This document shows positions 1 to 54,374 of a stretch of 54,374 nt of DNA, piece after piece. Numbering within the stretch: position 1 is the first letter of the stretch; each line of letters opens with the position of its first letter. The notes under the pieces are model-generated. The model searched no databases and was not told the DNA's origin. It saw only the letters and a list, made by a program, of their open reading frames with translations. Both the position numbers and the translations under genes were made by a program. Source of the DNA: Amycolatopsis thermalba (GTDB lineage: Bacteria > Actinomycetota > Actinomycetes > Mycobacteriales > Pseudonocardiaceae); assembly GCF_003385215.1 (NCBI RefSeq), contig NZ_PQHW01000042.1, forward strand, positions 1-54,374. The letters run 5' to 3'.

Positions 1-148
1 GGCAGTTCCAGCCCTGGAACAGGTACTGCATCGTCACCGTCATCTCACCGTAGGCACCACCGATCAGCTCCTGCAGCTTCCGGGCGTAATACGGGTCCGG
101 ACGCTCCGGCTTCGCCTCGAACTGCAGGGCCTTGGTGTGACGGAACAC
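1..148 (-). CDS. Manganese-containing catalase, N-terminal part (cut by window edge)
   Basis: The minus strand opens with GTG at 148-146 and runs off the window start, giving 49 residues. They begin FRHTKALQFEAKPERPDP and continue with KLQELIGGAYGEMT and MQYLFQGWNC, the conserved start of non-haem dimanganese catalases (2 H2O2 to O2 and 2 H2O). From family knowledge, the Glu in the QFEAKPERPDP stretch and the Glu of GEM are near the dimetal site. A strong ribosome site, GGAGG, lies 5 bases upstream of the GTG. The catalytic bulk is outside the window, so completeness cannot be judged. Confidence 0.9.
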   Translation of the reverse strand, partial: MFRHTKALQFEAKPERPDPYYARKLQELIGGAYGEMTVTMQYLFQGWNC

Positions 149-215
149 GGGGTCCTCCCTCGCCGGTGATGATGTTGGCGAGGGAGGCTTTCCCGCTCCG
201 AACGCGTTTTAACCG

Positions 216-2252
216 TCAGCCCAGCAGCTCCGGGCGCTGCCAGTCCTTGCCCAGCACGTGCTGGGCGAGGAACGCGAACACCGTGGCGTACCAGAGCTTC
301 GCGTGGTGCGGGGTCAGGATCCAGTGGTTCTCGTCGGGGAAGTACAGGAACTTGTGCGGTGTCGAGCCGTCCTCGGCGGCCGAGCGGGACGCCAGGTCCC
401 ACCACAGCCGCAGCCCCTCGCCGATCGGGACGCGGTAGTCCTTGTCGCCGTGGATGACGAGCATCGGCGTGCTGATCTCGTCGGCGAAGCGGTGCGGGGA
501 GTTCGCCTCCGCCATCTCGGGGGTCAGCTCGCGCTGCCAGTAGAAGGTCGCGTCGGTCGTCGGCCCGAACTGGTCGAGCGCCCACAGCGAGGCGTGCGTG
601 ACGATCGCCCGGAACCGGTCGGTGTGCCCGGCGACCCAGTTGGCCATGTAGCCGCCGAACGATCCGCCCATCGCGGCCGTGCGGGTTTCGTCGACGGCCG
701 GGTGCCGCTCGGCGGCGTCGGTGGTGGCCATCAGGTCGGTGAACGGCGCCGCGCCCCACGCGCCCCAGCCGCGTTTGATGAACTCGTAGCCGTAGCCGGT
801 GGAGATCGCCGGGTCGGGCAGCAGGACGGCGTAGCCCTGGGCGACGGCGAGCCACGGGTTCCACCGCCACTGCCAGGCGTTCCACGATCCGAGCGGGCCG
901 CCGTGGATCCACAGCAGCAGCGGCGCGGGCGAGTCCGGGCCGGCGTCCCGCGGCAGCGCGAGCCACGCCCGCAGCGGCGTGCCGTCCTCGGCGGTGGCGG
1001 TGACCTCGTCGAGCCGGCCGGGAACGTCGGCGTCCAGTCCGAGCGCCTCGGCCGGGCCGGGCAGCGGTTCGATCGCACCGCCGTCGAGGGCGACGCGCAC
1101 CGGCGCCGGCGGGTGGTCGACGGCGGAGCGCAGCGCGTAGACCCACCGGCCGTCCGGCGAGATCCGCGGATCGGTGTAGGCGCCGTCGTCGGCGGTCAGC
1201 CGCGTGACGTCACCGCTGGTGGCGTCGACCCGCCACAGCGGCGAACGGCCCTGGTCGTCCGCCGCGACGACCAGCGCCGAGCCGTCGGGCAGCCACCGCG
1301 GCGAGTGCGGCCAGCGGTCCCACTCGCGGGTCAGCGGCCGGATCTCCCCGCCGGTGAGCGGGACGAGGGCGAGCCAGTAGTCGCCCGGGGCGTGCGGGGT
1401 CGACCGGCGGTACACGGCGATCGCGACCTGGGTGCCGTCCGGCGAGATCCGGGGCGACTCGTACTCGTGGTCGGCGTCGTCGGCCAGGACGCGCCGCTCG
1501 CCGGTGGCCACGTCGATGGCGACGACGGTGGTGCGCTGCGACCCGCGCCCCTCGGGCACCACCCAGGTGGTGACGACGGTGCGGCCGTCGGGCGCGACGT
1601 CCCAGGACGCTTCGTCGCCCAGCGCGCGCCCGGCGTGCCCGGTGAGATCCCGCAGCTCGAGGCGGTCCTCCCCCGCCGGCACCCCGTCGGCGACGACCAG
1701 CCGGGTGCCGTCGGGGCCCAGGTCGTGGTCCCAGTACCGGATGGGGTACTCCTCGTGCAGGATCGCCGAGACCCCGGCGTCCTTGCGCGCCTTGCGGACC
1801 TCGGCGTCGTGGCCGGCGCTCGTGGCCGAGGGCATCATCGGCGCCCCGGCCAGCACGGTGCCGGCCTCGGCGGCCACGGTGACGCCGTGGATGCCGCCGG
1901 CGGGCGCGGCGACGACCCGGGCGTCCCCGCCGGACGCGGGCTGCAGCCACAACGCGCTCTTCGGGCCGTCCTCGCCCTCGGCCGCGGCGTCCGGCCGGGC
2001 CGAGACGAACAGCAGGTCACCGGAGGGGGTGAAGGCGGCGCCGGACTCGCCCTCGGCGCTGCGGGTCAGCCGCCGCGCCGGGCGCTCGCCCGCGGGATCC
2101 ACCTCCCACAGCGCCGTGGTGTAGCGGTTCTTCTTCAGGTCGGGCGTCGCCACGCCGACGACGAGTCGGCGGCCGTCCGGGGAGAGCACCAGACCCGACA
2201 GCCGCGGCAGGCGGACGTAGGCGTCGAGGTCGGCGAAGGCATCGTCGGTCAC
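216..2252 (-). CDS. S9 family prolyl oligopeptidase-like serine peptidase
   Basis: 678 residues with no signal peptide, so probably cytoplasmic. The N-terminal two thirds (about 1-410) is a beta-propeller with recurring SPDGR/SPDGT blades (near 24, 270 and 365). The C-terminal third is an alpha/beta-hydrolase. The nucleophile is Ser531 in GGSFGGYMANW; the likely acid is Asp605 in HGDKDYRVP and the base His643 in DENHWIL. WIHGGPLGSWN near 448 is the oxyanion region. Such enzymes (acylaminoacyl peptidase / dipeptidyl peptidase group) trim short peptides; exact specificity cannot be read. It lies 45 bp downstream of a LuxR-type gene on the same strand and may be cotranscribed with it. Confidence 0.93.
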   Translation of the reverse strand: MTDDAFADLDAYVRLPRLSGLVLSPDGRRLVVGVATPDLKKNRYTTALWEVDPAGERPARRLTRSAEGESGAAFTPSGDLLFVSARPDAAAEGEDGPKSALWLQPASGGDARVVAAPAGGIHGVTVAAEAGTVLAGAPMMPSATSAGHDAEVRKARKDAGVSAILHEEYPIRYWDHDLGPDGTRLVVADGVPAGEDRLELRDLTGHAGRALGDEASWDVAPDGRTVVTTWVVPEGRGSQRTTVVAIDVATGERRVLADDADHEYESPRISPDGTQVAIAVYRRSTPHAPGDYWLALVPLTGGEIRPLTREWDRWPHSPRWLPDGSALVVAADDQGRSPLWRVDATSGDVTRLTADDGAYTDPRISPDGRWVYALRSAVDHPPAPVRVALDGGAIEPLPGPAEALGLDADVPGRLDEVTATAEDGTPLRAWLALPRDAGPDSPAPLLLWIHGGPLGSWNAWQWRWNPWLAVAQGYAVLLPDPAISTGYGYEFIKRGWGAWGAAPFTDLMATTDAAERHPAVDETRTAAMGGSFGGYMANWVAGHTDRFRAIVTHASLWALDQFGPTTDATFYWQRELTPEMAEANSPHRFADEISTPMLVIHGDKDYRVPIGEGLRLWWDLASRSAAEDGSTPHKFLYFPDENHWILTPHHAKLWYATVFAFLAQHVLGKDWQRPELLG

Positions 2253-2297
2253 TTCGCCTTCTTACCACCAAGCACCGACGGTTTTGCGGGTTTTCGA

Positions 2298-3266
2298 TCA
2301 GCCGCCGAGCGCGCGGGCCAGCAGGGTCCGGCGGTTGCGCACGGCGGTCTTGGTGAAGATCGACTTCAGGTGGTCCTGGACGGTGTGCTCGGACAGGAAC
2401 ATCCGCCGCGCGAGGTCCCGCGTGTCGCTGCCGTGGGCGAGGTGCCCGAGGAGTTCCCGCTCGCGGGTGCTGAGCCCGAACGCCCGGCCGAACAACGCGA
2501 CCCGCTCGGCGGGCGCGGACTCCTCGATGGTGACGGCGATGTCCCGGACGATCCGCGCCGCGCGCAGGGTCACCCACCGCCCGTCCGCGAGGTGCACGCG
2601 GGCCGCCGGGCGGTCGCCGTCGACGCCGGCCTCGTTGGCGAGCAGTTGCGCGGCCACGTTGTAAGCGCCGGCCGGGACCGGCGCGCGCCCGTCGTCCGGC
2701 GGGACGAGCACGCGCAGGTACTCGGCGGTGTCCGGGGTGTGGCCGAGGACGTCCAGTTCCGGGGAGAGCAGCAGCACGACCGGACCCGGCCGCGGCGAGT
2801 GGCCGTCCCGCGCGACGAAGGTCTCCGCCTGGGCCCGGCGCAGTTCGGTGGTGACCGGTTCGAGGATCCGGGTGAGCGTCGCGGTTTCCGGGCCGGTGAA
2901 GGGGCGGGACCGCCACAGGTCGAGGAAGGCCCAGACGCCGAACCGGTCGGCGAACACGGCGGACGCGACATCGGCGACGCCGTAGCCGTCCAGCATCTCG
3001 CGCCACAGCAGGCTCCGGGCAGGGTTGCCGCCGGTGGCCGCGCGAAGGGTCGTCACGGTGCCGGGGCGCAGCGTGGTCCAGCGGTTGGTCGGGGTGAGGT
3101 ACTTGAGCCGGATCAGGCGGGGCAGCTCCGGCAGGCACGGAACGTCGGCGAGCGGGGCGGTGCCGACGGCGGTCTCCGGGTCGGTGAGCGGCCAGGCGTA
3201 GGCGTCGAAGCCGACCTTGCGCCGGATCTCGCCGAGCACGCGCAGCCGCACCGCCCTCGCGTCCAC
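2298..3266 (-). CDS. LuxR-family transcriptional regulator
   Basis: 322 residues. The last 60 form a LuxR/GerE helix-turn-helix: LSTRERELLGHLAHGSDTRD then LARRMFLSEHTVQDHLKSIF, with the usual STRE and TVQDHLK features. The N-terminal 250 residues look like a GAF/PAS-type sensory region but show no ligand motif I can name. There is no receiver Asp pattern, so it is not an orthodox response regulator. It starts 85 bp from a divergent small gene at 3352 and is followed by the S9 peptidase, so either may be its target. The ligand is unknown. Confidence 0.85.
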   Translation of the reverse strand: MDARAVRLRVLGEIRRKVGFDAYAWPLTDPETAVGTAPLADVPCLPELPRLIRLKYLTPTNRWTTLRPGTVTTLRAATGGNPARSLLWREMLDGYGVADVASAVFADRFGVWAFLDLWRSRPFTGPETATLTRILEPVTTELRRAQAETFVARDGHSPRPGPVVLLLSPELDVLGHTPDTAEYLRVLVPPDDGRAPVPAGAYNVAAQLLANEAGVDGDRPAARVHLADGRWVTLRAARIVRDIAVTIEESAPAERVALFGRAFGLSTRERELLGHLAHGSDTRDLARRMFLSEHTVQDHLKSIFTKTAVRNRRTLLARALGG

Positions 3267-3351
3267 ATGGTCGAGTCTAGAACCCCAGGAACCTGGGATG
3301 GGCCCGGCGAGGCGGAATTCCTACCGTCGGCAGCGAGGAGAAGGAGGAGTC

Positions 3352-3642
3352 ATGGCCACCTTGCACATCGAACACTCGATTGTGGATTTCCCGCTGTGGC
3401 GGGCGGCGTTCGGCCGGTTCGCCGAGGCGCGCCGCCGGGCGGGCGTGCGGGCGCACCACGTGTCCCGCCCCGCCGGCGATCCGCACTACGTGGTGGTGGA
3501 CCTGGAGTTCGGATCGGTGCCCGAGGCGGAGGCGTTCCGGACCTTCCTGGCACACGAGGTCTGGTCGACGCGCGAGAAGTCACCCGCGCTGGCCGGCAGC
3601 CCGCGAACGCTGATCCTGGAACCGGCGGATGAGGATCACTGA
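3352..3642 (+). CDS. Small conserved protein, possibly dimeric alpha-beta barrel (ABM/cyclase-like) fold
   Basis: 96 residues starting MATLHIEHSIVDFPLWRAAF. The ATG at 3352 is preceded by AAGGAGGAG at 3341-3349, an excellent ribosome site; a longer in-frame reading from 3217 has none and would overlap the divergent regulator. The pattern of an N-terminal beta strand, a DFPLWRAAFGRF helix, then HYVVVDLEFGS and an amphipathic helix resembles small ferredoxin-like dimeric barrels. I do not recognise a named family or catalytic residues. It lies divergent to the LuxR gene and its end overlaps the pentapeptide-repeat remnant by 7 bp tail to tail. Confidence 0.7.
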   Translation: MATLHIEHSIVDFPLWRAAFGRFAEARRRAGVRAHHVSRPAGDPHYVVVDLEFGSVPEAEAFRTFLAHEVWSTREKSPALAGSPRTLILEPADEDH

Positions 3643-4342
3643 TCAAAGAGGACGTCGTCACCCTGCAACTGCGGCGGCTGATAGGCGACGCCGTCGAGGG
3701 TCGCACCGCTGAAGCGGATGTCGCCGGTGAAGACGGCCAGGTCGAACGTGGTGTAGCTGCTGAAGGCGACCCGGCTGAACCACGCGTCACCAGCGAAGGT
3801 GGCCCGGTCGAAATAGGCGTCGCGGCTGAACTCCACTCCGGGCAGCCACGCGTCCGTGAAGCTCGCCCGCCGGAAGCTGGCGTTCCCGGTGAACGTGGCA
3901 CCGCTGAAAACCACATTTCCGGACAAGGTCGCGTCGTCGAAACGGGCCTCCCCCAGGAACGTCGTGTCGCGAAACGCCGTCGCTCCGACGAAGGTGGCTT
4001 CGTCGAAGCGCGCATCACCGGCGAACTCGGCCCGGTCGAAGCGTGCATTGCCGTTGAAGGTCGCCTCCGCGAACCAGGCGTCCCCGCTGAAGGTGGCGTC
4101 GCCTGTCCGGCCAGAACCGGTGGCCGGCACCGCTGAGCGGGTCCAGGTGGTCGGTCAGGATCCGCTGCGCGGTGAGGCGTACTTCCCGTTCCTGCAGCTG
4201 TCCCCAGGTTGTCCTGAGCCAGCCTGTCGAGCGCGTGGAGGCCGGCGAGACGAACCGGCGCCTTCTCGGATCCGAGCTGCTCGACCGCCTTGAGGTAGAG
4301 GCCGGTGATCCGTCGTCCAACTGACAGGAGCAGCGACATCAC
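3636..4342 (-). pseudogene. Decayed pentapeptide-repeat protein gene
   Basis: Pieces of one actinobacterial pentapeptide-repeat protein occur in three different frames. From 4342 the first frame has ITGLYLKAVEQLGSEK and VRLAGLHALDRLAQDN, the family's typical pre-repeat helices. A second frame (about 4210-4130) has LQEREVRLTAQRILTDHL, normally some tens of residues further on. A third frame, 4130-3636, has about 150 residues of A-x-F/L-x-x repeats (NARFDRAEF, GDARFDEATF and so on) up to a normal stop. The usual N-terminal membrane segments and most of the linker are missing. At least two frame changes plus an internal deletion explain this. The repeat half could in principle be made from an ATG at 4130, but I see no convincing ribosome site there. 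Confidence 0.7.
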
Positions 4343-4858
4343 TCAGCGCAACGACGTGGCGCGCCGTTCGAGGGAACCGGCCCGGCGGACCCGCCCGCCC
4401 GGCTTGTAGATCGACAACAGCACCGCCGCCAGCAGGCACGCCGGTGACACGATCGGCGGGAACACCAGGTCCGGCGGCACCCCGGGAATCCCCGCGAGCA
4501 GCGATTGGCCGTACACCGCGGCCTCGCCGACCGCCGGGCGCAACAGGATCAGCCCCAGCACCGTCAGCACCACGTTGAGCACCAGCTTGATCGCCACCCA
4601 CCAGTACCGGACCACCCCGTACCGGCTGCCCAGCCCCAGCATCACCCCGCTGCCCAGGCACACCAGCCCGGCCACCAGCACCGGCCACACCGCGAACAGC
4701 CGCAGCGCCTGGTAGCACACCGCGGCCAGCGACGGATCGTCCGTCAGCATCGCGGTGAACACGAGCACCGCCAGCACCACGTCGATCCCGATCCACGCGC
4801 CGGCGGACACGATGTGCACCGCCAGCCACGCCTTCCGTCCCCGGGCTTTGAGTCTCAT
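4343..4858 (-). CDS. DUF2269-type integral membrane protein
   Basis: 171 residues, starting MRLKARGRKAWLAVHIVSAG. Four hydrophobic helices are visible: about 10-35 (WLAVHIVSAGAWIGIDVVLA), 55-80, 85-110 and 130-150. The layout matches the four-helix DUF2269 family, whose role is unknown. The C-terminal tail is basic (GGRVRRAGSLERRATSLR). The ATG at 4858 was chosen because the longer open frame upstream overlaps the EamA gene; the upstream ribosome site is weak (GTGGGCGG). It is 59 bp downstream of EamA on the same strand and its stop abuts the pseudogene. Confidence 0.75.
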   Translation of the reverse strand: MRLKARGRKAWLAVHIVSAGAWIGIDVVLAVLVFTAMLTDDPSLAAVCYQALRLFAVWPVLVAGLVCLGSGVMLGLGSRYGVVRYWWVAIKLVLNVVLTVLGLILLRPAVGEAAVYGQSLLAGIPGVPPDLVFPPIVSPACLLAAVLLSIYKPGGRVRRAGSLERRATSLR

Positions 4859-4917
4859 GCCGCCCACTGTCGCGAACCGCGCGGTCCGGGACATCCGGCG
4901 CGGAGCGCGACTTTCGC

Positions 4918-5796
4918 CTACGCCGCCACGCGTACGCGCCGCGGTTTGACGCGCGTCAGGCCCACCCCGGCCAGCACCACCACCATCCCGGCCACGACCC
5001 GCACCGTCACCCCCTCGCCCAGCACCACCGCCCCGAGCGCGACCGACACGACCGGCAGCAGGTACCCGACGACCGCCGCGCCGGTCGGGCCCTCGTCCTC
5101 GATGAGCCGGTAGTTGAGGTAGAAGGTGAACCCGGTGCCGAACACGCCGAGCAGCACGACCGCGAGCACGGCGAGGCCGTCGAACCCGGGACGGCCGCCG
5201 TCCACCGGCAGCGCCAGCGCCGCCAGCCCGGACGCGGCTCCCAGCTGCGCCGCCGACGTCCCGAGCGGCGCGCCGGTGCCGGCCAGTTTCCGCGCCATGT
5301 AGGCGAACGCGATCGCGTAGCTCGCCGCGGCCGCCACCAGCGCCAGCGCGCCCCAGCCGAACAACCCGGACCGCTCCCAGGGCGCGAAGATCAGCAGCAC
5401 CCCGGCGAACCCGAGCAGCAGCCCGCCGAGCCGCGCCGGATGCGTCCCGCGTTCGGTGCCCAGCACCAGCCCGATGAGCAGTGACCACAGTGGAGTGGTC
5501 GCGTTGAGCACACCCGCGATGCCGGAGTCGACCGTCTGCTCACCGATGCTGAACAACGCGAACGGCACCGCGTTGCAGAAGAACGCGGCCACGGCCAGCC
5601 GCCCCCACACCACCCGCCCGCGCGGCATCCGCTGCCCGGCGATCCGCGCCAGGACGAACAGCACCGCGGCGCCCAGGACGCTGCGCAGCACCGCGACCTC
5701 GATCGGCGTGAACCCGCGCAACGCGAGCTTGATCCACAGGAACGCCGAACCCCACAGCAGGGCGAGCACACCCATCCGCACCCACGTCTTGATCAC
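4918..5796 (-). CDS. EamA/DMT-family transporter
   Basis: 292 residues with ten hydrophobic helices in two five-helix halves, the EamA (drug/metabolite transporter) plan. It begins MIKTWVRMGVLALLWGSAFL, where the GSAF motif is typical of helix 1. The second half shows FGTGFTFYLNYRLIEDEGPT and ends with a basic tail (KPRRVRVAA). Members export amino acids, metabolites or drugs by proton exchange; the substrate cannot be told. It follows the mannosyltransferase gene on the same strand by 57 bp, but no functional link is evident. Confidence 0.9.
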   Translation of the reverse strand: MIKTWVRMGVLALLWGSAFLWIKLALRGFTPIEVAVLRSVLGAAVLFVLARIAGQRMPRGRVVWGRLAVAAFFCNAVPFALFSIGEQTVDSGIAGVLNATTPLWSLLIGLVLGTERGTHPARLGGLLLGFAGVLLIFAPWERSGLFGWGALALVAAAASYAIAFAYMARKLAGTGAPLGTSAAQLGAASGLAALALPVDGGRPGFDGLAVLAVVLLGVFGTGFTFYLNYRLIEDEGPTGAAVVGYLLPVVSVALGAVVLGEGVTVRVVAGMVVVLAGVGLTRVKPRRVRVAA

Positions 5797-5853
5797 ACCA
5801 CCAGCGTGCGACCGAGGAAGCGGAAGAACAAGTGAAAGATTTTGACGTTTCGT

Positions 5854-6591
5854 TTAGCTCAGCTTACGACTGAACAGCAGCTTCCACGGCATCAGCGCGG
5901 ACTCCAGCTGCACCGCGAGGCTCATCTTCGACACGCCGTCGGCGCGCTCCTCGAACCGGATCGGGATCTCCGCGATGCGCAGCCCCTGCTTCACGGTGCG
6001 GTAGTTCATCTCGACCTGGAACGCGTACCCGTTGCTGCGGATCGTGGCGATGTCGATGCGCCGCAACGTCTCCGCGCGCCACGCCTTGAACCCGGCGGTC
6101 GCGTCCTTGACCCGCAGCCGCAGGATGGCGTTGACGTAGAAGTTCGCCCACGCCGACAGCGCCTTGCGGTGCCAGCCCCACTCCCCGGCGAGCGAACCGC
6201 CTGCCACGTAACGGGATCCGAGCACGACGGCGGCGTCCGACGTGGCCAGCTTCTCGATCATCCGCGGGACCGCCTCGACCGGGTGGGACAGGTCGGCGTC
6301 CATCTGGATGACGATGTCCGCGCCCTCCTCCAGCGCCCGGGTGATGCCGGCGACGTAGGCGCGGCCGAGACCGTCCTTTTCGGTCCGGTGCAGCACGCCG
6401 ATGCGGTCCGGGTCCTCGGCCGCCAGCTTGTCGGCCACGTCGCCGGTGCCGTCCGGCGAGTTGTCGTCCACCACGAGCACGTGCAGGCCGGGCAGCCCGA
6501 GGCCGGTGAGCTGGCCGACGAGGTTGGGCAGGTTGTCCCGCTCGTTGTAGGTCGGGACGACGACCGTGACCTTCGGGGAGCTCTCTCCCAT
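5854..6591 (-). CDS. Polyprenol monophosphomannose synthase (GT2, DPM1-like)
   Basis: 245 residues from ATG 6591 (MGESSPKVTVVVPTYNERDN). It transfers mannose from GDP-mannose to polyprenyl phosphate on the cytoplasmic face, supplying donors for actinobacterial lipoglycans and protein O-mannosylation. GT2 features: VVPTYNERDNLP near 10, VVDDNSPDGT near 41 and the metal-binding MDADLSHP near 97. The later RIAEIPIRFEERADGVSKMS block is typical of DPM1 and bacterial Ppm1 catalytic domains. There is no apolipoprotein N-acyltransferase domain, unlike fused Ppm1 proteins. An upstream in-frame start at 6654 would add 21 residues without family similarity. A divergent exported protein starts 173 bp away. 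Confidence 0.9.
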   Translation of the reverse strand: MGESSPKVTVVVPTYNERDNLPNLVGQLTGLGLPGLHVLVVDDNSPDGTGDVADKLAAEDPDRIGVLHRTEKDGLGRAYVAGITRALEEGADIVIQMDADLSHPVEAVPRMIEKLATSDAAVVLGSRYVAGGSLAGEWGWHRKALSAWANFYVNAILRLRVKDATAGFKAWRAETLRRIDIATIRSNGYAFQVEMNYRTVKQGLRIAEIPIRFEERADGVSKMSLAVQLESALMPWKLLFSRKLS

Positions 6592-6764
6592 GATCAAATC
6601 CTTCGTGCGCGGGTGGAGGTTCGGCACCGAACGGTATCGCACCCGGTTTCGCACCTCTTCCGGGTAACGCCGACGCCGTTTTCCGAGGTCGTCAGCGGGT
6701 ACGACGAACCAGGAGCGTCCTCGCGCGTCTGAACTGGCGGGAGGTCCGGCGAGGGAGGGGGAGC

Positions 6765-7556
6765 ATGCGCAGCGGTCGTGGGGCGCTCCTGGCCCTGTTC
6801 CTCGCCGTCGTGGTGGTCGGCGGGATCGTCACGTGGATCGTGCTGGCGGGGCGGCCGGCGCCCCGGCCGGGCTGCACGGCGACCGCGGCGGACGGCTCGT
6901 CCGTGGACCTGACCGTCGAGCAGGCACGCAACGCGGCCACGATCGCCGCCGTCGGGAAGCGCCTGGACCTGCCCGACCACGCCGTGACGGTGGCCCTGGC
7001 CACGGCGATCCAGGAGTCGCGGCTGCGGAACCTGCCCGCGGGCGACCGCGACTCGGCGGGGCTGTTCCAGCAGCGGCCGAGCCAGGGGTGGGGCAGCTAC
7101 GCGGAGGTGACCGACCCGGTCTACGCGGCGACGGCGTTCTACGAGCGGCTGCGGGAGGTGCCGGACTGGGCGGACCTGCCGCTGACCCGGGCGGCGCAGC
7201 TGGTGCAACGGTCGGCGCTGCCGGAGGCCTACGCGCAGTGGGAGACGGAAGCCGCGACGATGGCGGCGGCGCTGACCGGGGCCCGGCCGACCGCGCTGAC
7301 CTGCGCGAACATCTCACCGGGTGAGCCGGAGGCGGACATCGTGCCGGTCGCCAGGGCCGAGCTGGGCACCGCGGTGCTCAGCGGCCCGCACCCGGCGGCC
7401 GAGGGGTGGGCCTTCGCGAGCTGGCTGGTCGCGAACGCGACGCGGTTCGGTCTGGACGGCGTCACCTTCGACGGCGTGACCTGGACGGCGGACTCGGGCG
7501 CCTGGACGGCCACCGGTCCCCGGGACGGCGTGCTCAGCCTGCACCGCGTCCCGTGA
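6765..7556 (+). CDS. Membrane-anchored exported protein with lysozyme-like domain
   Basis: 263 residues. Residues 5-30 (GALLALFLAVVVVGGIVTWI) form an uncleaved N-terminal anchor, so the rest is probably outside the membrane. Residues 45-170 resemble the transglycosylase/lysozyme-like domains of actinobacterial cell-wall proteins: TVALATAIQESRLRNL (candidate catalytic Glu in QES) and DSAGLFQQRPSQGWGSYAEV. The remaining 90 residues are less familiar and contain two Trp-rich strands (VTWTADSGAW). Catalysis is not proven, as many relatives are annotated only as hypothetical. The ATG at 6765 follows a GGGAGGGGGAGC-type purine run. Confidence 0.75.
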   Translation: MRSGRGALLALFLAVVVVGGIVTWIVLAGRPAPRPGCTATAADGSSVDLTVEQARNAATIAAVGKRLDLPDHAVTVALATAIQESRLRNLPAGDRDSAGLFQQRPSQGWGSYAEVTDPVYAATAFYERLREVPDWADLPLTRAAQLVQRSALPEAYAQWETEAATMAAALTGARPTALTCANISPGEPEADIVPVARAELGTAVLSGPHPAAEGWAFASWLVANATRFGLDGVTFDGVTWTADSGAWTATGPRDGVLSLHRVP

Positions 7557-7644
7557 CCACGATCGCCCGAGGGCCGACGACGCCGCCTACCTGGTCGGCG
7601 ACCGGCCGAGGTCGTCCTGGAGTCCTCGCCGGCTGGCGGGAGCT

Positions 7645-8448
7645 TCAGGCGCGCTGGGCGAGCACCCCGAACATCGTCACCGAGAGGTGGAAGTCCCCGC
7701 GCGCGGCGCCGTCGGCGACCTCGGCGAGCAGCCGCTCCCCCTGCTCGCGGGTGACCGCGCCGTTGCCGACGGCGTGCTGGACCATCATCGGCAGCAGCGT
7801 GTCCCGCACCGATTCGTGGTCGGAGATCAGGGCCTGCGAGCCGCGGTCGAGGATCGTCAGGCCGGCCGCGGTCAGCCAGCCCGCGAGCTTGCGGCCCGCG
7901 GCCGGTTCGGCGGTCTGCGAGAGCATCCCGGCCAGCACGCCCCGCGCGGTTTCCGGGTCGCCGGGGTGCAGGATCCCGGTCGCCCAGTCGGTGTCGATCA
8001 GCACCACGCGACCGCCCGGCCGCAGGACGCGGACGATCTCGGTGACGGCGGCCGCGGGCTCGGTCAGGTGCTGGAAGACGCGTTCGCACAGGACGACGTC
8101 GAAACTCGCGCCGGCGAAGGGCAGGGAGCAGACATCGCCGGGCACGAACCGCGCGGAGGATCCGGCCGCCCGCTCCCGGGCCAGCGCGAGCATGGCCTCG
8201 TTGGGGTCGAGGCCGATCGCCTCGCCGCCGGGCCCGGCCGCGGCCGCGAGCACCTGCACCTCGGACCCGGTGCCGCAGCCGATCTCCAGTGCCCGCTCCC
8301 CCGGCCGGACGGCCAGCGCTTCGTGCGCCCAGGCCCGCAACCGCCGCACGCCCGGGGTCGCGGCCTGCACGTCGAGGACCTCGGCCTGGCGCGCGACCAC
8401 GGCCGGGTCGATCCGGTCGGCCCGGAAGGAGATGTCGGTGTCCGCCAC
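7645..8448 (-). CDS. SAM-dependent class I methyltransferase
   Basis: 267 residues if GTG 8448 is the start; this start leaves a 12-base gap after the P450 stop and has no ribosome site of its own, suggesting translational coupling. Rossmann motif I is ALEIGCGTGSEVQVLAA (about 55-71), the acidic motif II is GLDPNE, and motif III/post-I is FVPGDVCSLPFAGASFDVVL. VLRPGGRVVLIDTDWATG completes a UbiE/type-11 fold. The acceptor cannot be predicted. Tight linkage to the P450 suggests both tailor the same small molecule, but no scaffold-forming enzyme is adjacent. Confidence 0.88.
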   Translation of the reverse strand: MADTDISFRADRIDPAVVARQAEVLDVQAATPGVRRLRAWAHEALAVRPGERALEIGCGTGSEVQVLAAAAGPGGEAIGLDPNEAMLALARERAAGSSARFVPGDVCSLPFAGASFDVVLCERVFQHLTEPAAAVTEIVRVLRPGGRVVLIDTDWATGILHPGDPETARGVLAGMLSQTAEPAAGRKLAGWLTAAGLTILDRGSQALISDHESVRDTLLPMMVQHAVGNGAVTREQGERLLAEVADGAARGDFHLSVTMFGVLAQRA

Positions 8449-8459
8449 GAGCGCGAATG

Positions 8460-9572
8460 CTAGTCCGGCGCGGAGGTCGTCACGACCAGATTCCGCAGTT
8501 CGTAGCTGTCGATCTCGGCTTTCCTGGTGACCCGCGGCGGGGTCGCCATGCGCAGGCCGGGCAGGGCGAACAGGCGGCTGAGGAAGACGTCGGCCTCCAG
8601 GATCGCGATGTGCGCGCCCGGGCACTTGTGCGCGCCGTCGCCGAAGGACAGGCCGGGCGGCTCGCACGGCTCGAGGTTGGCCGCGTCGATCCGCAGCTCG
8701 ACCAGCTCACCGGCGGGGATCGTGTCGCCGTCGAGCCGGAGCGGCTCGGTGGTACGCCGTTTCAGCCCGCCGATGACGGGTTCGGTGCGCAGGATCTCGT
8801 GCAGCAGGGCGACCCGCTCGTCCTCGCCCGCGGCTCGGTAGCGCGTGCGCAGGTCGTCGTCGGTGAACAGGTGCCAGGCCGCGACGGAGACGAATTCGCG
8901 GGTGGTGACCATGCCGGCGGCGGCGAAGGTCAGGCACTCGCCGAGGATCTCGCCCGCCGAGCAGCCCTCGTCCAGCAGGTGCGAGATGAGGTCGTCCCGG
9001 CGGTCCCGGCGCCGGGCGCGGACGGCGGGGCGGACGTCGGCGACGTAGACGGCCAGCCAGTTGCGCATCTGCCGGAAGAACCAGTGGATCCCGGTCAGGC
9101 TGGTGAACCCGGGGCGGCCGAACTTCTCCGGGAAGAAGCGGTCCAGCCGCCGCTGGATGCCCGGCCTGCTCTCGGTGAGGCCGATGACCTCGGCGGCGAC
9201 GCCGATCGCGAGGCCGAAGGCCAGGTCCGGCAGGTCGGCCCGCCCGGTCCGGGTGAGCCGCGCCAGTTGCTCGCCGGCGACGCGGACCATGATGTCGCGG
9301 TAGTGCTCGCTGACGCGCCGGGGCGTGAAGAACCGGGCGGTCTGGCGGCGGTGCTCGCGGTGTTCCGGGCCGTCGCGGTAGAGGACCGGGCGGCGGAACC
9401 GGGCCGGCAGCTTCTCGACGGTTTCGATGCCGAGCCCGGCCTGCACGGTGCCGCCGCTGCGCAGCACCGTGCGGGCCTGCTCGTAGCCCGTCACCCGCCA
9501 GGTCCCGTCCGGGCCGCGCCGCACGGGGCAGCCGTCCCCGGCCGGGCCGCGGTCGATCTTCCGCCCGCCCAC
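8460..9572 (-). CDS. Cytochrome P450
   Basis: 370 residues, a soluble bacterial P450. The haem thiolate is Cys317 in FGDGAHKCPGAHIA; the ExxR pair is Glu259/Arg262 in LHEILRTEP. The I-helix reads FAAAGMVTTREF (about 216-227), with Met-Val where the acid of AGxD/E usually sits but Thr223/Thr224 kept. The C-helix HREHRRQTARFF contacts haem propionates. The protein is somewhat shorter at its N-terminus than the usual 400 residues; GTG 9572 is the only plausible start and has no clear ribosome site. Substrate and redox partner are not evident, since no ferredoxin gene is nearby. Confidence 0.93.
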   Translation of the reverse strand: MGGRKIDRGPAGDGCPVRRGPDGTWRVTGYEQARTVLRSGGTVQAGLGIETVEKLPARFRRPVLYRDGPEHREHRRQTARFFTPRRVSEHYRDIMVRVAGEQLARLTRTGRADLPDLAFGLAIGVAAEVIGLTESRPGIQRRLDRFFPEKFGRPGFTSLTGIHWFFRQMRNWLAVYVADVRPAVRARRRDRRDDLISHLLDEGCSAGEILGECLTFAAAGMVTTREFVSVAAWHLFTDDDLRTRYRAAGEDERVALLHEILRTEPVIGGLKRRTTEPLRLDGDTIPAGELVELRIDAANLEPCEPPGLSFGDGAHKCPGAHIAILEADVFLSRLFALPGLRMATPPRVTRKAEIDSYELRNLVVTTSAPD

Positions 9573-9624
9573 GGGATCCAGCCAACACGACCGGACGGGC
9601 GGCCGACAGGGCCGCCCGGCGCAG

Positions 9625-10128
9625 TCAGTGGTGGTACTGGTGGACGACCGCGTGCCCCTTGCCGCGCCCGATCATCCACTTGTTCACCGGCCAGGTCAGC
9701 ACGAACGCCACGGCCAGCGCGAACGCCAGCGCGCCCCAGAACAGCCAGCTGGCCAGGCCGGCGTCCATCGCGCCCGGCACGGCGACCATGATGCCGTTGT
9801 CCACGATCTCCATCACCGTGATGGAGATCGTGTCGGCGGCCAGCGCGACCTTCAGCGCCGCGCGGAAGGGCACACCCGCCTTCAGCACCCCGCGCATGGT
9901 GAGCGCGTAGCCGAACACGAACGCCAGCGCGACGGCCAGGGCGATCGTGGCGACGCCGTGCAGCCCGAGCGCGGTGCCGATGACCATGCCGAGCACCTCG
10001 CCGATGGCGCAGCCGGTGAGGCAGTGCAGGGTGGCCTGCGCGGCGGCGGCCCAGGTGGTGGGCGGCCGGTGCCCGGTGTGCGCCCCGTGCCCGGCGTGGG
10101 CGGCGTGCTCGTGCGTCGAGTGGTCCAT
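9625..10128 (-). CDS. DUF4396 membrane protein with His-rich N-terminus, probably copper-linked
   Basis: 167 residues. The first 25 are His-rich (MDHSTHEHAAHAGHGAHTGH) and could bind metal. HCLTGCAIGEVLGMVIG follows, carrying the His/Cys-Cys signature of DUF4396, then four membrane helices. TISITVMEIVDNGIMV is also characteristic. The tail is again basic and His-rich (GHAVVHQYHH). The family has no proven biochemical role that I know of, but its members are often found with copper genes. The promoter region has a CsoR-type palindrome (separate entry). The ATG is preceded by CGGAGGAG. It lies downstream of the MFS gene but appears to have its own promoter. Confidence 0.85.
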   Translation of the reverse strand: MDHSTHEHAAHAGHGAHTGHRPPTTWAAAAQATLHCLTGCAIGEVLGMVIGTALGLHGVATIALAVALAFVFGYALTMRGVLKAGVPFRAALKVALAADTISITVMEIVDNGIMVAVPGAMDAGLASWLFWGALAFALAVAFVLTWPVNKWMIGRGKGHAVVHQYHH

Positions 10129-10146
10129 CTCGTGCTCCTCCGTTCA

Positions 10147-10202
10147 ATACCCCTAGGGGGTATGACTGGAGTGAAGATAGCCCTCTTGTCCGGATTGCGC
10201 AA
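10147..10202 (-). promoter_or_regulatory. Promoter with CsoR-type operator for the DUF4396 gene
   Basis: On the minus strand, TTGCGC (10202-10197), a 17-base spacer and TATCTT (10179-10174) form a promoter. Just downstream, covering the expected transcript start, is ATACCCCTAGGGGGTAT (10147-10163), nearly a perfect palindrome of the T-A-C-C-C-C / G-G-G-G-T-A type bound by copper-sensing CsoR repressors in actinobacteria. Position and sequence predict copper-inducible expression of the DUF4396 gene. No csoR gene is in the window. Confidence 0.75.
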
Positions 10203-11426
10203 TCACCTTCGCGCGGCACGCACCGACTGGGCGATCACGGCGATCACGGCCAGCCCGGCGACGGCGAACCCGTAGACGATCGCGGTGGACCGCAACCCGG
10301 CCGATGTCGCCGCGAAGCCGGCGATCACCGCGGGAACGCTGAACGCGAGGTAGGCGATGACGTAGACCACGGCGAAGAGTTCCCCGCGTTCGCCGGGGGC
10401 GGCCAGCCGGGCCAGCGTGCCGAAGCTGGCCAGCGCCGACGCCCCGAACCCGACCCCGGACACGAGCGTCCCGGCCACCGCGAGCGTGACCGTGTCCGTC
10501 AGCACGCCGGCCAGGCTGGCGCCCAGCCCGGCCGCCAGCAGCACGGCGCCGGCCTGCAGCACCATGCCGACCGGTGCGGTGCGCAGCGCCAGCGAGGTCA
10601 GGGCGCCCGTGCCGCACAGCAGGGTCACGACGAGCCCGCCGACGAGGTGGTTGGTGAGCCCGAACAGCCCGGCCGCCACCGACGGCCCGAGCGAGAGGTA
10701 GAGGCCGCCGAGGGCCCAGCTGGAGAGCAGGATCGGGAGCAGCGCGAACAGGTCCGGCCGCAGGCGCGCCGGGACGCCGAGCCGCGGGGTGAGCGAGGCC
10801 AGCGCGCCCGGACGGCGGGCCGAGGTCTCCGGCAGGCCGGCGGTCAGCAGCAGCGCGACGACCATTCCGGCGAGCAGGAGCGCGTAGACCAGGTGGGTCG
10901 GGGCGGGCGCGAACTGGACGAGGGCGCCGCAGCCCAGTGCGCCGAGGGCGAGCCCGCTGGTTGGGGCGACGCTGCTGATCACGCCCGCGCGGCCGGGGGC
11001 GTGCGGCGGGTTCAGGTCGACGAGTGTCGCGCCGAGCACGGACATCGCGGCGCCGGTCGCGACACCCTGCACGACGCGTGCCGCGAACAGCGCGGAGACG
11101 TCACCGGCGACCAGGAACAGCACGAGCGAGACGGCTTCGCCCACGATGGCCGCGGCCAGCACCGGCCGCCGTCCGATGTGGTCCGACAGGGCGCCGACGA
11201 CCAGCAGGGAGACGATCAGCCCCAGGACGTACACCGCGAAGACCGCGGTGAGCGTCATCGACGAGAAGCCCCATTCCTGCTGGTAGACGACGTAGAGCGG
11301 GGACGGGACACTGGAGGCCGCCATGAACAGCACGAAGATGACCGCGACCGCCGTGAACGCCACCGGGTGGGACAACCGGGCTCTCGGGCGGACCGCCACG
11401 GGGGCGACGGCGGGACAACTCGACAT
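10203..11426 (-). CDS. MFS drug/metabolite exporter
   Basis: 407 residues from ATG 11426, which follows GAGGAG at the right distance; the longer frame from 11471 would extend through the operator region. Twelve hydrophobic helices are seen. The loop between helices 2 and 3 is GALSDHIGRRPVL, the MFS signature, and PSPLYVVYQQEWGFS opens the first periplasmic loop as in DHA1-type exporters. It is divergent from the TetR gene at 11507 with two palindromic sites between them, the usual arrangement of a ligand-induced efflux pump. Substrate unknown. Confidence 0.9.
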   Translation of the reverse strand: MSSCPAVAPVAVRPRARLSHPVAFTAVAVIFVLFMAASSVPSPLYVVYQQEWGFSSMTLTAVFAVYVLGLIVSLLVVGALSDHIGRRPVLAAAIVGEAVSLVLFLVAGDVSALFAARVVQGVATGAAMSVLGATLVDLNPPHAPGRAGVISSVAPTSGLALGALGCGALVQFAPAPTHLVYALLLAGMVVALLLTAGLPETSARRPGALASLTPRLGVPARLRPDLFALLPILLSSWALGGLYLSLGPSVAAGLFGLTNHLVGGLVVTLLCGTGALTSLALRTAPVGMVLQAGAVLLAAGLGASLAGVLTDTVTLAVAGTLVSGVGFGASALASFGTLARLAAPGERGELFAVVYVIAYLAFSVPAVIAGFAATSAGLRSTAIVYGFAVAGLAVIAVIAQSVRAARR

Positions 11427-11443
11427 CAGCACTCCTCGGAAAA

Positions 11444-11495
11444 GCAAAGATCGATGCGTTAGGACGACCATAGCGCAAACGCAACGATCGATGCG
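11444..11495. promoter_or_regulatory. Twin operator sites between MFS exporter and TetR gene
   Basis: Two related sites lie between the divergent starts. CGCAACGATCGATGCG at 11480-11495 is a 16-bp palindrome with one mismatched pair. GCAAAGATCGATGC at 11444-11457 is a weaker copy; GATCGATGCG is common to both (11449-11458 and 11486-11495). Placement and symmetry fit a TetR protein repressing itself and the exporter. Confidence 0.65.
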
Positions 11496-11506
11496 ATAAT
11501 TTCTTC

Positions 11507-12058
11507 ATGCCAGCCACCATCAGCACGACGCGCCCCGGCGGCCGGTCCGCGCGGGTGCGTGCCGCCGTGCACCGCGCCGTCGTGGAGTTCCTGGCCGAGA
11601 ACCCGGCGGAGGCGCTGACCCTGCCACTGATCGCGAGCCGCGCGGGTGTCCACCCGACCACCCTGTACCGGCGGTGGGGGTCGGTCGCGGAGCTGATGGC
11701 GGACGTCGCGAGCAGCCGCTTCAGCGGCGACATCGTGGTGCCCGACACCGGTTCGCTGCGCGAGGACCTGCGGCGATGGGCGGCGGACGTGGCGACCGAC
11801 CTGGCCGACCCGGACGTCCTGGCGCTCATGCGGGCCACGATCGGCTCCGGCCCCGGAGGTGGCTGCGCGTGCACGGCGGACCGGCACGCCCAGCTGACGG
11901 CGATCCTCGACCGGGAGCGTTCGCGCGGCGGGACGGCGCCGGAGACGCTGCACGCCGCGGACGTCCTGCTCGGCCCGCTGTACTACCGGGCGATCTTCGT
12001 CGGCCAGCCTGCCGATCCCGGCTGGACGGCGGAGCTGGTGGACACGCTGCTCAAGTAA
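11507..12058 (+). CDS. TetR/AcrR-family repressor of the adjacent MFS exporter
   Basis: 183 residues. The N-terminal helix-turn-helix reads LPLIASRAGVHPTTLYRRWG (about 44-63), with the TTLYRRW recognition helix of TetR/AcrR proteins. The C-terminal half is a helical ligand domain of the TetR_C type; GGGCACTADRHAQL is a Cys-containing loop of unknown use. The gene is divergent from the MFS exporter over an 80-bp gap with twin palindromes, so local autoregulation and exporter control are the simplest reading. The second TetR gene starts 41 bp after its stop. Confidence 0.88.
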   Translation: MPATISTTRPGGRSARVRAAVHRAVVEFLAENPAEALTLPLIASRAGVHPTTLYRRWGSVAELMADVASSRFSGDIVVPDTGSLREDLRRWAADVATDLADPDVLALMRATIGSGPGGGCACTADRHAQLTAILDRERSRGGTAPETLHAADVLLGPLYYRAIFVGQPADPGWTAELVDTLLK

Positions 12059-12063
12059 TCCGC

Positions 12064-12109
12064 TTGCGCGTCGTTACTCGCGCGAGTAACTTTTTACTCA
12101 TGCAGGTAA
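12064..12109 (+). promoter_or_regulatory. Promoter overlapped by an 18-bp perfect palindrome; leaderless start
   Basis: TTGCGC (12064-12069), a 17-base spacer and TAACTT (12087-12092) form a promoter whose start point would fall at about 12099-12100, exactly the ATG of the next gene; no ribosome site precedes that ATG. GTTACTCGCGCGAGTAAC (12073-12090) is a perfect 18-bp palindrome spanning the spacer and -10. A looser copy, TTACTCATGCAGGTAA (12094-12109), covers the start codon. This fits tight autorepression of a leaderless TetR mRNA. Confidence 0.75.
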
Positions 12110-12729
12110 TCAGTGACGTGCAGCCGGACCTGGGCCTGAGCCCGGCTGAGGAGGCGCGCCGGTCGCAGATCATTGCGGCGACGCTCGCGACGATGGCGGA
12201 GCTGGGGTATCGCCGGACGTCGTTCGCGCGCATCAAGGAGCGCGCCGGGTTGAGCAGCACGCGGCTGATCGGCTACCACTTCGGCACGAAGGCGGGGCTG
12301 ATCCAGGCGGTGGTGACGACGGCGCTGAGCATCCGGGACCGGTATCTGGAGGAGCGGGCCGGCGACACGACCGATCGGGCCACGATGCTGCGCGCGGTGA
12401 TCGAAACGGAGGTCACGTTCGTCCGCGACCACCCCGAGTGCGTCCGCGTGCTGCGCGAGGTGGCCGCGAACGCCGACGACCCGGACGGCTGGCCGGTCGC
12501 GGGCCCGCTGCTGAGCGGTTTCCGAACCGCCCGCATCGAGCGGCTGCTGACGCAGGGCCAGAGGGAAGGCGCCTTCGGCGAGTTCTCCCCGGAGGTCGCG
12601 GCCCGCACGATCGCGCAGAGCATCGACGGAGCGATCCAGGCCTACACCGAGAACCCGTCCCTGGACCTCGAAGCCTACGGACGCCAGCTCGCGGACTTCT
12701 TCGAGCAGGCCGTGGCAGCGAAGGGCTGA
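12100..12729 (+). CDS. TetR-family regulator, probably autoregulated
   Basis: 209 residues, start MQVISDVQPDLGLSPAEEAR. The helix-turn-helix is TSFARIKERAGLSSTRLIGY HF-type: ARIKERAGLSSTRLIGYHF at about 43-61, followed by GTKAGLIQAVV. The rest is all-helical. ATG 12100 was preferred because the promoter predicts transcription starting on it. It is not divergent from any enzyme gene, so its targets are uncertain beyond its own promoter. A strong hairpin follows the stop. Confidence 0.87.
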   Translation: MQVISDVQPDLGLSPAEEARRSQIIAATLATMAELGYRRTSFARIKERAGLSSTRLIGYHFGTKAGLIQAVVTTALSIRDRYLEERAGDTTDRATMLRAVIETEVTFVRDHPECVRVLREVAANADDPDGWPVAGPLLSGFRTARIERLLTQGQREGAFGEFSPEVAARTIAQSIDGAIQAYTENPSLDLEAYGRQLADFFEQAVAAKG

Positions 12730-12740
12730 GCCTGTTCTCT

Positions 12741-12774
12741 CCCGGTCCCCCGCTTCGCCAAGCGGGGGACCGGG
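12741..12774 (+). terminator. Strong hairpin terminator after the second TetR gene
   Basis: A perfect 15-bp stem, CCCGGTCCCCCGCTT / AAGCGGGGGACCGGG, closes a four-base loop CGCC, 12 bp after the TetR stop. There is no T-run, as is common for actinobacterial terminators. Confidence 0.85.
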
Positions 12775-13073
12775 ACCGCCCCGGCGACCACCAACGAGCA
12801 GCCGACACGGGTCGGCGACCGCTCACCGACAGCCCATTCCCCACTGACGCCCAGCCCGACCAAACCCCGGCCGAGAAGCGCGACCCCCGAGGAGCACCGC
12901 ACCACAGCCACCGGCCCGGCCTCCGTCATGGCGACGACGCGACCACACCGCTCCCCGCGCAAACCGGCGCGCCAACCCACGCCCTCGAAGCGACGCTCGC
13001 TGACCCACCGACCCCGGCCCGCTCCGCCACCGACCACACGGGCCTACTACCGGCCGCCTAGCGCATCCGCCTT

Positions 13074-13463
13074 CCACCAGGACTCAGCCGCATCCGGCGC
13101 ACTACGCGCTCGCCTGCCGCATCCAGCCCACCACCGAGTGACCATCCGCATCCGGCCCCACCACCGAGTCACCAGCCGCACCCGGTCCCACCATCGAGTG
13201 ACCATCCGCATCCGGCCCACTACCGAGTCACCACCCGCGCCCGGCCTACCACAGAGTCACTACTCGCGTCCGGCGCGCCACCGGGTTCGCCATCGGGTCA
13301 CCCCTCGCATCCGGCCCGCCACCGAGCTACCAGCCGTGCCCAGCCCGCCACCGAGTCACCGCCCGCGCCCGGCCCACCACCGAGTCACCGCCCGCGTCCA
13401 GCCCGCCACCGCGCTACCGCCCGCATCCGGCCCGCCACCGAGTCACCGCCCGCGCCCGGCCCG
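13074..13463. repeat. 29-30 bp minisatellite, 14 units
   Basis: The 760-bp gap between the TetR genes (12730-13489) has no convincing gene. 13074-13463 is a tandem array with consensus CCACCGAGTCACCGCCCGC followed by RYCCGGCCCR. Unit lengths in order are 28, 29, 30, 30, 29, 29, 29, 12 (truncated), then six of 29, totalling 390 bp. Left units are more diverged; the right four are nearly identical. A 29-base period shifts the reading frame each unit, so the long open frames through it are not coding. 12775-13073 shows only GC-rich sequence with a few unit-like fragments. Confidence 0.85.
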
Positions 13464-13489
13464 CCGGCGGCGCGGAAACCTCGGCGCAG

Positions 13490-14059
13490 TCAGGGCCGCA
13501 ACCCGGACAGCGCCGTCTCCACCACCCGGTCCGCGAACTCCTCCGTGAGCGGCCCGCGCTGCATCCAGCGCACCGTCACCGGCCCCCAGATCACGTCCAC
13601 CGCCATGTCCAGGTCCACATCGGACAGCTGTCCCACTTCCACCGCCTTCCGCAGCCGCTCCTTCTTCAGCTCCCGCACAGGCTCGTCGAGCCGTTCCGCG
13701 TACATCCGCGCCAGCTCTGGGTCATGCATGATCTCCGAACTCAGCGCACGCATCGGCAGGTCGTAACGCGCGTCGCGCAACTCCTTGACCGTCGCGCGCA
13801 ACACGGCCTTCAGGTCCGCCTCCAGGTCCCCGGTATCGGGCAGTCCGCCACCGTCCCCTTCGGACAGCATCAGGAACGCGTCCAGGAGCACCGCCCCCTT
13901 CGACGGCCACCAGCGGTAGATCGTCTGCTTCCCGACCCCGGCCCGCGCGGCAATCCCCTCGATGCTGAGCTTCGCGTATCCCACCTCCCCCGCCAACTCG
14001 AACGCCGCGGTCAAAATCGCGCGACGCGAGTTCTCGTTCCGACGACTCGAATCCGGCAC
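13490..14059 (-). CDS. TetR-family repressor of the divergent SDR gene
   Basis: 189 residues. Helix-turn-helix GIAARAGVGKQTIYRWWPSK (about 35-54) is the classic TetR pattern with KQTIYRWW recognition helix. The C-terminal region (VTVRWMQRGPLTEEFADRVV) is TetR_C_11/33-like. It is divergent from the SDR at 14154 and the 94-bp gap contains symmetrical sites overlapping the SDR promoter, so repression of the SDR is likely. The array of tandem repeats ends 27 bp downstream of its stop. Confidence 0.88.
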   Translation of the reverse strand: MPDSSRRNENSRRAILTAAFELAGEVGYAKLSIEGIAARAGVGKQTIYRWWPSKGAVLLDAFLMLSEGDGGGLPDTGDLEADLKAVLRATVKELRDARYDLPMRALSSEIMHDPELARMYAERLDEPVRELKKERLRKAVEVGQLSDVDLDMAVDVIWGPVTVRWMQRGPLTEEFADRVVETALSGLRP

Positions 14060-14086
14060 GTCCCGACTCTACCACAAGATGAGACG

Positions 14087-14134
14087 AGACGGTCCGTCTT
14101 GACAGCCTCGAAACGAGACGCTACGGTTCGTCTC
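14087..14134 (+). promoter_or_regulatory. SDR promoter with two TetR-type palindromes
   Basis: TTGACA (14099-14104), a 17-base spacer and TACGGT (14122-14127) form the promoter. AGACGGTCCGTCT (14087-14099) is a 13-bp palindrome with one central base, overlapping the -35. GAGACG-N8-CGTCTC (14115-14134) straddles the -10 and start. Both contain the AGACG half-site, suggesting paired repressor dimers. Confidence 0.72.
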
Positions 14135-14153
14135 ACAACGAGAGGAGCACACC

Positions 14154-14996
14154 ATGACCACCGACCCCACGTCCCGCGTCTGGTTCATCACCGGAGCGAG
14201 CCGAGGCCTCGGCCGCGCGTTCACCGAAGCCGCCCTCGCCCGTGGCGACCGGGTCGTCGCGGCCGCCCGCACCATCACCACCGAAGAGACCAGCCAGTTG
14301 CTGCCCATCCAGCTCGACGTCACCCGGCGCGAGGACGTGTTCAAGGCCGTCGAGCAGGCCGTGGAGCACTTCGGCCGCCTCGACGTGGTGGTCAACAACG
14401 CGGGCACGCTGTCGATGGGCATGGTCGAGGAGTTCACCGAGGAGCAGGCCCGCGCCGCGATGGAGACGAACTTCTTCGGCGCCCTGTGGGTGAGCCAGGC
14501 CGTCCTGCCGGTGCTGCGGCGGCAGCGGTCCGGCCGCATCCTGCAGATCTCCAGCATCGCCGCGCTCGGCGGGTTCCCGATGACCGGCCTCTACAGCGCG
14601 AGCAAGTTCGCCCTGGAGGGCATGAGCGAGGCACTGGCCCGGGAAGCGGCCCCGTTCGGCGTCCAGGTGAGCATCGTCCAGCCGGGTGGCTACTGGACCG
14701 ACCTCTACACCGCCCCCGCCAGGGCGAGCCCGATCGACGACTACGGGCCCCTGAGACTGGAGCTCGAACGACTGTGGTCCGAAGAGTCGGTCGACAGCGA
14801 CCCGGCGCTGGCCGCCGAGGCAGTGCTGAAACTCGCCGACAGCGAGGACCCGCCGTTGCGCCTGCTGCTCGGCAGCATGGTCTACGACCTGGCGCACGAC
14901 CTCACGCGTCAGCGCCTGGACGGCTGGTCGGACTGGGAGGAGGTGAGCCGCGCGGCCGAGCAGGCGATCCCGATGCCGGTCAAACGAGGAACGTGA
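14154..14996 (+). CDS. SDR-family oxidoreductase
   Basis: 280 residues, start ATG 14154 after AGAGGAG. Cofactor motif TGASRGLGR (about 12-20), NNAG at about 82, catalytic Ser in ISSIAALGG and YSASK (Tyr/Lys about 147/151). The missing acidic residue after strand 2 (RVVAAARTI, Arg instead) suggests NADP(H). Residues 185-275 form a long C-terminal extension typical of classical SDRs of the retinol-dehydrogenase-like group. The substrate is unknown; its TetR repressor next door should bind an inducer related to it. Its end overlaps threonine dehydratase by 17 bp, tail to tail. Confidence 0.9.
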   Translation: MTTDPTSRVWFITGASRGLGRAFTEAALARGDRVVAAARTITTEETSQLLPIQLDVTRREDVFKAVEQAVEHFGRLDVVVNNAGTLSMGMVEEFTEEQARAAMETNFFGALWVSQAVLPVLRRQRSGRILQISSIAALGGFPMTGLYSASKFALEGMSEALAREAAPFGVQVSIVQPGGYWTDLYTAPARASPIDDYGPLRLELERLWSEESVDSDPALAAEAVLKLADSEDPPLRLLLGSMVYDLAHDLTRQRLDGWSDWEEVSRAAEQAIPMPVKRGT

Positions 14997-16239
14997 ACAG
15001 GGGGCTGTCGGGCGAGACGCGTTCGATGCGGTGCGGGCCGGCCATCATCCGCTTCATCATCGGTTCGAGGTTCTCCGGCGACCCGAGTTCGATGCCGACC
15101 AGCGCCGGGCCGGTCTCGCGGTTGTTGCGCTTGACGTACTCGAAGAGCGTGATGTCGTCGTCGGGTCCGAGCACGTCGTCGAGGAACCTGCGCAGCGCGC
15201 CGGGTTCCTGCGGGAACTCGACGAGGAAGTAGTGCTTGCGTCCCTCGAAGATCAGCGCCCGCTCGACGATCTCGGCGTAGCGGCTGACGTCGTTGTTGCC
15301 GCCGGAGACGATGCACAGCACCGTCGACCCCGGCTCCAGTCCGAGGTCCAGCCCGAGCGCGGCCGGGGAGAGCGCGCCCGCGGGCTCGGCGATGATGCCG
15401 TCGGACTGGTAGAGGTCGAGCATCTCGACGCAGATCTTGCCCTCGGGCACGGCGATCATGTCGGGACGGCGGTCGGCGGCGAGGGCGTAGGTGTGCTCAC
15501 CGACGAGCCGCACCGCGGCGCCGTCGACGAACGGGTCGATGGCCTCCATGGCGACCGGGCCACCGTGCTCGAGGGCGAGCGCCATGCTGGCCGCGCCCTG
15601 CGGTTCGGCGCCGATGACGCGCACCTCGGGCTGGGTCTCGCGCAGCCAGGCGAGCGTTCCGGCGAGCAGGCCACCGCCGCCGACCGGCACGACGACGACG
15701 TCGGGCGCCTTGCCCAGCTGCTCGATGGCCTCCTTGACCACGGTGCCCTGCCCGGCGATCGTGCGCGGGTCGTCGAAGGCGGGGATCATCGTCGTGCCCG
15801 TGCTCGCGGCGTAGGCCTGCGCGGCGGCGGCCGCGTCGTCGTAGGTGTCGCCGTGCACCACGATCTGGACGTGCTCACCACCCAGGCGGGCGACGCGGTC
15901 CCGCTTCTGCCGGGGCGTGGTGCGCGGCAGGTAGACGCGGGCGAGGACGCCGAGCGCGGCTGAGGCGAACGCCACACCCTGGCCGTGGTTGCCGGCGCTC
16001 GCGCACACGACGCCCCGGGCACGTTCCTCGGGGGAGAGCTGGCTCACCAGGTTGTAGGCGCCACGCCCCTTGTAGGACCGGACGGCGGACAGGTCCTCGC
16101 GCTTGAGCCAGACGTCCACGCCGTGCTGCAGCGAAAGCCGTTCGTTGCGGTGCAGTGGCGTCGGCTGGATGACGCCGGCGAACCGGGCGGCCGCCATCGC
16201 CACGTCGGCTGCCCGCACCGCGTCGGGCCCGTTACCCAC
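14980..16239 (-). CDS. ilvA: Threonine dehydratase (threonine ammonia-lyase)
   Basis: 419 residues. PLP enzyme converting L-threonine to 2-oxobutanoate and ammonia, the first committed step to isoleucine. Lys57 in SYKGRGAYN holds PLP; SAGNHGQGVA binds substrate carboxylate; the glycine loop VPVGGGGLLAG binds the cofactor phosphate. The end (about 335-419) is a single ACT-like regulatory region starting KHYFLVEFPQEPGALRRFLD, as in the shorter actinobacterial/IlvA2 form. GTG 16239 is preceded by AGGAGG nine bases away; the frame stays open well upstream but without family similarity. A divergent universal stress gene starts 85 bp away. Confidence 0.93.
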   Translation of the reverse strand: MGNGPDAVRAADVAMAAARFAGVIQPTPLHRNERLSLQHGVDVWLKREDLSAVRSYKGRGAYNLVSQLSPEERARGVVCASAGNHGQGVAFASAALGVLARVYLPRTTPRQKRDRVARLGGEHVQIVVHGDTYDDAAAAAQAYAASTGTTMIPAFDDPRTIAGQGTVVKEAIEQLGKAPDVVVVPVGGGGLLAGTLAWLRETQPEVRVIGAEPQGAASMALALEHGGPVAMEAIDPFVDGAAVRLVGEHTYALAADRRPDMIAVPEGKICVEMLDLYQSDGIIAEPAGALSPAALGLDLGLEPGSTVLCIVSGGNNDVSRYAEIVERALIFEGRKHYFLVEFPQEPGALRRFLDDVLGPDDDITLFEYVKRNNRETGPALVGIELGSPENLEPMMKRMMAGPHRIERVSPDSPLFTFLV

Positions 16240-16323
16240 GACTTGGTTCCTCCTGTCGGCGTAGACGTCATTCGTACCAAAGTCGTGCCGGGCGCCCGCA
16301 CCCGGAGCGGCCCGTGCCAGATA

Positions 16324-16836
16324 ATGCGAGCCGTGGGTGCGGAGCGGGCCAGGGGGCAGTTGGTGGAGGAGTACGGCCCGGCGTGGTCGCCGGGACCGTT
16401 CGAACGAGGCACCGACGGTCCCCACATCGTTCTCGCGGGCGTCGACGGCTCCCCCACCGCGCTGCGGGCAGGTGCCTACGCGGCCGGGCTCGCCCGGCGG
16501 CAGCGGTCGCGGCTGGTGCTGGTCTACGTGCTGGCGCCGCCGGCGTGGACGGGCATGGCGACCGGCTACCTCACGGCCGCCCAGGAGCAGGCCTACGAGG
16601 CGACGATCGACGAGATGCGCAGGCCGATCCGCGACCTGGCCGACGAGGCGAACATGCCGATCACGTTCATCGTCCGCCGGGGCGACGCCTTCACCGAGCT
16701 GCGGCGCGCGGCCGTCGAGCTGCATGCCGACCTCGTGGTGGTGGGCGCGTCGGAGAGCCGGGGACACCGCATCGTCGGCTCCGTGGCGAACCGCCTCGTG
16801 CGGTCCGGCCTCTGGCCGGTGACGGTCGTGCCCTGA
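16324..16836 (+). CDS. Universal stress protein (UspA family), single domain
   Basis: 170 residues. Core begins at about residue 37 with HIVLAGVDGSPTALRAGAYA and ends GSVANRLVRSGLWPVTVV, the conserved last strand. The nucleotide-binding loop GASESRGHRIVGSVA keeps a G-x(n)-G-S pattern related to G-2x-G-9x-G(S/T), so ATP binding is plausible. About 36 residues precede the Usp fold. ATG 16324 or GTG 16333 can start it: GATAAT at 16320-16325 lies where a -10 would put transcription at 16332-16333, so a leaderless GTG is quite possible. No -35 is visible. Confidence 0.87.
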   Translation: MRAVGAERARGQLVEEYGPAWSPGPFERGTDGPHIVLAGVDGSPTALRAGAYAAGLARRQRSRLVLVYVLAPPAWTGMATGYLTAAQEQAYEATIDEMRRPIRDLADEANMPITFIVRRGDAFTELRRAAVELHADLVVVGASESRGHRIVGSVANRLVRSGLWPVTVVP

Positions 16837-16890
16837 CCAGTACCGGCCGCGCAACCTCGCCGGTGCCCGCTCGGCCGAGCTCACCACCGG

Positions 16891-16912
16891 CGGGCCTGCT
16901 CCGGCAGGCCCG
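16891..16912 (+). terminator. Terminator after the universal stress gene
   Basis: A 9-bp stem CGGGCCTGC / GCAGGCCCG with loop TCCG, followed by ATTTCTCA. It lies 54 bp after the stop. Confidence 0.75.
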
Positions 16913-17511
16913 ATTTCTCAGTGAGAGGCAGGGCATCGAGGGTGGCTGTGGATCGGTTTGTGCGGGCGCGGCGCCAGATCGCGGGACAAGGCCCGTGGCG
17001 ATTCAGGATGATCGGGGCGCAAGTCCACCGCCGCCGAGGGCAGCCAGCCCCCGGCGCCGGGCACCGCCGCTCAATCCGGCGCAACCGGAGCAGCGCGAGC
17101 CCGAGCAGGAGCAGCGCGAGCCCGAGCAGCTCAGCGTCGCCAGCTCCAGCCGGCCGCCGAGACCGCGCGGCCTCTGTCATGCAGCCAGCCGCAACCAGAC
17201 CCAGCCGAGCAAGCCCGTGCGGGGTAACCGATGCCAGTGCCAGGCATTGCCTCTCCCCCAGCGCAATCACACCCACGCACACCCCAACGGGCCCGGCGGG
17301 ACCACCTCCAGTCGGCCGCCGCTGCCGCACAGCCCGCAACCAGCACCCACGCCCTGCCCAGCAAGCCCCTGCGGGGCAGTCAATGCCGGTGCCGCCCATC
17401 GCCCCACCGCAACCACGCCAACGCGCACCCCGCAGGCCACGCACCACCGCCTTCAGCCGGGCACCGCTACCGCGCGGCCCGGGTCACGCCGCCGACGCCG
17501 CGCGGCCCGAG
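16913..17511. repeat. Noncoding GC-rich stretch with internal duplications
   Basis: No gene is supported here. Two 21-bp copies of GGAGCAGCGCGAGCCCGAGCA lie head to tail at 17087-17128. A diverged duplication of about 150 bp follows: the segment from about 17145 (CTCCAGCCGGCCGCCGAGACC) is echoed from about 17308 (CTCCAGTCGGCCGCCGCTGCC), sharing CCGCAACCAG, GCAAGCCC(G/C)TGCGGGG and GATGCCAGTGCC/AATGCCGGTGCC. Long open frames cross it in several directions, which is usual for such composition and not evidence of coding. Confidence 0.6.
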
Positions 17512-18558
17512 TCACGCGCGGGCGATTCGGTCCAGTGCTTGCTCGAACAGACTGACCGTGGCCGCGTGGAGGCGGTCGCCGGTGGAGCGGGGTGCCTTGC
17601 CCGCGCAGGCCCGCGCGTGGGTGCCCTCCAGCACGATGCCCAGTTTGAAGCACGCCAGCACCGCGTACCAGGCGATCGCGGACGTGTCCCGCCCCGAGTG
17701 GTCGGCGTAGCGGGCCACGATCTCCTCTTCGGTGGCGAGGTCGCCGGCCGTGGCGAGGCCGGTCCAGCCGAGCATCGGGCGGGTGCCCGGCCAGGTGGCC
17801 AGCAACCAGCCGAGGTCGAGGAGCGGGTCGCCGATCGTGCTCATCTCCCAGTCGACGATCGCCGCCACCGCGGCGTCCTCGCGGGAGAACAGCACGTTCG
17901 CCAGGTGGTAGTCGCCGTGCAGGATGCCTGGTGTCCACTGCCGCGGCACGTGGGACGCGAGCCACTCCGCCACCGCCGGCACGCCCGGGATGTCCGGTCC
18001 CGGGTAGCCCTCGTGGCCAGCGTAGGAGTCCAGCTCCGCGAGCCACCTCGGCACCTGGCGCTCGAGGAACCCGTGCGGCCGCCCGAAATCCGCGAGCCCC
18101 ACCTCCTCGTGGCCGACCGACCCGAGCGCCGCCAGCGCGTCGGCCATCGCCAGGCCCATCTCGTGCCGCAGCGCGGGCCGGGTCGCGTGCGGCTCCGGCA
18201 GTTCGAGGGTCGCGTTGAAACCGTCGACCGGCTCCATGAGGTAGAAGACCGCGCCCGGCAGGACCGTCTCGTCCGGGCAGGCCGCGATCAGCTCCGGATG
18301 CGGCACCGCGGTGCCCGACAACGCGGCGAGCACCCGCATCGCGCGGCGCAGCACGTCGTTGCTGCGCGCCCGCCGGTGGCGTGGCCCGCTGCGCAGCACG
18401 TAGGCCCGGCCGCCGCGGCGGAAGGAGACCATCAGGTTCTGCGTGCCGCCGGCGATGGGCGCCAGATCCTCGACGGGGCCGCCCGGCAACCCCTGACGGT
18501 CCATCCACACGCCGACGGCCCGCAGCTCCCCCGGCGACAGGACGTCGGCCTCCGGCAT
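17512..18558 (-). CDS. Phosphotransferase family protein (APH/ACAD10-11-like kinase fold)
   Basis: 348 residues from ATG 18558, preceded by GAAGGAGGGG. Kinase-fold motifs: catalytic loop HGDYHLANVLF (His214, Asp216) and metal-binding IVDWEMSTIGDPLLDLGW (Asp236). GGTQNLMVSF near 37 is the nucleotide loop. The wording of these motifs is that of the ACAD10/ACAD11 N-terminal-like bacterial group, linked to acyl-CoA or hydroxyacyl metabolism, rather than true antibiotic kinases. The frame remains open far upstream through tandem repeats, which I exclude. No adjacent acyl-CoA dehydrogenase is present to fix its role. Confidence 0.85.
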   Translation of the reverse strand: MPEADVLSPGELRAVGVWMDRQGLPGGPVEDLAPIAGGTQNLMVSFRRGGRAYVLRSGPRHRRARSNDVLRRAMRVLAALSGTAVPHPELIAACPDETVLPGAVFYLMEPVDGFNATLELPEPHATRPALRHEMGLAMADALAALGSVGHEEVGLADFGRPHGFLERQVPRWLAELDSYAGHEGYPGPDIPGVPAVAEWLASHVPRQWTPGILHGDYHLANVLFSREDAAVAAIVDWEMSTIGDPLLDLGWLLATWPGTRPMLGWTGLATAGDLATEEEIVARYADHSGRDTSAIAWYAVLACFKLGIVLEGTHARACAGKAPRSTGDRLHAATVSLFEQALDRIARA

Positions 18559-18631
18559 CGGGCCCCTCCTTCGCTTCGGGTTGCAACATGGCAGACGGAC
18601 TGGGGACAGCGGAAGCCCAGCGCGCCGACCA

Positions 18632-18838
18632 GCGCGCCACGGGATGCCACCGGTGCCCGCCACCGCATGCCGCCGGCGCTCGCCACCGCACGCCGCCCGC
18701 GCTCGCCACCGCACGCCGCCCGCGCTCGCCACCGCACGCCGCCCGCGCTCGCCACCGCACGCCGCCCGCGCTCGCCACCGCACGCCGCCCGCGCTCGCCA
18801 CCGCACGCCGCCGGTGCTCGCCATGGCATGCAGCTGGT
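18632..18838. repeat. 23-bp tandem repeat, 9 units
   Basis: Unit GCTCGCCACCGCACGCC+GCCCGC. Units begin at 18632 (diverged), 18655, 18678, 18701, 18724, 18747, 18770, 18793 and 18816 (diverged). The five from 18678 to 18792 are identical. It lies between the divergent phosphotransferase (18558) and MarR (19066) genes, inside a 507-bp gap that otherwise holds only the MarR promoter region. Identical neighbouring units point to recent expansion. There are no unique spacers, so it is not CRISPR. Confidence 0.92.
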
Positions 18839-18996
18839 GCCTTCCAGCGTTGAGGGGCTCCGGTTGCTCGGAGCGGGCACCACACGTCCGGCGGCAACCG
18901 CGCCGCCGGTGGACAGCAGCCTGAGAGCAGGGTGGGTGGGCGGACGCCGAATTCGACAGTCCCGGCCTGTCGCCCTTCCGACGCCCGCGGACGGCA

Positions 18997-19059
18997 AACG
19001 TTAGGCCCGCCAACGTTGAACCGGCAAATGATTCGGCGTCCAAACGTTTCCGTTACACT
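18997..19059 (+). promoter_or_regulatory. MarR promoter region with three AACGTT sites
   Basis: AACGTT palindromes occur at 18997-19002, as CAACGTTG at 19011-19018 and as AAACGTTT at 19042-19049. TACACT at 19054-19059 is a good -10 and would start transcription at about 19066, the A of the MarR ATG, so the mRNA is probably leaderless. The -35 is weak. The third site lies in the spacer, consistent with autorepression. Confidence 0.6.
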
Positions 19060-19065
19060 CCGGCC

Positions 19066-19512
19066 ATGGACACGACCGCCTCCGGACGGCTGCGCGCCCT
19101 GCCCAGCTGGCTGCTCACCCAGACTGCCCACCACGCGCACCGGCTCGTCACCGAGGGCCTGTCCGAGGCCGGCGCCCGCGGCTACCACTACCGCCTGCTG
19201 GCCGCTCTGGAGGAGTCCGGCCCGGCGAGCCAGGCCACGCTCGGCCGGCGCAGCGCCATCCACCTCTCCGACCTGGTGGCGACCATCAACGAACTGGCCG
19301 ACCGCGGCCTGGTGAGCCGCGAGCCGGACCCGGCCGACCGGCGCCGCAACGTCATCACGATCACCGCGGACGGCCGCCGCCACCTCAAGCGCCTCGACAA
19401 GCAGATCGCCCGCATCCAGGACGACCTCCTCGCCCCGCTGAGCGACCAGGAGCGGGAACAGCTGACCGGCCTGCTGTCCAGACTGCTGCGCCACCACACG
19501 CCGGACGCCTGA
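19066..19512 (+). CDS. MarR-family transcriptional regulator
   Basis: 148 residues. Winged helix: ASQATLGRRSAIHLSDLVAT (about 52-71) is the DNA-recognition part, and the wing is SREPDPADRRRNVITIT, with the DxRRR-type signature of MarR. Flanking helices (N-terminal PSWLLTQTAHHAHRLVTEGL; C-terminal LSDQEREQLTGLLSRLLRHH) make the dimer. There is no ribosome site; start ATG 19066 agrees with a leaderless transcript. Its divergent neighbour is the phosphotransferase gene 507 bp away, a possible target. Confidence 0.9.
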   Translation: MDTTASGRLRALPSWLLTQTAHHAHRLVTEGLSEAGARGYHYRLLAALEESGPASQATLGRRSAIHLSDLVATINELADRGLVSREPDPADRRRNVITITADGRRHLKRLDKQIARIQDDLLAPLSDQEREQLTGLLSRLLRHHTPDA

Positions 19513-19604
19513 GCACTGCGGCCACGGCAACAGGCGTTGGTGATGAAGCTGGGTGTGTTCGTGGTGCTACAACCGACGGGCTGAGCACTGCGACCACGGT
19601 CACA
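19509..19604 (+). repeat. 24-bp direct repeat pair after the MarR stop
   Basis: CTGAGCACTGCGGCCACGG plus CAACA at 19509-19532 recurs with three changes at 19581-19604, 72 bp later. The first copy contains the MarR stop codon, so a small local duplication of the gene's end seems to have occurred. Function not evident. Confidence 0.6.
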
Positions 19605-19677
19605 CGACGCCCGGTTTCGGCAAGGCCCGGCTGGGTAGTCTCACCCGACCGTTGAGCAGCCAGCGGAGGGAGCCCGC

Positions 19678-20130
19678 GTGACCGACTTCTGGATCGACAA
19701 CGCCCTGCAACGGGTACTGAGCCACCCCACCGACGTGCGCACCCTGCGGGAATCGGCCGCCGCCTTCCTCGACGGCTGCACGGTCGAGTCGGTCACGGAC
19801 GCGCTGCTCGTCATCGACACCCTGGCCAGCGCCGCCTACGACCAGGGCCGCCTGCCCGCCACACTCCGCCTCGTGCGCGAGGGCACCCAGTCCGACTGGC
19901 TGCGGATCTCGCTGGCCGCGCCCGGCATCGAGCTGCCCTCCGCGGACAGCGGCTTCGGCACCGGCCTGCACGTCCTGACGACCTGCGCGGCCCTGTGGGG
20001 GCGCAGCGGCGAGGGGGACCATGCCGCTCTCTGGGCGCATCTGCCACTCGTGGCTGCCGTACCGGCCGCACTTCACGTAGCGTTTACACATGGAGTCGCC
20101 CCTGATCACCGACCGGCTGCTCATCCGTGA
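19678..20130 (+). CDS. Degenerate GHKL/anti-sigma-type ATPase-fold protein
   Basis: 150 residues from GTG 19678 after GGAGGG. The order DALLVIDTLASAAYDQGRLP, then TLRLVREG, LRISLAAPG, and GFGTGLHVLTTCAALWGRSG ending ALWAHLPL matches RsbW-like ATPases of actinobacteria (normally DAxLVVSELVTNAVxHG and GRGLxLVxALAxxWG ending VWAEL). The N-box Glu and Asn needed for Mg-ATP are replaced (DTLASAAYDQ), so ATP binding is doubtful. It may be a scaffold or a decayed anti-sigma-like regulator. Its last 41 bp overlap the following GNAT gene in another frame. Confidence 0.55.
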   Translation: MTDFWIDNALQRVLSHPTDVRTLRESAAAFLDGCTVESVTDALLVIDTLASAAYDQGRLPATLRLVREGTQSDWLRISLAAPGIELPSADSGFGTGLHVLTTCAALWGRSGEGDHAALWAHLPLVAAVPAALHVAFTHGVAPDHRPAAHP

Positions 20131-20635
20131 CTGGACGGTCGACGACGCCGAAGCCGCACTCGCGATCTACGGCTCGGAAGAGGTCACGCACTGGCTGACC
20201 CCGGCGATGGACCGGGTCGGCGATGTCGCCGCGATGCGCGCGGTGCTGCACGCCTGGCGTGAGGCCCAGCCCAACCTGCCGCCGCCCCGCGGCCGGTGGG
20301 CGATGGAGCGCCGGGAGGACGGGCAGGTGATCGGCGGCCTGGGCATCCGCCTGCTGCCGCCCTACGACGAGGACCTCGAGCTCAGCTGGCAGCTGCATCC
20401 CGAGGCCTGGGGCCAGGGCTACGCCACCGAGGGCAGCCAGGCCCTGATCAGGTGGGCGTTCACGCAGGACACCGACGAGCTGTTCGCCGTCGCGCGTCCG
20501 AACAACATTCGGGCGATCGCCACCGCGAAGCGGCTCGGCATGCAGTGGGTCGGCGAGACCACCAAGTACTACGACCTGCGCCTGCAGGTCTACCGCATCC
20601 GGCCGGGCGACCTGGACGACGCGCCGGGGACTTGA
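20090..20635 (+). CDS. GNAT-family N-acetyltransferase (RimJ/RimL type)
   Basis: 181 residues starting MESPLITDRLLIRDWTVDDA, the usual opening of RimJ/RimL-like acetyltransferases. The acetyl-CoA loop is HPEAWGQGYATEGSQALIRW (Q/RxxGxG/A type) at about 103-122, and ARPNNIRAIATAKRLGMQWV near 140 is the conserved Asn-containing final helix. It acetylates an amino group of a protein or small molecule; the target is unknown. ATG 20090 lies within the preceding gene, so translation is probably coupled. Confidence 0.88.
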   Translation: MESPLITDRLLIRDWTVDDAEAALAIYGSEEVTHWLTPAMDRVGDVAAMRAVLHAWREAQPNLPPPRGRWAMERREDGQVIGGLGIRLLPPYDEDLELSWQLHPEAWGQGYATEGSQALIRWAFTQDTDELFAVARPNNIRAIATAKRLGMQWVGETTKYYDLRLQVYRIRPGDLDDAPGT

Positions 20636-20794
20636 CCACCACACCGGCCGCGCGGTTCACTGACTGACGGGTCGACGTCGCCGCAAAACCGAACGGGATT
20701 CTGCCGGGTTCGGCAACCGACCCTGACGAGTACCGGGCGTCCAGGGCAATTCGGGCGCCGCGGAGGAGAACGACGTTCGGAAGGTGGGCAGGCC

Positions 20795-22318
<1,524 letters not shown>

Positions 22319-22322
22319 CGTC

Positions 22323-23078
22323 ATGCGGTACGACGTCAACACCTCGATCCTGTTCACCGAGCTGGCGCCGGAGCGACGCCCGGCCGCGGCGGCGGAGGCC
22401 GGGTTCGCGGGTGTGGAGTCGTGGTGGCCGTTCGCCGGTGTGCCCGGTGACCGCGAGGTCGAGCGGTTCGTGACGTCGATCGCCGACGCCGGGGTGGAAC
22501 TGGTGTCGCTCAACGTGCCGCACGGCGACCTGGCGGCGGGCGAACGGGGGCTGGCCGCGTTCGCCGCGCGGACGGCCGAGTTCCGGGACGGCGTGGACAT
22601 CGCGGCCGCGATCGGGCGGCGGCTCGGGTGCCGGTTGTTCAACGTGCTGCCGGGCAACCGGACCGGCGGTTCGCGCGAGGTGCTGCTGGACAACCTCGCC
22701 TACGCCGCCGAGCGGTTGCCGGGCACGGTGCTGCTGGAACCGCTGTCCGGCGCGCCGGACTACCCGCTGCTGCGCGCCGCCGACGCGCTGGCGCTGGCGG
22801 ACAAGGCCGGCGCGGACAACATCGCGCTGCTGGCGGACGTCTACCACCTCGGCAGCAACGGCGACGACCTGGACGCGCTGCTCACACCGCCGCTGCTGGC
22901 GCGGACCGGGCACGTGCAGGTGGCCGACGCACCGGGCAGGCACGAGCCGGGCACCGGGACCCTCGGCGTGACGGCGTGGCTGGAGCGCCTGGCCGCGACC
23001 GGCTACGCGGGCTGGGTGGGGCTGGAGTACCTGCCGACCGGGTCCACTGTGGACAGCTTCGGCTGGCTCGCTGGTTAG
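22323..23078 (+). CDS. Hydroxypyruvate isomerase-family TIM-barrel enzyme
   Basis: 251 residues, xylose-isomerase-like TIM barrel (AP_endonuc_2). MRYDVNTSILFTE opens strand 1; VESWWPF and LVSLNVPHGDLAAGERG follow Hyi proteins; metal/acid positions are in VLLEPLSG (Glu), LLADVYHL (Asp and His), HVQVADAPGRHEPGTG (His, Asp, Glu) and VGLEYLPTG (Glu). Hyi interconverts hydroxypyruvate and tartronate semialdehyde. No glyoxylate carboligase or tartronate semialdehyde reductase gene is adjacent, so the physiological substrate may differ. It follows the ligase by 4 bases. Confidence 0.87.
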   Translation: MRYDVNTSILFTELAPERRPAAAAEAGFAGVESWWPFAGVPGDREVERFVTSIADAGVELVSLNVPHGDLAAGERGLAAFAARTAEFRDGVDIAAAIGRRLGCRLFNVLPGNRTGGSREVLLDNLAYAAERLPGTVLLEPLSGAPDYPLLRAADALALADKAGADNIALLADVYHLGSNGDDLDALLTPPLLARTGHVQVADAPGRHEPGTGTLGVTAWLERLAATGYAGWVGLEYLPTGSTVDSFGWLAG

Positions 23079-23146
23079 GACACCTCGAACCGCGGCACGA
23101 CCAGCAACTGCCCCGGCCACCCGCGGTCTTCGTCCGGCACGCCCCG

Positions 23147-23614
23147 TCAGTCCCCGGCCTTCCGGGCGGCCGCGTCGTCGGCCACGACCACGCGTCGCAT
23201 CAGGTCGACGAGCGTCCGGCGTTCCGCTGTGGACAGCACGCCGAGCGACTCCTCCTGTGAGGCGTGCGCCACCTCCTGCAGGCGCCGCACCAGCCTCCGC
23301 CCCGAATCGGTCAGCGCGGCGCGCTGGCGGCGGCGGTCCTCCGGATCGCGTTCGCGCCGGACGAAACCGCGTCGCTCCAGCACGTCCAGGTACCCGACCA
23401 GGTGGCTGCGGTTGAGCCCGAGCCGGTCGGCCAGCGCGTGCTGCGCCAGCGGCCCGAAATCCGACAACCCCGTCAGCACGGCGAAGTGCGGCAGCCGCAG
23501 GTCGTGCTCGGCCAGTGCCGCGACCAGCCCGCGATGCCCGATCCGCGCCACGTGGCCGGCCAGGTACGAGGGCAGGGCGAGCAGGGTCGGCGGGCGCGTC
23601 TCGCGGTCGTCCAT
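23147..23614 (-). CDS. MarR-family repressor of the divergent MFS gene
   Basis: 155 residues. Winged helix: AQHALADRLGLNRSHLVGYL (about 57-76) with wing VRRERDPEDRRRQRAALT, the MarR signature. It is divergent from an MFS gene starting 54 bp away, and the gap holds an inverted repeat placed over that gene's promoter. A MarR/efflux pair responding to a phenolic or lipophilic compound is the likely arrangement. Confidence 0.9.
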   Translation of the reverse strand: MDDRETRPPTLLALPSYLAGHVARIGHRGLVAALAEHDLRLPHFAVLTGLSDFGPLAQHALADRLGLNRSHLVGYLDVLERRGFVRRERDPEDRRRQRAALTDSGRRLVRRLQEVAHASQEESLGVLSTAERRTLVDLMRRVVVADDAAARKAGD

Positions 23615-23631
23615 GACGGCGATCCTACCCC

Positions 23632-23667
23632 CTGGACGTAATAATGTCGTCGTGTAATCATTACGTC
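23632..23667 (+). promoter_or_regulatory. MFS promoter covered by MarR-type inverted repeat
   Basis: GACGTAAT (23635-23642) and ATTACGTC (23660-23667) are perfect 8-bp inverted arms 17 bp apart; the second abuts the MFS ATG at 23668. CTGGAC (23632-23637), a 17-base spacer and TAATCA (23655-23660) could be the promoter, putting the start at about the ATG itself. The arms thus cover both -35 and -10. Confidence 0.62.
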
Positions 23668-25065
23668 ATGACACGAACTTCCGCTCCGTTCGCCGCGCTG
23701 CTGATCGCGGTGCTGTCCTTCTCGTTGCTGCAGACCATGCCGGTGCCCGCGCTGCCGGCCCTGCAGGCCGAGTTCGGCACGTCGACCACCACCGTGTCCT
23801 GGGTGCTCAGCGCGTTCCTGCTCACCGCGTCGGTGGCCACCGGGCTGCTCGGCCGCCTCGGCGACATGTTCGGCAAGCGCCGCGTGCTGCTGGCGTGCCT
23901 CGCGGTGTCCGCGGCGGGCACGCTGCTCGCCGCGGTGGCCCCGTCCATCGGCGTGCTGATCGCCGCCCGCGCGATCCAGGGAGCCGGGGCCGCGACGTTC
24001 CCGCTCGCGTTCGGCATCGTGCGCGACGAGTTCCCGCGTGAGCGGGTCCCGGTCGCGATCGGCTGGATCAGCTCGACCTTCGGCATCGGGTTCGGCGCCG
24101 GGCTCGTCATCCCCGGGGTGATCGTCGACGCGCTGGGCTGGGAGTGGATCTTCTGGCTGATGCTCGCGGTGATCGTCGCCGGCATCGCCGCGGTGACCGC
24201 GTTCGTGCGCGAGTCGCCGGTGCGCTCGCCGGGCCGGGTGGACTGGGCGGGCGCCCTGCTGCTCACCGGTGGCCTGGTCGCGCTGCTGCTGGCGATCAGC
24301 GAGGGCCGCGTGTGGGGCTGGGGCTCGGCGGCGATCGTCGGGCTGTTCGCGGCCGCCGCGGTCCTGCTGGCCGTGTTCGCGCTGGTGGAGAAGCGCCTGG
24401 CGCGGCCGCTGATCGACATCGGGCTGCTCGGCCGTCCCGCGGTGCTGACCTCCAACATCACCGCGCTGATCATCGGGTTCGGCATGTACGGCGCGTTCAC
24501 GCTGGTGCCGCTGCTGGTCGAGACGCCGTCGCAGGCCGGGTACGGCTTCGGCGCGTCGGTCACCGAGGCCGGGCTGTTCATCATCCCGATGGCGGTGACC
24601 ATGCTGTTCGCCAGCCCGCTCGCCGGGCGCATCGGCGCGAAGGCCGGGTTCAAGCTGCCGCTGGTGCTGGCGTGCGTGGTCGGCGCGGCCGGGTTCGTGG
24701 TGTTCGCCGTCGCGCACGGCACGCAGTGGCCGATCTACCTGGGCAACGGGATCCTCGGCATCGGCGTCGGGTTCGCCTTCGCGTCGCTGGCCAACCTCGT
24801 CGTGGGCGCGGTCGACCCGCGTCAGACCGGGGAGGCCACCGGCGTCAACACGATCATGCGCACCATCGGCGGCACCTTCGGCGCGCAGATCGCGTCGACC
24901 ATCGTCACCGGCGAGGTCATCCCCGGCACGCGGTTCCCGGTGGAATCCGGCTACACCACGGCGTTCGTGCTGTCCGCGATCGCGATGGGCGTGGCGGCGC
25001 TGGTCGCGCTCGCCGGCCCGGGACGGCTCGTGCCCGCCGCCCGCCCCGCGGTGGCGAGCCGATGA
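23668..25065 (+). CDS. MFS exporter, DHA2 (14-helix) type
   Basis: 465 residues with about 14 hydrophobic segments. LGRLGDMFGKRRVLLA (about 65-80) is the MFS loop 2-3 signature; GAGAATFPLAFGIVRDEFP is the helix 5 region of DHA2 exporters (EmrB/LfrA-like). Proton-driven export of a hydrophobic compound is likely. ATG 23668 was chosen over 23644 because the upstream codons lie in the operator and have no ribosome site; the mRNA may be leaderless. Its stop overlaps the next ATG (ATGA at 25062-25065), so the flavoprotein is in the same operon. Confidence 0.9.
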   Translation: MTRTSAPFAALLIAVLSFSLLQTMPVPALPALQAEFGTSTTTVSWVLSAFLLTASVATGLLGRLGDMFGKRRVLLACLAVSAAGTLLAAVAPSIGVLIAARAIQGAGAATFPLAFGIVRDEFPRERVPVAIGWISSTFGIGFGAGLVIPGVIVDALGWEWIFWLMLAVIVAGIAAVTAFVRESPVRSPGRVDWAGALLLTGGLVALLLAISEGRVWGWGSAAIVGLFAAAAVLLAVFALVEKRLARPLIDIGLLGRPAVLTSNITALIIGFGMYGAFTLVPLLVETPSQAGYGFGASVTEAGLFIIPMAVTMLFASPLAGRIGAKAGFKLPLVLACVVGAAGFVVFAVAHGTQWPIYLGNGILGIGVGFAFASLANLVVGAVDPRQTGEATGVNTIMRTIGGTFGAQIASTIVTGEVIPGTRFPVESGYTTAFVLSAIAMGVAALVALAGPGRLVPAARPAVASR

Positions 25066-26375
25066 CGGACTACGGCCACGACCTGCTCTTCGGCGCCGTC
25101 CTGGTGCCGGTGACGGCGCGGCCGGGCGAGGCGCTGGAACTCGCGCGGGTCGCGGACCGCGCCGGACTGGACCTGGTGAGCGTGCCGGACCACCCGTACC
25201 GGCCGGAGTTCGCCGAGGCGTGGACGACGCTGTCGGTGATCGCCGCGCGGACCGAGCGGGTGCGGGTGTTCCCGAACGTCGCCAACCTGCCGCTGCGTCC
25301 CCCCGCGATGCTGGCCCGCGCCGTGGCGAGCCTGGACGCGCTCAGCGGCGGCCGGGCCGGCCCGGCGCTGGGCGCCGGGGCGTACTGGGACGTGATCGCG
25401 GCCGAAGGCGGGCCGTGGCACCCGCCCGCGGAAGCGGTTTCCGCCCTCGGCGAGGCGATCGCGGTGATCCGTGCACTGTGGACACCCGGCGGGCCGGTCC
25501 ACCTGCCGGGCGAGCACTACGCGCTCGACGGCGCCGAACCCGGTCCCCCGCCGCGCGATCCGGGCATCTGGGTGGGCGCGCTCGGGCCGCGGATGCTGCG
25601 TCTGACCGGCACGCTGGCCGACGGGTGGCTGCCGAGCATGACCCGGATCCCGCCGGAGGATCTGCCGTCGGCCGGCGCGATCATCGACGCCGCCGCGGCG
25701 GACGCGGGCCGGGACCCCGCCGCGATCCGCCGTCTCTACAACCTGTCCCCGCCGGCGCTCGGTTCCCCTCGCGACTGGCCGCGACGACTCGCCGACCTGG
25801 CGCTCACCCACGGCGTCAGCGGGTTCCTGCTCCCGGCCGGCACGCCGGACCTGCTGCGGCTCTTCGCCACCGAGATCGCCCCGGCGGTCCGGGAACTCGT
25901 CGCCGCGGCCCGGGGCGGGCCGGGCACCGAGCGGGAAGCGGCCGCCGGGCGGCGGCTCGTCGAGGCACACGACCATCTGCGCGCGGAACTCGGCCGGTTG
26001 CGCGACCTGGTCGCCGAGGTCGCCGCCGGCACCCTCGACGCCGGCGCCGCGCGGTCCCACCTGCGCACCCTCGCGCTGCGTCAGAACAACTGGACGCTCG
26101 GCGCGTACTGCGCGTCCTTCTGCCGCGTGGTCAGCGTCCACCACCACCGCGAGGACGCCGGCATCTTCCCCGCCCTGCGGCGGTTCGAGCCCGGGCTCGC
26201 CCCCGTGCTGGACCGCCTCGAGGACGAGCACCGCGCCATCCAGGCCCTCGTCGAACGGGTCGACGCGGCGCTGGTCGCGTTCGCCGGCGGCGCCGGGGAC
26301 ATCACCGGCCTGCGGGAGGCGCTCGACTCGCTCACCGACGCGCTCCTGTCCCAACCTGTCGGACGAGGAACGTGA
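25062..26375 (+). CDS. LLM-class flavin oxidoreductase fused to hemerythrin domain, C-terminus frameshifted
   Basis: 437 residues. Residues 1-285 form a luciferase-like monooxygenase barrel (LARVADRAGLDLVSVPDHPY; RVFPNVANLPLRPPAMLARA; PGIWVGALGPRMLRL) using FMN or F420. Residues 300-437 form a hemerythrin four-helix bundle: EAHDHLRAELGRL, VVSVHHHREDAGIFPALRRF, LEDEHRAIQALV give diiron ligands. The reading frame ends DALLSQPVGRGT. Removing one A from CCAACC at 26351-26356 would instead give ALLSHLSDEEREL, the expected last helix with the missing His and Glu ligands, and continue to TAG 26419-26421. Either a real +1 mutation or a sequence error. MFS-coupled start (ATGA). Confidence 0.85.
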   Translation: MTDYGHDLLFGAVLVPVTARPGEALELARVADRAGLDLVSVPDHPYRPEFAEAWTTLSVIAARTERVRVFPNVANLPLRPPAMLARAVASLDALSGGRAGPALGAGAYWDVIAAEGGPWHPPAEAVSALGEAIAVIRALWTPGGPVHLPGEHYALDGAEPGPPPRDPGIWVGALGPRMLRLTGTLADGWLPSMTRIPPEDLPSAGAIIDAAAADAGRDPAAIRRLYNLSPPALGSPRDWPRRLADLALTHGVSGFLLPAGTPDLLRLFATEIAPAVRELVAAARGGPGTEREAAAGRRLVEAHDHLRAELGRLRDLVAEVAAGTLDAGAARSHLRTLALRQNNWTLGAYCASFCRVVSVHHHREDAGIFPALRRFEPGLAPVLDRLEDEHRAIQALVERVDAALVAFAGGAGDITGLREALDSLTDALLSQPVGRGT

Positions 26376-26421
26376 GCTGACCGGCCCGCTCGGCCGGCTG
26401 TGGGGTGGTGGCGCCGGGTAG

Positions 26422-26769
26422 CGACGCGACGACGACTTCCGCGCGAACGGGTGACGACATCCGCGCTGCGTATCTCCCTCGCGGGGAGGAAAGCGCTTTC
26501 GGGGGCCGGCACCTCGCCGCCACCGGGGACAACGGGGTTTGCGCACAGTAACCGGGGGGTCGCGGCTCAGGGGTGAACGCCGTACGACATGATTTCAGTC
26601 CGACCAGAGCATCTATCGAGTGATCGGTGACTGTGACGCAGAGTGAGAATGACCCCCGAGCCGCCGGGAAGGCGCTCGCCGGCAGCCCTGGCTTGACAGG
26701 GGTGGTTGCATACGACTCTGTCGTGACGTCGCCGTCTTCGTCCCGGTCCCCAGGATTTCGTGGAGCGTC
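26422..26769. other. Noncoding gap upstream of the conservon
   Basis: No gene seen in these 348 bp. TTGACA at 26693-26698 is a good -35 candidate about 75 bp before cvnA, but no clear -10 follows at normal distance (CATACGACTCTGT lies 11-20 bases on). GAGTGATCGGTGACTGTGAC and similar AT-richer bits at 26610-26650 may belong to the control region. The weak ribosome site TGGAGC precedes the GTG. Confidence 0.4.
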
Positions 26770-29202
26770 GTGAAAAACACAGATGACAAGTCAGGCGAAG
26801 GCCACCACAAGTCGATTCGCAAACGCCTGACCGGAACCGTCCTGATCCCCAGTATCGCGCTGCTGGTGATGTGGATCGCGGGTTCCGGCTACTTCCTGGT
26901 GGACGCGATCTACGTGCGCACGGTGGCCTCCTCCGTGCAGGACGTGTCGATCCCCGCCGTCACCGCGCTCGGCGCCGTCCAGCAGGAACGCCAGCTGTCC
27001 CTGGTCTACCTGGAACGCCCCCAGGTCGGCCTGCGCGACCTGCAGGCGCAGCAGCAGTCCATCGACAAGTCGCTGACCAGCCTCCGGTCCGCGCTGGCCG
27101 AGGTGAAGAGCCTCGTGCCGGACGAGATCGGGCAGCGGATGAACCAGATGGAGTCCAGCCTCGACCAGCTCCCGGTCATCCGCGCGGAGATCAACCTGCG
27201 CACGATCTCCAAGGAGCAGGTCAACGACTTCTACAACCGCCTGCTGGACACCGCGACCGACCTGTTCGACTCGCAGGCCCGCCTGGTGCCCGACGCCGAG
27301 TCGACCCAGGGCGGTATGACGTCGGTGGACATCTTCCGCGCCTCCGACCAGATGTCGCGCGCCGCGTCGCTGGCCTCCAGCGCGTTCGCCGCCGGGCAGT
27401 TCGCCCCCGCCGACCACCTGCAGTTCGCCCAGCTCGTCGGCAGCTACCGCGCGCAGCTGACGAAGATCGCGAGCTACATGGCCCCCGAGGCCGGCCAGCG
27501 CTACCGCGAGCTGACCTCGAGCGACCAGTGGCAGCGCCTCACCGCCGCCGAGAACTCGATCATCACGCACGGACCGGGCCCGTTCCGCGAGAACGTCGGC
27601 GGCCTGACCCTGCGGGAGAACGACTGGCGCGACCTCACCACGCAGGTGTCGGGCCAGCTGATCGCCCTGACCGTCGAGCAGTCGGAGCTGGCCTCCGGCG
27701 CCGCGCTCGACAAGGGCAACGTCAACCTGTGGACCGTGATCATCGGCAGCATCGCCGCCCTGCTCGCGGCGGTCGCGTCGATCTGGGTCGCCATCCGGGT
27801 GTCCCGCACCCTGGTCGACCGGACCCTGATGACGCGCCTCGAGCGCCTGCGCAACGACTCGCTGGAGCTGGCCCGCACCCGCCTGCCGAGCATCGTGAAC
27901 CGGCTCAAGGAGGGCGAGCCGGTCGACGTCAGCGCCGAGCTGCCCCGGCTGGACCACGGCAAGGACGAGATCGGGCAGGTGGCCGAGGCGTTCAACATCG
28001 CCCAGCTGACCGCCGTCCAGGCCGCGGCCAGCGAGGCCAAGGCCCGCAGCGGTGTCAACAACGTGTTCCTCGGCATCGCCCACCGCAACCAGGGCCTGGT
28101 GCACCGCCAGCTGCAGATCCTGGACCGGATGGAAAGCCGCGAGGAGAACCCGGAGCAGCTCAAGGGCCTGTTCCAGCTCGACCACCTGGCCACCCGCGCC
28201 CGGCGCACCACCGAGAACCTGATCATCCTCGGCGGCAAGCAGCCGGGCCGCCGCTGGCGCAAGCCGGTGTGGCTGATGGACGTGCTGCGCGCCGCGGTGT
28301 CGGAGACCGAGCACTACTCGCGGGTCGAGGTGGAGAACGTCCCGCAGGTCGCGATCATCGGCTCCGCGGTCGCCGACACCATCCACCTGGTCGCCGAGCT
28401 GGTCGACAACGCCACCACGTTCTCCCCGCCCGGATCGCAGGTCCACATGACCTCCACCCTGGTCGCGCGCGGCGTCGTGGTGGACGTGGCCGACCAGGGC
28501 CTGGGCATGAAGGACGACGTCCGGGAATGGGCCAACCGGATGATGTCGGAGCCGCCCGAGTTCGACGCAATGGCCCTGAAAGCCGACTCCAGCCTGGGCC
28601 TCTTCGTGGTCGCCCGGCTGGCGGCCCGGCTCGGCCTCAAGGTCATGTTCGATTCCTCGCGCTACGGTGGCACCCGCGCCACGATCCTGATCCCGTCGGC
28701 CCTGCTCGCCAACACCGACCAGGTCGCCGAGAACGCCGATCCGGAGTTCCGCGGCGCCCCGGCGACCGCCGGGCCCGACTCGTACGAGCAGGAGGAGACC
28801 GGCGTGCCGGCCGGAGCGAACGGTATGGGACGACACGAGAACAACGGCGCCCCCGAGCCCGCTCGGCGGGTCCCGGTGGAGCTCCCCGCGGGACGGCACG
28901 CCGAGCCGGAACCGGAACGGGCGAGCGAGACCACCGGTGTGCGGACGATCTCGGTGTTCGAGCCGGACCCCGCACCGTCGCCGACGCCCTCGCCGCGCCC
29001 CAAGCGGTCCCGGGCCCCGCTGCCGCAGCGCGAACCGCAGCAGAACCTCGTCGCCCAGCTCCGTGACGACCCGGACGCGGACGCCACCGATTACCACGAG
29101 TTCTCCGGTCGGACCCGCAACACGCTCTCGGCGTTCCACAAGGGGACCCGCCGCGGGCGCGACGCAGACGCACCGGAAGACCCCCGGGCCACCATTGACT
29201 GA
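26770..29202 (+). CDS. cvnA: Conservon histidine-kinase-like protein with nitrate/nitrite-sensor type extracellular domain
   Basis: 810 residues, GTG start. Membrane helix 1 about 26-48 (LIPSIALLVMWIAGSGYFLV), extracellular NIT-like helical domain about 50-305, helix 2 about 318-342 (VIIGSIAALLAAVASIWVAI), then a HAMP-like linker. The dimerisation region NVFLGIAHRNQGLVHRQLQI has H-R-N rather than the kinase H-E, as in CvnA proteins. The ATPase domain keeps AELVDNATTFSPPGS (N box), DQGLGM (G1) and SSLGLFVVARLAARLGL (G2). The last 150 residues are Pro/Glu/Arg-rich and disordered. First gene of cvnABCD; such membrane systems act like eukaryotic G-protein-coupled sensing in development and antibiotic control. 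Confidence 0.92.
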   Translation: MKNTDDKSGEGHHKSIRKRLTGTVLIPSIALLVMWIAGSGYFLVDAIYVRTVASSVQDVSIPAVTALGAVQQERQLSLVYLERPQVGLRDLQAQQQSIDKSLTSLRSALAEVKSLVPDEIGQRMNQMESSLDQLPVIRAEINLRTISKEQVNDFYNRLLDTATDLFDSQARLVPDAESTQGGMTSVDIFRASDQMSRAASLASSAFAAGQFAPADHLQFAQLVGSYRAQLTKIASYMAPEAGQRYRELTSSDQWQRLTAAENSIITHGPGPFRENVGGLTLRENDWRDLTTQVSGQLIALTVEQSELASGAALDKGNVNLWTVIIGSIAALLAAVASIWVAIRVSRTLVDRTLMTRLERLRNDSLELARTRLPSIVNRLKEGEPVDVSAELPRLDHGKDEIGQVAEAFNIAQLTAVQAAASEAKARSGVNNVFLGIAHRNQGLVHRQLQILDRMESREENPEQLKGLFQLDHLATRARRTTENLIILGGKQPGRRWRKPVWLMDVLRAAVSETEHYSRVEVENVPQVAIIGSAVADTIHLVAELVDNATTFSPPGSQVHMTSTLVARGVVVDVADQGLGMKDDVREWANRMMSEPPEFDAMALKADSSLGLFVVARLAARLGLKVMFDSSRYGGTRATILIPSALLANTDQVAENADPEFRGAPATAGPDSYEQEETGVPAGANGMGRHENNGAPEPARRVPVELPAGRHAEPEPERASETTGVRTISVFEPDPAPSPTPSPRPKRSRAPLPQREPQQNLVAQLRDDPDADATDYHEFSGRTRNTLSAFHKGTRRGRDADAPEDPRATID

Positions 29203-29223
29203 GAGGGAAGTCGAACCTCATCG

Positions 29224-29649
29224 ATGAACGAGAACGAGAACTCCAAGGTCGACCTGAACTGGCTGCTCGACGACATGGTCGACCGCGTCGTCGGGGCGCA
29301 GCACGCCGTGGTCCTCTCGGCCGACGGGCTGCTCATGGGCAAGTCCGCGAACCTGTCCAAGGACGACTCCGACCAGCTGTCGGCGATCGCGTCCAGCCTG
29401 CAGAGCCTCGCCAAGGGCGCCAGCAAGCACTTCCAGCGCGGCCCGGTGCTGCAGACCCTCATCGAGATGGCCGAGGGCTACCTGTTCGTGTGCGCGGCCG
29501 GTCAGGGCGCGTGCCTGGCGATCCTCGCCGAGGAGACGGTCGACGTCGAGATGATCGCCTACGAGATGAGCCGCCTCGTCAAGCGCGTCGGTGACTACAT
29601 GACGTCGGCTCCCCGGGATGCCGCGAGGTTCGTAGCGGAGCACAACTGA
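29224..29649 (+). CDS. cvnB: Conservon roadblock/LC7 protein
   Basis: 141 residues, one roadblock/LC7 domain: LNWLLDDMVDRVVGAQHAVV, LSADGLLMGKSANLS, then GYLFVCAAGQGACLAILA and DVEMIAYEMSRLVKRVGDYM. These small alpha/beta dimers act as regulators or scaffolds for the CvnD GTPase, as MglB does for MglA. It starts 21 bp after cvnA and its stop overlaps the cvnC ATG (shared A at 29649), indicating coupled translation. Confidence 0.93.
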   Translation: MNENENSKVDLNWLLDDMVDRVVGAQHAVVLSADGLLMGKSANLSKDDSDQLSAIASSLQSLAKGASKHFQRGPVLQTLIEMAEGYLFVCAAGQGACLAILAEETVDVEMIAYEMSRLVKRVGDYMTSAPRDAARFVAEHN

Positions 29650-30014
29650 TGGCGGACGATCAGTGGTACGACGAAGCGGCCGGGCCGCTGATCCGGCCGT
29701 ACGCCATCACCCGGGGCCGGATCCCGTCCGTCGACATCAAGCTCGACGTGGCGACTCAGGTGATGGCCATCCGGGGCAACCACGACCCGATCGGGTTGAC
29801 CCCGGAACACCTGACGATCCTCGAGTTGTGCCAGCGGCCGTTGTCCGTCGCTGAAATTGCCGTGTACGTCAAGGTCCCCCTCGCCGTGGTCAAGGTGTTG
29901 TGCAGCGATCTGATCGAACGGGGCGCCGTGATCGTCCGTTCGCCGTCGCAGCCGGCCAAGGCCCCCGATCGCGAACTACTCCAGGCGGTGCTCGATGGCC
30001 TCAACAAGCTCTGA
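29649..30014 (+). CDS. cvnC: Conservon DUF742 protein
   Basis: 121 residues. DUF742 features: LIRPYAITRGRIPS near the N-terminus, HLTILELCQRPLSVAEIAVY, VKVPLAVVKVLCSDLIERGA and V-rich end with LLQAVLDGLNKL. The middle looks like a winged helix-turn-helix without proven DNA binding. Its last 20 bp overlap cvnD in another frame. In conservons it bridges the roadblock protein and the GTPase. Confidence 0.93.
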   Translation: MADDQWYDEAAGPLIRPYAITRGRIPSVDIKLDVATQVMAIRGNHDPIGLTPEHLTILELCQRPLSVAEIAVYVKVPLAVVKVLCSDLIERGAVIVRSPSQPAKAPDRELLQAVLDGLNKL

Positions 30015-30594
30015 AGAAGGCGGCGTCATCCCGACGCCGGTCAAGATCGTCATCGCGGGCGGTTTCGGCGCCGGCAAGACCACCATGGTCGCGTCGGTGA
30101 GCGAGATCGTCCCGCTGTCCACCGAGGAGGTGATGACGGAGGCCAGCACGGGCGTCGACGACCTGACCGGTGTCGAACGCAAGACCACGACCACGGTCGC
30201 GCTGGACTTCGGCCGCATCACCATCTCCCCGCAGACGGTGCTGTACCTGTTCGGCACGCCCGGGCAGGACCGGTTCTGGTTCATGTGGGACGAGCTCGCG
30301 CTGGGCGCCATCGGCACCGTGGTGCTGGTCGACACGCGTCGGCTGGACTCCAGCTTCGCGGCGATCGACTTCTTCGAACGGCGCAAGATCCCGTTCATCG
30401 TCGCGGTCAACTGCTTCGAGGACGCGGACGACTACGAAGAGGACGAGATCCGCAAGGCGCTCGCCATCGCCCCCGGCGTGCCGGTGATGTTCTTCGACGC
30501 GCGTTCACGGGAGTCGAGCAAGCTGGCGCTGATCCGGCTGGTGCGGTACGCGATGAGCCGGCTGCCCGCGGAGTCGGAGCTGGCGCGGACCTGA
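29995..30594 (+). CDS. cvnD: Conservon small GTPase-like ATP/GTP-binding protein
   Basis: 199 residues. P-loop GGFGAGKTT (about 22-30), switch-like STGVDDLTGVERKTTTTVAL, DxxG equivalent LFGTPGQDRFWFMWDE, and base-specificity region FIVAVNCFEDAD, where NKxD of true GTPases is NCFED. These are the features of CvnD/MglA-like proteins. The start ATG 29995 lies inside cvnC. A strong terminator follows 23 bp after the stop, so the operon ends here. Confidence 0.93.
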   Translation: MASTSSEEGGVIPTPVKIVIAGGFGAGKTTMVASVSEIVPLSTEEVMTEASTGVDDLTGVERKTTTTVALDFGRITISPQTVLYLFGTPGQDRFWFMWDELALGAIGTVVLVDTRRLDSSFAAIDFFERRKIPFIVAVNCFEDADDYEEDEIRKALAIAPGVPVMFFDARSRESSKLALIRLVRYAMSRLPAESELART

Positions 30595-30617
30595 GGTTCT
30601 CCAGCCCGGGACTGGGA

Positions 30618-30651
30618 AAGGCCACCCCGTTCTTCGTGACGGGGTGGCCTT
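30618..30651 (+). terminator. Bidirectional hairpin between cvnD and the tryptophanase gene
   Basis: Perfect 13-bp stem AAGGCCACCCCGT / ACGGGGTGGCCTT with loop TCTTCGTG. It ends in TT on one strand and, read from the other side, also ends ...CCTT, so it can serve both cvnD (stop 30594) and the convergent tryptophanase (stop 30665). Confidence 0.88.
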
Positions 30652-30664
30652 CGCGCATGGTGTG

Positions 30665-32047
30665 TCAGACGTACCGGGGCACCTGTCGTAGCTTCAGGTT
30701 GAAGTGCCGCAGCAGCTGCGGCGCGTGGGTGACCCGGTACTCCGGTACCCGTTCGGGGTTCTTCGCGATCGTCGCCAGCACGTCGGCCACGTACTCCAGG
30801 TGCGCGAGCGTGTAGGTCCGCCGCGGGATGGCCAGGCGGACCAGCTCGAACGGCGCCGGGGCGATCAGGTTGTGCTCGTCGTCGAAAGTGCCCAGGTACA
30901 GCGAACCCAGCTCGGCGCAGCGGATGCCGCCCGCCAGGTACAGCTCGCACGCCAGCGCGTGCCCGGGGAAACCGTGCGGGGGCATGTGCTGCAGCAACCG
31001 CCCGGCGTTGAGGTACAGGCCGTGCACCCCGGCCGGCTGCACGATGTCCACCCCGGCCTCGTTGATCAGCCGGGCGAAGTGCGCGGTCTCCTCGGCGCGG
31101 TTGCGCAGGTAGTTCGGGTCCACGACCTCCCGCAGGCCCTGCGCGACCCGCTCCAGATCGTGCCCGCCCAGGCCACCGTACGTCCGGAAACCCTCGGTCG
31201 CGATGAGGATCGCCTCGCACTGCTTGGCCAGCTCCGCGTCCCGCACGCCGATCGCCGCGCCCATCGGGGCGATCGCGTCCTTCTTCAGGCTGGCGACGAA
31301 ACCGTCGGCGAGGGCGAACGTCTCCTGCGCGACCTCCTTCGGGGTCTTGCCCGCGTAACCCTCCTCGCGCTGGGTGATCAGCCACGAGTTCTCCGCGAAC
31401 CGCGCCGCGTCCAGGAAGAACGGCACCCCGAACCGGTCGCACAGCGCGCGCACGGCCTTCAGGTTCGCCATCGACACCGGCTGCCCGCCGCCACCGTTGT
31501 TGGTGATCGTGATGAGCACCTGGCCCACGCGGGAACCGTCCGGCCCGGACAGGGTTTCCTCGAGCGCGCCGAGGTCGATGTTGCCCTTGAACGGATCCCG
31601 GCTGTCCAGGTCCGCCGCCTCCGGGCACGGCAGGTCCCGCGCCTGCGCCCCGGCCAGCTCCACGTTCGCGCGCGTGGTGTCGAAGTGCGTGTTGGACAGC
31701 GAGATCTGCCCCGGCTTCAACGCGGTGGAGAACAGGATCCGCTCCGCCGCCCGGCCCTGGTGGACCGGGAACAGGTGCGGGAACGAGGTCAGGTCCGCCA
31801 GCGCGGACCGGAACCGGAACCACGAGTCCGAACCGGCGTAGGACCGGTCGGCCGCCGCAGCACCGGCCTCCTGCGCGGCCGACACCGCGCCGGTGCCGGA
31901 GTCGGTCAGCAGGTCGATCGTGACCATGTTCGCCGGCAGGTCGAACATGTTGTAACCGGCGCGGGAAAGCGCCTCCTCCCGCTCCTGCCGGGTCGTGATC
32001 GGGATCTCCTTGACAACCTGGACCCGGTACGGCGGGAACGACTTCAT
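30665..32047 (-). CDS. tnaA: Tryptophanase (tryptophan indole-lyase) family PLP enzyme
   Basis: 460 residues from ATG 32047, preceded by GGGAGGAAGAAG; an upstream GTG would overlap that site. Beta-elimination of tryptophan to indole, pyruvate and ammonia is expected, though prenylated tryptophan may be the real substrate. PLP Lys is Lys256 in SLKKDAIAPMG; VTIDLLTDSGTGAVS, PVHQGRAAERIL and DAARFAENSWLI match tryptophanase more than tyrosine phenol-lyase. FRTYGGLGGHDLER and RLAIPRRTYTLAHLEYVADV are also conserved. Differences from E. coli include SDSWFRF for the SxSY region and TITNNGGGGQPVS. Starts 20 bp after the indole prenyltransferase stop: one operon. Confidence 0.9.
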   Translation of the reverse strand: MKSFPPYRVQVVKEIPITTRQEREEALSRAGYNMFDLPANMVTIDLLTDSGTGAVSAAQEAGAAAADRSYAGSDSWFRFRSALADLTSFPHLFPVHQGRAAERILFSTALKPGQISLSNTHFDTTRANVELAGAQARDLPCPEAADLDSRDPFKGNIDLGALEETLSGPDGSRVGQVLITITNNGGGGQPVSMANLKAVRALCDRFGVPFFLDAARFAENSWLITQREEGYAGKTPKEVAQETFALADGFVASLKKDAIAPMGAAIGVRDAELAKQCEAILIATEGFRTYGGLGGHDLERVAQGLREVVDPNYLRNRAEETAHFARLINEAGVDIVQPAGVHGLYLNAGRLLQHMPPHGFPGHALACELYLAGGIRCAELGSLYLGTFDDEHNLIAPAPFELVRLAIPRRTYTLAHLEYVADVLATIAKNPERVPEYRVTHAPQLLRHFNLKLRQVPRYV

Positions 32048-32067
32048 GCTGACTTCTTCCTCCCGGT

Positions 32068-33171
32068 TCACAACGAAGCCGCGGCGCCGACCCGCGTGCG
32101 GGGTGCGGCCACGGCGTAGGCCTCCGACGAAAGATATACCGTCGTTCCGGTGCCGAACCGGCCGAGACGCAGGGAGACGTGCGCGATCAGGCCCACCCCC
32201 GCCGCCATCGGGCGGTCGGTGACCGCGGCGATCGCCCGGTCCAGCTCCGCGGCGGGCAGCCCGGCCCGCGCGAAGTGGGCCAGCACCCGCTCCCGCGCGG
32301 CCGCGTCGTCCGGGACGTAGTCGCGGATCGGGAGGTAGAGGCTGTAGTTGCCGGGACGGCCCGCATCGGCCTCCACGAAGGAGTAGCTGGAGATCAGCGG
32401 CCGCCCGGCGTACGGCCCGGTGCCGCCGCCCGCGGCGGTCAGGAACTCCCGCACCAGCAACGGGTTCACGCCCGCGACGGCCCCGGCCGCCCGCTCCACC
32501 GTGCCCGATTCCGCCGAATCGTGCGAAACGTACAGCTTGACCCGGGACAGCGGGCCGTCGTCGAGGTCGAGCGCGAAGAACGAGAACCGATCGGCGGCAC
32601 CACGCAACAGCGCGTGCTCGGTGACGGTTTCGTAGGCGTCGCTCAACCCCAGGCGCCGCAGTCCTTCCGCGACGAGCCCGGGGGCGGCGTGCTCGCCGCG
32701 CACCTGCGGGTTGAAGTAGACCTTGAGCGCCGGGGCGCGGCCGGGGCGCAGGATCACCGAGAACCAGAGGGCGAACTTCCCCTGCGGCCGTTCGGTGAGG
32801 AACAGGTCCTCGACCGCCTGGAACCGGTCGAGCCGGAGATCGAACCGCTGCGCCATGTGGGTGAGAAAGCGCTTCGCGGCATGAATGTTCGCCGCGTGGC
32901 CCGGGTTTTGCGGGATCGTTTCACCGAGGATCCGCACGGCACGGTCGCCGCTCTCGTCGAACGCGACCGAAAACTCCACGGGGGTCGCGTCGTCCGCGAC
33001 GTCGGAAGGCCACAGCGGGGGCTCGGTCAGCGGGCGCGCGCCCGCGGCCCCGAGGAGTTCCCGCAGGACGTCGACGGGATCACCGTCGTCGGCCGGAAAG
33101 CCTGCCACCCTGCAGAGTTCTCCGAGCTGTCTACTGGCATGGTCGAATAGGGTCACAGGGGCGACGTTCAC
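32068..33171 (-). CDS. Indole/tryptophan prenyltransferase (DMATS type, ABBA fold)
   Basis: 367 residues if GTG 33171 is the start (GGAG five bases upstream); bacterial DMATS enzymes have about this size. They attach dimethylallyl groups to the indole ring of L-tryptophan, independent of metal. DATPVEFSVAFDESGD near 61 carries Glu66, the likely base contacting indole N-H. Diphosphate-shield motifs alternate as expected: KVYFNPQVRGEHAAP, SRVKLYVSHDSAES and NYSLYLPIRDYVPDD. GLIAHVSLRLGRFGTGTTVY forms the last strands. The regiochemistry cannot be told. Directly followed by tryptophanase, so prenyl-tryptophan is probably cleaved further. Confidence 0.88.
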   Translation of the reverse strand: MNVAPVTLFDHASRQLGELCRVAGFPADDGDPVDVLRELLGAAGARPLTEPPLWPSDVADDATPVEFSVAFDESGDRAVRILGETIPQNPGHAANIHAAKRFLTHMAQRFDLRLDRFQAVEDLFLTERPQGKFALWFSVILRPGRAPALKVYFNPQVRGEHAAPGLVAEGLRRLGLSDAYETVTEHALLRGAADRFSFFALDLDDGPLSRVKLYVSHDSAESGTVERAAGAVAGVNPLLVREFLTAAGGGTGPYAGRPLISSYSFVEADAGRPGNYSLYLPIRDYVPDDAAARERVLAHFARAGLPAAELDRAIAAVTDRPMAAGVGLIAHVSLRLGRFGTGTTVYLSSEAYAVAAPRTRVGAAASL

Positions 33172-33180
33172 ACTCACTCC

Positions 33181-33226
33181 GACGGTCTGGCGAGCAACTG
33201 CTCGACTAGGCGGGGGACAGACCGTC
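33181..33226 (-). promoter_or_regulatory. Hairpin leader abutting the prenyltransferase ribosome site
   Basis: Read on the minus strand, GACGGTCTG (33226-33218) pairs perfectly with CAGACCGTC (33189-33181), enclosing a smaller stem CGAGCA/TGCTCG (33204-33199 and 33196-33191). The long stem ends directly at the GGAG ribosome site and 10 bases before the GTG start. It may modulate translation. No run of Trp codons or classical antiterminator is visible. Confidence 0.45.
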
Positions 33227-33589
33227 GACCAACATAACGTCATCTTTCCAGCGAGACGTACCGCTGGAGGAGTGATCTTGGCCGCACGGTCAGTCACTGC
33301 CGGACGCTGTCCTCCTGGTTCGCTGCCACGGCACGGTTTTCGCTGTCCACGCACCGGGAAGCACTGTCGCGGCAAGCGGTTGACGTCGGCGCTAGCTGCG
33401 AAAACGCTTTCCGGTGCGATCTGCGCCACTTTTTACCATACCGTCCACAAAGGACACGGCGGAGCAGCGTTCCTGCCGCCGTTCGGCCGGGGGCCAGAAG
33501 CATCCGGCCGTCTAGAACAGCGTTCACCTGATCAGCGGAGTGTCACGGCCGGGCCGTACCCTGCCGCGCCGGGGCGCGCGAGGGCGCGA
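33227..33589. other. Noncoding gap between prenyltransferase and ech-fcs operons
   Basis: No gene is supported. It holds the 5' control region of the prenyltransferase (AT-richer stretch AACATAACGTCATCTTTCC at 33231-33249 could hold its -10) and the 3' end of fcs. A GCGCGAGGGCGCG-like motif near 33575 may be a weak terminator for fcs. Confidence 0.35.
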
Positions 33590-35065
33590 TCACCCGAACC
33601 GGCGGCGGACCTCGGCCTTGCGGATCTTGCCGGAACCGGTCGTGGGCAGCGCGTCGGTGAACTCGACCGATTTGGGCACTTTGTACCCGGCCAGGCGGGT
33701 GCGCAGCCAGGCCAGCAGCTCGTCCGCTTCGATCCTGCTCCCGGGCGCGGGCACGACGACCGCCTTGCCCACCTCGCCCCAGCGCGGGTCCGGCACCCCG
33801 ATCACCGCGCACGCCTCCACCCCGGGGAAGCCGTACAGCTCGTTCTCCACCTCGGCCGGGTAGATGTTCTCCCCGCCCGAGATGATCATGTCCTTGAGCC
33901 GGTCGACCACGTGGAAGTAGCCGTCATCGTCCACTGTGGCCACGTCGCCGGAGTGGAACCACCCGTCGCGGAGCACCTCCGCCGTCGCCTCCGGCCGGCC
34001 CCAGTAGCCCTTCATCACGTTCGGCCCGCTGACCACGATCTCGCCCTTCTCCCCCGGCGGCACCGGCTCCCCGGACGGGCCGGCCAGCCGCACGTCGGTG
34101 AAGAACGACGGCACCCCGGCGGAGCCGATCTTCTCCGCGGCGTGCTCGCGATCCAGGACCAGTGCGCCCGGGGCGGCCTCGGTCATCCCGTAGCCCTGCA
34201 CGAAGGCCAGCCCGCGGTCGAGGTACCGGCGGATCAGATCGGACGGCACCGGCGCGCCGCCGCACAGCAGGGTCCGCACGCTGGACAGGTCGGTCGCGTC
34301 CCACCGCGGGTGCGCGGCCATCGCCTGGTACATCGTGGGCACGCCGAACATCAGCGTGACCCGGTCCTGTTCCACTGTGGACAGCACTGCGCCGGGGTCG
34401 AACGACGAGTGCAGGATGACCGTGCCGCCCTTGAGCAGGGCGGGCAGGCACACCATGCCCAGGGCGGCGGCGTGGAACAGGGGCGCGGCGACCAGGGCCC
34501 GCTCGTCGCTCGCGAGGTCGGTCTCCACCAGGACGTTGACGCTGTTCCAGGTGAGGTTGCCGTGGGTGAGCATCGCGGCCTTGGGCCGTCCCGTGCTGCC
34601 CGAGGTGTACATCAGCAGGCACACGTCGTCCAGGCCGACGGGCAGGTCGAGCGGCTCGTCACCGGTCGCGTCCAGCTCGCCGGCGGGCACGCGCAGCAGC
34701 CGGTCCCCCGCCAGCGCCGCGACCGTCTCCGCGTACTCCGGGGTGTGGATCAGGACCGCAGCCCCGGAGTCGGCCAGCGCGTGGTCCAGTTCCCCGGCGG
34801 TCAGCCGGAAGTTCAGCGGCACGAACACCGCGCCGGCCTGCCCGCACGCGAACAGGGTCTCCAGGTAGGCCGGGTGGTTGGGCCCGAGGTAGGCCACCCG
34901 GTCGCCCGGGCGGACCCCGGCGGCCCGCAGGCCCCGGGCCAGCCGCGCGACGCGGCGGGACAGCACACCGTAGGTCAGCTCCGTCCCGCCGTGCCGGACG
35001 GCGATCGCGTGCGGGCTCATCCTGGCGCGGCGCACCGGCCACGAGCCCAGACCCTGGTTGCGCAC
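33590..35065 (-). CDS. fcs: Feruloyl-CoA / hydroxycinnamoyl-CoA synthetase
   Basis: 491 residues from GTG 35065, which overlaps the ech stop (TAGTG). Adenylate-forming ligase activating ferulate, p-coumarate or caffeate to CoA thioesters. P-loop YTSGSTGRPKAAMLTHGN (about 155-172), A5 VQGYGMTEAAPG, A7 FHSGDVATVDDDGYFHVVDR, A8 KDMIISGGENIYPAEVENEL and catalytic Lys in TTGSGKIRKAEV. The length equals that I remember for Fcs of vanillin-forming Amycolatopsis. Linkage to a hydratase/lyase of the HCHL type makes the assignment firm. Confidence 0.9.
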   Translation of the reverse strand: MRNQGLGSWPVRRARMSPHAIAVRHGGTELTYGVLSRRVARLARGLRAAGVRPGDRVAYLGPNHPAYLETLFACGQAGAVFVPLNFRLTAGELDHALADSGAAVLIHTPEYAETVAALAGDRLLRVPAGELDATGDEPLDLPVGLDDVCLLMYTSGSTGRPKAAMLTHGNLTWNSVNVLVETDLASDERALVAAPLFHAAALGMVCLPALLKGGTVILHSSFDPGAVLSTVEQDRVTLMFGVPTMYQAMAAHPRWDATDLSSVRTLLCGGAPVPSDLIRRYLDRGLAFVQGYGMTEAAPGALVLDREHAAEKIGSAGVPSFFTDVRLAGPSGEPVPPGEKGEIVVSGPNVMKGYWGRPEATAEVLRDGWFHSGDVATVDDDGYFHVVDRLKDMIISGGENIYPAEVENELYGFPGVEACAVIGVPDPRWGEVGKAVVVPAPGSRIEADELLAWLRTRLAGYKVPKSVEFTDALPTTGSGKIRKAEVRRRFG

Positions 35066-35928
35066 TACTTCTCCGGGTCGAAGGCGCTCAGGCCGGGGCG
35101 GTAGGACTTCTGGTCGAGGAACTGGGTCAGCCCCTTGGCGCGGGCGCCGGCCTTGTCCGCGAACTGCGACTGGTCGAGCTTGGCGTAGAGGTAGTCCTCG
35201 GCCTGCTCCCACGGCATCTCCTGGGCGATCTTGTACCCGGTCTTGGCCGCGTGCAGGACCACCTGGTTCATCGACGCCAGCTTCAGCGCGACCTCGCGCG
35301 TGCGCTCCCGCAGCCGGCCGGCGGGCAGCGCCTCGTTGACCAGCCGCATCTGCGCGGCGCGACGGCCGTCGAACGGCTCGCCGGTCATGATGTGGTACAG
35401 CGCGTCGCGCTGCGGCACGGTCGCGGCGAGGGCCCGGGAGACCACGCCGCCCGGCGGGATGCCCCAGTTGACCTCGGACAGCCCGAACTGGGCGTCCTCG
35501 TCGGCGAAGGCCAGGTCACACGCCACCAGCGGGGTGAACGCGCCGCCGAAGCACCAGCCGTTGACCATCGCGATCGTCGGCTTGCTCCAGTTCGCCAGCC
35601 GCTTCCACTGCCACTCGGCGCTGGCCCGGCGGACCCGGATCTGCACCGCGGTGCTGCCGGTCGCGTCGACCTCGCGGAAGTACTCCTTGAGGTCCATGCC
35701 CGCGGAGAACGACTCGCCGGCGCCGGTGAGGACCAGGACCCGGCAGCGGTCGTCGCCCTCCAGGTGGTCCAGCACCCGGACCATCTCGTCGTTCAGCGCG
35801 GGGTTCATGGCGTTGCGCTTGTCCGGCCGGTTGAGCGTGACCCAGGCGATGCCCTCGTCGAACTCCACCAGAACCGTGTCGCCCCAGGGCTCCGTCCGGA
35901 CCCGCCCGTTGCCGACCGCTGTGCTCAT
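35065..35928 (-). CDS. ech: Hydroxycinnamoyl-CoA hydratase-lyase (feruloyl-CoA to vanillin)
   Basis: 287 residues from ATG 35928, preceded by AGAGGAG; an adjoining TTG is not needed. Crotonase-fold enzyme hydrating feruloyl-CoA and splitting it to vanillin and acetyl-CoA. Signature strings: GMDLKEYFREVDATG (Tyr83), VNGWCFGGAFTPLVACDLAF (Thr132 where Pseudomonas HCHL has Ser), GLSEVNWGIPPGG (Glu152, the catalytic Glu) and EQAEDYLYAKLDQSQF (substrate-binding Tyr). FLDQKSYRPGLSAFDPEK ends the protein as in HCHL. Cotranscribed with fcs. Confidence 0.93.
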   Translation of the reverse strand: MSTAVGNGRVRTEPWGDTVLVEFDEGIAWVTLNRPDKRNAMNPALNDEMVRVLDHLEGDDRCRVLVLTGAGESFSAGMDLKEYFREVDATGSTAVQIRVRRASAEWQWKRLANWSKPTIAMVNGWCFGGAFTPLVACDLAFADEDAQFGLSEVNWGIPPGGVVSRALAATVPQRDALYHIMTGEPFDGRRAAQMRLVNEALPAGRLRERTREVALKLASMNQVVLHAAKTGYKIAQEMPWEQAEDYLYAKLDQSQFADKAGARAKGLTQFLDQKSYRPGLSAFDPEK

Positions 35929-35938
35929 CAAGGCTCCT

Positions 35939-35990
35939 CTATATCAGTAGTTCTGATATAGGAATAGCAAGGGCGGGCCGACGGCGTCAA
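35939..35990 (-). promoter_or_regulatory. ech-fcs promoter and inverted-repeat operator
   Basis: Minus strand: TTGACG (35990-35985), 18-base spacer, TATTCC (35966-35961). Immediately downstream is CTATATCAG-N5-CTGATATAG (35939-35961), perfect 9-bp arms, unusually AT-rich here and covering the expected transcript start. The ribosome site follows at once. This looks like the site of a MarR- or PadR-type repressor released by a hydroxycinnamoyl-CoA; no such regulator gene is adjacent. Confidence 0.75.
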
Positions 35991-35992
35991 GG

Positions 35993-37189
35993 TCAGACCG
36001 ATCGCAAGGCCTCCGTCGGCGCCATCCGGGCGGCGCGGATCGCCGGGAGCAGGCCGGCCAGCGCGCCGATCAGGACGGCGGCGACCAGCCCGCCCGCCCA
36101 GGCGAGCGGCGGGATCACCGTGGCCCAGCCCTTGACGTGTGCGTAGACGAACGTCGCGGCCGAGCCGATCGCCACCCCGGCGGCTCCGCCGAGCGCGGCG
36201 AGCAGCACCGCCTCGGACAGGAACTGCAGGCGGATGTGCCCCCGGGTGGCACCGAGCGCGCGCCGCAGCCCGATCTCGGAGCGCCGTTCCAGCACCGAAA
36301 TGACCATCGTGTTGGCCACCCCGATCCCGCCGACCAGCAACGCCACCGCGCCGAGCCCGAGGAACAGGCCGTTGAGCGCCGACTGCGCCGCCGCCCGTGC
36401 CTCCAGCGCGGCCGAGGGCTGGCTGACCGAGACCTCGTCGGCGTGCTCGGGGTTCGCGGTGGCCGCGAGCACGGCCTGCACGTCGGCGACCCGGTCGGTC
36501 TGCGCCCGGACGTAGACGGTCGTCGGGTGCCCGTCGAAGTCCAGGTAACGCTGGGCGGCCGGGTACCCCACCAGCACCATCGAGTCGACCTCCGGCGCCA
36601 GTGCGGCGGGCGCGAGGATGCCGGCGACGTAGAACCACTGCCCGCCCACCTGGATGCGCAGCCCGTCGTACAACTCCGAGATGCCGAGCCGGCGCGCGGC
36701 GTCCGCGCCGAGCACCGCGACCGGCTGCTCGGCGGTGGCCGCGTTGAGGTAGGCGCCCTTCGCGACCGGCGCGCGCAGCACCTCGGGCAGTCCCAGGCTG
36801 GCGGCCCCGACGCTGATCGCGTTCGTGTTGAAGCGCGGGATGTGGGGCGATCGGTACACCTCGGTGTCGACGCTGCCGGTGCTCTCCGTCATCTCCACCG
36901 GGCCGATGCGCGCGATCATCCCCGGCGCCTCGTAGGGCAGTTCGGCGTCGCCGCCGCTGATCGTCTGGCCAGGAGTGACGGTGAGCAGGTTGGTGCCCAG
37001 CGCGTCGATCTCGGCCAGCAGACCGGCCTGCGATGACGCCGAGAGGCCGAGCACCGCGACCATCGCGGCCACCCCGATCGCGATGCCGAGCGCGGACAGC
37101 GCGGCCCGCATGCGCCGGGTGCGCAGGCCACCGGACGCGGTGCGCGCGAGGTCGGCCGGCAACAGGCGGCCGGGGACGGTGGTGCTCAT
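35993..37189 (-). CDS. MacB-type ABC transporter permease
   Basis: 398 residues. One N-terminal membrane helix (about 30-52, [20 protein letters not shown]), a MacB_PCD periplasmic domain (about 55-265) and three C-terminal helices ending in the FtsX fold: [40 protein letters not shown]. The family moves substrates from the periplasmic side, pairing with a MacA-like fusion protein. Its ATG overlaps the ATPase stop (ATGA). Last gene of a four-gene operon starting with a lipoprotein. Confidence 0.92.
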
Positions 37190-37884
37190 GCCGCCCGGCC
37201 TTCCGCCGTCGTGTCGGCGACGATCCGGCCGTCCAGCACCTCGATGCGCCGGGGCAGCCGCGCCGCCAGCTCCCGGTCGTGCGTGATCATCACGATCGTC
37301 GTGCCCTGCCGGTTGAGGTCGGTCAGCAGCTCGAAGATCGCACTGCCCGAGACGCTGTCGAGGTTCCCGGTCGGCTCGTCGGCGAGCACGATCGCCGGAT
37401 CGCCCGCCAGCGCCCGCGCGATCGCCACCCGCTGTCTCTCCCCGCCGGACAGCTCGGGCGGGCGGTGCCCCATCCGGTGGCCGAGCCCGACCCGCGCGAG
37501 CGCCTCCGCCGCAGCCTCCCGCCGGACCCGCTGCCGGACACCGGAGTACAGCATCCCGACGGCGACGTTCTCCAGTGCGGTCTCCTGGGGCGTCAGGAAG
37601 AACTGCTGGAACACGAACCCGATGCGGCTCGCGCGCAGCGCCGCGAGGTCGCGGTCGGACATGCTCGCCACGTCCTCGCCGACGACGCGCACGGTGCCCG
37701 ACGTCGGCCGGTCGAGGGTGCCCATCACTTGCAGCAGCGTCGACTTCCCCGAGCCCGAGGGGCCGACGATCGCCACCAGCTCCCCCGGCTCGACGGTGAA
37801 CGTGGCACCGTCCAGCGCGACCACCGGCGACACACCCGGGTAGACCTTGGTGACCTCGTCGAGGTCCAGAACCGGTGCGCTCAT
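37186..37884 (-). CDS. MacB/LolD-type ABC transporter ATPase
   Basis: 232 residues. Walker [10 protein letters not shown] (about 40-48), Q-loop [18 protein letters not shown], signature [15 protein letters not shown], Walker [14 protein letters not shown] and H-loop ITHD. The LDSVSG and [11 protein letters not shown] wording fits the MacB/LolD group. It powers the permease encoded next. ATG 37884 overlaps the stop of the fusion-protein gene. Confidence 0.95.
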
Positions 37885-38957
37885 GCCGGCACCACCACGT
37901 TCTGCCCCTCCGCCAGGCCGTCGCCGCGCACCTCGACGCGCCCTGCGCTGTCGTCGAACAGGCCGGTTTCGACCGGGACCAGCCGGCGCGCGCCGGAGAC
38001 GTCGACGACCTCGACCGCGTACCCACCGCCGGCGAGCGCGAGCAGGGCGTTGACCGGAACGGTGAGGACGTCCTGGACGGTCTCGGACACGATGGACACC
38101 TGCACCGGCGCCTGGTCGAGCTGACCGGTGGCGGCCGGATCCGACGGTGTGATGTGAACGTCCACCGTGGTGCTGTCGTCGTCCTTGGTGGCCACCTTGC
38201 CGACCCAGGCGACCACGCCGTCGGTGCGGGTGCCGTTGGGCAATGTGATGGTCACCGGGTCGCCCGCCTTGACCTCGGACTGCTTGTTCGCGTTCAGCGC
38301 GACCGTGACCTCGCGCTGGGTCGAGGACGCGGTCAGCAGGACCCCACCGGGCGCCGCGGCAGCGCCCAGCGCGGCATTGACCTGGGTCACCCGGATCTCG
38401 GCGGCGGGCAGGAACACGATCTGGCCGAGCGTGAGCTGCCCGGTTTCCTCGATCCCGGTGTGCTCCTGCAGTTCCCGCACCGCGTAGTAGGTCTGGCGGC
38501 CGAAGTAGTCCGACTCCGGGTCCAGCTCGCCGGTCGTGGCGTACCCGAGCGCCACCAGCGCGGCGTTGAGCTGCTGGACGTCGGCGCCCTCCATGCCCCA
38601 GTACAGGTTGCGGTAGGCCGGGTAACCGCCCTGCAGCAACAGGACCGCCACGCCCTCCACCCAGTACAGCGCGTCGCCCTGCTTGACGATGTCGCCGACC
38701 GCGGGCAGCCGGGTGACCTTGCCGTTGGCGTTGTTGATCGCCGGGTAGCTGCCGGCGTAGCCGAGCGTGCCGTTCTGCTGGCTGCGCGCCGACAGCGTGC
38801 CCTTGGTCACCTGGCCGAGCCCGGTGGCCGATCCGTTGTCGATCGACGTTTCGGTGGCCGGCGCCCCGAACGGGTCGGCGACGACGAAACCCGTGCCCGC
38901 CGCGGCGAGGATCGCCACGACGGCGACCACCCGCCCGGCCCGGCGTCGCGCGGTCAC
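37881..38957 (-). CDS. Membrane-fusion (HlyD/MacA-like) protein with peptidoglycan-binding domain
   Basis: 358 residues from GTG 38957. An N-terminal signal-anchor (about 8-28, [20 protein letters not shown]) is followed by a first lipoyl/biotinyl-like half ([19 protein letters not shown]), then a PG_binding_1 domain ([20 protein letters not shown], about 115-160) and the second barrel region ([20 protein letters not shown]). This domain order is typical of Gram-positive MacA-like partners, which reach into the cell wall. GTGA overlap with the lipoprotein gene. Confidence 0.9.
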
Positions 38958-39496
38958 GAGCGGGGCCTGTTCTTCTGCGGCATGTTCTGCGGCACGTACT
39001 GCTGGCACGCCTTTTCGGCCGCCTCGAACTGCGGCGACTCCGGGTCGACCGGGCCGCCCTGCAGCAGCGCCGGGAAGCCGCCGTCGGCATCGGGGTCCGG
39101 GAACGCCGGAACCCCGTTCTCCCGCATGCACTGCGCGTACTTCAGCTTGTCCTCGGCCGGCCACTGGTCCCCCATCGCCGACTTGCCCTTGTCACCGGGC
39201 ATGAGCTGCTTGCACTTCGAGTCCGCGTCCTTGAACTGCTGGGACTGCGGGTCGATCCCGCTGCCTTCGTCGAACGTCATGCCGCCGTCGGCTTGTGGGT
39301 CGGGGAAGTTCGGGACTCCGTTGGCGCGCATGCACTGCGCGTAGGCGACCGGGTCGGCACTGGCGGCCGCGGCCTGCGTCGTGGACGACGACGAACCGCC
39401 CACGCTCGCGACCGAGTTGCCCGGGTCGTCGCTGCCGCACGCGGCGGTCGTGGCGAGGGCGCCCAGCAGGAGCGCCGTCGCGAGGATCCGTTTCAT
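38954..39496 (-). CDS. Lipoprotein with duplicated YAQCMR-NGVP-FPDP module
   Basis: 180 residues from ATG 39496, preceded by CGGAGG. Signal peptide and lipobox LATTAACGS (lipidated Cys about 19). Two copies of a module follow: [20 protein letters not shown] (about 49-68) and [20 protein letters not shown] (about 118-137), each with a later Cys ([18 protein letters not shown]), so two disulphides are likely. The family occurs beside actinobacterial MacAB-like operons; its role is unknown. It is divergent from the two-component system at 39608, a likely regulator. Confidence 0.85.
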
Positions 39497-39607
39497 GGTT
39501 GTCCTCCGTTTCGGGATGTGCGGCAAGTTCTACGGAGAGCCCGGTTTCGGGGTGGTTTCACCGGTTCCGATACGCCGGCGAAACCGCCGCGGGGGCATCC
39601 TGATGTC

Positions 39608-40270
39608 GTGCGGGTACTGGTGGTGGAGGACGACGAGGAGATGGCGCGGACGGTCGCGACCGGGCTGCGCCGGGCCCGGATGGCGGTCGACGTGGCGTTC
39701 GACGGGCCGGGCGGTCTGGACCGGGCGCTGGGCAACGACTACGACGTGATCGTGCTGGACCGCGACCTGCCGGGCGCGCACGGCGACGACGTGTGCGCGG
39801 AGCTGGTGGCGGCCGGGTGCCGCAGCCGCGTGCTGATGCTGACGGCGGCGGCGAGCACCGAGGACCTGGTCGAGGGACTGGGCCTCGGCGCCGACGACTA
39901 CCTGGCCAAGCCGTTCGACTTCCCGGCGCTGGTGGCGCGGATCGGGGCGCTCGCGCGCCGCGCCCACCGGGCGGTGCCGCCGGCGCTGCGGCACGGCGAC
40001 CTGGTGGTCGACACCGCCCGGCGCACCGCGAGCCGAGGCGGGCGGGCGCTGGAGCTGGCACCGAAGGAGTTCGGAGTGCTGGAACTGCTGCTCGCTGCGC
40101 AGGGCCGGGCCGTGCCGGCGGAGGAACTGCTGGAGAGGGTGTGGGACGAGGCCGCGGATCCGTTCACGCACGCGGTGAAGATCACGATCAGCCGGCTGCG
40201 CGCGAAACTGGGCGACCCGCCGGTGATCGAGACAGTGGCCAAGCGCGGCTACCGGGTGGCTCCGTGCTGA
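39608..40270 (+). CDS. OmpR-family response regulator
   Basis: 220 residues from GTG 39608. Receiver with acidic pocket VVEDDEE, phospho-acceptor Asp51 in VIVLDRDLPG, Thr in MLTAAAS and Lys in YLAKPFD. The C-terminal winged helix has LAPKEFGVLELLLAAQGRAV and AVKITISRLRAKLGDPPVIE with ETVAKRGYRV. Its gene overlaps the kinase gene. The divergent lipoprotein/ABC operon 111 bp away is the probable target. Confidence 0.95.
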   Translation: MRVLVVEDDEEMARTVATGLRRARMAVDVAFDGPGGLDRALGNDYDVIVLDRDLPGAHGDDVCAELVAAGCRSRVLMLTAAASTEDLVEGLGLGADDYLAKPFDFPALVARIGALARRAHRAVPPALRHGDLVVDTARRTASRGGRALELAPKEFGVLELLLAAQGRAVPAEELLERVWDEAADPFTHAVKITISRLRAKLGDPPVIETVAKRGYRVAPC

Positions 40271-41475
40271 GGCGCCTCGCGCGGCGGTGGCTGCCCCGGC
40301 GGACCGTGCGGCTGCGGCTGACCCTGCTCTACGGCGGGGTGTTCCTGGTCTCGGGCGCGGCCCTGCTGGTGGTCACCTACCTGCTCGTCGCCCACGCGGT
40401 CCGCGGCCCGTTCCAGGCGTTCCAGCCGGCGCCCGGGAACGCCCCGGCTCCCGCCGGCGCCGGCCTGCTGACCGGCGCCGCCGAGATGCTGCCGCGGCAG
40501 ATGCAGGAGGCCGTCGAGAAGCAGCAGGACGCCATGCTGCACCAGCTGCTCGTCCAGTCCGGCATCGCGCTCGGACTGATGGCGGCGGCGTCGGTCGCGC
40601 TCGGCTGGCTCGTGGCCGGGCGGATTCTGCGGCGCCTGCGGACGATCACCACCACCGCGCGGGACATCTCCGCCACCAACCTGCACCGCAGGCTGGCGTT
40701 GGACGGGCCGGTCGACGAGCTGAAGGAGCTCGGGGACACGATCGACAACCTGCTCGCCCGCCTGGAGGGGTCCTTCGAGGCGCAGCGGCGGTTCGTCGCC
40801 AACGCCTCGCACGAACTGCTCACCCCACTGGCCCGTCAGCGCGCGCTGGGGCAGGTCGCGCTGTCGGATCCGGACGCTCCGGCGGCCGAGCTGCGCCGGG
40901 CGCACGAACGGATCCTGGCCGCGGGCGAGCAGCAGGAGCGGCTCATCGACGCGCTGCTCACGCTCGCGCGCGGGCAGACCGGGATCGCTGTCCGGCGGCC
41001 GTTCGACCTCGGTGAGCTGGCTCGCGAGGTGACCGACGCCCGGCCCGACGCCGGCGTGACGATCCGGACGTCGGCCGGTCCCGCCGTCGCGTCCGGGCAC
41101 CGCCCGCTGGCCGAACGGCTCGTGTCGAACCTGGTGGGCAACGCGGTGCGGCACAACGTGCCCGGCGGCTGGGTGGAGGTGCTCACGCGGACCTTCGACG
41201 GGCGCGCGGTGCTCGTCGTGTCGAACACCGGGCCGGAGGTTCCCGCGGACGCGATCGGCGACATCTTCCAGCCCTTCCACCGGCTCGGCGCCACCCGCAC
41301 GGGCGAAGGGCTGGGTCTGGGTCTGTCGATCGTGGAGGCGGTGGCGCGGGCCCACGACGCGACGGTGACCGCGGTGCCGCGAGCGGGCGGCGGCCTCACG
41401 GTGACGGTCGCCTTCCCGGCGGCCGCGGCTGGTGCGGACAATCGGGGGCATGAGGTGTCCCTGCGGGTTGGGTGA
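40264..41475 (+). CDS. Sensor histidine kinase
   Basis: 403 residues from GTG 40264, overlapping the regulator by 7 bp. Helices at about 18-43 and 100-120 flank a short (about 55-residue) extracellular loop with a Pro/Ala-rich start and helical MQEAVEKQQDAMLHQLLVQS. HAMP follows, then H-box FVANASHELLTPLARQRALG (His183; Leu instead of Arg in the usual HELRTPL), N-box LVSNLVGNAVRHNVPGG, and G-boxes VVSNTGPEVP and GEGLGLGLSIVEAVARAH. It phosphorylates the response regulator. The small loop suggests sensing within or at the membrane, as in antimicrobial-sensing kinases. Confidence 0.94.
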   Translation: MLRRLARRWLPRRTVRLRLTLLYGGVFLVSGAALLVVTYLLVAHAVRGPFQAFQPAPGNAPAPAGAGLLTGAAEMLPRQMQEAVEKQQDAMLHQLLVQSGIALGLMAAASVALGWLVAGRILRRLRTITTTARDISATNLHRRLALDGPVDELKELGDTIDNLLARLEGSFEAQRRFVANASHELLTPLARQRALGQVALSDPDAPAAELRRAHERILAAGEQQERLIDALLTLARGQTGIAVRRPFDLGELAREVTDARPDAGVTIRTSAGPAVASGHRPLAERLVSNLVGNAVRHNVPGGWVEVLTRTFDGRAVLVVSNTGPEVPADAIGDIFQPFHRLGATRTGEGLGLGLSIVEAVARAHDATVTAVPRAGGGLTVTVAFPAAAAGADNRGHEVSLRVG

Positions 41476-41836
41476 GACGTACGAGAACTGCTGCGCGCCG
41501 CTGCACCGCGGCGAGTCGGCGGCGCCGACCGCCGAGCGGCTGATGCGGGCGCGGTTCAGCGCGTTCGCCGTCGGCGAGGTGGACTACCTGCTCGCCAGCT
41601 GGCACCCGGACACCCGCCCGACTGCGATCCGGCTCGACCCGGCCCAGCGGTGGACGCGGCTGGAGGTTCTCGCGACCACCGGCGGCAGCCCGTTCCACAC
41701 GCACGGCACCGTCGAGTTCCGCGCCCACTACCGGGACGCCGCGGGGCCGGGCTCGCTGCACGAGGACAGCGAGTTCACCCGCCTGGACGGCCGCTGGGTG
41801 TACACCGGGCCGCGCCGGGTAGCCCGCCGGACATGA
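41450..41836 (+). CDS. YchJ family (UPF0225) SEC-C motif protein
   Basis: 128 residues from ATG 41450 inside the end of the kinase gene. The start MRCPCGLGETYENCCAPLHR is the N-terminal Cys-rich SEC-C zinc motif (CPCG...CC), followed by the NTF2-like YchJ domain: LMRARFSAFAVGEVDYLLAS WHPD-type helix and EFRAHYRDAAG, HEDSEFTRLDGRWVYTG. Function unknown; Zn binding is likely. The gene overlaps the SRPBCC gene by 4 bases. Confidence 0.92.
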   Translation: MRCPCGLGETYENCCAPLHRGESAAPTAERLMRARFSAFAVGEVDYLLASWHPDTRPTAIRLDPAQRWTRLEVLATTGGSPFHTHGTVEFRAHYRDAAGPGSLHEDSEFTRLDGRWVYTGPRRVARRT

Positions 41837-42246
41837 CCGAGTTCGAACGCGAACGCGCCATGCCGGCCCCGGCGGAGCGGGTGTTCACCGTGGCCGCCGA
41901 CGTGAACCGGCTCGACGAATGGCTGCCCGGCGTGATCACCGTGCACCCGGCCGAACCGGAGGGCGTGGACGTCGACGTGCACGACCCCGCCGGCGAGTAC
42001 GAGGCGCCCGGGGTGCTGGGCGCGCGCCGCGAGCAGCTGCGGCTGGAGTGGGGCCGCCGCGGCAGCCCGGACTACAGCGGGTGGCTGCAGGTGTCTTCGG
42101 CCGAGGGCGGGTCCAGCTACGCCACCCTGCACCTGTCCTTCCACGGCGACCAGCCGGCCAACCACGGCGGCCGCGCGGCGGAAGACGTCGAGCGGCGACT
42201 GGACGAGTCGCTGGACAAGCTGGCGAACCTGGTGTCGACGGGGTGA
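41833..42246 (+). CDS. SRPBCC/START-like protein
   Basis: 137 residues, start MTEFERERAMPAPAERVFTV typical of SRPBCC proteins, with VAADVNRLDEWLPGVITVHP as helix 1 and a final amphipathic helix (EDVERRLDESLDKLANLVST). A hydrophobic-ligand cavity is expected. No catalytic residues are recognisable. Coupled by ATGA to the YchJ-like gene, making the last gene of the two-component operon. Confidence 0.85.
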   Translation: MTEFERERAMPAPAERVFTVAADVNRLDEWLPGVITVHPAEPEGVDVDVHDPAGEYEAPGVLGARREQLRLEWGRRGSPDYSGWLQVSSAEGGSSYATLHLSFHGDQPANHGGRAAEDVERRLDESLDKLANLVSTG

Positions 42247-42300
42247 ACGTCGTGGCCGCCGGCGATCACCCCGCGCTCGTGAGGTGCCGGGTATAGGTCG

Positions 42301-42885
42301 TTATACGGCCGGCGTGCGGGGATCCCGCGCGGCCGCGATCGCCTCCCGGACCATGTCCGGTGCCACTTCCGCGGCGCGCTCCCGGAAACCGCTCGCGTAC
42401 AGGCCGTCGATGATCAGCCAGATCCGGTCCGCCAGCCCCTCCGGGTCGGGCACGCCGGTCGCCCCCGCCAGGCGTCCGACCAGCTCGCGCGTCTGGGCCA
42501 GGTACTCGCGCGCCATCCGCTCCGGCAGCTCGTCCCCGGCCGGGAACTCGGTCAGCAGGTTGCGGAACGGGCACCCGCGGAAGTCCGGCCGCCGCAGCCG
42601 TCCGGCGATCTCCGCCACCAGCGCCACCAGCCGCTCACCCGGGTCGTCGCCCGCTTCGCGCAGCGCTTGCGCCTCGGCGCGGTCCCGTCGCTCGCGGAAC
42701 CGGCCGAGGTAGGCCGCGACCAGGTCGGTCTTGCTCGGGAAGTGCGCGTAGAGCAGGTTCTTCCCGCAGCCGACCTCGCCGATGATCCGGCTCATCCCGA
42801 CGGCGCGGACCCCTTCGGTGTAGAAGAGCGCGCCCGCGACGTCGAGGATCCGCTCCCGCGTTCCCGGTGCTGCCGTGCGTGCCAT
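42301..42885 (-). CDS. TetR-family repressor of the thiolase/SDR operon
   Basis: 194 residues. Helix-turn-helix GMSRIIGEVGCGKNLLYAHF (about 30-49), then PSKTDLVAAYLGRF, the TetR pattern. The C-terminal domain (FRGCPFRNLLTEFP) resembles TetR_C_6/AcrR-like LmrA/YxaF types, with a Cys. Divergent from the thiolase gene with three copies of GGACCGATCGGTCC in the 115-bp gap, so autoregulation and control of thiolase/SDR are near certain. Confidence 0.9.
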   Translation of the reverse strand: MARTAAPGTRERILDVAGALFYTEGVRAVGMSRIIGEVGCGKNLLYAHFPSKTDLVAAYLGRFRERRDRAEAQALREAGDDPGERLVALVAEIAGRLRRPDFRGCPFRNLLTEFPAGDELPERMAREYLAQTRELVGRLAGATGVPDPEGLADRIWLIIDGLYASGFRERAAEVAPDMVREAIAAARDPRTPAV

Positions 42886-42898
42886 GTGTCGAGGATAA

Positions 42899-42981
42899 CG
42901 GACCGATCGGTCCGCGCGCCGTTGACAGCCGTGTGATCAGCGGCGCATGCTCGGACCGATCGGTCCGGGACCGATCGGTCC
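42899..42981 (+). promoter_or_regulatory. Promoter with three identical TetR palindromes
   Basis: CGGACCGATCGGTCCG occurs perfectly at 42899-42914 and 42952-42967, and GGACCGATCGGTCC at 42968-42981. TTGACA (42922-42927) with 18-base spacer and CATGCT (42946-42951) serves the thiolase gene; sites 2 and 3 cover its start, site 1 lies by the TetR gene. The ribosome site AGAAGGGAG follows. Confidence 0.85.
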
Positions 42982-43000
42982 GCCAGAAGGGAGCACGCCA

Positions 43001-44210
43001 ATGAGGGACGCCGTCATCGTCGAGGCCGTCCGCACCCCCGTCGCGAAGGGCAAGCCGACCGGCGCCTACGCCGCGGTTGCACCCCGTCGAGCTGCACGCG
43101 CACGTCCTGCGCAGCGCCGTGGAACGCGTGCCGGGCCTCGACCCGGCCGAGATCGACGACGTCATCGGCGGCGCCGTCGGCCAGGTCGGCGAGCAGAGCG
43201 GCAACACCACCCGGTTCGCGGCGCTGGCCGCGGGCTTCCCCGAGTCGGTCGCCGGCGTCACCGTCGACCGGCAGTGCGGCAGCAGCCAGCAGGCGATCAG
43301 TTTCGCCGCCCAGGGGATCGTCGCCGGCGCCTACGACATCGTCCTCGCCTCCGGCGTCGAGTCGATGAGCCACCTGCCGATCGGCAGCTCGGCCAACGTC
43401 GACGGCGTCCGCGCCGACGTGTGGGGCCCGTCGGTCGACCGCCGCTACCCCGGCGGGCTCATCCCGCAGGGGGTCAGCGCCGAGCTGATCGCCCGCAAGT
43501 GGAACCTGTCCCGCACCCAGCTCGACGAGTTCGCCGTCACCAGCCACCAGCGGGCGGCCGCCGCGTGGCGCGACGGGCACTTCGCCGGCCAGGTCGCGCC
43601 GCTGAAGGTGACCGCCGCCGACGGCACGGTCACCCAGCTCGACGCCGACGAGACGATCCGGCCCGGCACCACCCTCGAGGTGCTGGCCGGGCTGCGTCCC
43701 GCGTTCGCGCACGACCACTGGACCGGGCGGTTCGGCGAGATCGACTGGAAGGTGACCGCGGGCAACTCCAGCCCGGTCAACGACGGCGCGGCCGCGCTCG
43801 TGCTCACCACCAGCGAGATCGCGCGGCAGCGCGGCTGGCGGCCGCGGGCGCGGATCCACACCGCGACGGTCACCGGCGACGATCCGGTCTACATGCTGAC
43901 CGGGATCATCCCGGCCACCGCCAAGGTTCTCGCCCGCGCCGGACTGTCCATTTCAGACATCGACGCGTTCGAGGTGAACGAGGCGTTCTCCTCGGTCGTG
44001 CTCGCCTGGCTCGCCGAGACCGGCGCCGACCCGGCGAAGGTCAACGTCGACGGCGGCGCGATCGCCATCGGTCACCCGCTGGGCGCGAGCGGCGCGCGGC
44101 TGGCCACCACCCTGCTCGGCGTGCTGGAGCGCACCGGGGGCCGGTTCGGGCTGCAGACCATGTGCGAGGCGGGCGGCACGGCCAACGCCACCATCATCGA
44201 AAGGCTCTGA
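43001..44210 (+). pseudogene. Acetyl-CoA C-acetyltransferase (thiolase), frameshifted near residue 26
   Basis: Translation from ATG 43001 gives MRDAVIVEAVRTPVAKGKPT and GAYAAV, a perfect thiolase start, then leaves frame. Deleting one T of GGTTGC (43075-43080) gives GAYAAVHPVELHAHVLRSAV and an intact rest: Cys nucleophile in VDRQCGSSQQAISF, VNEAFSSVVLAW, GGAIAIGHPLGASGARL (catalytic His) and QTMCEAGGTANA (second Cys). So about 402 residues are expected for the repaired protein. Restart at TTG 43077 would lack the first strand. Could be a real mutation or a sequence error. It starts the TetR-controlled operon; SDR follows 1 bp later. Confidence 0.8.
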
Positions 44211-44211
44211 C

Positions 44212-44907
44212 ATGGACATCGCCGGTTCCATCGCGCTCGTGACGGGCGCCAACCGCGGTCTCGGCCGCGTGCTCGCCACCGCACTGCTCGACCGCGGCGC
44301 GAAAACCGTCTACGCCGCGGCCCGCGATCCGCGGAGCATCACCGATCCGCGCCTGACACCGGTCCACCTCGACGTCACCGATCCGGCGTCGGTCGCCGCG
44401 GCGGCGGAGCTGGCTTCCGACGCCACGCTGGTGGTCAACAACGCGGGCATCGGCAGCAACGGTTCGCTGCTCACCGCGCCGGACCTGGACGCGGCCCGGG
44501 CGGTGCTGGAGACCAACTTCTTCGGCCCGGTCCACGTGTCCCGCGCGTTCGCACCGGTCCTCGGCCGCAACGGCGGGGGCGCGCTGGTCAACGTGCTGTC
44601 GGTGCTGTCCTGGCTCGCGCCCCCGATCACCGCCGACTACAGCGCGGCGAAGGCGGCCGCATGGTCGTTCACCAACTCGGCCCGGTGGGAGCTGCGCGGC
44701 CAGGGCACGCTGGTGGTCGGGGTGCATGTGGGGTACATGGACACGGACATGGCCGCGCACGTGAACGGCCCGAAGGTGGCGCCGGAAGACCTCGCACGGC
44801 AGATCCTGGACGCGGTGGAGAGCGGGCAGGAGGAGGTGCTGGGCGACGAGCTGAGCCGCGGCGTGAAGGCAGGGCTCGCCGGACCGGTCGCCGCGTTCGA
44901 GCGGTAA
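44212..44907 (+). CDS. SDR-family oxidoreductase
   Basis: 231 residues. Cofactor loop TGANRGLGR (about 11-19), VNNAGIGSNG, VLSVLSW with catalytic Ser and YSAAKAAAW (Tyr/Lys). AAARDP after strand 2 suggests NADP(H). The gene starts 1 base after the thiolase stop and so belongs to that operon; together a ketoacyl-CoA or short-chain ketone/alcohol route is conceivable but not shown. Confidence 0.9.
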   Translation: MDIAGSIALVTGANRGLGRVLATALLDRGAKTVYAAARDPRSITDPRLTPVHLDVTDPASVAAAAELASDATLVVNNAGIGSNGSLLTAPDLDAARAVLETNFFGPVHVSRAFAPVLGRNGGGALVNVLSVLSWLAPPITADYSAAKAAAWSFTNSARWELRGQGTLVVGVHVGYMDTDMAAHVNGPKVAPEDLARQILDAVESGQEEVLGDELSRGVKAGLAGPVAAFER

Positions 44908-44917
44908 CCTGCCCCGC

Positions 44918-45409
44918 ATGGGGGGATTCCGGTTCGTGCTGCCCGTTCTGTTGTGCGTCGCGGCCTGTTCGGCGCCAGCGCCACAGCCTCCGCCGCCGCC
45001 CGCGGATTGCGCCCACTACGACGCGGGCCTGGTCGACGCGGCGCTGGGGCACCGCGGGTTCGTGCTCACGCTGACCAACTGCGGGACCGCCGCCCGCGCG
45101 GTGTCCGGCTACCCGGACGTCCAGGTGCTCGGCCCGGAGGGCCGGGTGCTGGACGTCCGGGTGGAGCGGGGCACGTCCTACATGGCGATCGACCCCGGGT
45201 CGGGGACTTTCGCGCTGGCGCCGGGGAAGTCCCTGGTCTCGGTGGTGTCCTGGGCGAACACGGTGACCGACGGTGAGGTGCTGACCGGCTCGGCGCTCGG
45301 TGTCGCCTCCAGGCCCGGGGAGGCGCCGCAGCGCCTCCCGGTGGAAACCGACCTCGGCACGACGGGTGAGATCACGGTGACCGCCTGGGCCGAGGAGCTG
45401 GCGCGCTGA
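44918..45409 (+). CDS. DUF4232 lipoprotein
   Basis: 163 residues. Signal peptide with lipobox LCVAACSAP (lipidated Cys about 17), Pro-rich spacer, then a DUF4232 beta-sandwich: HRGFVLTLTNCGTAARAVSG and YPDVQVLGPEGR, ending GEITVTAWAEEL. Cys33 and Cys56 probably form a disulphide. Actinobacterial DUF4232 proteins are secreted and of unknown role. Starts 10 bp after the SDR. Confidence 0.85.
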   Translation: MGGFRFVLPVLLCVAACSAPAPQPPPPPADCAHYDAGLVDAALGHRGFVLTLTNCGTAARAVSGYPDVQVLGPEGRVLDVRVERGTSYMAIDPGSGTFALAPGKSLVSVVSWANTVTDGEVLTGSALGVASRPGEAPQRLPVETDLGTTGEITVTAWAEELAR

Positions 45410-45423
45410 CCCGGACCACGGCG

Positions 45424-45567
45424 GCCACCCTCCGGCGGGGGATACATGGCGTGCAGCACCCACGTGCTCGCCGGCCAGCCCTGCGCGTCGAAGCCCGTCG
45501 CGCGCTCCATCTCGGGCCGGCCGGCGAGCCAATCCAGCTCGCGCTCCGGGTCCGGCGCCGGCCGCAT
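45424..45567 (-). pseudogene. Short 5' remnant of a protein gene, 3' part lost
   Basis: ATG 45567 has a fair ribosome site (GGGAGA). The first 48 codons, ERELDWLAGRPEMERATGFD and GWPASTWVLHAMY among them, look like real protein. After about 45424 the frame runs antisense through the DUF4232 gene and becomes nonsense until a stop near 45178. I do not recognise the family. A deletion or insertion event that placed the DUF4232 gene here probably removed the end. Alternatively a short protein ending within the overlap. Confidence 0.35.
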
Positions 45568-45599
45568 CGGTGTCTCCCGCCCGGCGCAACGGAATTCCG

Positions 45600-46727
45600 C
45601 TAGACCCGCACCTCCTCGCGGGCCACCGTCCACGCGCGGGCCTGCTCGCTGATCGTCACGCCCAGGCCGGGGCGCCCGGACAGGTGCATGCGGCCGCCCG
45701 CGATCTCCAGGTGCTCGTCGAACAGCGGGTCCAGCCATTCGAAGTGCTCGACCCACGGCTCGCGCGGGTAGGCGGCCGCCAGGTGGATGTGGATCTCCAT
45801 CGCGAAGTGCGGCGCCAGCCCCAGGTGCGCGTGGTCGGCCAGGGCCATCACCTTCAGGAACTGCGTGATGCCCCCGACCCGCGGCGCGTCCGGCTGCACG
45901 ACGTCCGCGCCACGAGCCCGGATCAGCTCGGCGTGCTCCCCCGCGCTCGCGAGCATCTCGCCCGTCGCGATCGGGGTGTCGAACGCCGCCGACAGCCGCG
46001 CGTGCCCCTCGAAGTCGTAGGCGTCCAGCGGCTCCTCGATCCACACCAGGTCCAGCGGCTCCAGCGCGCGGCACATCCGGCGCGCCGCCGCGCGGTCCCA
46101 CTGCTGGTTCGCGTCGACCATCAGCGGGACGTCGCCGATCTTGTCCCGCACCGCCGTCACCCGGGCCAGGTCGGTCTCGTGCGAGGGGTGGCCCACCTTG
46201 ATCTTGATGCCGCCGATGCCCCGCTCGACGGCCGCGGCCGCGCGGTCGACCACCTCCTCGATCGGCGAGTGCAGGAACCCGCCGGAGGTGTTGTAGCAGC
46301 GCACCGAATCCCGGTGCGCGCCGAGCAGTTTCGCCAGCGGCAGCCCGGCCCGCTTGGCTTTCAGGTCCCACAACGCCACGTCGAACGCCGCGATCGCCTG
46401 CACGGACAAGCCGCTGCGCCCGACGGACGCGCCCGCCCACACCAGTTTGTCCCAGATCTTGCCGATGTCGCTGGGATCCTCGCCGAGCAGCACCGGTGCG
46501 ATCTCGCGGGCGTGCGCGAACTGGCCCGGCCCGTCGGCGCGCTTCGAGTAGCTGAACCCGACGCCCTCCAGCCCGGCCTCGGTGGTGATCTCGGCGAACA
46601 GCATCGCCACCTCGGTCATCGGTTTCTGCCGTCCGGTGAGGACTTTCGCGTCGCTGATCGGGGTCGCCAGCGGCAGCGTCACCGACGAGATCCGTACCCG
46701 GGTGATGCGGTCGAGGGTGGCGTTCAT
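45600..46727 (-). CDS. Galactarate / L-talarate dehydratase (enolase superfamily)
   Basis: 375 residues from ATG 46727, overlapping the transporter stop (ATGA). Dehydrates galactarate or L-talarate to 5-keto-4-deoxy-glucarate. Strings LPLATPISDAKVLTGRQKPM, EGVGFSYSKRADGPG and CYNTSGGFLHSPIEEV equal the characterised Salmonella talarate/galactarate dehydratase as I remember it. KxK Lys175/Lys177 (GGIKIKVGHP), metal ligands Asp205, Glu231, Glu257, and His307 in APHFAMEIHIH complete the active site. One product of the hexarate island; its ketodeoxy-acid feeds the enzymes encoded at 50525-53013. Confidence 0.92.
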   Translation of the reverse strand: MNATLDRITRVRISSVTLPLATPISDAKVLTGRQKPMTEVAMLFAEITTEAGLEGVGFSYSKRADGPGQFAHAREIAPVLLGEDPSDIGKIWDKLVWAGASVGRSGLSVQAIAAFDVALWDLKAKRAGLPLAKLLGAHRDSVRCYNTSGGFLHSPIEEVVDRAAAAVERGIGGIKIKVGHPSHETDLARVTAVRDKIGDVPLMVDANQQWDRAAARRMCRALEPLDLVWIEEPLDAYDFEGHARLSAAFDTPIATGEMLASAGEHAELIRARGADVVQPDAPRVGGITQFLKVMALADHAHLGLAPHFAMEIHIHLAAAYPREPWVEHFEWLDPLFDEHLEIAGGRMHLSGRPGLGVTISEQARAWTVAREEVRV

Positions 46728-48097
46728 GCGGTCTGCTCCCTGGTGTCGAACTCGATGCGGCGGATCTTGCCCATCACGGCGAGCCCGGCGAGGGCCAGCA
46801 CGCCGTGCGCGGCGACGAACCACAGCGCGGTGTCGAACGAACCCGTGGCCTGCACGGTGTAGCCGATGACGATGGGCGTGACGATCCCGGCCGCGTTGCC
46901 GAACGCGTTCATCGTCGAGCTGACGAAACTCATCGCCTGCGGCGGCGCGATGTCGGTGGTGATCGCCCAGCCCAGCGAGCCGACGCCCTTGCCGAAGAAC
47001 GCCAGCGTCATGATCGCCACGATCAGCGCGCTGCTGTCGGTCAGGCTGCACAACGCGATGCTGGTCGCCAGCACCATGCCGATCACCGACGGGATCTTGC
47101 GCGCCGCCGTCAGCGACTTCCCCCGGCGCAGCAACGCGTCCGAGGAGAACCCGCCGGCCAGCCCGCCGGCGAACCCGCACAGCGCGGGCAGCGCGGCCAC
47201 GAACCCGACCTCCAGCAACGACAACCCGCGCCCCTTGACCAGGTAGACCGGGAACCACGTGATGAAGAAGTAGGTCAGCGCGTTGACCGCGTACTGCGAC
47301 AGGTACACACCCCACAGCGGGCGGGTGGAGAAGATCCGCGCGATCGTGCGGCGGTCCAGCGGGGCGCGCTGCTCGGCGCGGGTGCGCGCGTCGTCCAGGT
47401 CGACCAGGGCGCCACCGGTGGTCATGGTCTCCAGCTCGGCCCCGGTGACGCGGCGGTGCCGGCGCGGCGAGTCCATCCACCGCGACCACAGCAGCGCCAG
47501 CGCGAGCCCGAGCACGCCGAGCATGACGAACACCCAGCGCCAGCCGAACTGGTGCGTGATCCACCCCATCACCGGCGCGAACAGCGCGGTCGCGAAGTAC
47601 TGCGCGGAGTTGAACACCGCGGTGGCGCGGCCGCGTTCGGCGGTGGGGAACCAGGTGGCCGCCACCCGCGCGTTGGCCGGGAACGCCGGTGACTCGAACA
47701 CGCCGAGCAGCAGCCGGAGCGCGAACACGATCGTCACGGCCACCAGTACCGGCGTGGTGATCAGCCCGACCAGGCTGATCGCGGCGGTGACCACGGTCCA
47801 CAGCGCGAGGCTCAGCGCGTAGATGCGGCGTGCGCCGAAGCGGTCCAGCAGCATCCCGCCGGGCAGCTGCCCGGCCACGTAGGCCCAGCTGAACGCGGAG
47901 AAGATGTAGCCGAGCTGGACGGTGCTGAAGCCGAGGTCGGCCTGCAGGCTGCTGCCGGTGATCGACAGGCTGCTGCGGTCGGCGTAGTTGATCGCGGTGA
48001 TGACGAAGATCAGGGCGAGAACGAGGTACCGGGTGGGGATGCGGCGGCGGCCGGTCGCGGGGCGCGCCACGGCCTGCGCCGTCTCGGTGTCCGGCAT
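46724..48097 (-). CDS. Hexarate/sugar-acid MFS transporter (GudP-like, ACS family)
   Basis: 457 residues, 12 helices. TAINYADRSSLSITGSSLQA is the anion:cation symporter (ACS) helix 1 signature of GudP/GarP; LDRFGARRIYALSLALWTVV and the later PVYLVKGRGLSLLEVG also fit. It takes up glucarate/galactarate with protons. ATG 48097 follows AGGAGG. Cotranscribed with the dehydratase that follows. Confidence 0.92.
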   Translation of the reverse strand: MPDTETAQAVARPATGRRRIPTRYLVLALIFVITAINYADRSSLSITGSSLQADLGFSTVQLGYIFSAFSWAYVAGQLPGGMLLDRFGARRIYALSLALWTVVTAAISLVGLITTPVLVAVTIVFALRLLLGVFESPAFPANARVAATWFPTAERGRATAVFNSAQYFATALFAPVMGWITHQFGWRWVFVMLGVLGLALALLWSRWMDSPRRHRRVTGAELETMTTGGALVDLDDARTRAEQRAPLDRRTIARIFSTRPLWGVYLSQYAVNALTYFFITWFPVYLVKGRGLSLLEVGFVAALPALCGFAGGLAGGFSSDALLRRGKSLTAARKIPSVIGMVLATSIALCSLTDSSALIVAIMTLAFFGKGVGSLGWAITTDIAPPQAMSFVSSTMNAFGNAAGIVTPIVIGYTVQATGSFDTALWFVAAHGVLALAGLAVMGKIRRIEFDTREQTA

Positions 48098-48141
48098 CGG
48101 TGTCCTCCTGCGTTGGAGTGTGTCAGGAGGTTAGGGCGGTG

Positions 48142-48183
48142 CGTTGATTCCCGTCCAAGACTGTTTGAACATCGAGTGATACC
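48142..48183 (-). promoter_or_regulatory. LysR-type element upstream of the galactarate transporter operon
   Basis: Read on the minus strand it starts GGTATCACTCGATG, then TTCAAACAGTC, TTGGACGGGAATC, ending 44 bp before ATG 48097. It aligns without gaps to the element at 49099-49140 with 29 of 42 identical bases. Presumed binding site of the LysR protein encoded between them. Confidence 0.7.
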
Positions 48184-48196
48184 CGCACGGCATCGC

Positions 48197-49090
48197 TCAG
48201 GTCAGCTCGGCCGTGAGCGGTTCCAGCGCGGTGAGCACAGTGGACAGTGCCGGGTTCGCCGACTCGCGCGCCCACAGCAGGTGCAGTTCGACCGGCCGGT
48301 CCGGCAGCCCGCCGAGCTCGGCCCAGGCCACGCCGTCGATCCGCATCCGCGTCGCCGACTCGGGCACGAACGCCACGCCCCGCCCGGCGGCGACCAGCCA
48401 GATCATCGTCTGGATCTGGCTCACCGCGTGGACCACGTTGCGGTGCGCGATCGGCACCAGCCCGACCACGAGGTCGTAGAAGTAGCGCGCCTTGACCGCC
48501 GAGTGCATGATCAGCGGCTCGTTCGCCAGGTCGTCCGGGGCGACCGGCCCGGCGCCCGCGAGCCGGTGCCCCGCCGGCACGCACAGCACGAGCCGTTCCC
48601 GGTGCACCGGGCGGGAGGCGAAGGTCTCGGTGTCGAACGGCGGGCGCGCCAGTCCGAGATCGATCTCGCCGTTGGCCAGCGCGGCGACCTGTTCGCCGGT
48701 GACCATTTCGGACAGTTCCACGCGCAGGTCCGGCAGCCGGCCGCCGATCGTGTTGAGCACGCGGCCGAGCACCCCGAAGGCCGAGGCGCCGGTGAACCCG
48801 ATGCGGATCGAGCCGGCCTCGCCAGCCGCGATGCGCCGCGCGAGGTCGGGGGCGCGCCCGGCGAGCGCGAGCAACCGCCGGGCGTCGACCAGGAACGCCT
48901 CCCCGGCCGCGGTGAGCCGCACGCCGCGGCTGTCGCGGTCCAGCAGCTGTGCGCCGACCGACCGCTCCAGTTTCTGGATCTGCCTGCTCAGCGGCGGCTG
49001 CGTCATGGAAAGGCGCTCGGCGGCGCGGCCGAAATGACGTTCCTCGGCGACGGCGACGAAGCCCTCGAGCTGGCCGAACGAGAACTCCAT
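48197..49090 (-). CDS. LysR-family regulator of hexarate use
   Basis: 297 residues. N-terminal HTH LERFVAVAEE-type: QLEGFVAVAEERHFGRAAER, LSMTQPPLSRQIQKLERSVG, is the LysR signature. The C-terminal periplasmic-binding-like sensor domain (about 92-297) should bind a sugar acid; IRIGFTGASAFGVL and the DLALARP-like EIDLGLARPPFD are typical. It lies between two divergent hexarate operons with shared 42-bp elements on each side. The start ATG 49090 lacks a good ribosome site. Confidence 0.92.
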   Translation of the reverse strand: MEFSFGQLEGFVAVAEERHFGRAAERLSMTQPPLSRQIQKLERSVGAQLLDRDSRGVRLTAAGEAFLVDARRLLALAGRAPDLARRIAAGEAGSIRIGFTGASAFGVLGRVLNTIGGRLPDLRVELSEMVTGEQVAALANGEIDLGLARPPFDTETFASRPVHRERLVLCVPAGHRLAGAGPVAPDDLANEPLIMHSAVKARYFYDLVVGLVPIAHRNVVHAVSQIQTMIWLVAAGRGVAFVPESATRMRIDGVAWAELGGLPDRPVELHLLWARESANPALSTVLTALEPLTAELT

Positions 49091-49098
49091 GCCGGAAA

Positions 49099-49140
49099 GG
49101 TATCATCGGATGCAACAACGGTGTTGGACTGGTATCGCCG
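49099..49140 (+). promoter_or_regulatory. LysR-type element upstream of the glucarate operon
   Basis: Begins GGTATCATCGGATG, then CAACAACGGTGTTGGAC (inverted CAACA/TGTTG) and GGTATCGCCG; 53 bp before ATG 49194 and just upstream of lysR. 29 of 42 positions match the element at 48142-48183 (reverse strand), each oriented toward its transporter gene. Confidence 0.7.
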
Positions 49141-49193
49141 GTGGCACCTACCGTCAGGAAACCGAACATCCCCAGTCCATCGAGAGGTCACCG

Positions 49194-50528
49194 ATGTCCT
49201 CCCTCCCCACCGCCGGGCCGCTCGACGCCGCGGTCGGCAAGGTCTTCCGCCGCGTCGTCCCGCTGTTCGTCGTGATGCTGATCTGCAACCAGCTCAACCG
49301 CTCCAACATCGGGTACGCCCAGGAGCACCTGGAAGCCGACGTCGGCATCGGCGCGGCCGCCTACGGCCTGGGCGCCGGCCTGTTCTTCATCGCCTACGCG
49401 ATCTTCGAACTGCCCAGCAACATGCTGATGGAGCGCTACGGGCCGAAGATCTGGCTGACCCGGATCATGGTCAGCTGGGGCCTGGTGTCCGCCGCGATGG
49501 CGTTCGTGCAGGGGCCCACGTCGTTCTACGTGCTGCGGTTCCTGCTCGGCGCCGCCGAGGCCGGGTTCTTCCCGGCGATCATCTACTTCTTCTCCCGCTG
49601 GCTGCCCAGCTCGCACCGCGGCCGGGCGACCGCGCTGTTCGTCGCGGGCTCGTCGATCGCCGCCGCGGTGTCCGGCCCGCTGTCCGGGCCGCTGCTGTCG
49701 CTGCACGGCTTCCTCGGCGCGGCCGGCTGGCAGTGGCTGTTCGGGCTGGAGGGGCTGCTGTCGGCGGTGGTCGGCCTGATCGCCTACACGCGGCTGGACA
49801 GCCGGATCACCGACGCGAAGTGGCTGAGCCGACCGGAGCAGGACGCGCTGGCGGCGGCCATCGAGCAGGAGGACGAGGCCCGCCGGTCCACCGCGGCGAG
49901 CGGCTCGGTGTCGCGCTGGCGCCTGCTGGTGCAGCCGCAGATCCTGGTCTTCTGCGTGATCTACTTCGCGATCCAGCTGTCCATCTACGCGAACACGTTC
50001 TGGCTGCCGAACATCATCCGCCGCATCGAGGGCACGAACGACATCACCGTCGGCCTGCTGTCGTCGCTGCCGTGGATCTGCGCGGTCGTCGCGATGTACT
50101 TCACCGGGCGCGCGTCGGACAAGCTGGGCCGCAGCAAGCCGCTGCTGATCGGCGCGCTCACCGTCGCCGCGGCCGGCACCTACCTCGCGGCGATCGTCTC
50201 GCCGGTGCTCGCGCTGGTGTTCCTGTGCGTCGCGGCGATGGGCTTCAAGAGCGCCAGCCCGCTGTTCTGGACGATCCCGCAGGGCAGCGTGCACCCGCTG
50301 GCCCTGGCCTCGGCGGTGGCGATCATCAACTCGCTGGGCAACCTCGGCGGGTTCGTCTCGCCCTACGGCTTCGGCCTGATCAAGGAGGCGACCGGTGAGG
50401 TGACCTGGGGCCTGTACGCCCTGGCCGCCGCGTGCCTGGTCGCCGCCGTCCTCGTGCTGTTCCTGCGCCGCGACCGGGTCGTGGCGCCCCCGGTAACCCT
50501 CCGAGAGACCGTTGGAGAGAAGTCATGA
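49194..50528 (+). CDS. Second hexarate MFS transporter (ACS family)
   Basis: 444 residues, 12 helices; opening [20 protein letters not shown] is the ACS (GudP/phthalate-type) helix 1, and [20 protein letters not shown] helix 2-3 is typical. Uptake of glucarate or related acid. ATG 49194 follows GAGAGG; the open frame upstream lies in the promoter. Stop overlaps the next ATG. Confidence 0.9.
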
Positions 50529-51436
50529 CGTTCACCCCGACCGAGCTCGCCCGGCGGCTGGGCTCCGGCCTGCTGTCGTTCCCGGTCACGCACTTCGACC
50601 GCGAGCTGAACTTCGACGAGCCCGCCTACCGCGACAACATCGCCCGGCTGGGCAAGTACGAGGTGGCCGGGTTGTTCGCCGCGGGCGGGACCGGGGAGTT
50701 CTTCTCGCTCACCCCGTCCGAAGTGGACCGAGTGGTGCGCGCCGCGGTGGAGAGCGCCCCGGAGGGCACGCCGATCGTCGCCCCCGCGGGGCAGAGCACG
50801 GCGGCCGCGATCGAGTTCGCCCGCGCGGCCGAGCGGGCGGGCGCGGACGGCGTCCTGCTGTTCCCGCCCTACCTCACCGAGGCGCCCCAGGACGGCCTGG
50901 CCGAGCACGTGCGCGCGGTGTGCGCGGCCACCTCGCTCGGCGTGATCGTCTACAGCCGCGCCAACGCCAAGTACAGCGCCGAGACCGTGGACGCGCTGGC
51001 CGCCGACTGCCCGAACCTCGTCGGGTACAAGGACGGCGTCGGCGACGTCGAGGCCATCACGAAGATCCACGCCCGGCTCGGCGACCGCCTCACCTACATC
51101 GGCGGGCTGCCCACGGCCGAGACGTTCGCGCTGCCCTACCTCGAACTGGGTGTCACCACCTACTCGTCGGCGATCTTCAACTTCGTGCCGGAGTTCGCGC
51201 TGGCCTTCTACGCCGCGGTGCGGGCGGAGCGGCGGGACGAGGTGCGGCGCATGCTGAAGGAGTTCGTGCTGCCGTACGTGGAAATCCGCAACCGGAAGGC
51301 CGGGTACGCGGTGAGCATCGTGAAGGCCGGCATGACCGCGACCGGCCATCCCGCCGGGCCGGTCCGCCCGCCGCTGAGCGACCTGACGCCGGACGAGCTG
51401 GCGGCGCTGACCACGCTGATCGAGGGGGTGGCCTGA
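50525..51436 (+). CDS. 5-dehydro-4-deoxyglucarate dehydratase
   Basis: 303 residues, DapA-type TIM barrel. Decarboxylates and dehydrates 5-keto-4-deoxyglucarate to 2-oxoglutarate semialdehyde. Schiff-base Lys169 in [13 protein letters not shown] and YSRANAKY (Tyr143) are present; [20 protein letters not shown] and [18 protein letters not shown] match the KdgD wording rather than DapA. Overlaps both neighbours by 1-4 bases. Confidence 0.92.
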
Positions 51437-53013
51437 TGCTGACCGGGGAGATGTTCGTCGGAGCGGCGCGGGTGCGCGGCTCCGGCAAGGAGGTCCGCTC
51501 GCGCGACCCGCGCACCGGCGAGGAACTGGCGCCCGGCTACCGCTACGGCGGGGCGGCCGAGGTGGCGCGGGCCGCTGCCCTGGCGGAGGAGGCGTTCGAC
51601 GTCTACCGCGCCACGGACCCGGCGACGCGGGCGGCGTTCCTGGAGCGGATCGCGGAGGAGATCAGCGCGCTGGCCGGGCCGATCGTCGAGCGGGCGGTGC
51701 TGGAGACGGGTCTGCCGGAGGCGCGGCTGACCGGTGAGGTCGGCCGCACGACCGGGCAGCTGCGGCTGTTCGCCGCGACGCTGCGCGAGGGCAGCTGGCA
51801 CGGGGCACGCATCGACCCGGCACAACCGGACCGCACTCCCCTGCCGCGCGCGGACATCCGGCAGCGGCGGGTGCCGCTGGGGCCGGTCGCGGTGTTCGGC
51901 GCGAGCAACTTCCCGCTGGCGTTCTCCGTCGCGGGCGGGGACACCGCGTCCGCGCTGGCCGCGGGCTGCCCGGTCGTGGTGAAGGCGCACGACGCGCACC
52001 TGGGCACGTCCGAGCTGGTGGCGTCGGCGGTGCGGGCCGCGGTGGTGGCGTGCGGGTTGCCCGAGGGCGTGTTCTCGCTGCTCGTCGGGGACGGGCCGGA
52101 GCTGGGCACGCAGCTGGTGACCGATCCGCGGATCCAGGCGGTGGGGTTCACCGGGTCGCGTCGCGCGGGGCTGGCGCTGGTCGCCGCGGCGGCCTCCCGG
52201 CCCCAGCCGATCCCGGTGTACGCGGAGATGAGCAGCGTGAACCCGGTGGTGCTGCTGCCGGGTGCGCTGGCCGCGCGCGGTGCGGAGCTGGGCACGGCGT
52301 TCGTCGGCTCGCTGACGCTGGGTGCTGGCCAGTTCTGCACGAACCCGGGCCTGGTGCTGGCCGTCGAGGGGCCCGGGCTGGACGAGTTCGTGTCCGCGGC
52401 GGCGGAGGCGGTGCGCGGCGACGCGGGCGGGACGATGCTGACGCTGGGCATCGCCGGCGCGTATGCGAGCGGCCGGGACCGGCTGGCCGGGCGGCCGGGG
52501 GTGACCGAGCTGGCGCGGGGCGAAGCCGGGTCGTCGGTGGCCTGTGGTGGCGCGGCGCTGCTGAGCGTCGACGGGTCGCGGTTCACGGCTGACCCCGAGC
52601 TGCAGGAGGAGGTGTTCGGCGCGACCTCGCTGGTGGTGCGCTGCGCCGACCAGGCCGAGCTGCTCGCCGTGGTGCGTGCGCTGGAGGGACAGCTGACGGC
52701 GACCGTGCACGCCGACGAGAGCGACGAGCCGCTGGCCGCCGCGCTGCTGCCGGTGCTGGAGCGCAAGGCGGGGCGGATCCTGTTCAACGGCTGGCCCACC
52801 GGGGTCGAGGTCGGGCACGCGATGGTGCACGGCGGCCCGTTCCCGGCCACTTCCGACTCCCGCACGACGTCGGTCGGCTCGCTCGCGATCGAGCGGTTCC
52901 TGCGGCCGGTGGCCTACCAGGACGTGCCGGCCGCGCTGCTGCCCCCGGTGCTGCGCGACGGCAACCCGGAAGGCGTGTGGCGCAGGATCGACGGCGAGCT
53001 CTCCCGCGACTAG
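51436..53013 (+). CDS. 2-oxoglutarate semialdehyde dehydrogenase
   Basis: 525 residues, aldehyde dehydrogenase fold. Oxidises 2-oxoglutarate semialdehyde (2,5-dioxovalerate) to 2-oxoglutarate with NAD(P). Catalytic Cys301 in [12 protein letters not shown], Glu264 in [11 protein letters not shown], Asn158 in [30 protein letters not shown] is the KGSADH-type C-terminal string. Starts on the A of the preceding stop (TGATG). Confidence 0.92.
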
Positions 53014-53026
53014 AAAGGCGTTCGAC

Positions 53027-54346
53027 ATGACCGTTCCCGTGGTGACCGAGATGCGGGTGGTGCCCGTCGCGGGTCAGGACAGCATGCTGCTCAACCTCAG
53101 CGGTGCGCACGCGCCGTTCTTCACCCGGAACCTGGTGGTGCTCACCGATTCCGAGGGCCGCACCGGGGTGGGCGAGGTGCCCGGCGGCGAGCCGATCCGG
53201 TCCACTTTGGAGGATTCCCGCTCGCTGGTGGTGGGGCGGCCGGTGAGCCGGCACCACGCGGTGCTGGCCGAGGTGCGGCGCCGGTTCGCCGACCGGGACG
53301 CGGGTGGCCGCGGCGCGCAGACGTTCGACCTGCGGGTGACGATCCACGCGGTGACCGCGCTGGAGGCCGCGCTGCTCGACCTGCTCGGGCAGCACCTCGA
53401 GGTGCCGGTGGCGGAGCTGCTCGGCGAGGGGCGGCAGCGCGACCGGGTGCCGGTGCTGGGGTACCTGTTCTACGTGGGTGACCGGCGGCGCACCGACCTG
53501 CCGTACCGCGGTGGCTCGGGTGACGGGTGGTTCCGGGTGCGCGACGAGGAGGCGCTGACGCCGGAGGCCGTGGTGCGGCTGGCGGAGGCGGCGCAGGCGC
53601 GGTACGGGTTCCAGGACTTCAAGCTGAAGGGCGGGGTGCTGCCGGCCGAGGAGGAGGCCGAGGCGGTGCGGGCGCTGGCCGCGCGGTTCCCGTCGGCGCG
53701 GATCACGCTGGACCCGAACGGCGGGTGGCTGCTGGACGAGGCGATCCGGGTGGGCCGGTCGTTGCGGGACGTGTTGTCGTACGCGGAGGATCCGTGTGGC
53801 GCGGAGGGCGGGTACTCGGGCCGGGAGACGATGGCCGAGTTCCGGCGGGCGACCGGCCTGCGCACGGCGACGAACATGATCGCGACCGACTGGCGGCAGC
53901 TCGGGCACGCGGTGCGGATGGACGCGGTGGACATCCCGCTGGCGGACCCGCACTTCTGGACGATGGCGGGCTCGGTGCGGGTCGCGCAGCTGTGCGACGC
54001 GTGGGGGCTGACGTGGGGTTCGCACTCGAACAACCACTTCGACGTGTCGCTGGCGATGTTCACGCACGTCGCGGCGGCCGCCCCGGGCGACATCACGGCG
54101 ATCGACACGCACTGGATCTGGCAGGACGGCCAGCGCCTGACGGTCGAGCCGCTGCGGATCGAGGACGGGGAGATCGAGGTGCCGCGGCGGCCGGGCCTCG
54201 GGGTGGAGCTGGACTGGGACCAGGTGGCGCAGGCGCACGAGCTGTACCAGCGCGAAGGACTGGGCACCCGCGACGACGCGGCGGCGATGCAGTACCTGAT
54301 CAAGGACTGGACCTTCGACCCGAAGCGCCCGTGCCTGGACCGGTGA
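53027..54346 (+). CDS. gudD: Glucarate dehydratase
   Basis: 439 residues. Enolase-superfamily enzyme dehydrating D-glucarate/L-idarate to 5-keto-4-deoxyglucarate. KxK Lys199/Lys201 (FKLKGG), metal ligands Asp229 (TLDPNG), Glu254 (YAEDPCG), Asn283 (TNMIATDW), catalytic Asp307/His333 ([12 protein letters not shown]). [17 protein letters not shown] and the end [10 protein letters not shown] are characteristic of GudD. ATG 53027 follows AGAAAGG. Last gene of the right-hand arm. Confidence 0.95.
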
Positions 54347-54374
54347 GGCGGGCGGGGTTCGGCGGGGGCTGGCG

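Follow-up and report, generated by a model that had tools for sequence, protein, structure and literature searches.

A Predicted Type A Prenyl-Indole Cluster in Amycolatopsis thermalba and the Exchange of Biosynthetic Cassettes Beside a Conservon in Related Actinomycetes

Introduction

What is made by a tryptophan prenyltransferase whose gene is followed directly by that of a tryptophanase, and does the signalling cassette beside the two genes have anything to do with the product? Both questions are raised by a stretch of 54,374 nucleotides from Amycolatopsis thermalba (NZ_PQHW01000042.1, positions 1 to 54,374; hereafter, the window). An earlier note on this DNA proposed that the pair could make a prenylated tryptophan and then a free prenyl-indole; the conservon cassette of four plus-strand genes beside the pair was not connected with it there. 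Conservons are signalling cassettes for which, to our knowledge, few inputs or outputs have been identified. Prenyltransferase and tryptophanase have reportedly already been tested together, by Satou et al. in 2014, in Actinoplanes missouriensis.

Clusters of this kind are in print. Ozaki et al. 2013 (PMC3617294) described IptA-type prenyltransferase clusters of actinomycetes, all with a conservon, and divided them into Type A, which carry a tryptophanase, and Type B, which carry a flavin monooxygenase. There, a Type A cluster is cited as responsible for 6-dimethylallylindole-3-carbaldehyde, 6-prenylindole is named as the likely intermediate of that compound, and the conservon is suggested to take part in prenylated-indole signalling.

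Results

The locus and its place among known clusters

The features of the locus are these.

26770..29202, plus strand: sensor-like histidine kinase of the conservon, CvnA-like, 810 aa; NIT sensing domain PF08376 (124.1 bits) and HATPase_c domain PF02518 (37.1 bits), each above cut-off
29224..29649, plus strand: conservon roadblock protein (CvnB-like); PF03259 Robl_LC7 85.7 bits, cut-off 23
29649..30014, plus strand: conservon DUF742 protein (CvnC-like); PF05331
29995..30594, plus strand: conservon small GTPase (CvnD-like); PF03029
30617..30652, minus strand: GC-rich hairpin of 14 bp where the tryptophanase and conservon GTPase genes converge; folding energy of the stretch -36 kcal/mol, z -3.41 relative to shuffles
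30665..32047, minus strand: tryptophanase-family PLP lyase of the prenyltransferase-linked clade, 460 aa, ATG start at 32047
32048..32067, minus strand: intergenic gap of 20 bp with a ribosome-binding-like stretch, GGGAGGAAG, ahead of the tryptophanase ATG, as read from the sequence
32068..33171, minus strand: DMATS-type tryptophan prenyltransferase, kin of IptA and 6-DMATS, predicted C6 regiochemistry, 367 aa, GTG start at 33171
33590..35931, minus strand: acyl-CoA ligase and p-hydroxycinnamoyl-CoA hydratase/lyase (a ferulate-type pair), outside the core; NF006588 442.4 bits, cut-off 276

The earlier note had placed the prenyltransferase and tryptophanase, their strand and their 20-bp gap correctly. 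The cassette at 26770-30594 is a conservon convergent with the pair. The hairpin at 30617..30652, which a terminator scan did not call, is possibly a terminator shared by the tryptophanase and conservon GTPase genes. A simple promoter scan found nothing, and a search of phage records gave no match.

Judged by its gene content, the window locus belongs with the Type A clusters that Ozaki et al. described in 2013, now in Amycolatopsis: an IptA homologue stands beside a tryptophanase, and a four-gene conservon lies in the cluster. No relative of flavin monooxygenases or P450s was found in the window with Streptomyces queries (E up to 1e-5), and where Type B has a monooxygenase the window has a tryptophanase. 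The earlier note had remarked that no flavin monooxygenase is adjacent; that absence is the mark that tells Type A from Type B. The Type A iptA cluster of Streptomyces sp. SN-593 likewise combines an IptA-family prenyltransferase, a tryptophanase and a four-gene conservon. The window differs from Streptomyces Type A clusters in having no P450 match, in the lineage of its conservon and in the position of the latter, which is downstream and convergent in the window but upstream and co-directional in L092, a Type A locus from Streptomyces. The Type B genes SCO7467/SCO7468 of S. coelicolor resemble the window in a prenyl-tryptophan intermediate and a conservon neighbour; according to PMC3617294, a monooxygenase there leads to an aldoxime and a nitrile, with prenylation at C5, whereas the window has a tryptophanase.

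The prenyltransferase

The product of 32068..33171 scores 58.4 bits against PF11991 Trp_DMAT (Pfam cut-off 25) and 116.2 against TIGR03429, which is under the curated NCBIfam cut-off of 163.85, and it has the ten-strand PT barrel. Glu66, in the string TPVEFS, is kept in all but one of 73 Type A-like rows (that one has a gap), in 11/11 Type B rows and in 7/7 Streptomyces rows, and K150, Y152, K212, Y214 and Y346 are invariant across all three groups; we take Glu66, K150/Y152, K212/Y214 and Y346 to be the catalytic and shield residues of the enzyme. The earlier note's complete DMATS-type prenyltransferase, with Glu66 in TPVEFS and shield strands of the K/R-x-Y type, is thereby borne out. The nearest named relatives are those of Amycolatopsis deserti (92% identity) and A. 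tucumanensis (87%), and identity to IptA (7w8u) is 41%. Of 19 genomes of the genus, the window's own counted, 13 carry the prenyltransferase.

The closest solved structure, 6zrx/6zry, which shares the fold across 353 residues (deviation 1.5 A) and is 52% identical, is the 6-dimethylallyltryptophan synthase of Micromonospora olivasterospora, and because this enzyme prenylates C6 we predict 6-dimethylallyl-tryptophan, and then 6-dimethylallyl-indole, as the products in the window. The Micromonospora enzyme belongs to another actinomycete family, and the regiochemistry of the window enzyme is predicted from its sequence. The same pathway with prenylation at C5 or C7 would have a precedent within the family, given that IptA (C6) and SCO7467 (C5) differ in regiochemistry at 59% identity according to PMC3617294. 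Against such a shift, which we consider unlikely, the closest characterised structure is a C6 enzyme that is nested on the tree among the Type A rows.

A separate clade of tryptophanases

The second gene of the pair encodes a tryptophanase by PF01212 Beta_elim_lyase (197.8 bits, Pfam cut-off 27) and by the NCBIfam tryptophanase profile NF009709 (589.7 bits, cut-off 285); with 401.6 bits against TIGR02617, under the cut-off of 825.8, it is a member of the family that lies outside the enteric equivalog. It is 38% identical to TnaA of E. coli and keeps the equivalents of Lys270, Tyr74, Asp137 and His463. Lys256, noted earlier as the sign of an intact enzyme, is the PLP lysine by alignment to Lys270 of E. 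coli TnaA and is invariant in 56/56 prenyltransferase-linked tryptophanases. Unlike TnaA of E. coli, the window tryptophanase adjoins a prenyltransferase; at E. coli position 394 it has Ala where TnaA has Val, and at 398-401 it has SLYL where TnaA has SFLL.

In a quick tree of 99 tryptophanases, the 56 linked ones form a single branch (100 SH-aLRT) together with those of L143 and L144, and 34 stand-alone and 7 distant tryptophanases fall outside it. The tree omits L084 and L162, whose genes are broken, and L106 and L135, which share a genome with L147. Prenyltransferase-linked tryptophanases thus are a separate, dedicated clade. The window's own genome also has a second, stand-alone tryptophanase, 52% identical to the first.

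The preferred substrate of the window enzyme is predicted to be prenylated tryptophan. The string SDSWFRF is present at residues 73-79, as the earlier note had it. As a mark of a bulkier substrate it was rejected, for these positions vary alike with or without a prenyltransferase neighbour (E. coli 78-80 are mostly R/D/E, S, F/W/Y in linked and R/P, S, F/W/Y in unlinked enzymes). Window residues 377-385 separate linked from stand-alone tryptophanases better. Ala at E. coli position 394 occurs in 43/56 linked and 0/34 stand-alone sequences, Tyr at 400 in 55/56 and 0/34, and Leu at 401 in 56/56 and 0/34, although E. coli TnaA itself also has Leu401. Positions 394 and 396 of TnaA presumably line the indole pocket and match Met379 and Arg381 of tyrosine phenol-lyase, and with a smaller side chain at 394 the enzyme would more easily accommodate a bulkier substrate. 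Since Val394 is retained in 12 linked rows, Ala394 is not required; L143 and L144, the two members of the clade that lack a prenyltransferase, both have Val there. PDB entry 7tcs is, by its title, an M379A mutant.

Linkage across genomes

The earlier note called for a genome search and a comparison of synteny, and both confirm that the pair is conserved. The prenyltransferase has a match in 67 of the 150 genomes sampled from the window's family, the window's own counted. We defined the family loci as the 53 places outside the window with at least 41% identity, leaving out two fragments in G112; of the lower-identity places, five (L085-L089) were taken at first. Because a tryptophanase match follows the prenyltransferase in 53/53 family loci, the pairing exceeds chance. 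A conservon is linked in 50/53, downstream and convergent in 42 and upstream and co-directional in 8; of the three others, L033 stops where its contig ends, and 20 kb of L083 and of L084 contain none. The tryptophanase gene of L084 is broken.

Beyond the family sample, the 43 named loci of a public genome scan, which overlap with it, have a tryptophanase in 39/43 and a conservon in 39/43. L185 has prenyltransferase and conservon without tryptophanase, and L204-L206 have neither tryptophanase nor conservon. The Streptomyces plasmid locus L090 carries the pair with no conservon in 17 kb, and L145, from the same phylum only, has a prenyltransferase with neither tryptophanase nor conservon. The Saccharomonospora loci L168 and L169 are the same cluster as in the window. 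The earlier note's placing of prenyl-tryptophan enzymes near tryptophanases in a few streptomycetes was therefore too narrow, in view of the family and named loci. Across the phylum, the prenyltransferase is found in 7/296 genomes and tryptophanase-type matches in 41/296, so most tryptophanases there stand alone.

Proposed pathway

The genes belong to the families given above, their linkage is near-obligate, and the linked tryptophanases stand apart as a clade. With a probability of about 0.82, we read the window as a Type A prenyl-indole cluster. Its prenyltransferase would move a dimethylallyl group from DMAPP onto tryptophan, most likely at C6; the tryptophanase would then remove the side chain as ammonia and pyruvate, releasing free 6-dimethylallyl-indole; and the conservon would control or sense the output. 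We infer this route from published proposals for the homologous chemistry and from relatives in which both compounds are known. Counterweights are the 52% identity from which C6 is read, and TIGR02617 and TIGR03429 scores under their cut-offs. The earlier note's step from prenyl-tryptophan to free prenyl-indole is well supported by family, synteny and published chemistry; it is not new, having already been published as Type A (PMC3617294).

The two enzymes could also act in the opposite order. Tryptophanases generally make indole, which the prenyltransferase might then prenylate, and in L143 and L144 a tryptophanase of the same clade is present without a prenyltransferase. We find this order improbable. 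Near relatives of the prenyltransferase were, by their titles, solved with tryptophan bound (6zrx, 5inj and 7w8v), and the window's genome has another tryptophanase. In Saccharomonospora, 6-dimethylallyltryptophan is found together with 6-dimethylallyl-indole, in published passages that assign neither compound to genes, and the Type B flavin enzyme has a Km for prenylated tryptophan far below that for tryptophan (PMC3617294).

A longer route, in which the ligase and hydratase/lyase genes would take the pathway through indole-acryloyl-CoA to indole-3-carbaldehyde, appears very improbable to us. Hydratase/lyases of the NF006588 type cleave aryl-acryloyl-CoA to aldehydes, and the upstream gene matches that family at 442.4 bits; a 3-carbaldehyde is moreover associated with a Type A cluster in PMC3617294. 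Set against this, the genes lie 418 bp upstream of the prenyltransferase, and such a pair is next to a prenyltransferase only within the window's genus: it adjoins the prenyltransferase in the window and in 4/5 other loci of the genus, in 0/48 of the remaining family loci, and in 2/43 named loci, both Amycolatopsis. From this distribution we rejected the two genes as core pathway genes and regard them as a genus-level neighbour.

The conservon

Returning to the preferred reading, in which prenyl-tryptophan is cleaved to a prenyl-indole, we suggest from its linkage that the conservon most likely controls or senses the output. Conservon GTPases are few, with 5 in the window's 7.24-Mb genome (E up to 1e-20), and at that density a random gene would be expected to have one within 10 kb about 1-2% of the time. 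A single clade of linked GTPases from Pseudonocardiaceae and Micromonosporaceae was not rejected (AU p 0.554), whereas adding the linked Streptomyces GTPases to it was (p 0.003), as was adding L144 (p 0.016). The set was thinned to 24, 4 and 1 linked rows plus 22 unlinked rows from four genomes, and the p values of the two rejections are somewhat flattering because the grouping was chosen following an initial tree. Since the Streptomyces and L144 conservons are of other lineages, the conservon has probably been joined to prenyl-indole chemistry more than once.

That the conservon is a bystander, linked through shared descent of one genomic island, seems to us rather unlikely. With a single GTPase clade in Pseudonocardiaceae and Micromonosporaceae, most of the linkage could go back to one joining in an ancestor, and the pairs at L083, L084 and L090 have no conservon, which, with the reading of a role from linkage, is also the counterweight to a conservon role. 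Against a bystander speak the scarcity of conservon GTPases, the separate lineages in Streptomyces and L144, and a linkage that survives two gene orders and an exchange of the biosynthetic genes themselves, described below. The cvn8 system has the same kinase-roadblock-DUF742-GTPase cassette, adjoins a biosynthetic cluster and affects its expression (PMC8510531, PMC13343842); the A. thermalba window differs in having no P450 match (E up to 1e-5). The words prenyl, indole and tryptophan are absent from the main text of both cvn8 papers.

Exchange of cassettes beside the conservon

In one genus (G088 and kin, with Saccharothrix as named kin), a prenyltransferase match is present in 25/25 genomes, and in all 25 the conservon lies on the same side of the main prenyltransferase locus. 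The biosynthetic genes vary: 15 genomes have a tryptophanase with a Type A prenyltransferase, nine have a flavin monooxygenase with another prenyltransferase, 30-37% identical to that of the window, and one is a hybrid. All seven A/B pairs compared by blastn (L079, L073 and L072 with L085; L079 and L072 with L086; L065 and L075 with L088) are homologous through the conservon, have no match of at least 150 bp across the cassette, and become homologous again beyond it; between L079 and L085, for example, homology returns at +3539 and +3300, respectively, at 90% identity. In three controls pairing loci of like type (L079/L072, L065/L075 and L085/L086), the cassette itself aligns at 76-83%. Because the flanking DNA is homologous, the cassette has been exchanged in place.

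In the hybrid, locus L245 of genome G457, a monooxygenase stands with a Type A prenyltransferase; the two reading frames are open (440 and 366 codons), in operon order and 32 bp apart. Compared with five Type A prenyltransferases of the genus, that of the hybrid shows 66-73% identity, and it shares 34% with the one in L246, the sister strain of the hybrid by either tree. Identity between the monooxygenase of the hybrid and those at the genus's nine Type B loci is 59-73%. A second genus, represented by three genomes, has two of Type A and one of Type B. With the hybrid left out, the conservon DNA tree and the rpoB tree each need a minimum of three A/B changes over both genera; branches with good support require, by themselves, no fewer than two.

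A monooxygenase of the cassette kind (at least 56% identity to that of L085, E up to 1e-30) is absent genome-wide from 17/17 Type A genomes of the two genera, four of which have distant monooxygenases of 38-48%. Likewise, a tryptophanase of at least 58% identity is absent genome-wide from 10/10 Type B genomes; one of these has a copy of 51% at another site, and a 40% copy is present in the hybrid strain.

Discussion

The gene pair itself is ordinary and is already explained by a published pathway, being a further case of the published route to an antifungal prenyl-indole. The in-place exchange beside a constant conservon may be new: among the matches listed, we found it described in no open-access paper, and the only open-access paper found with both conservon and prenyltransferase was Ozaki et al. 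2013. Linkage of a conservon alone is not function. Nevertheless, the exchange, together with the separate lineage of the Streptomyces conservons, makes the signalling suggestion of Ozaki et al. stronger and testable.

Because two genera carry either cassette at the same conservon site, and conservons of another lineage accompany this chemistry in Streptomyces, we tentatively raise the possibility, doubtful as it still is, that the conservon is a fixed signalling slot with an exchangeable payload. It would then govern or perceive prenylated indoles as a class, and tryptophanase and monooxygenase would be alternative finishers of one prenyl-tryptophan. If that were true, the conservon would resemble a signal system with swappable signal variants. 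In our view, the exchange site matters more than the pair, as it offers a natural experiment in which sister strains share their signalling genes but differ in the products predicted for them.

Neighbouring and related genes

The ferulate-type gene pair of the window is a neighbour of the prenyl-indole cluster at the level of the genus, and further relatives of the ligase and of the tryptophanase were also seen:

33590-35931, same strand as the prenyltransferase-tryptophanase pair and upstream of it: acyl-CoA ligase and p-hydroxycinnamoyl-CoA hydratase/lyase (ferulate-type pair)
20831-22309, plus strand: second ligase relative, 39% identity
G000:C149:36179-37522, in the window's genome: second, stand-alone tryptophanase (L146), 52% identical

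Variant loci and distant relatives

A second prenyltransferase-tryptophanase type, with prenyltransferase identity of 41-43%, was seen in four places (loci L083 and L084, G450:C1:1098501-1100947 and G454:C67:3140-5601). The tryptophanase gene of L084 is broken, and no conservon was found within the 20 kb of either L083 or L084. Single partners were also seen. In L144:5081-10713 (G083:C16), a conservon from a different lineage is immediately followed by a tryptophanase that belongs to the prenyltransferase-linked clade, with no prenyltransferase match found within 20 kb, and in Jidongwangia harbinensis (L185) the conservon adjoins a prenyltransferase and the tryptophanase is absent.

More distantly, a plasmid of the cyanobacterium Calothrix sp. 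NIES-4101 (L095) carries a prenyltransferase homologue of 29.5% identity, annotated as hypothetical, with a dimethylaniline monooxygenase gene 1.2 kb away. Two genomes of one genus each have two adjacent distant prenyltransferase-like matches (G086:C1:5442767-5445533 and G125:C7:127024-129787), which sit in long open frames of 543-689 aa.

Hybrid cassette and Type B prenyltransferases

A natural hybrid was seen in G457 (L245:8165-10620), where a Type A prenyltransferase is followed, after a gap of 32 bp, by a flavin monooxygenase in the place that the tryptophanase would occupy; the usual conservon adjoins.

In the alignment, Arg283 and Glu350 are common to all 73 Type A-like prenyltransferase rows and absent from the Type B rows. 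The 11 Type B prenyltransferases (L085-L088 and L246-L252) have Pro (10 of 11) or Ala (one) at the position of Arg283, and Gly, Ala or Ser at that of Glu350 in every case. The absence of both residues hints that the Type B enzymes use a different acceptor or binding mode.
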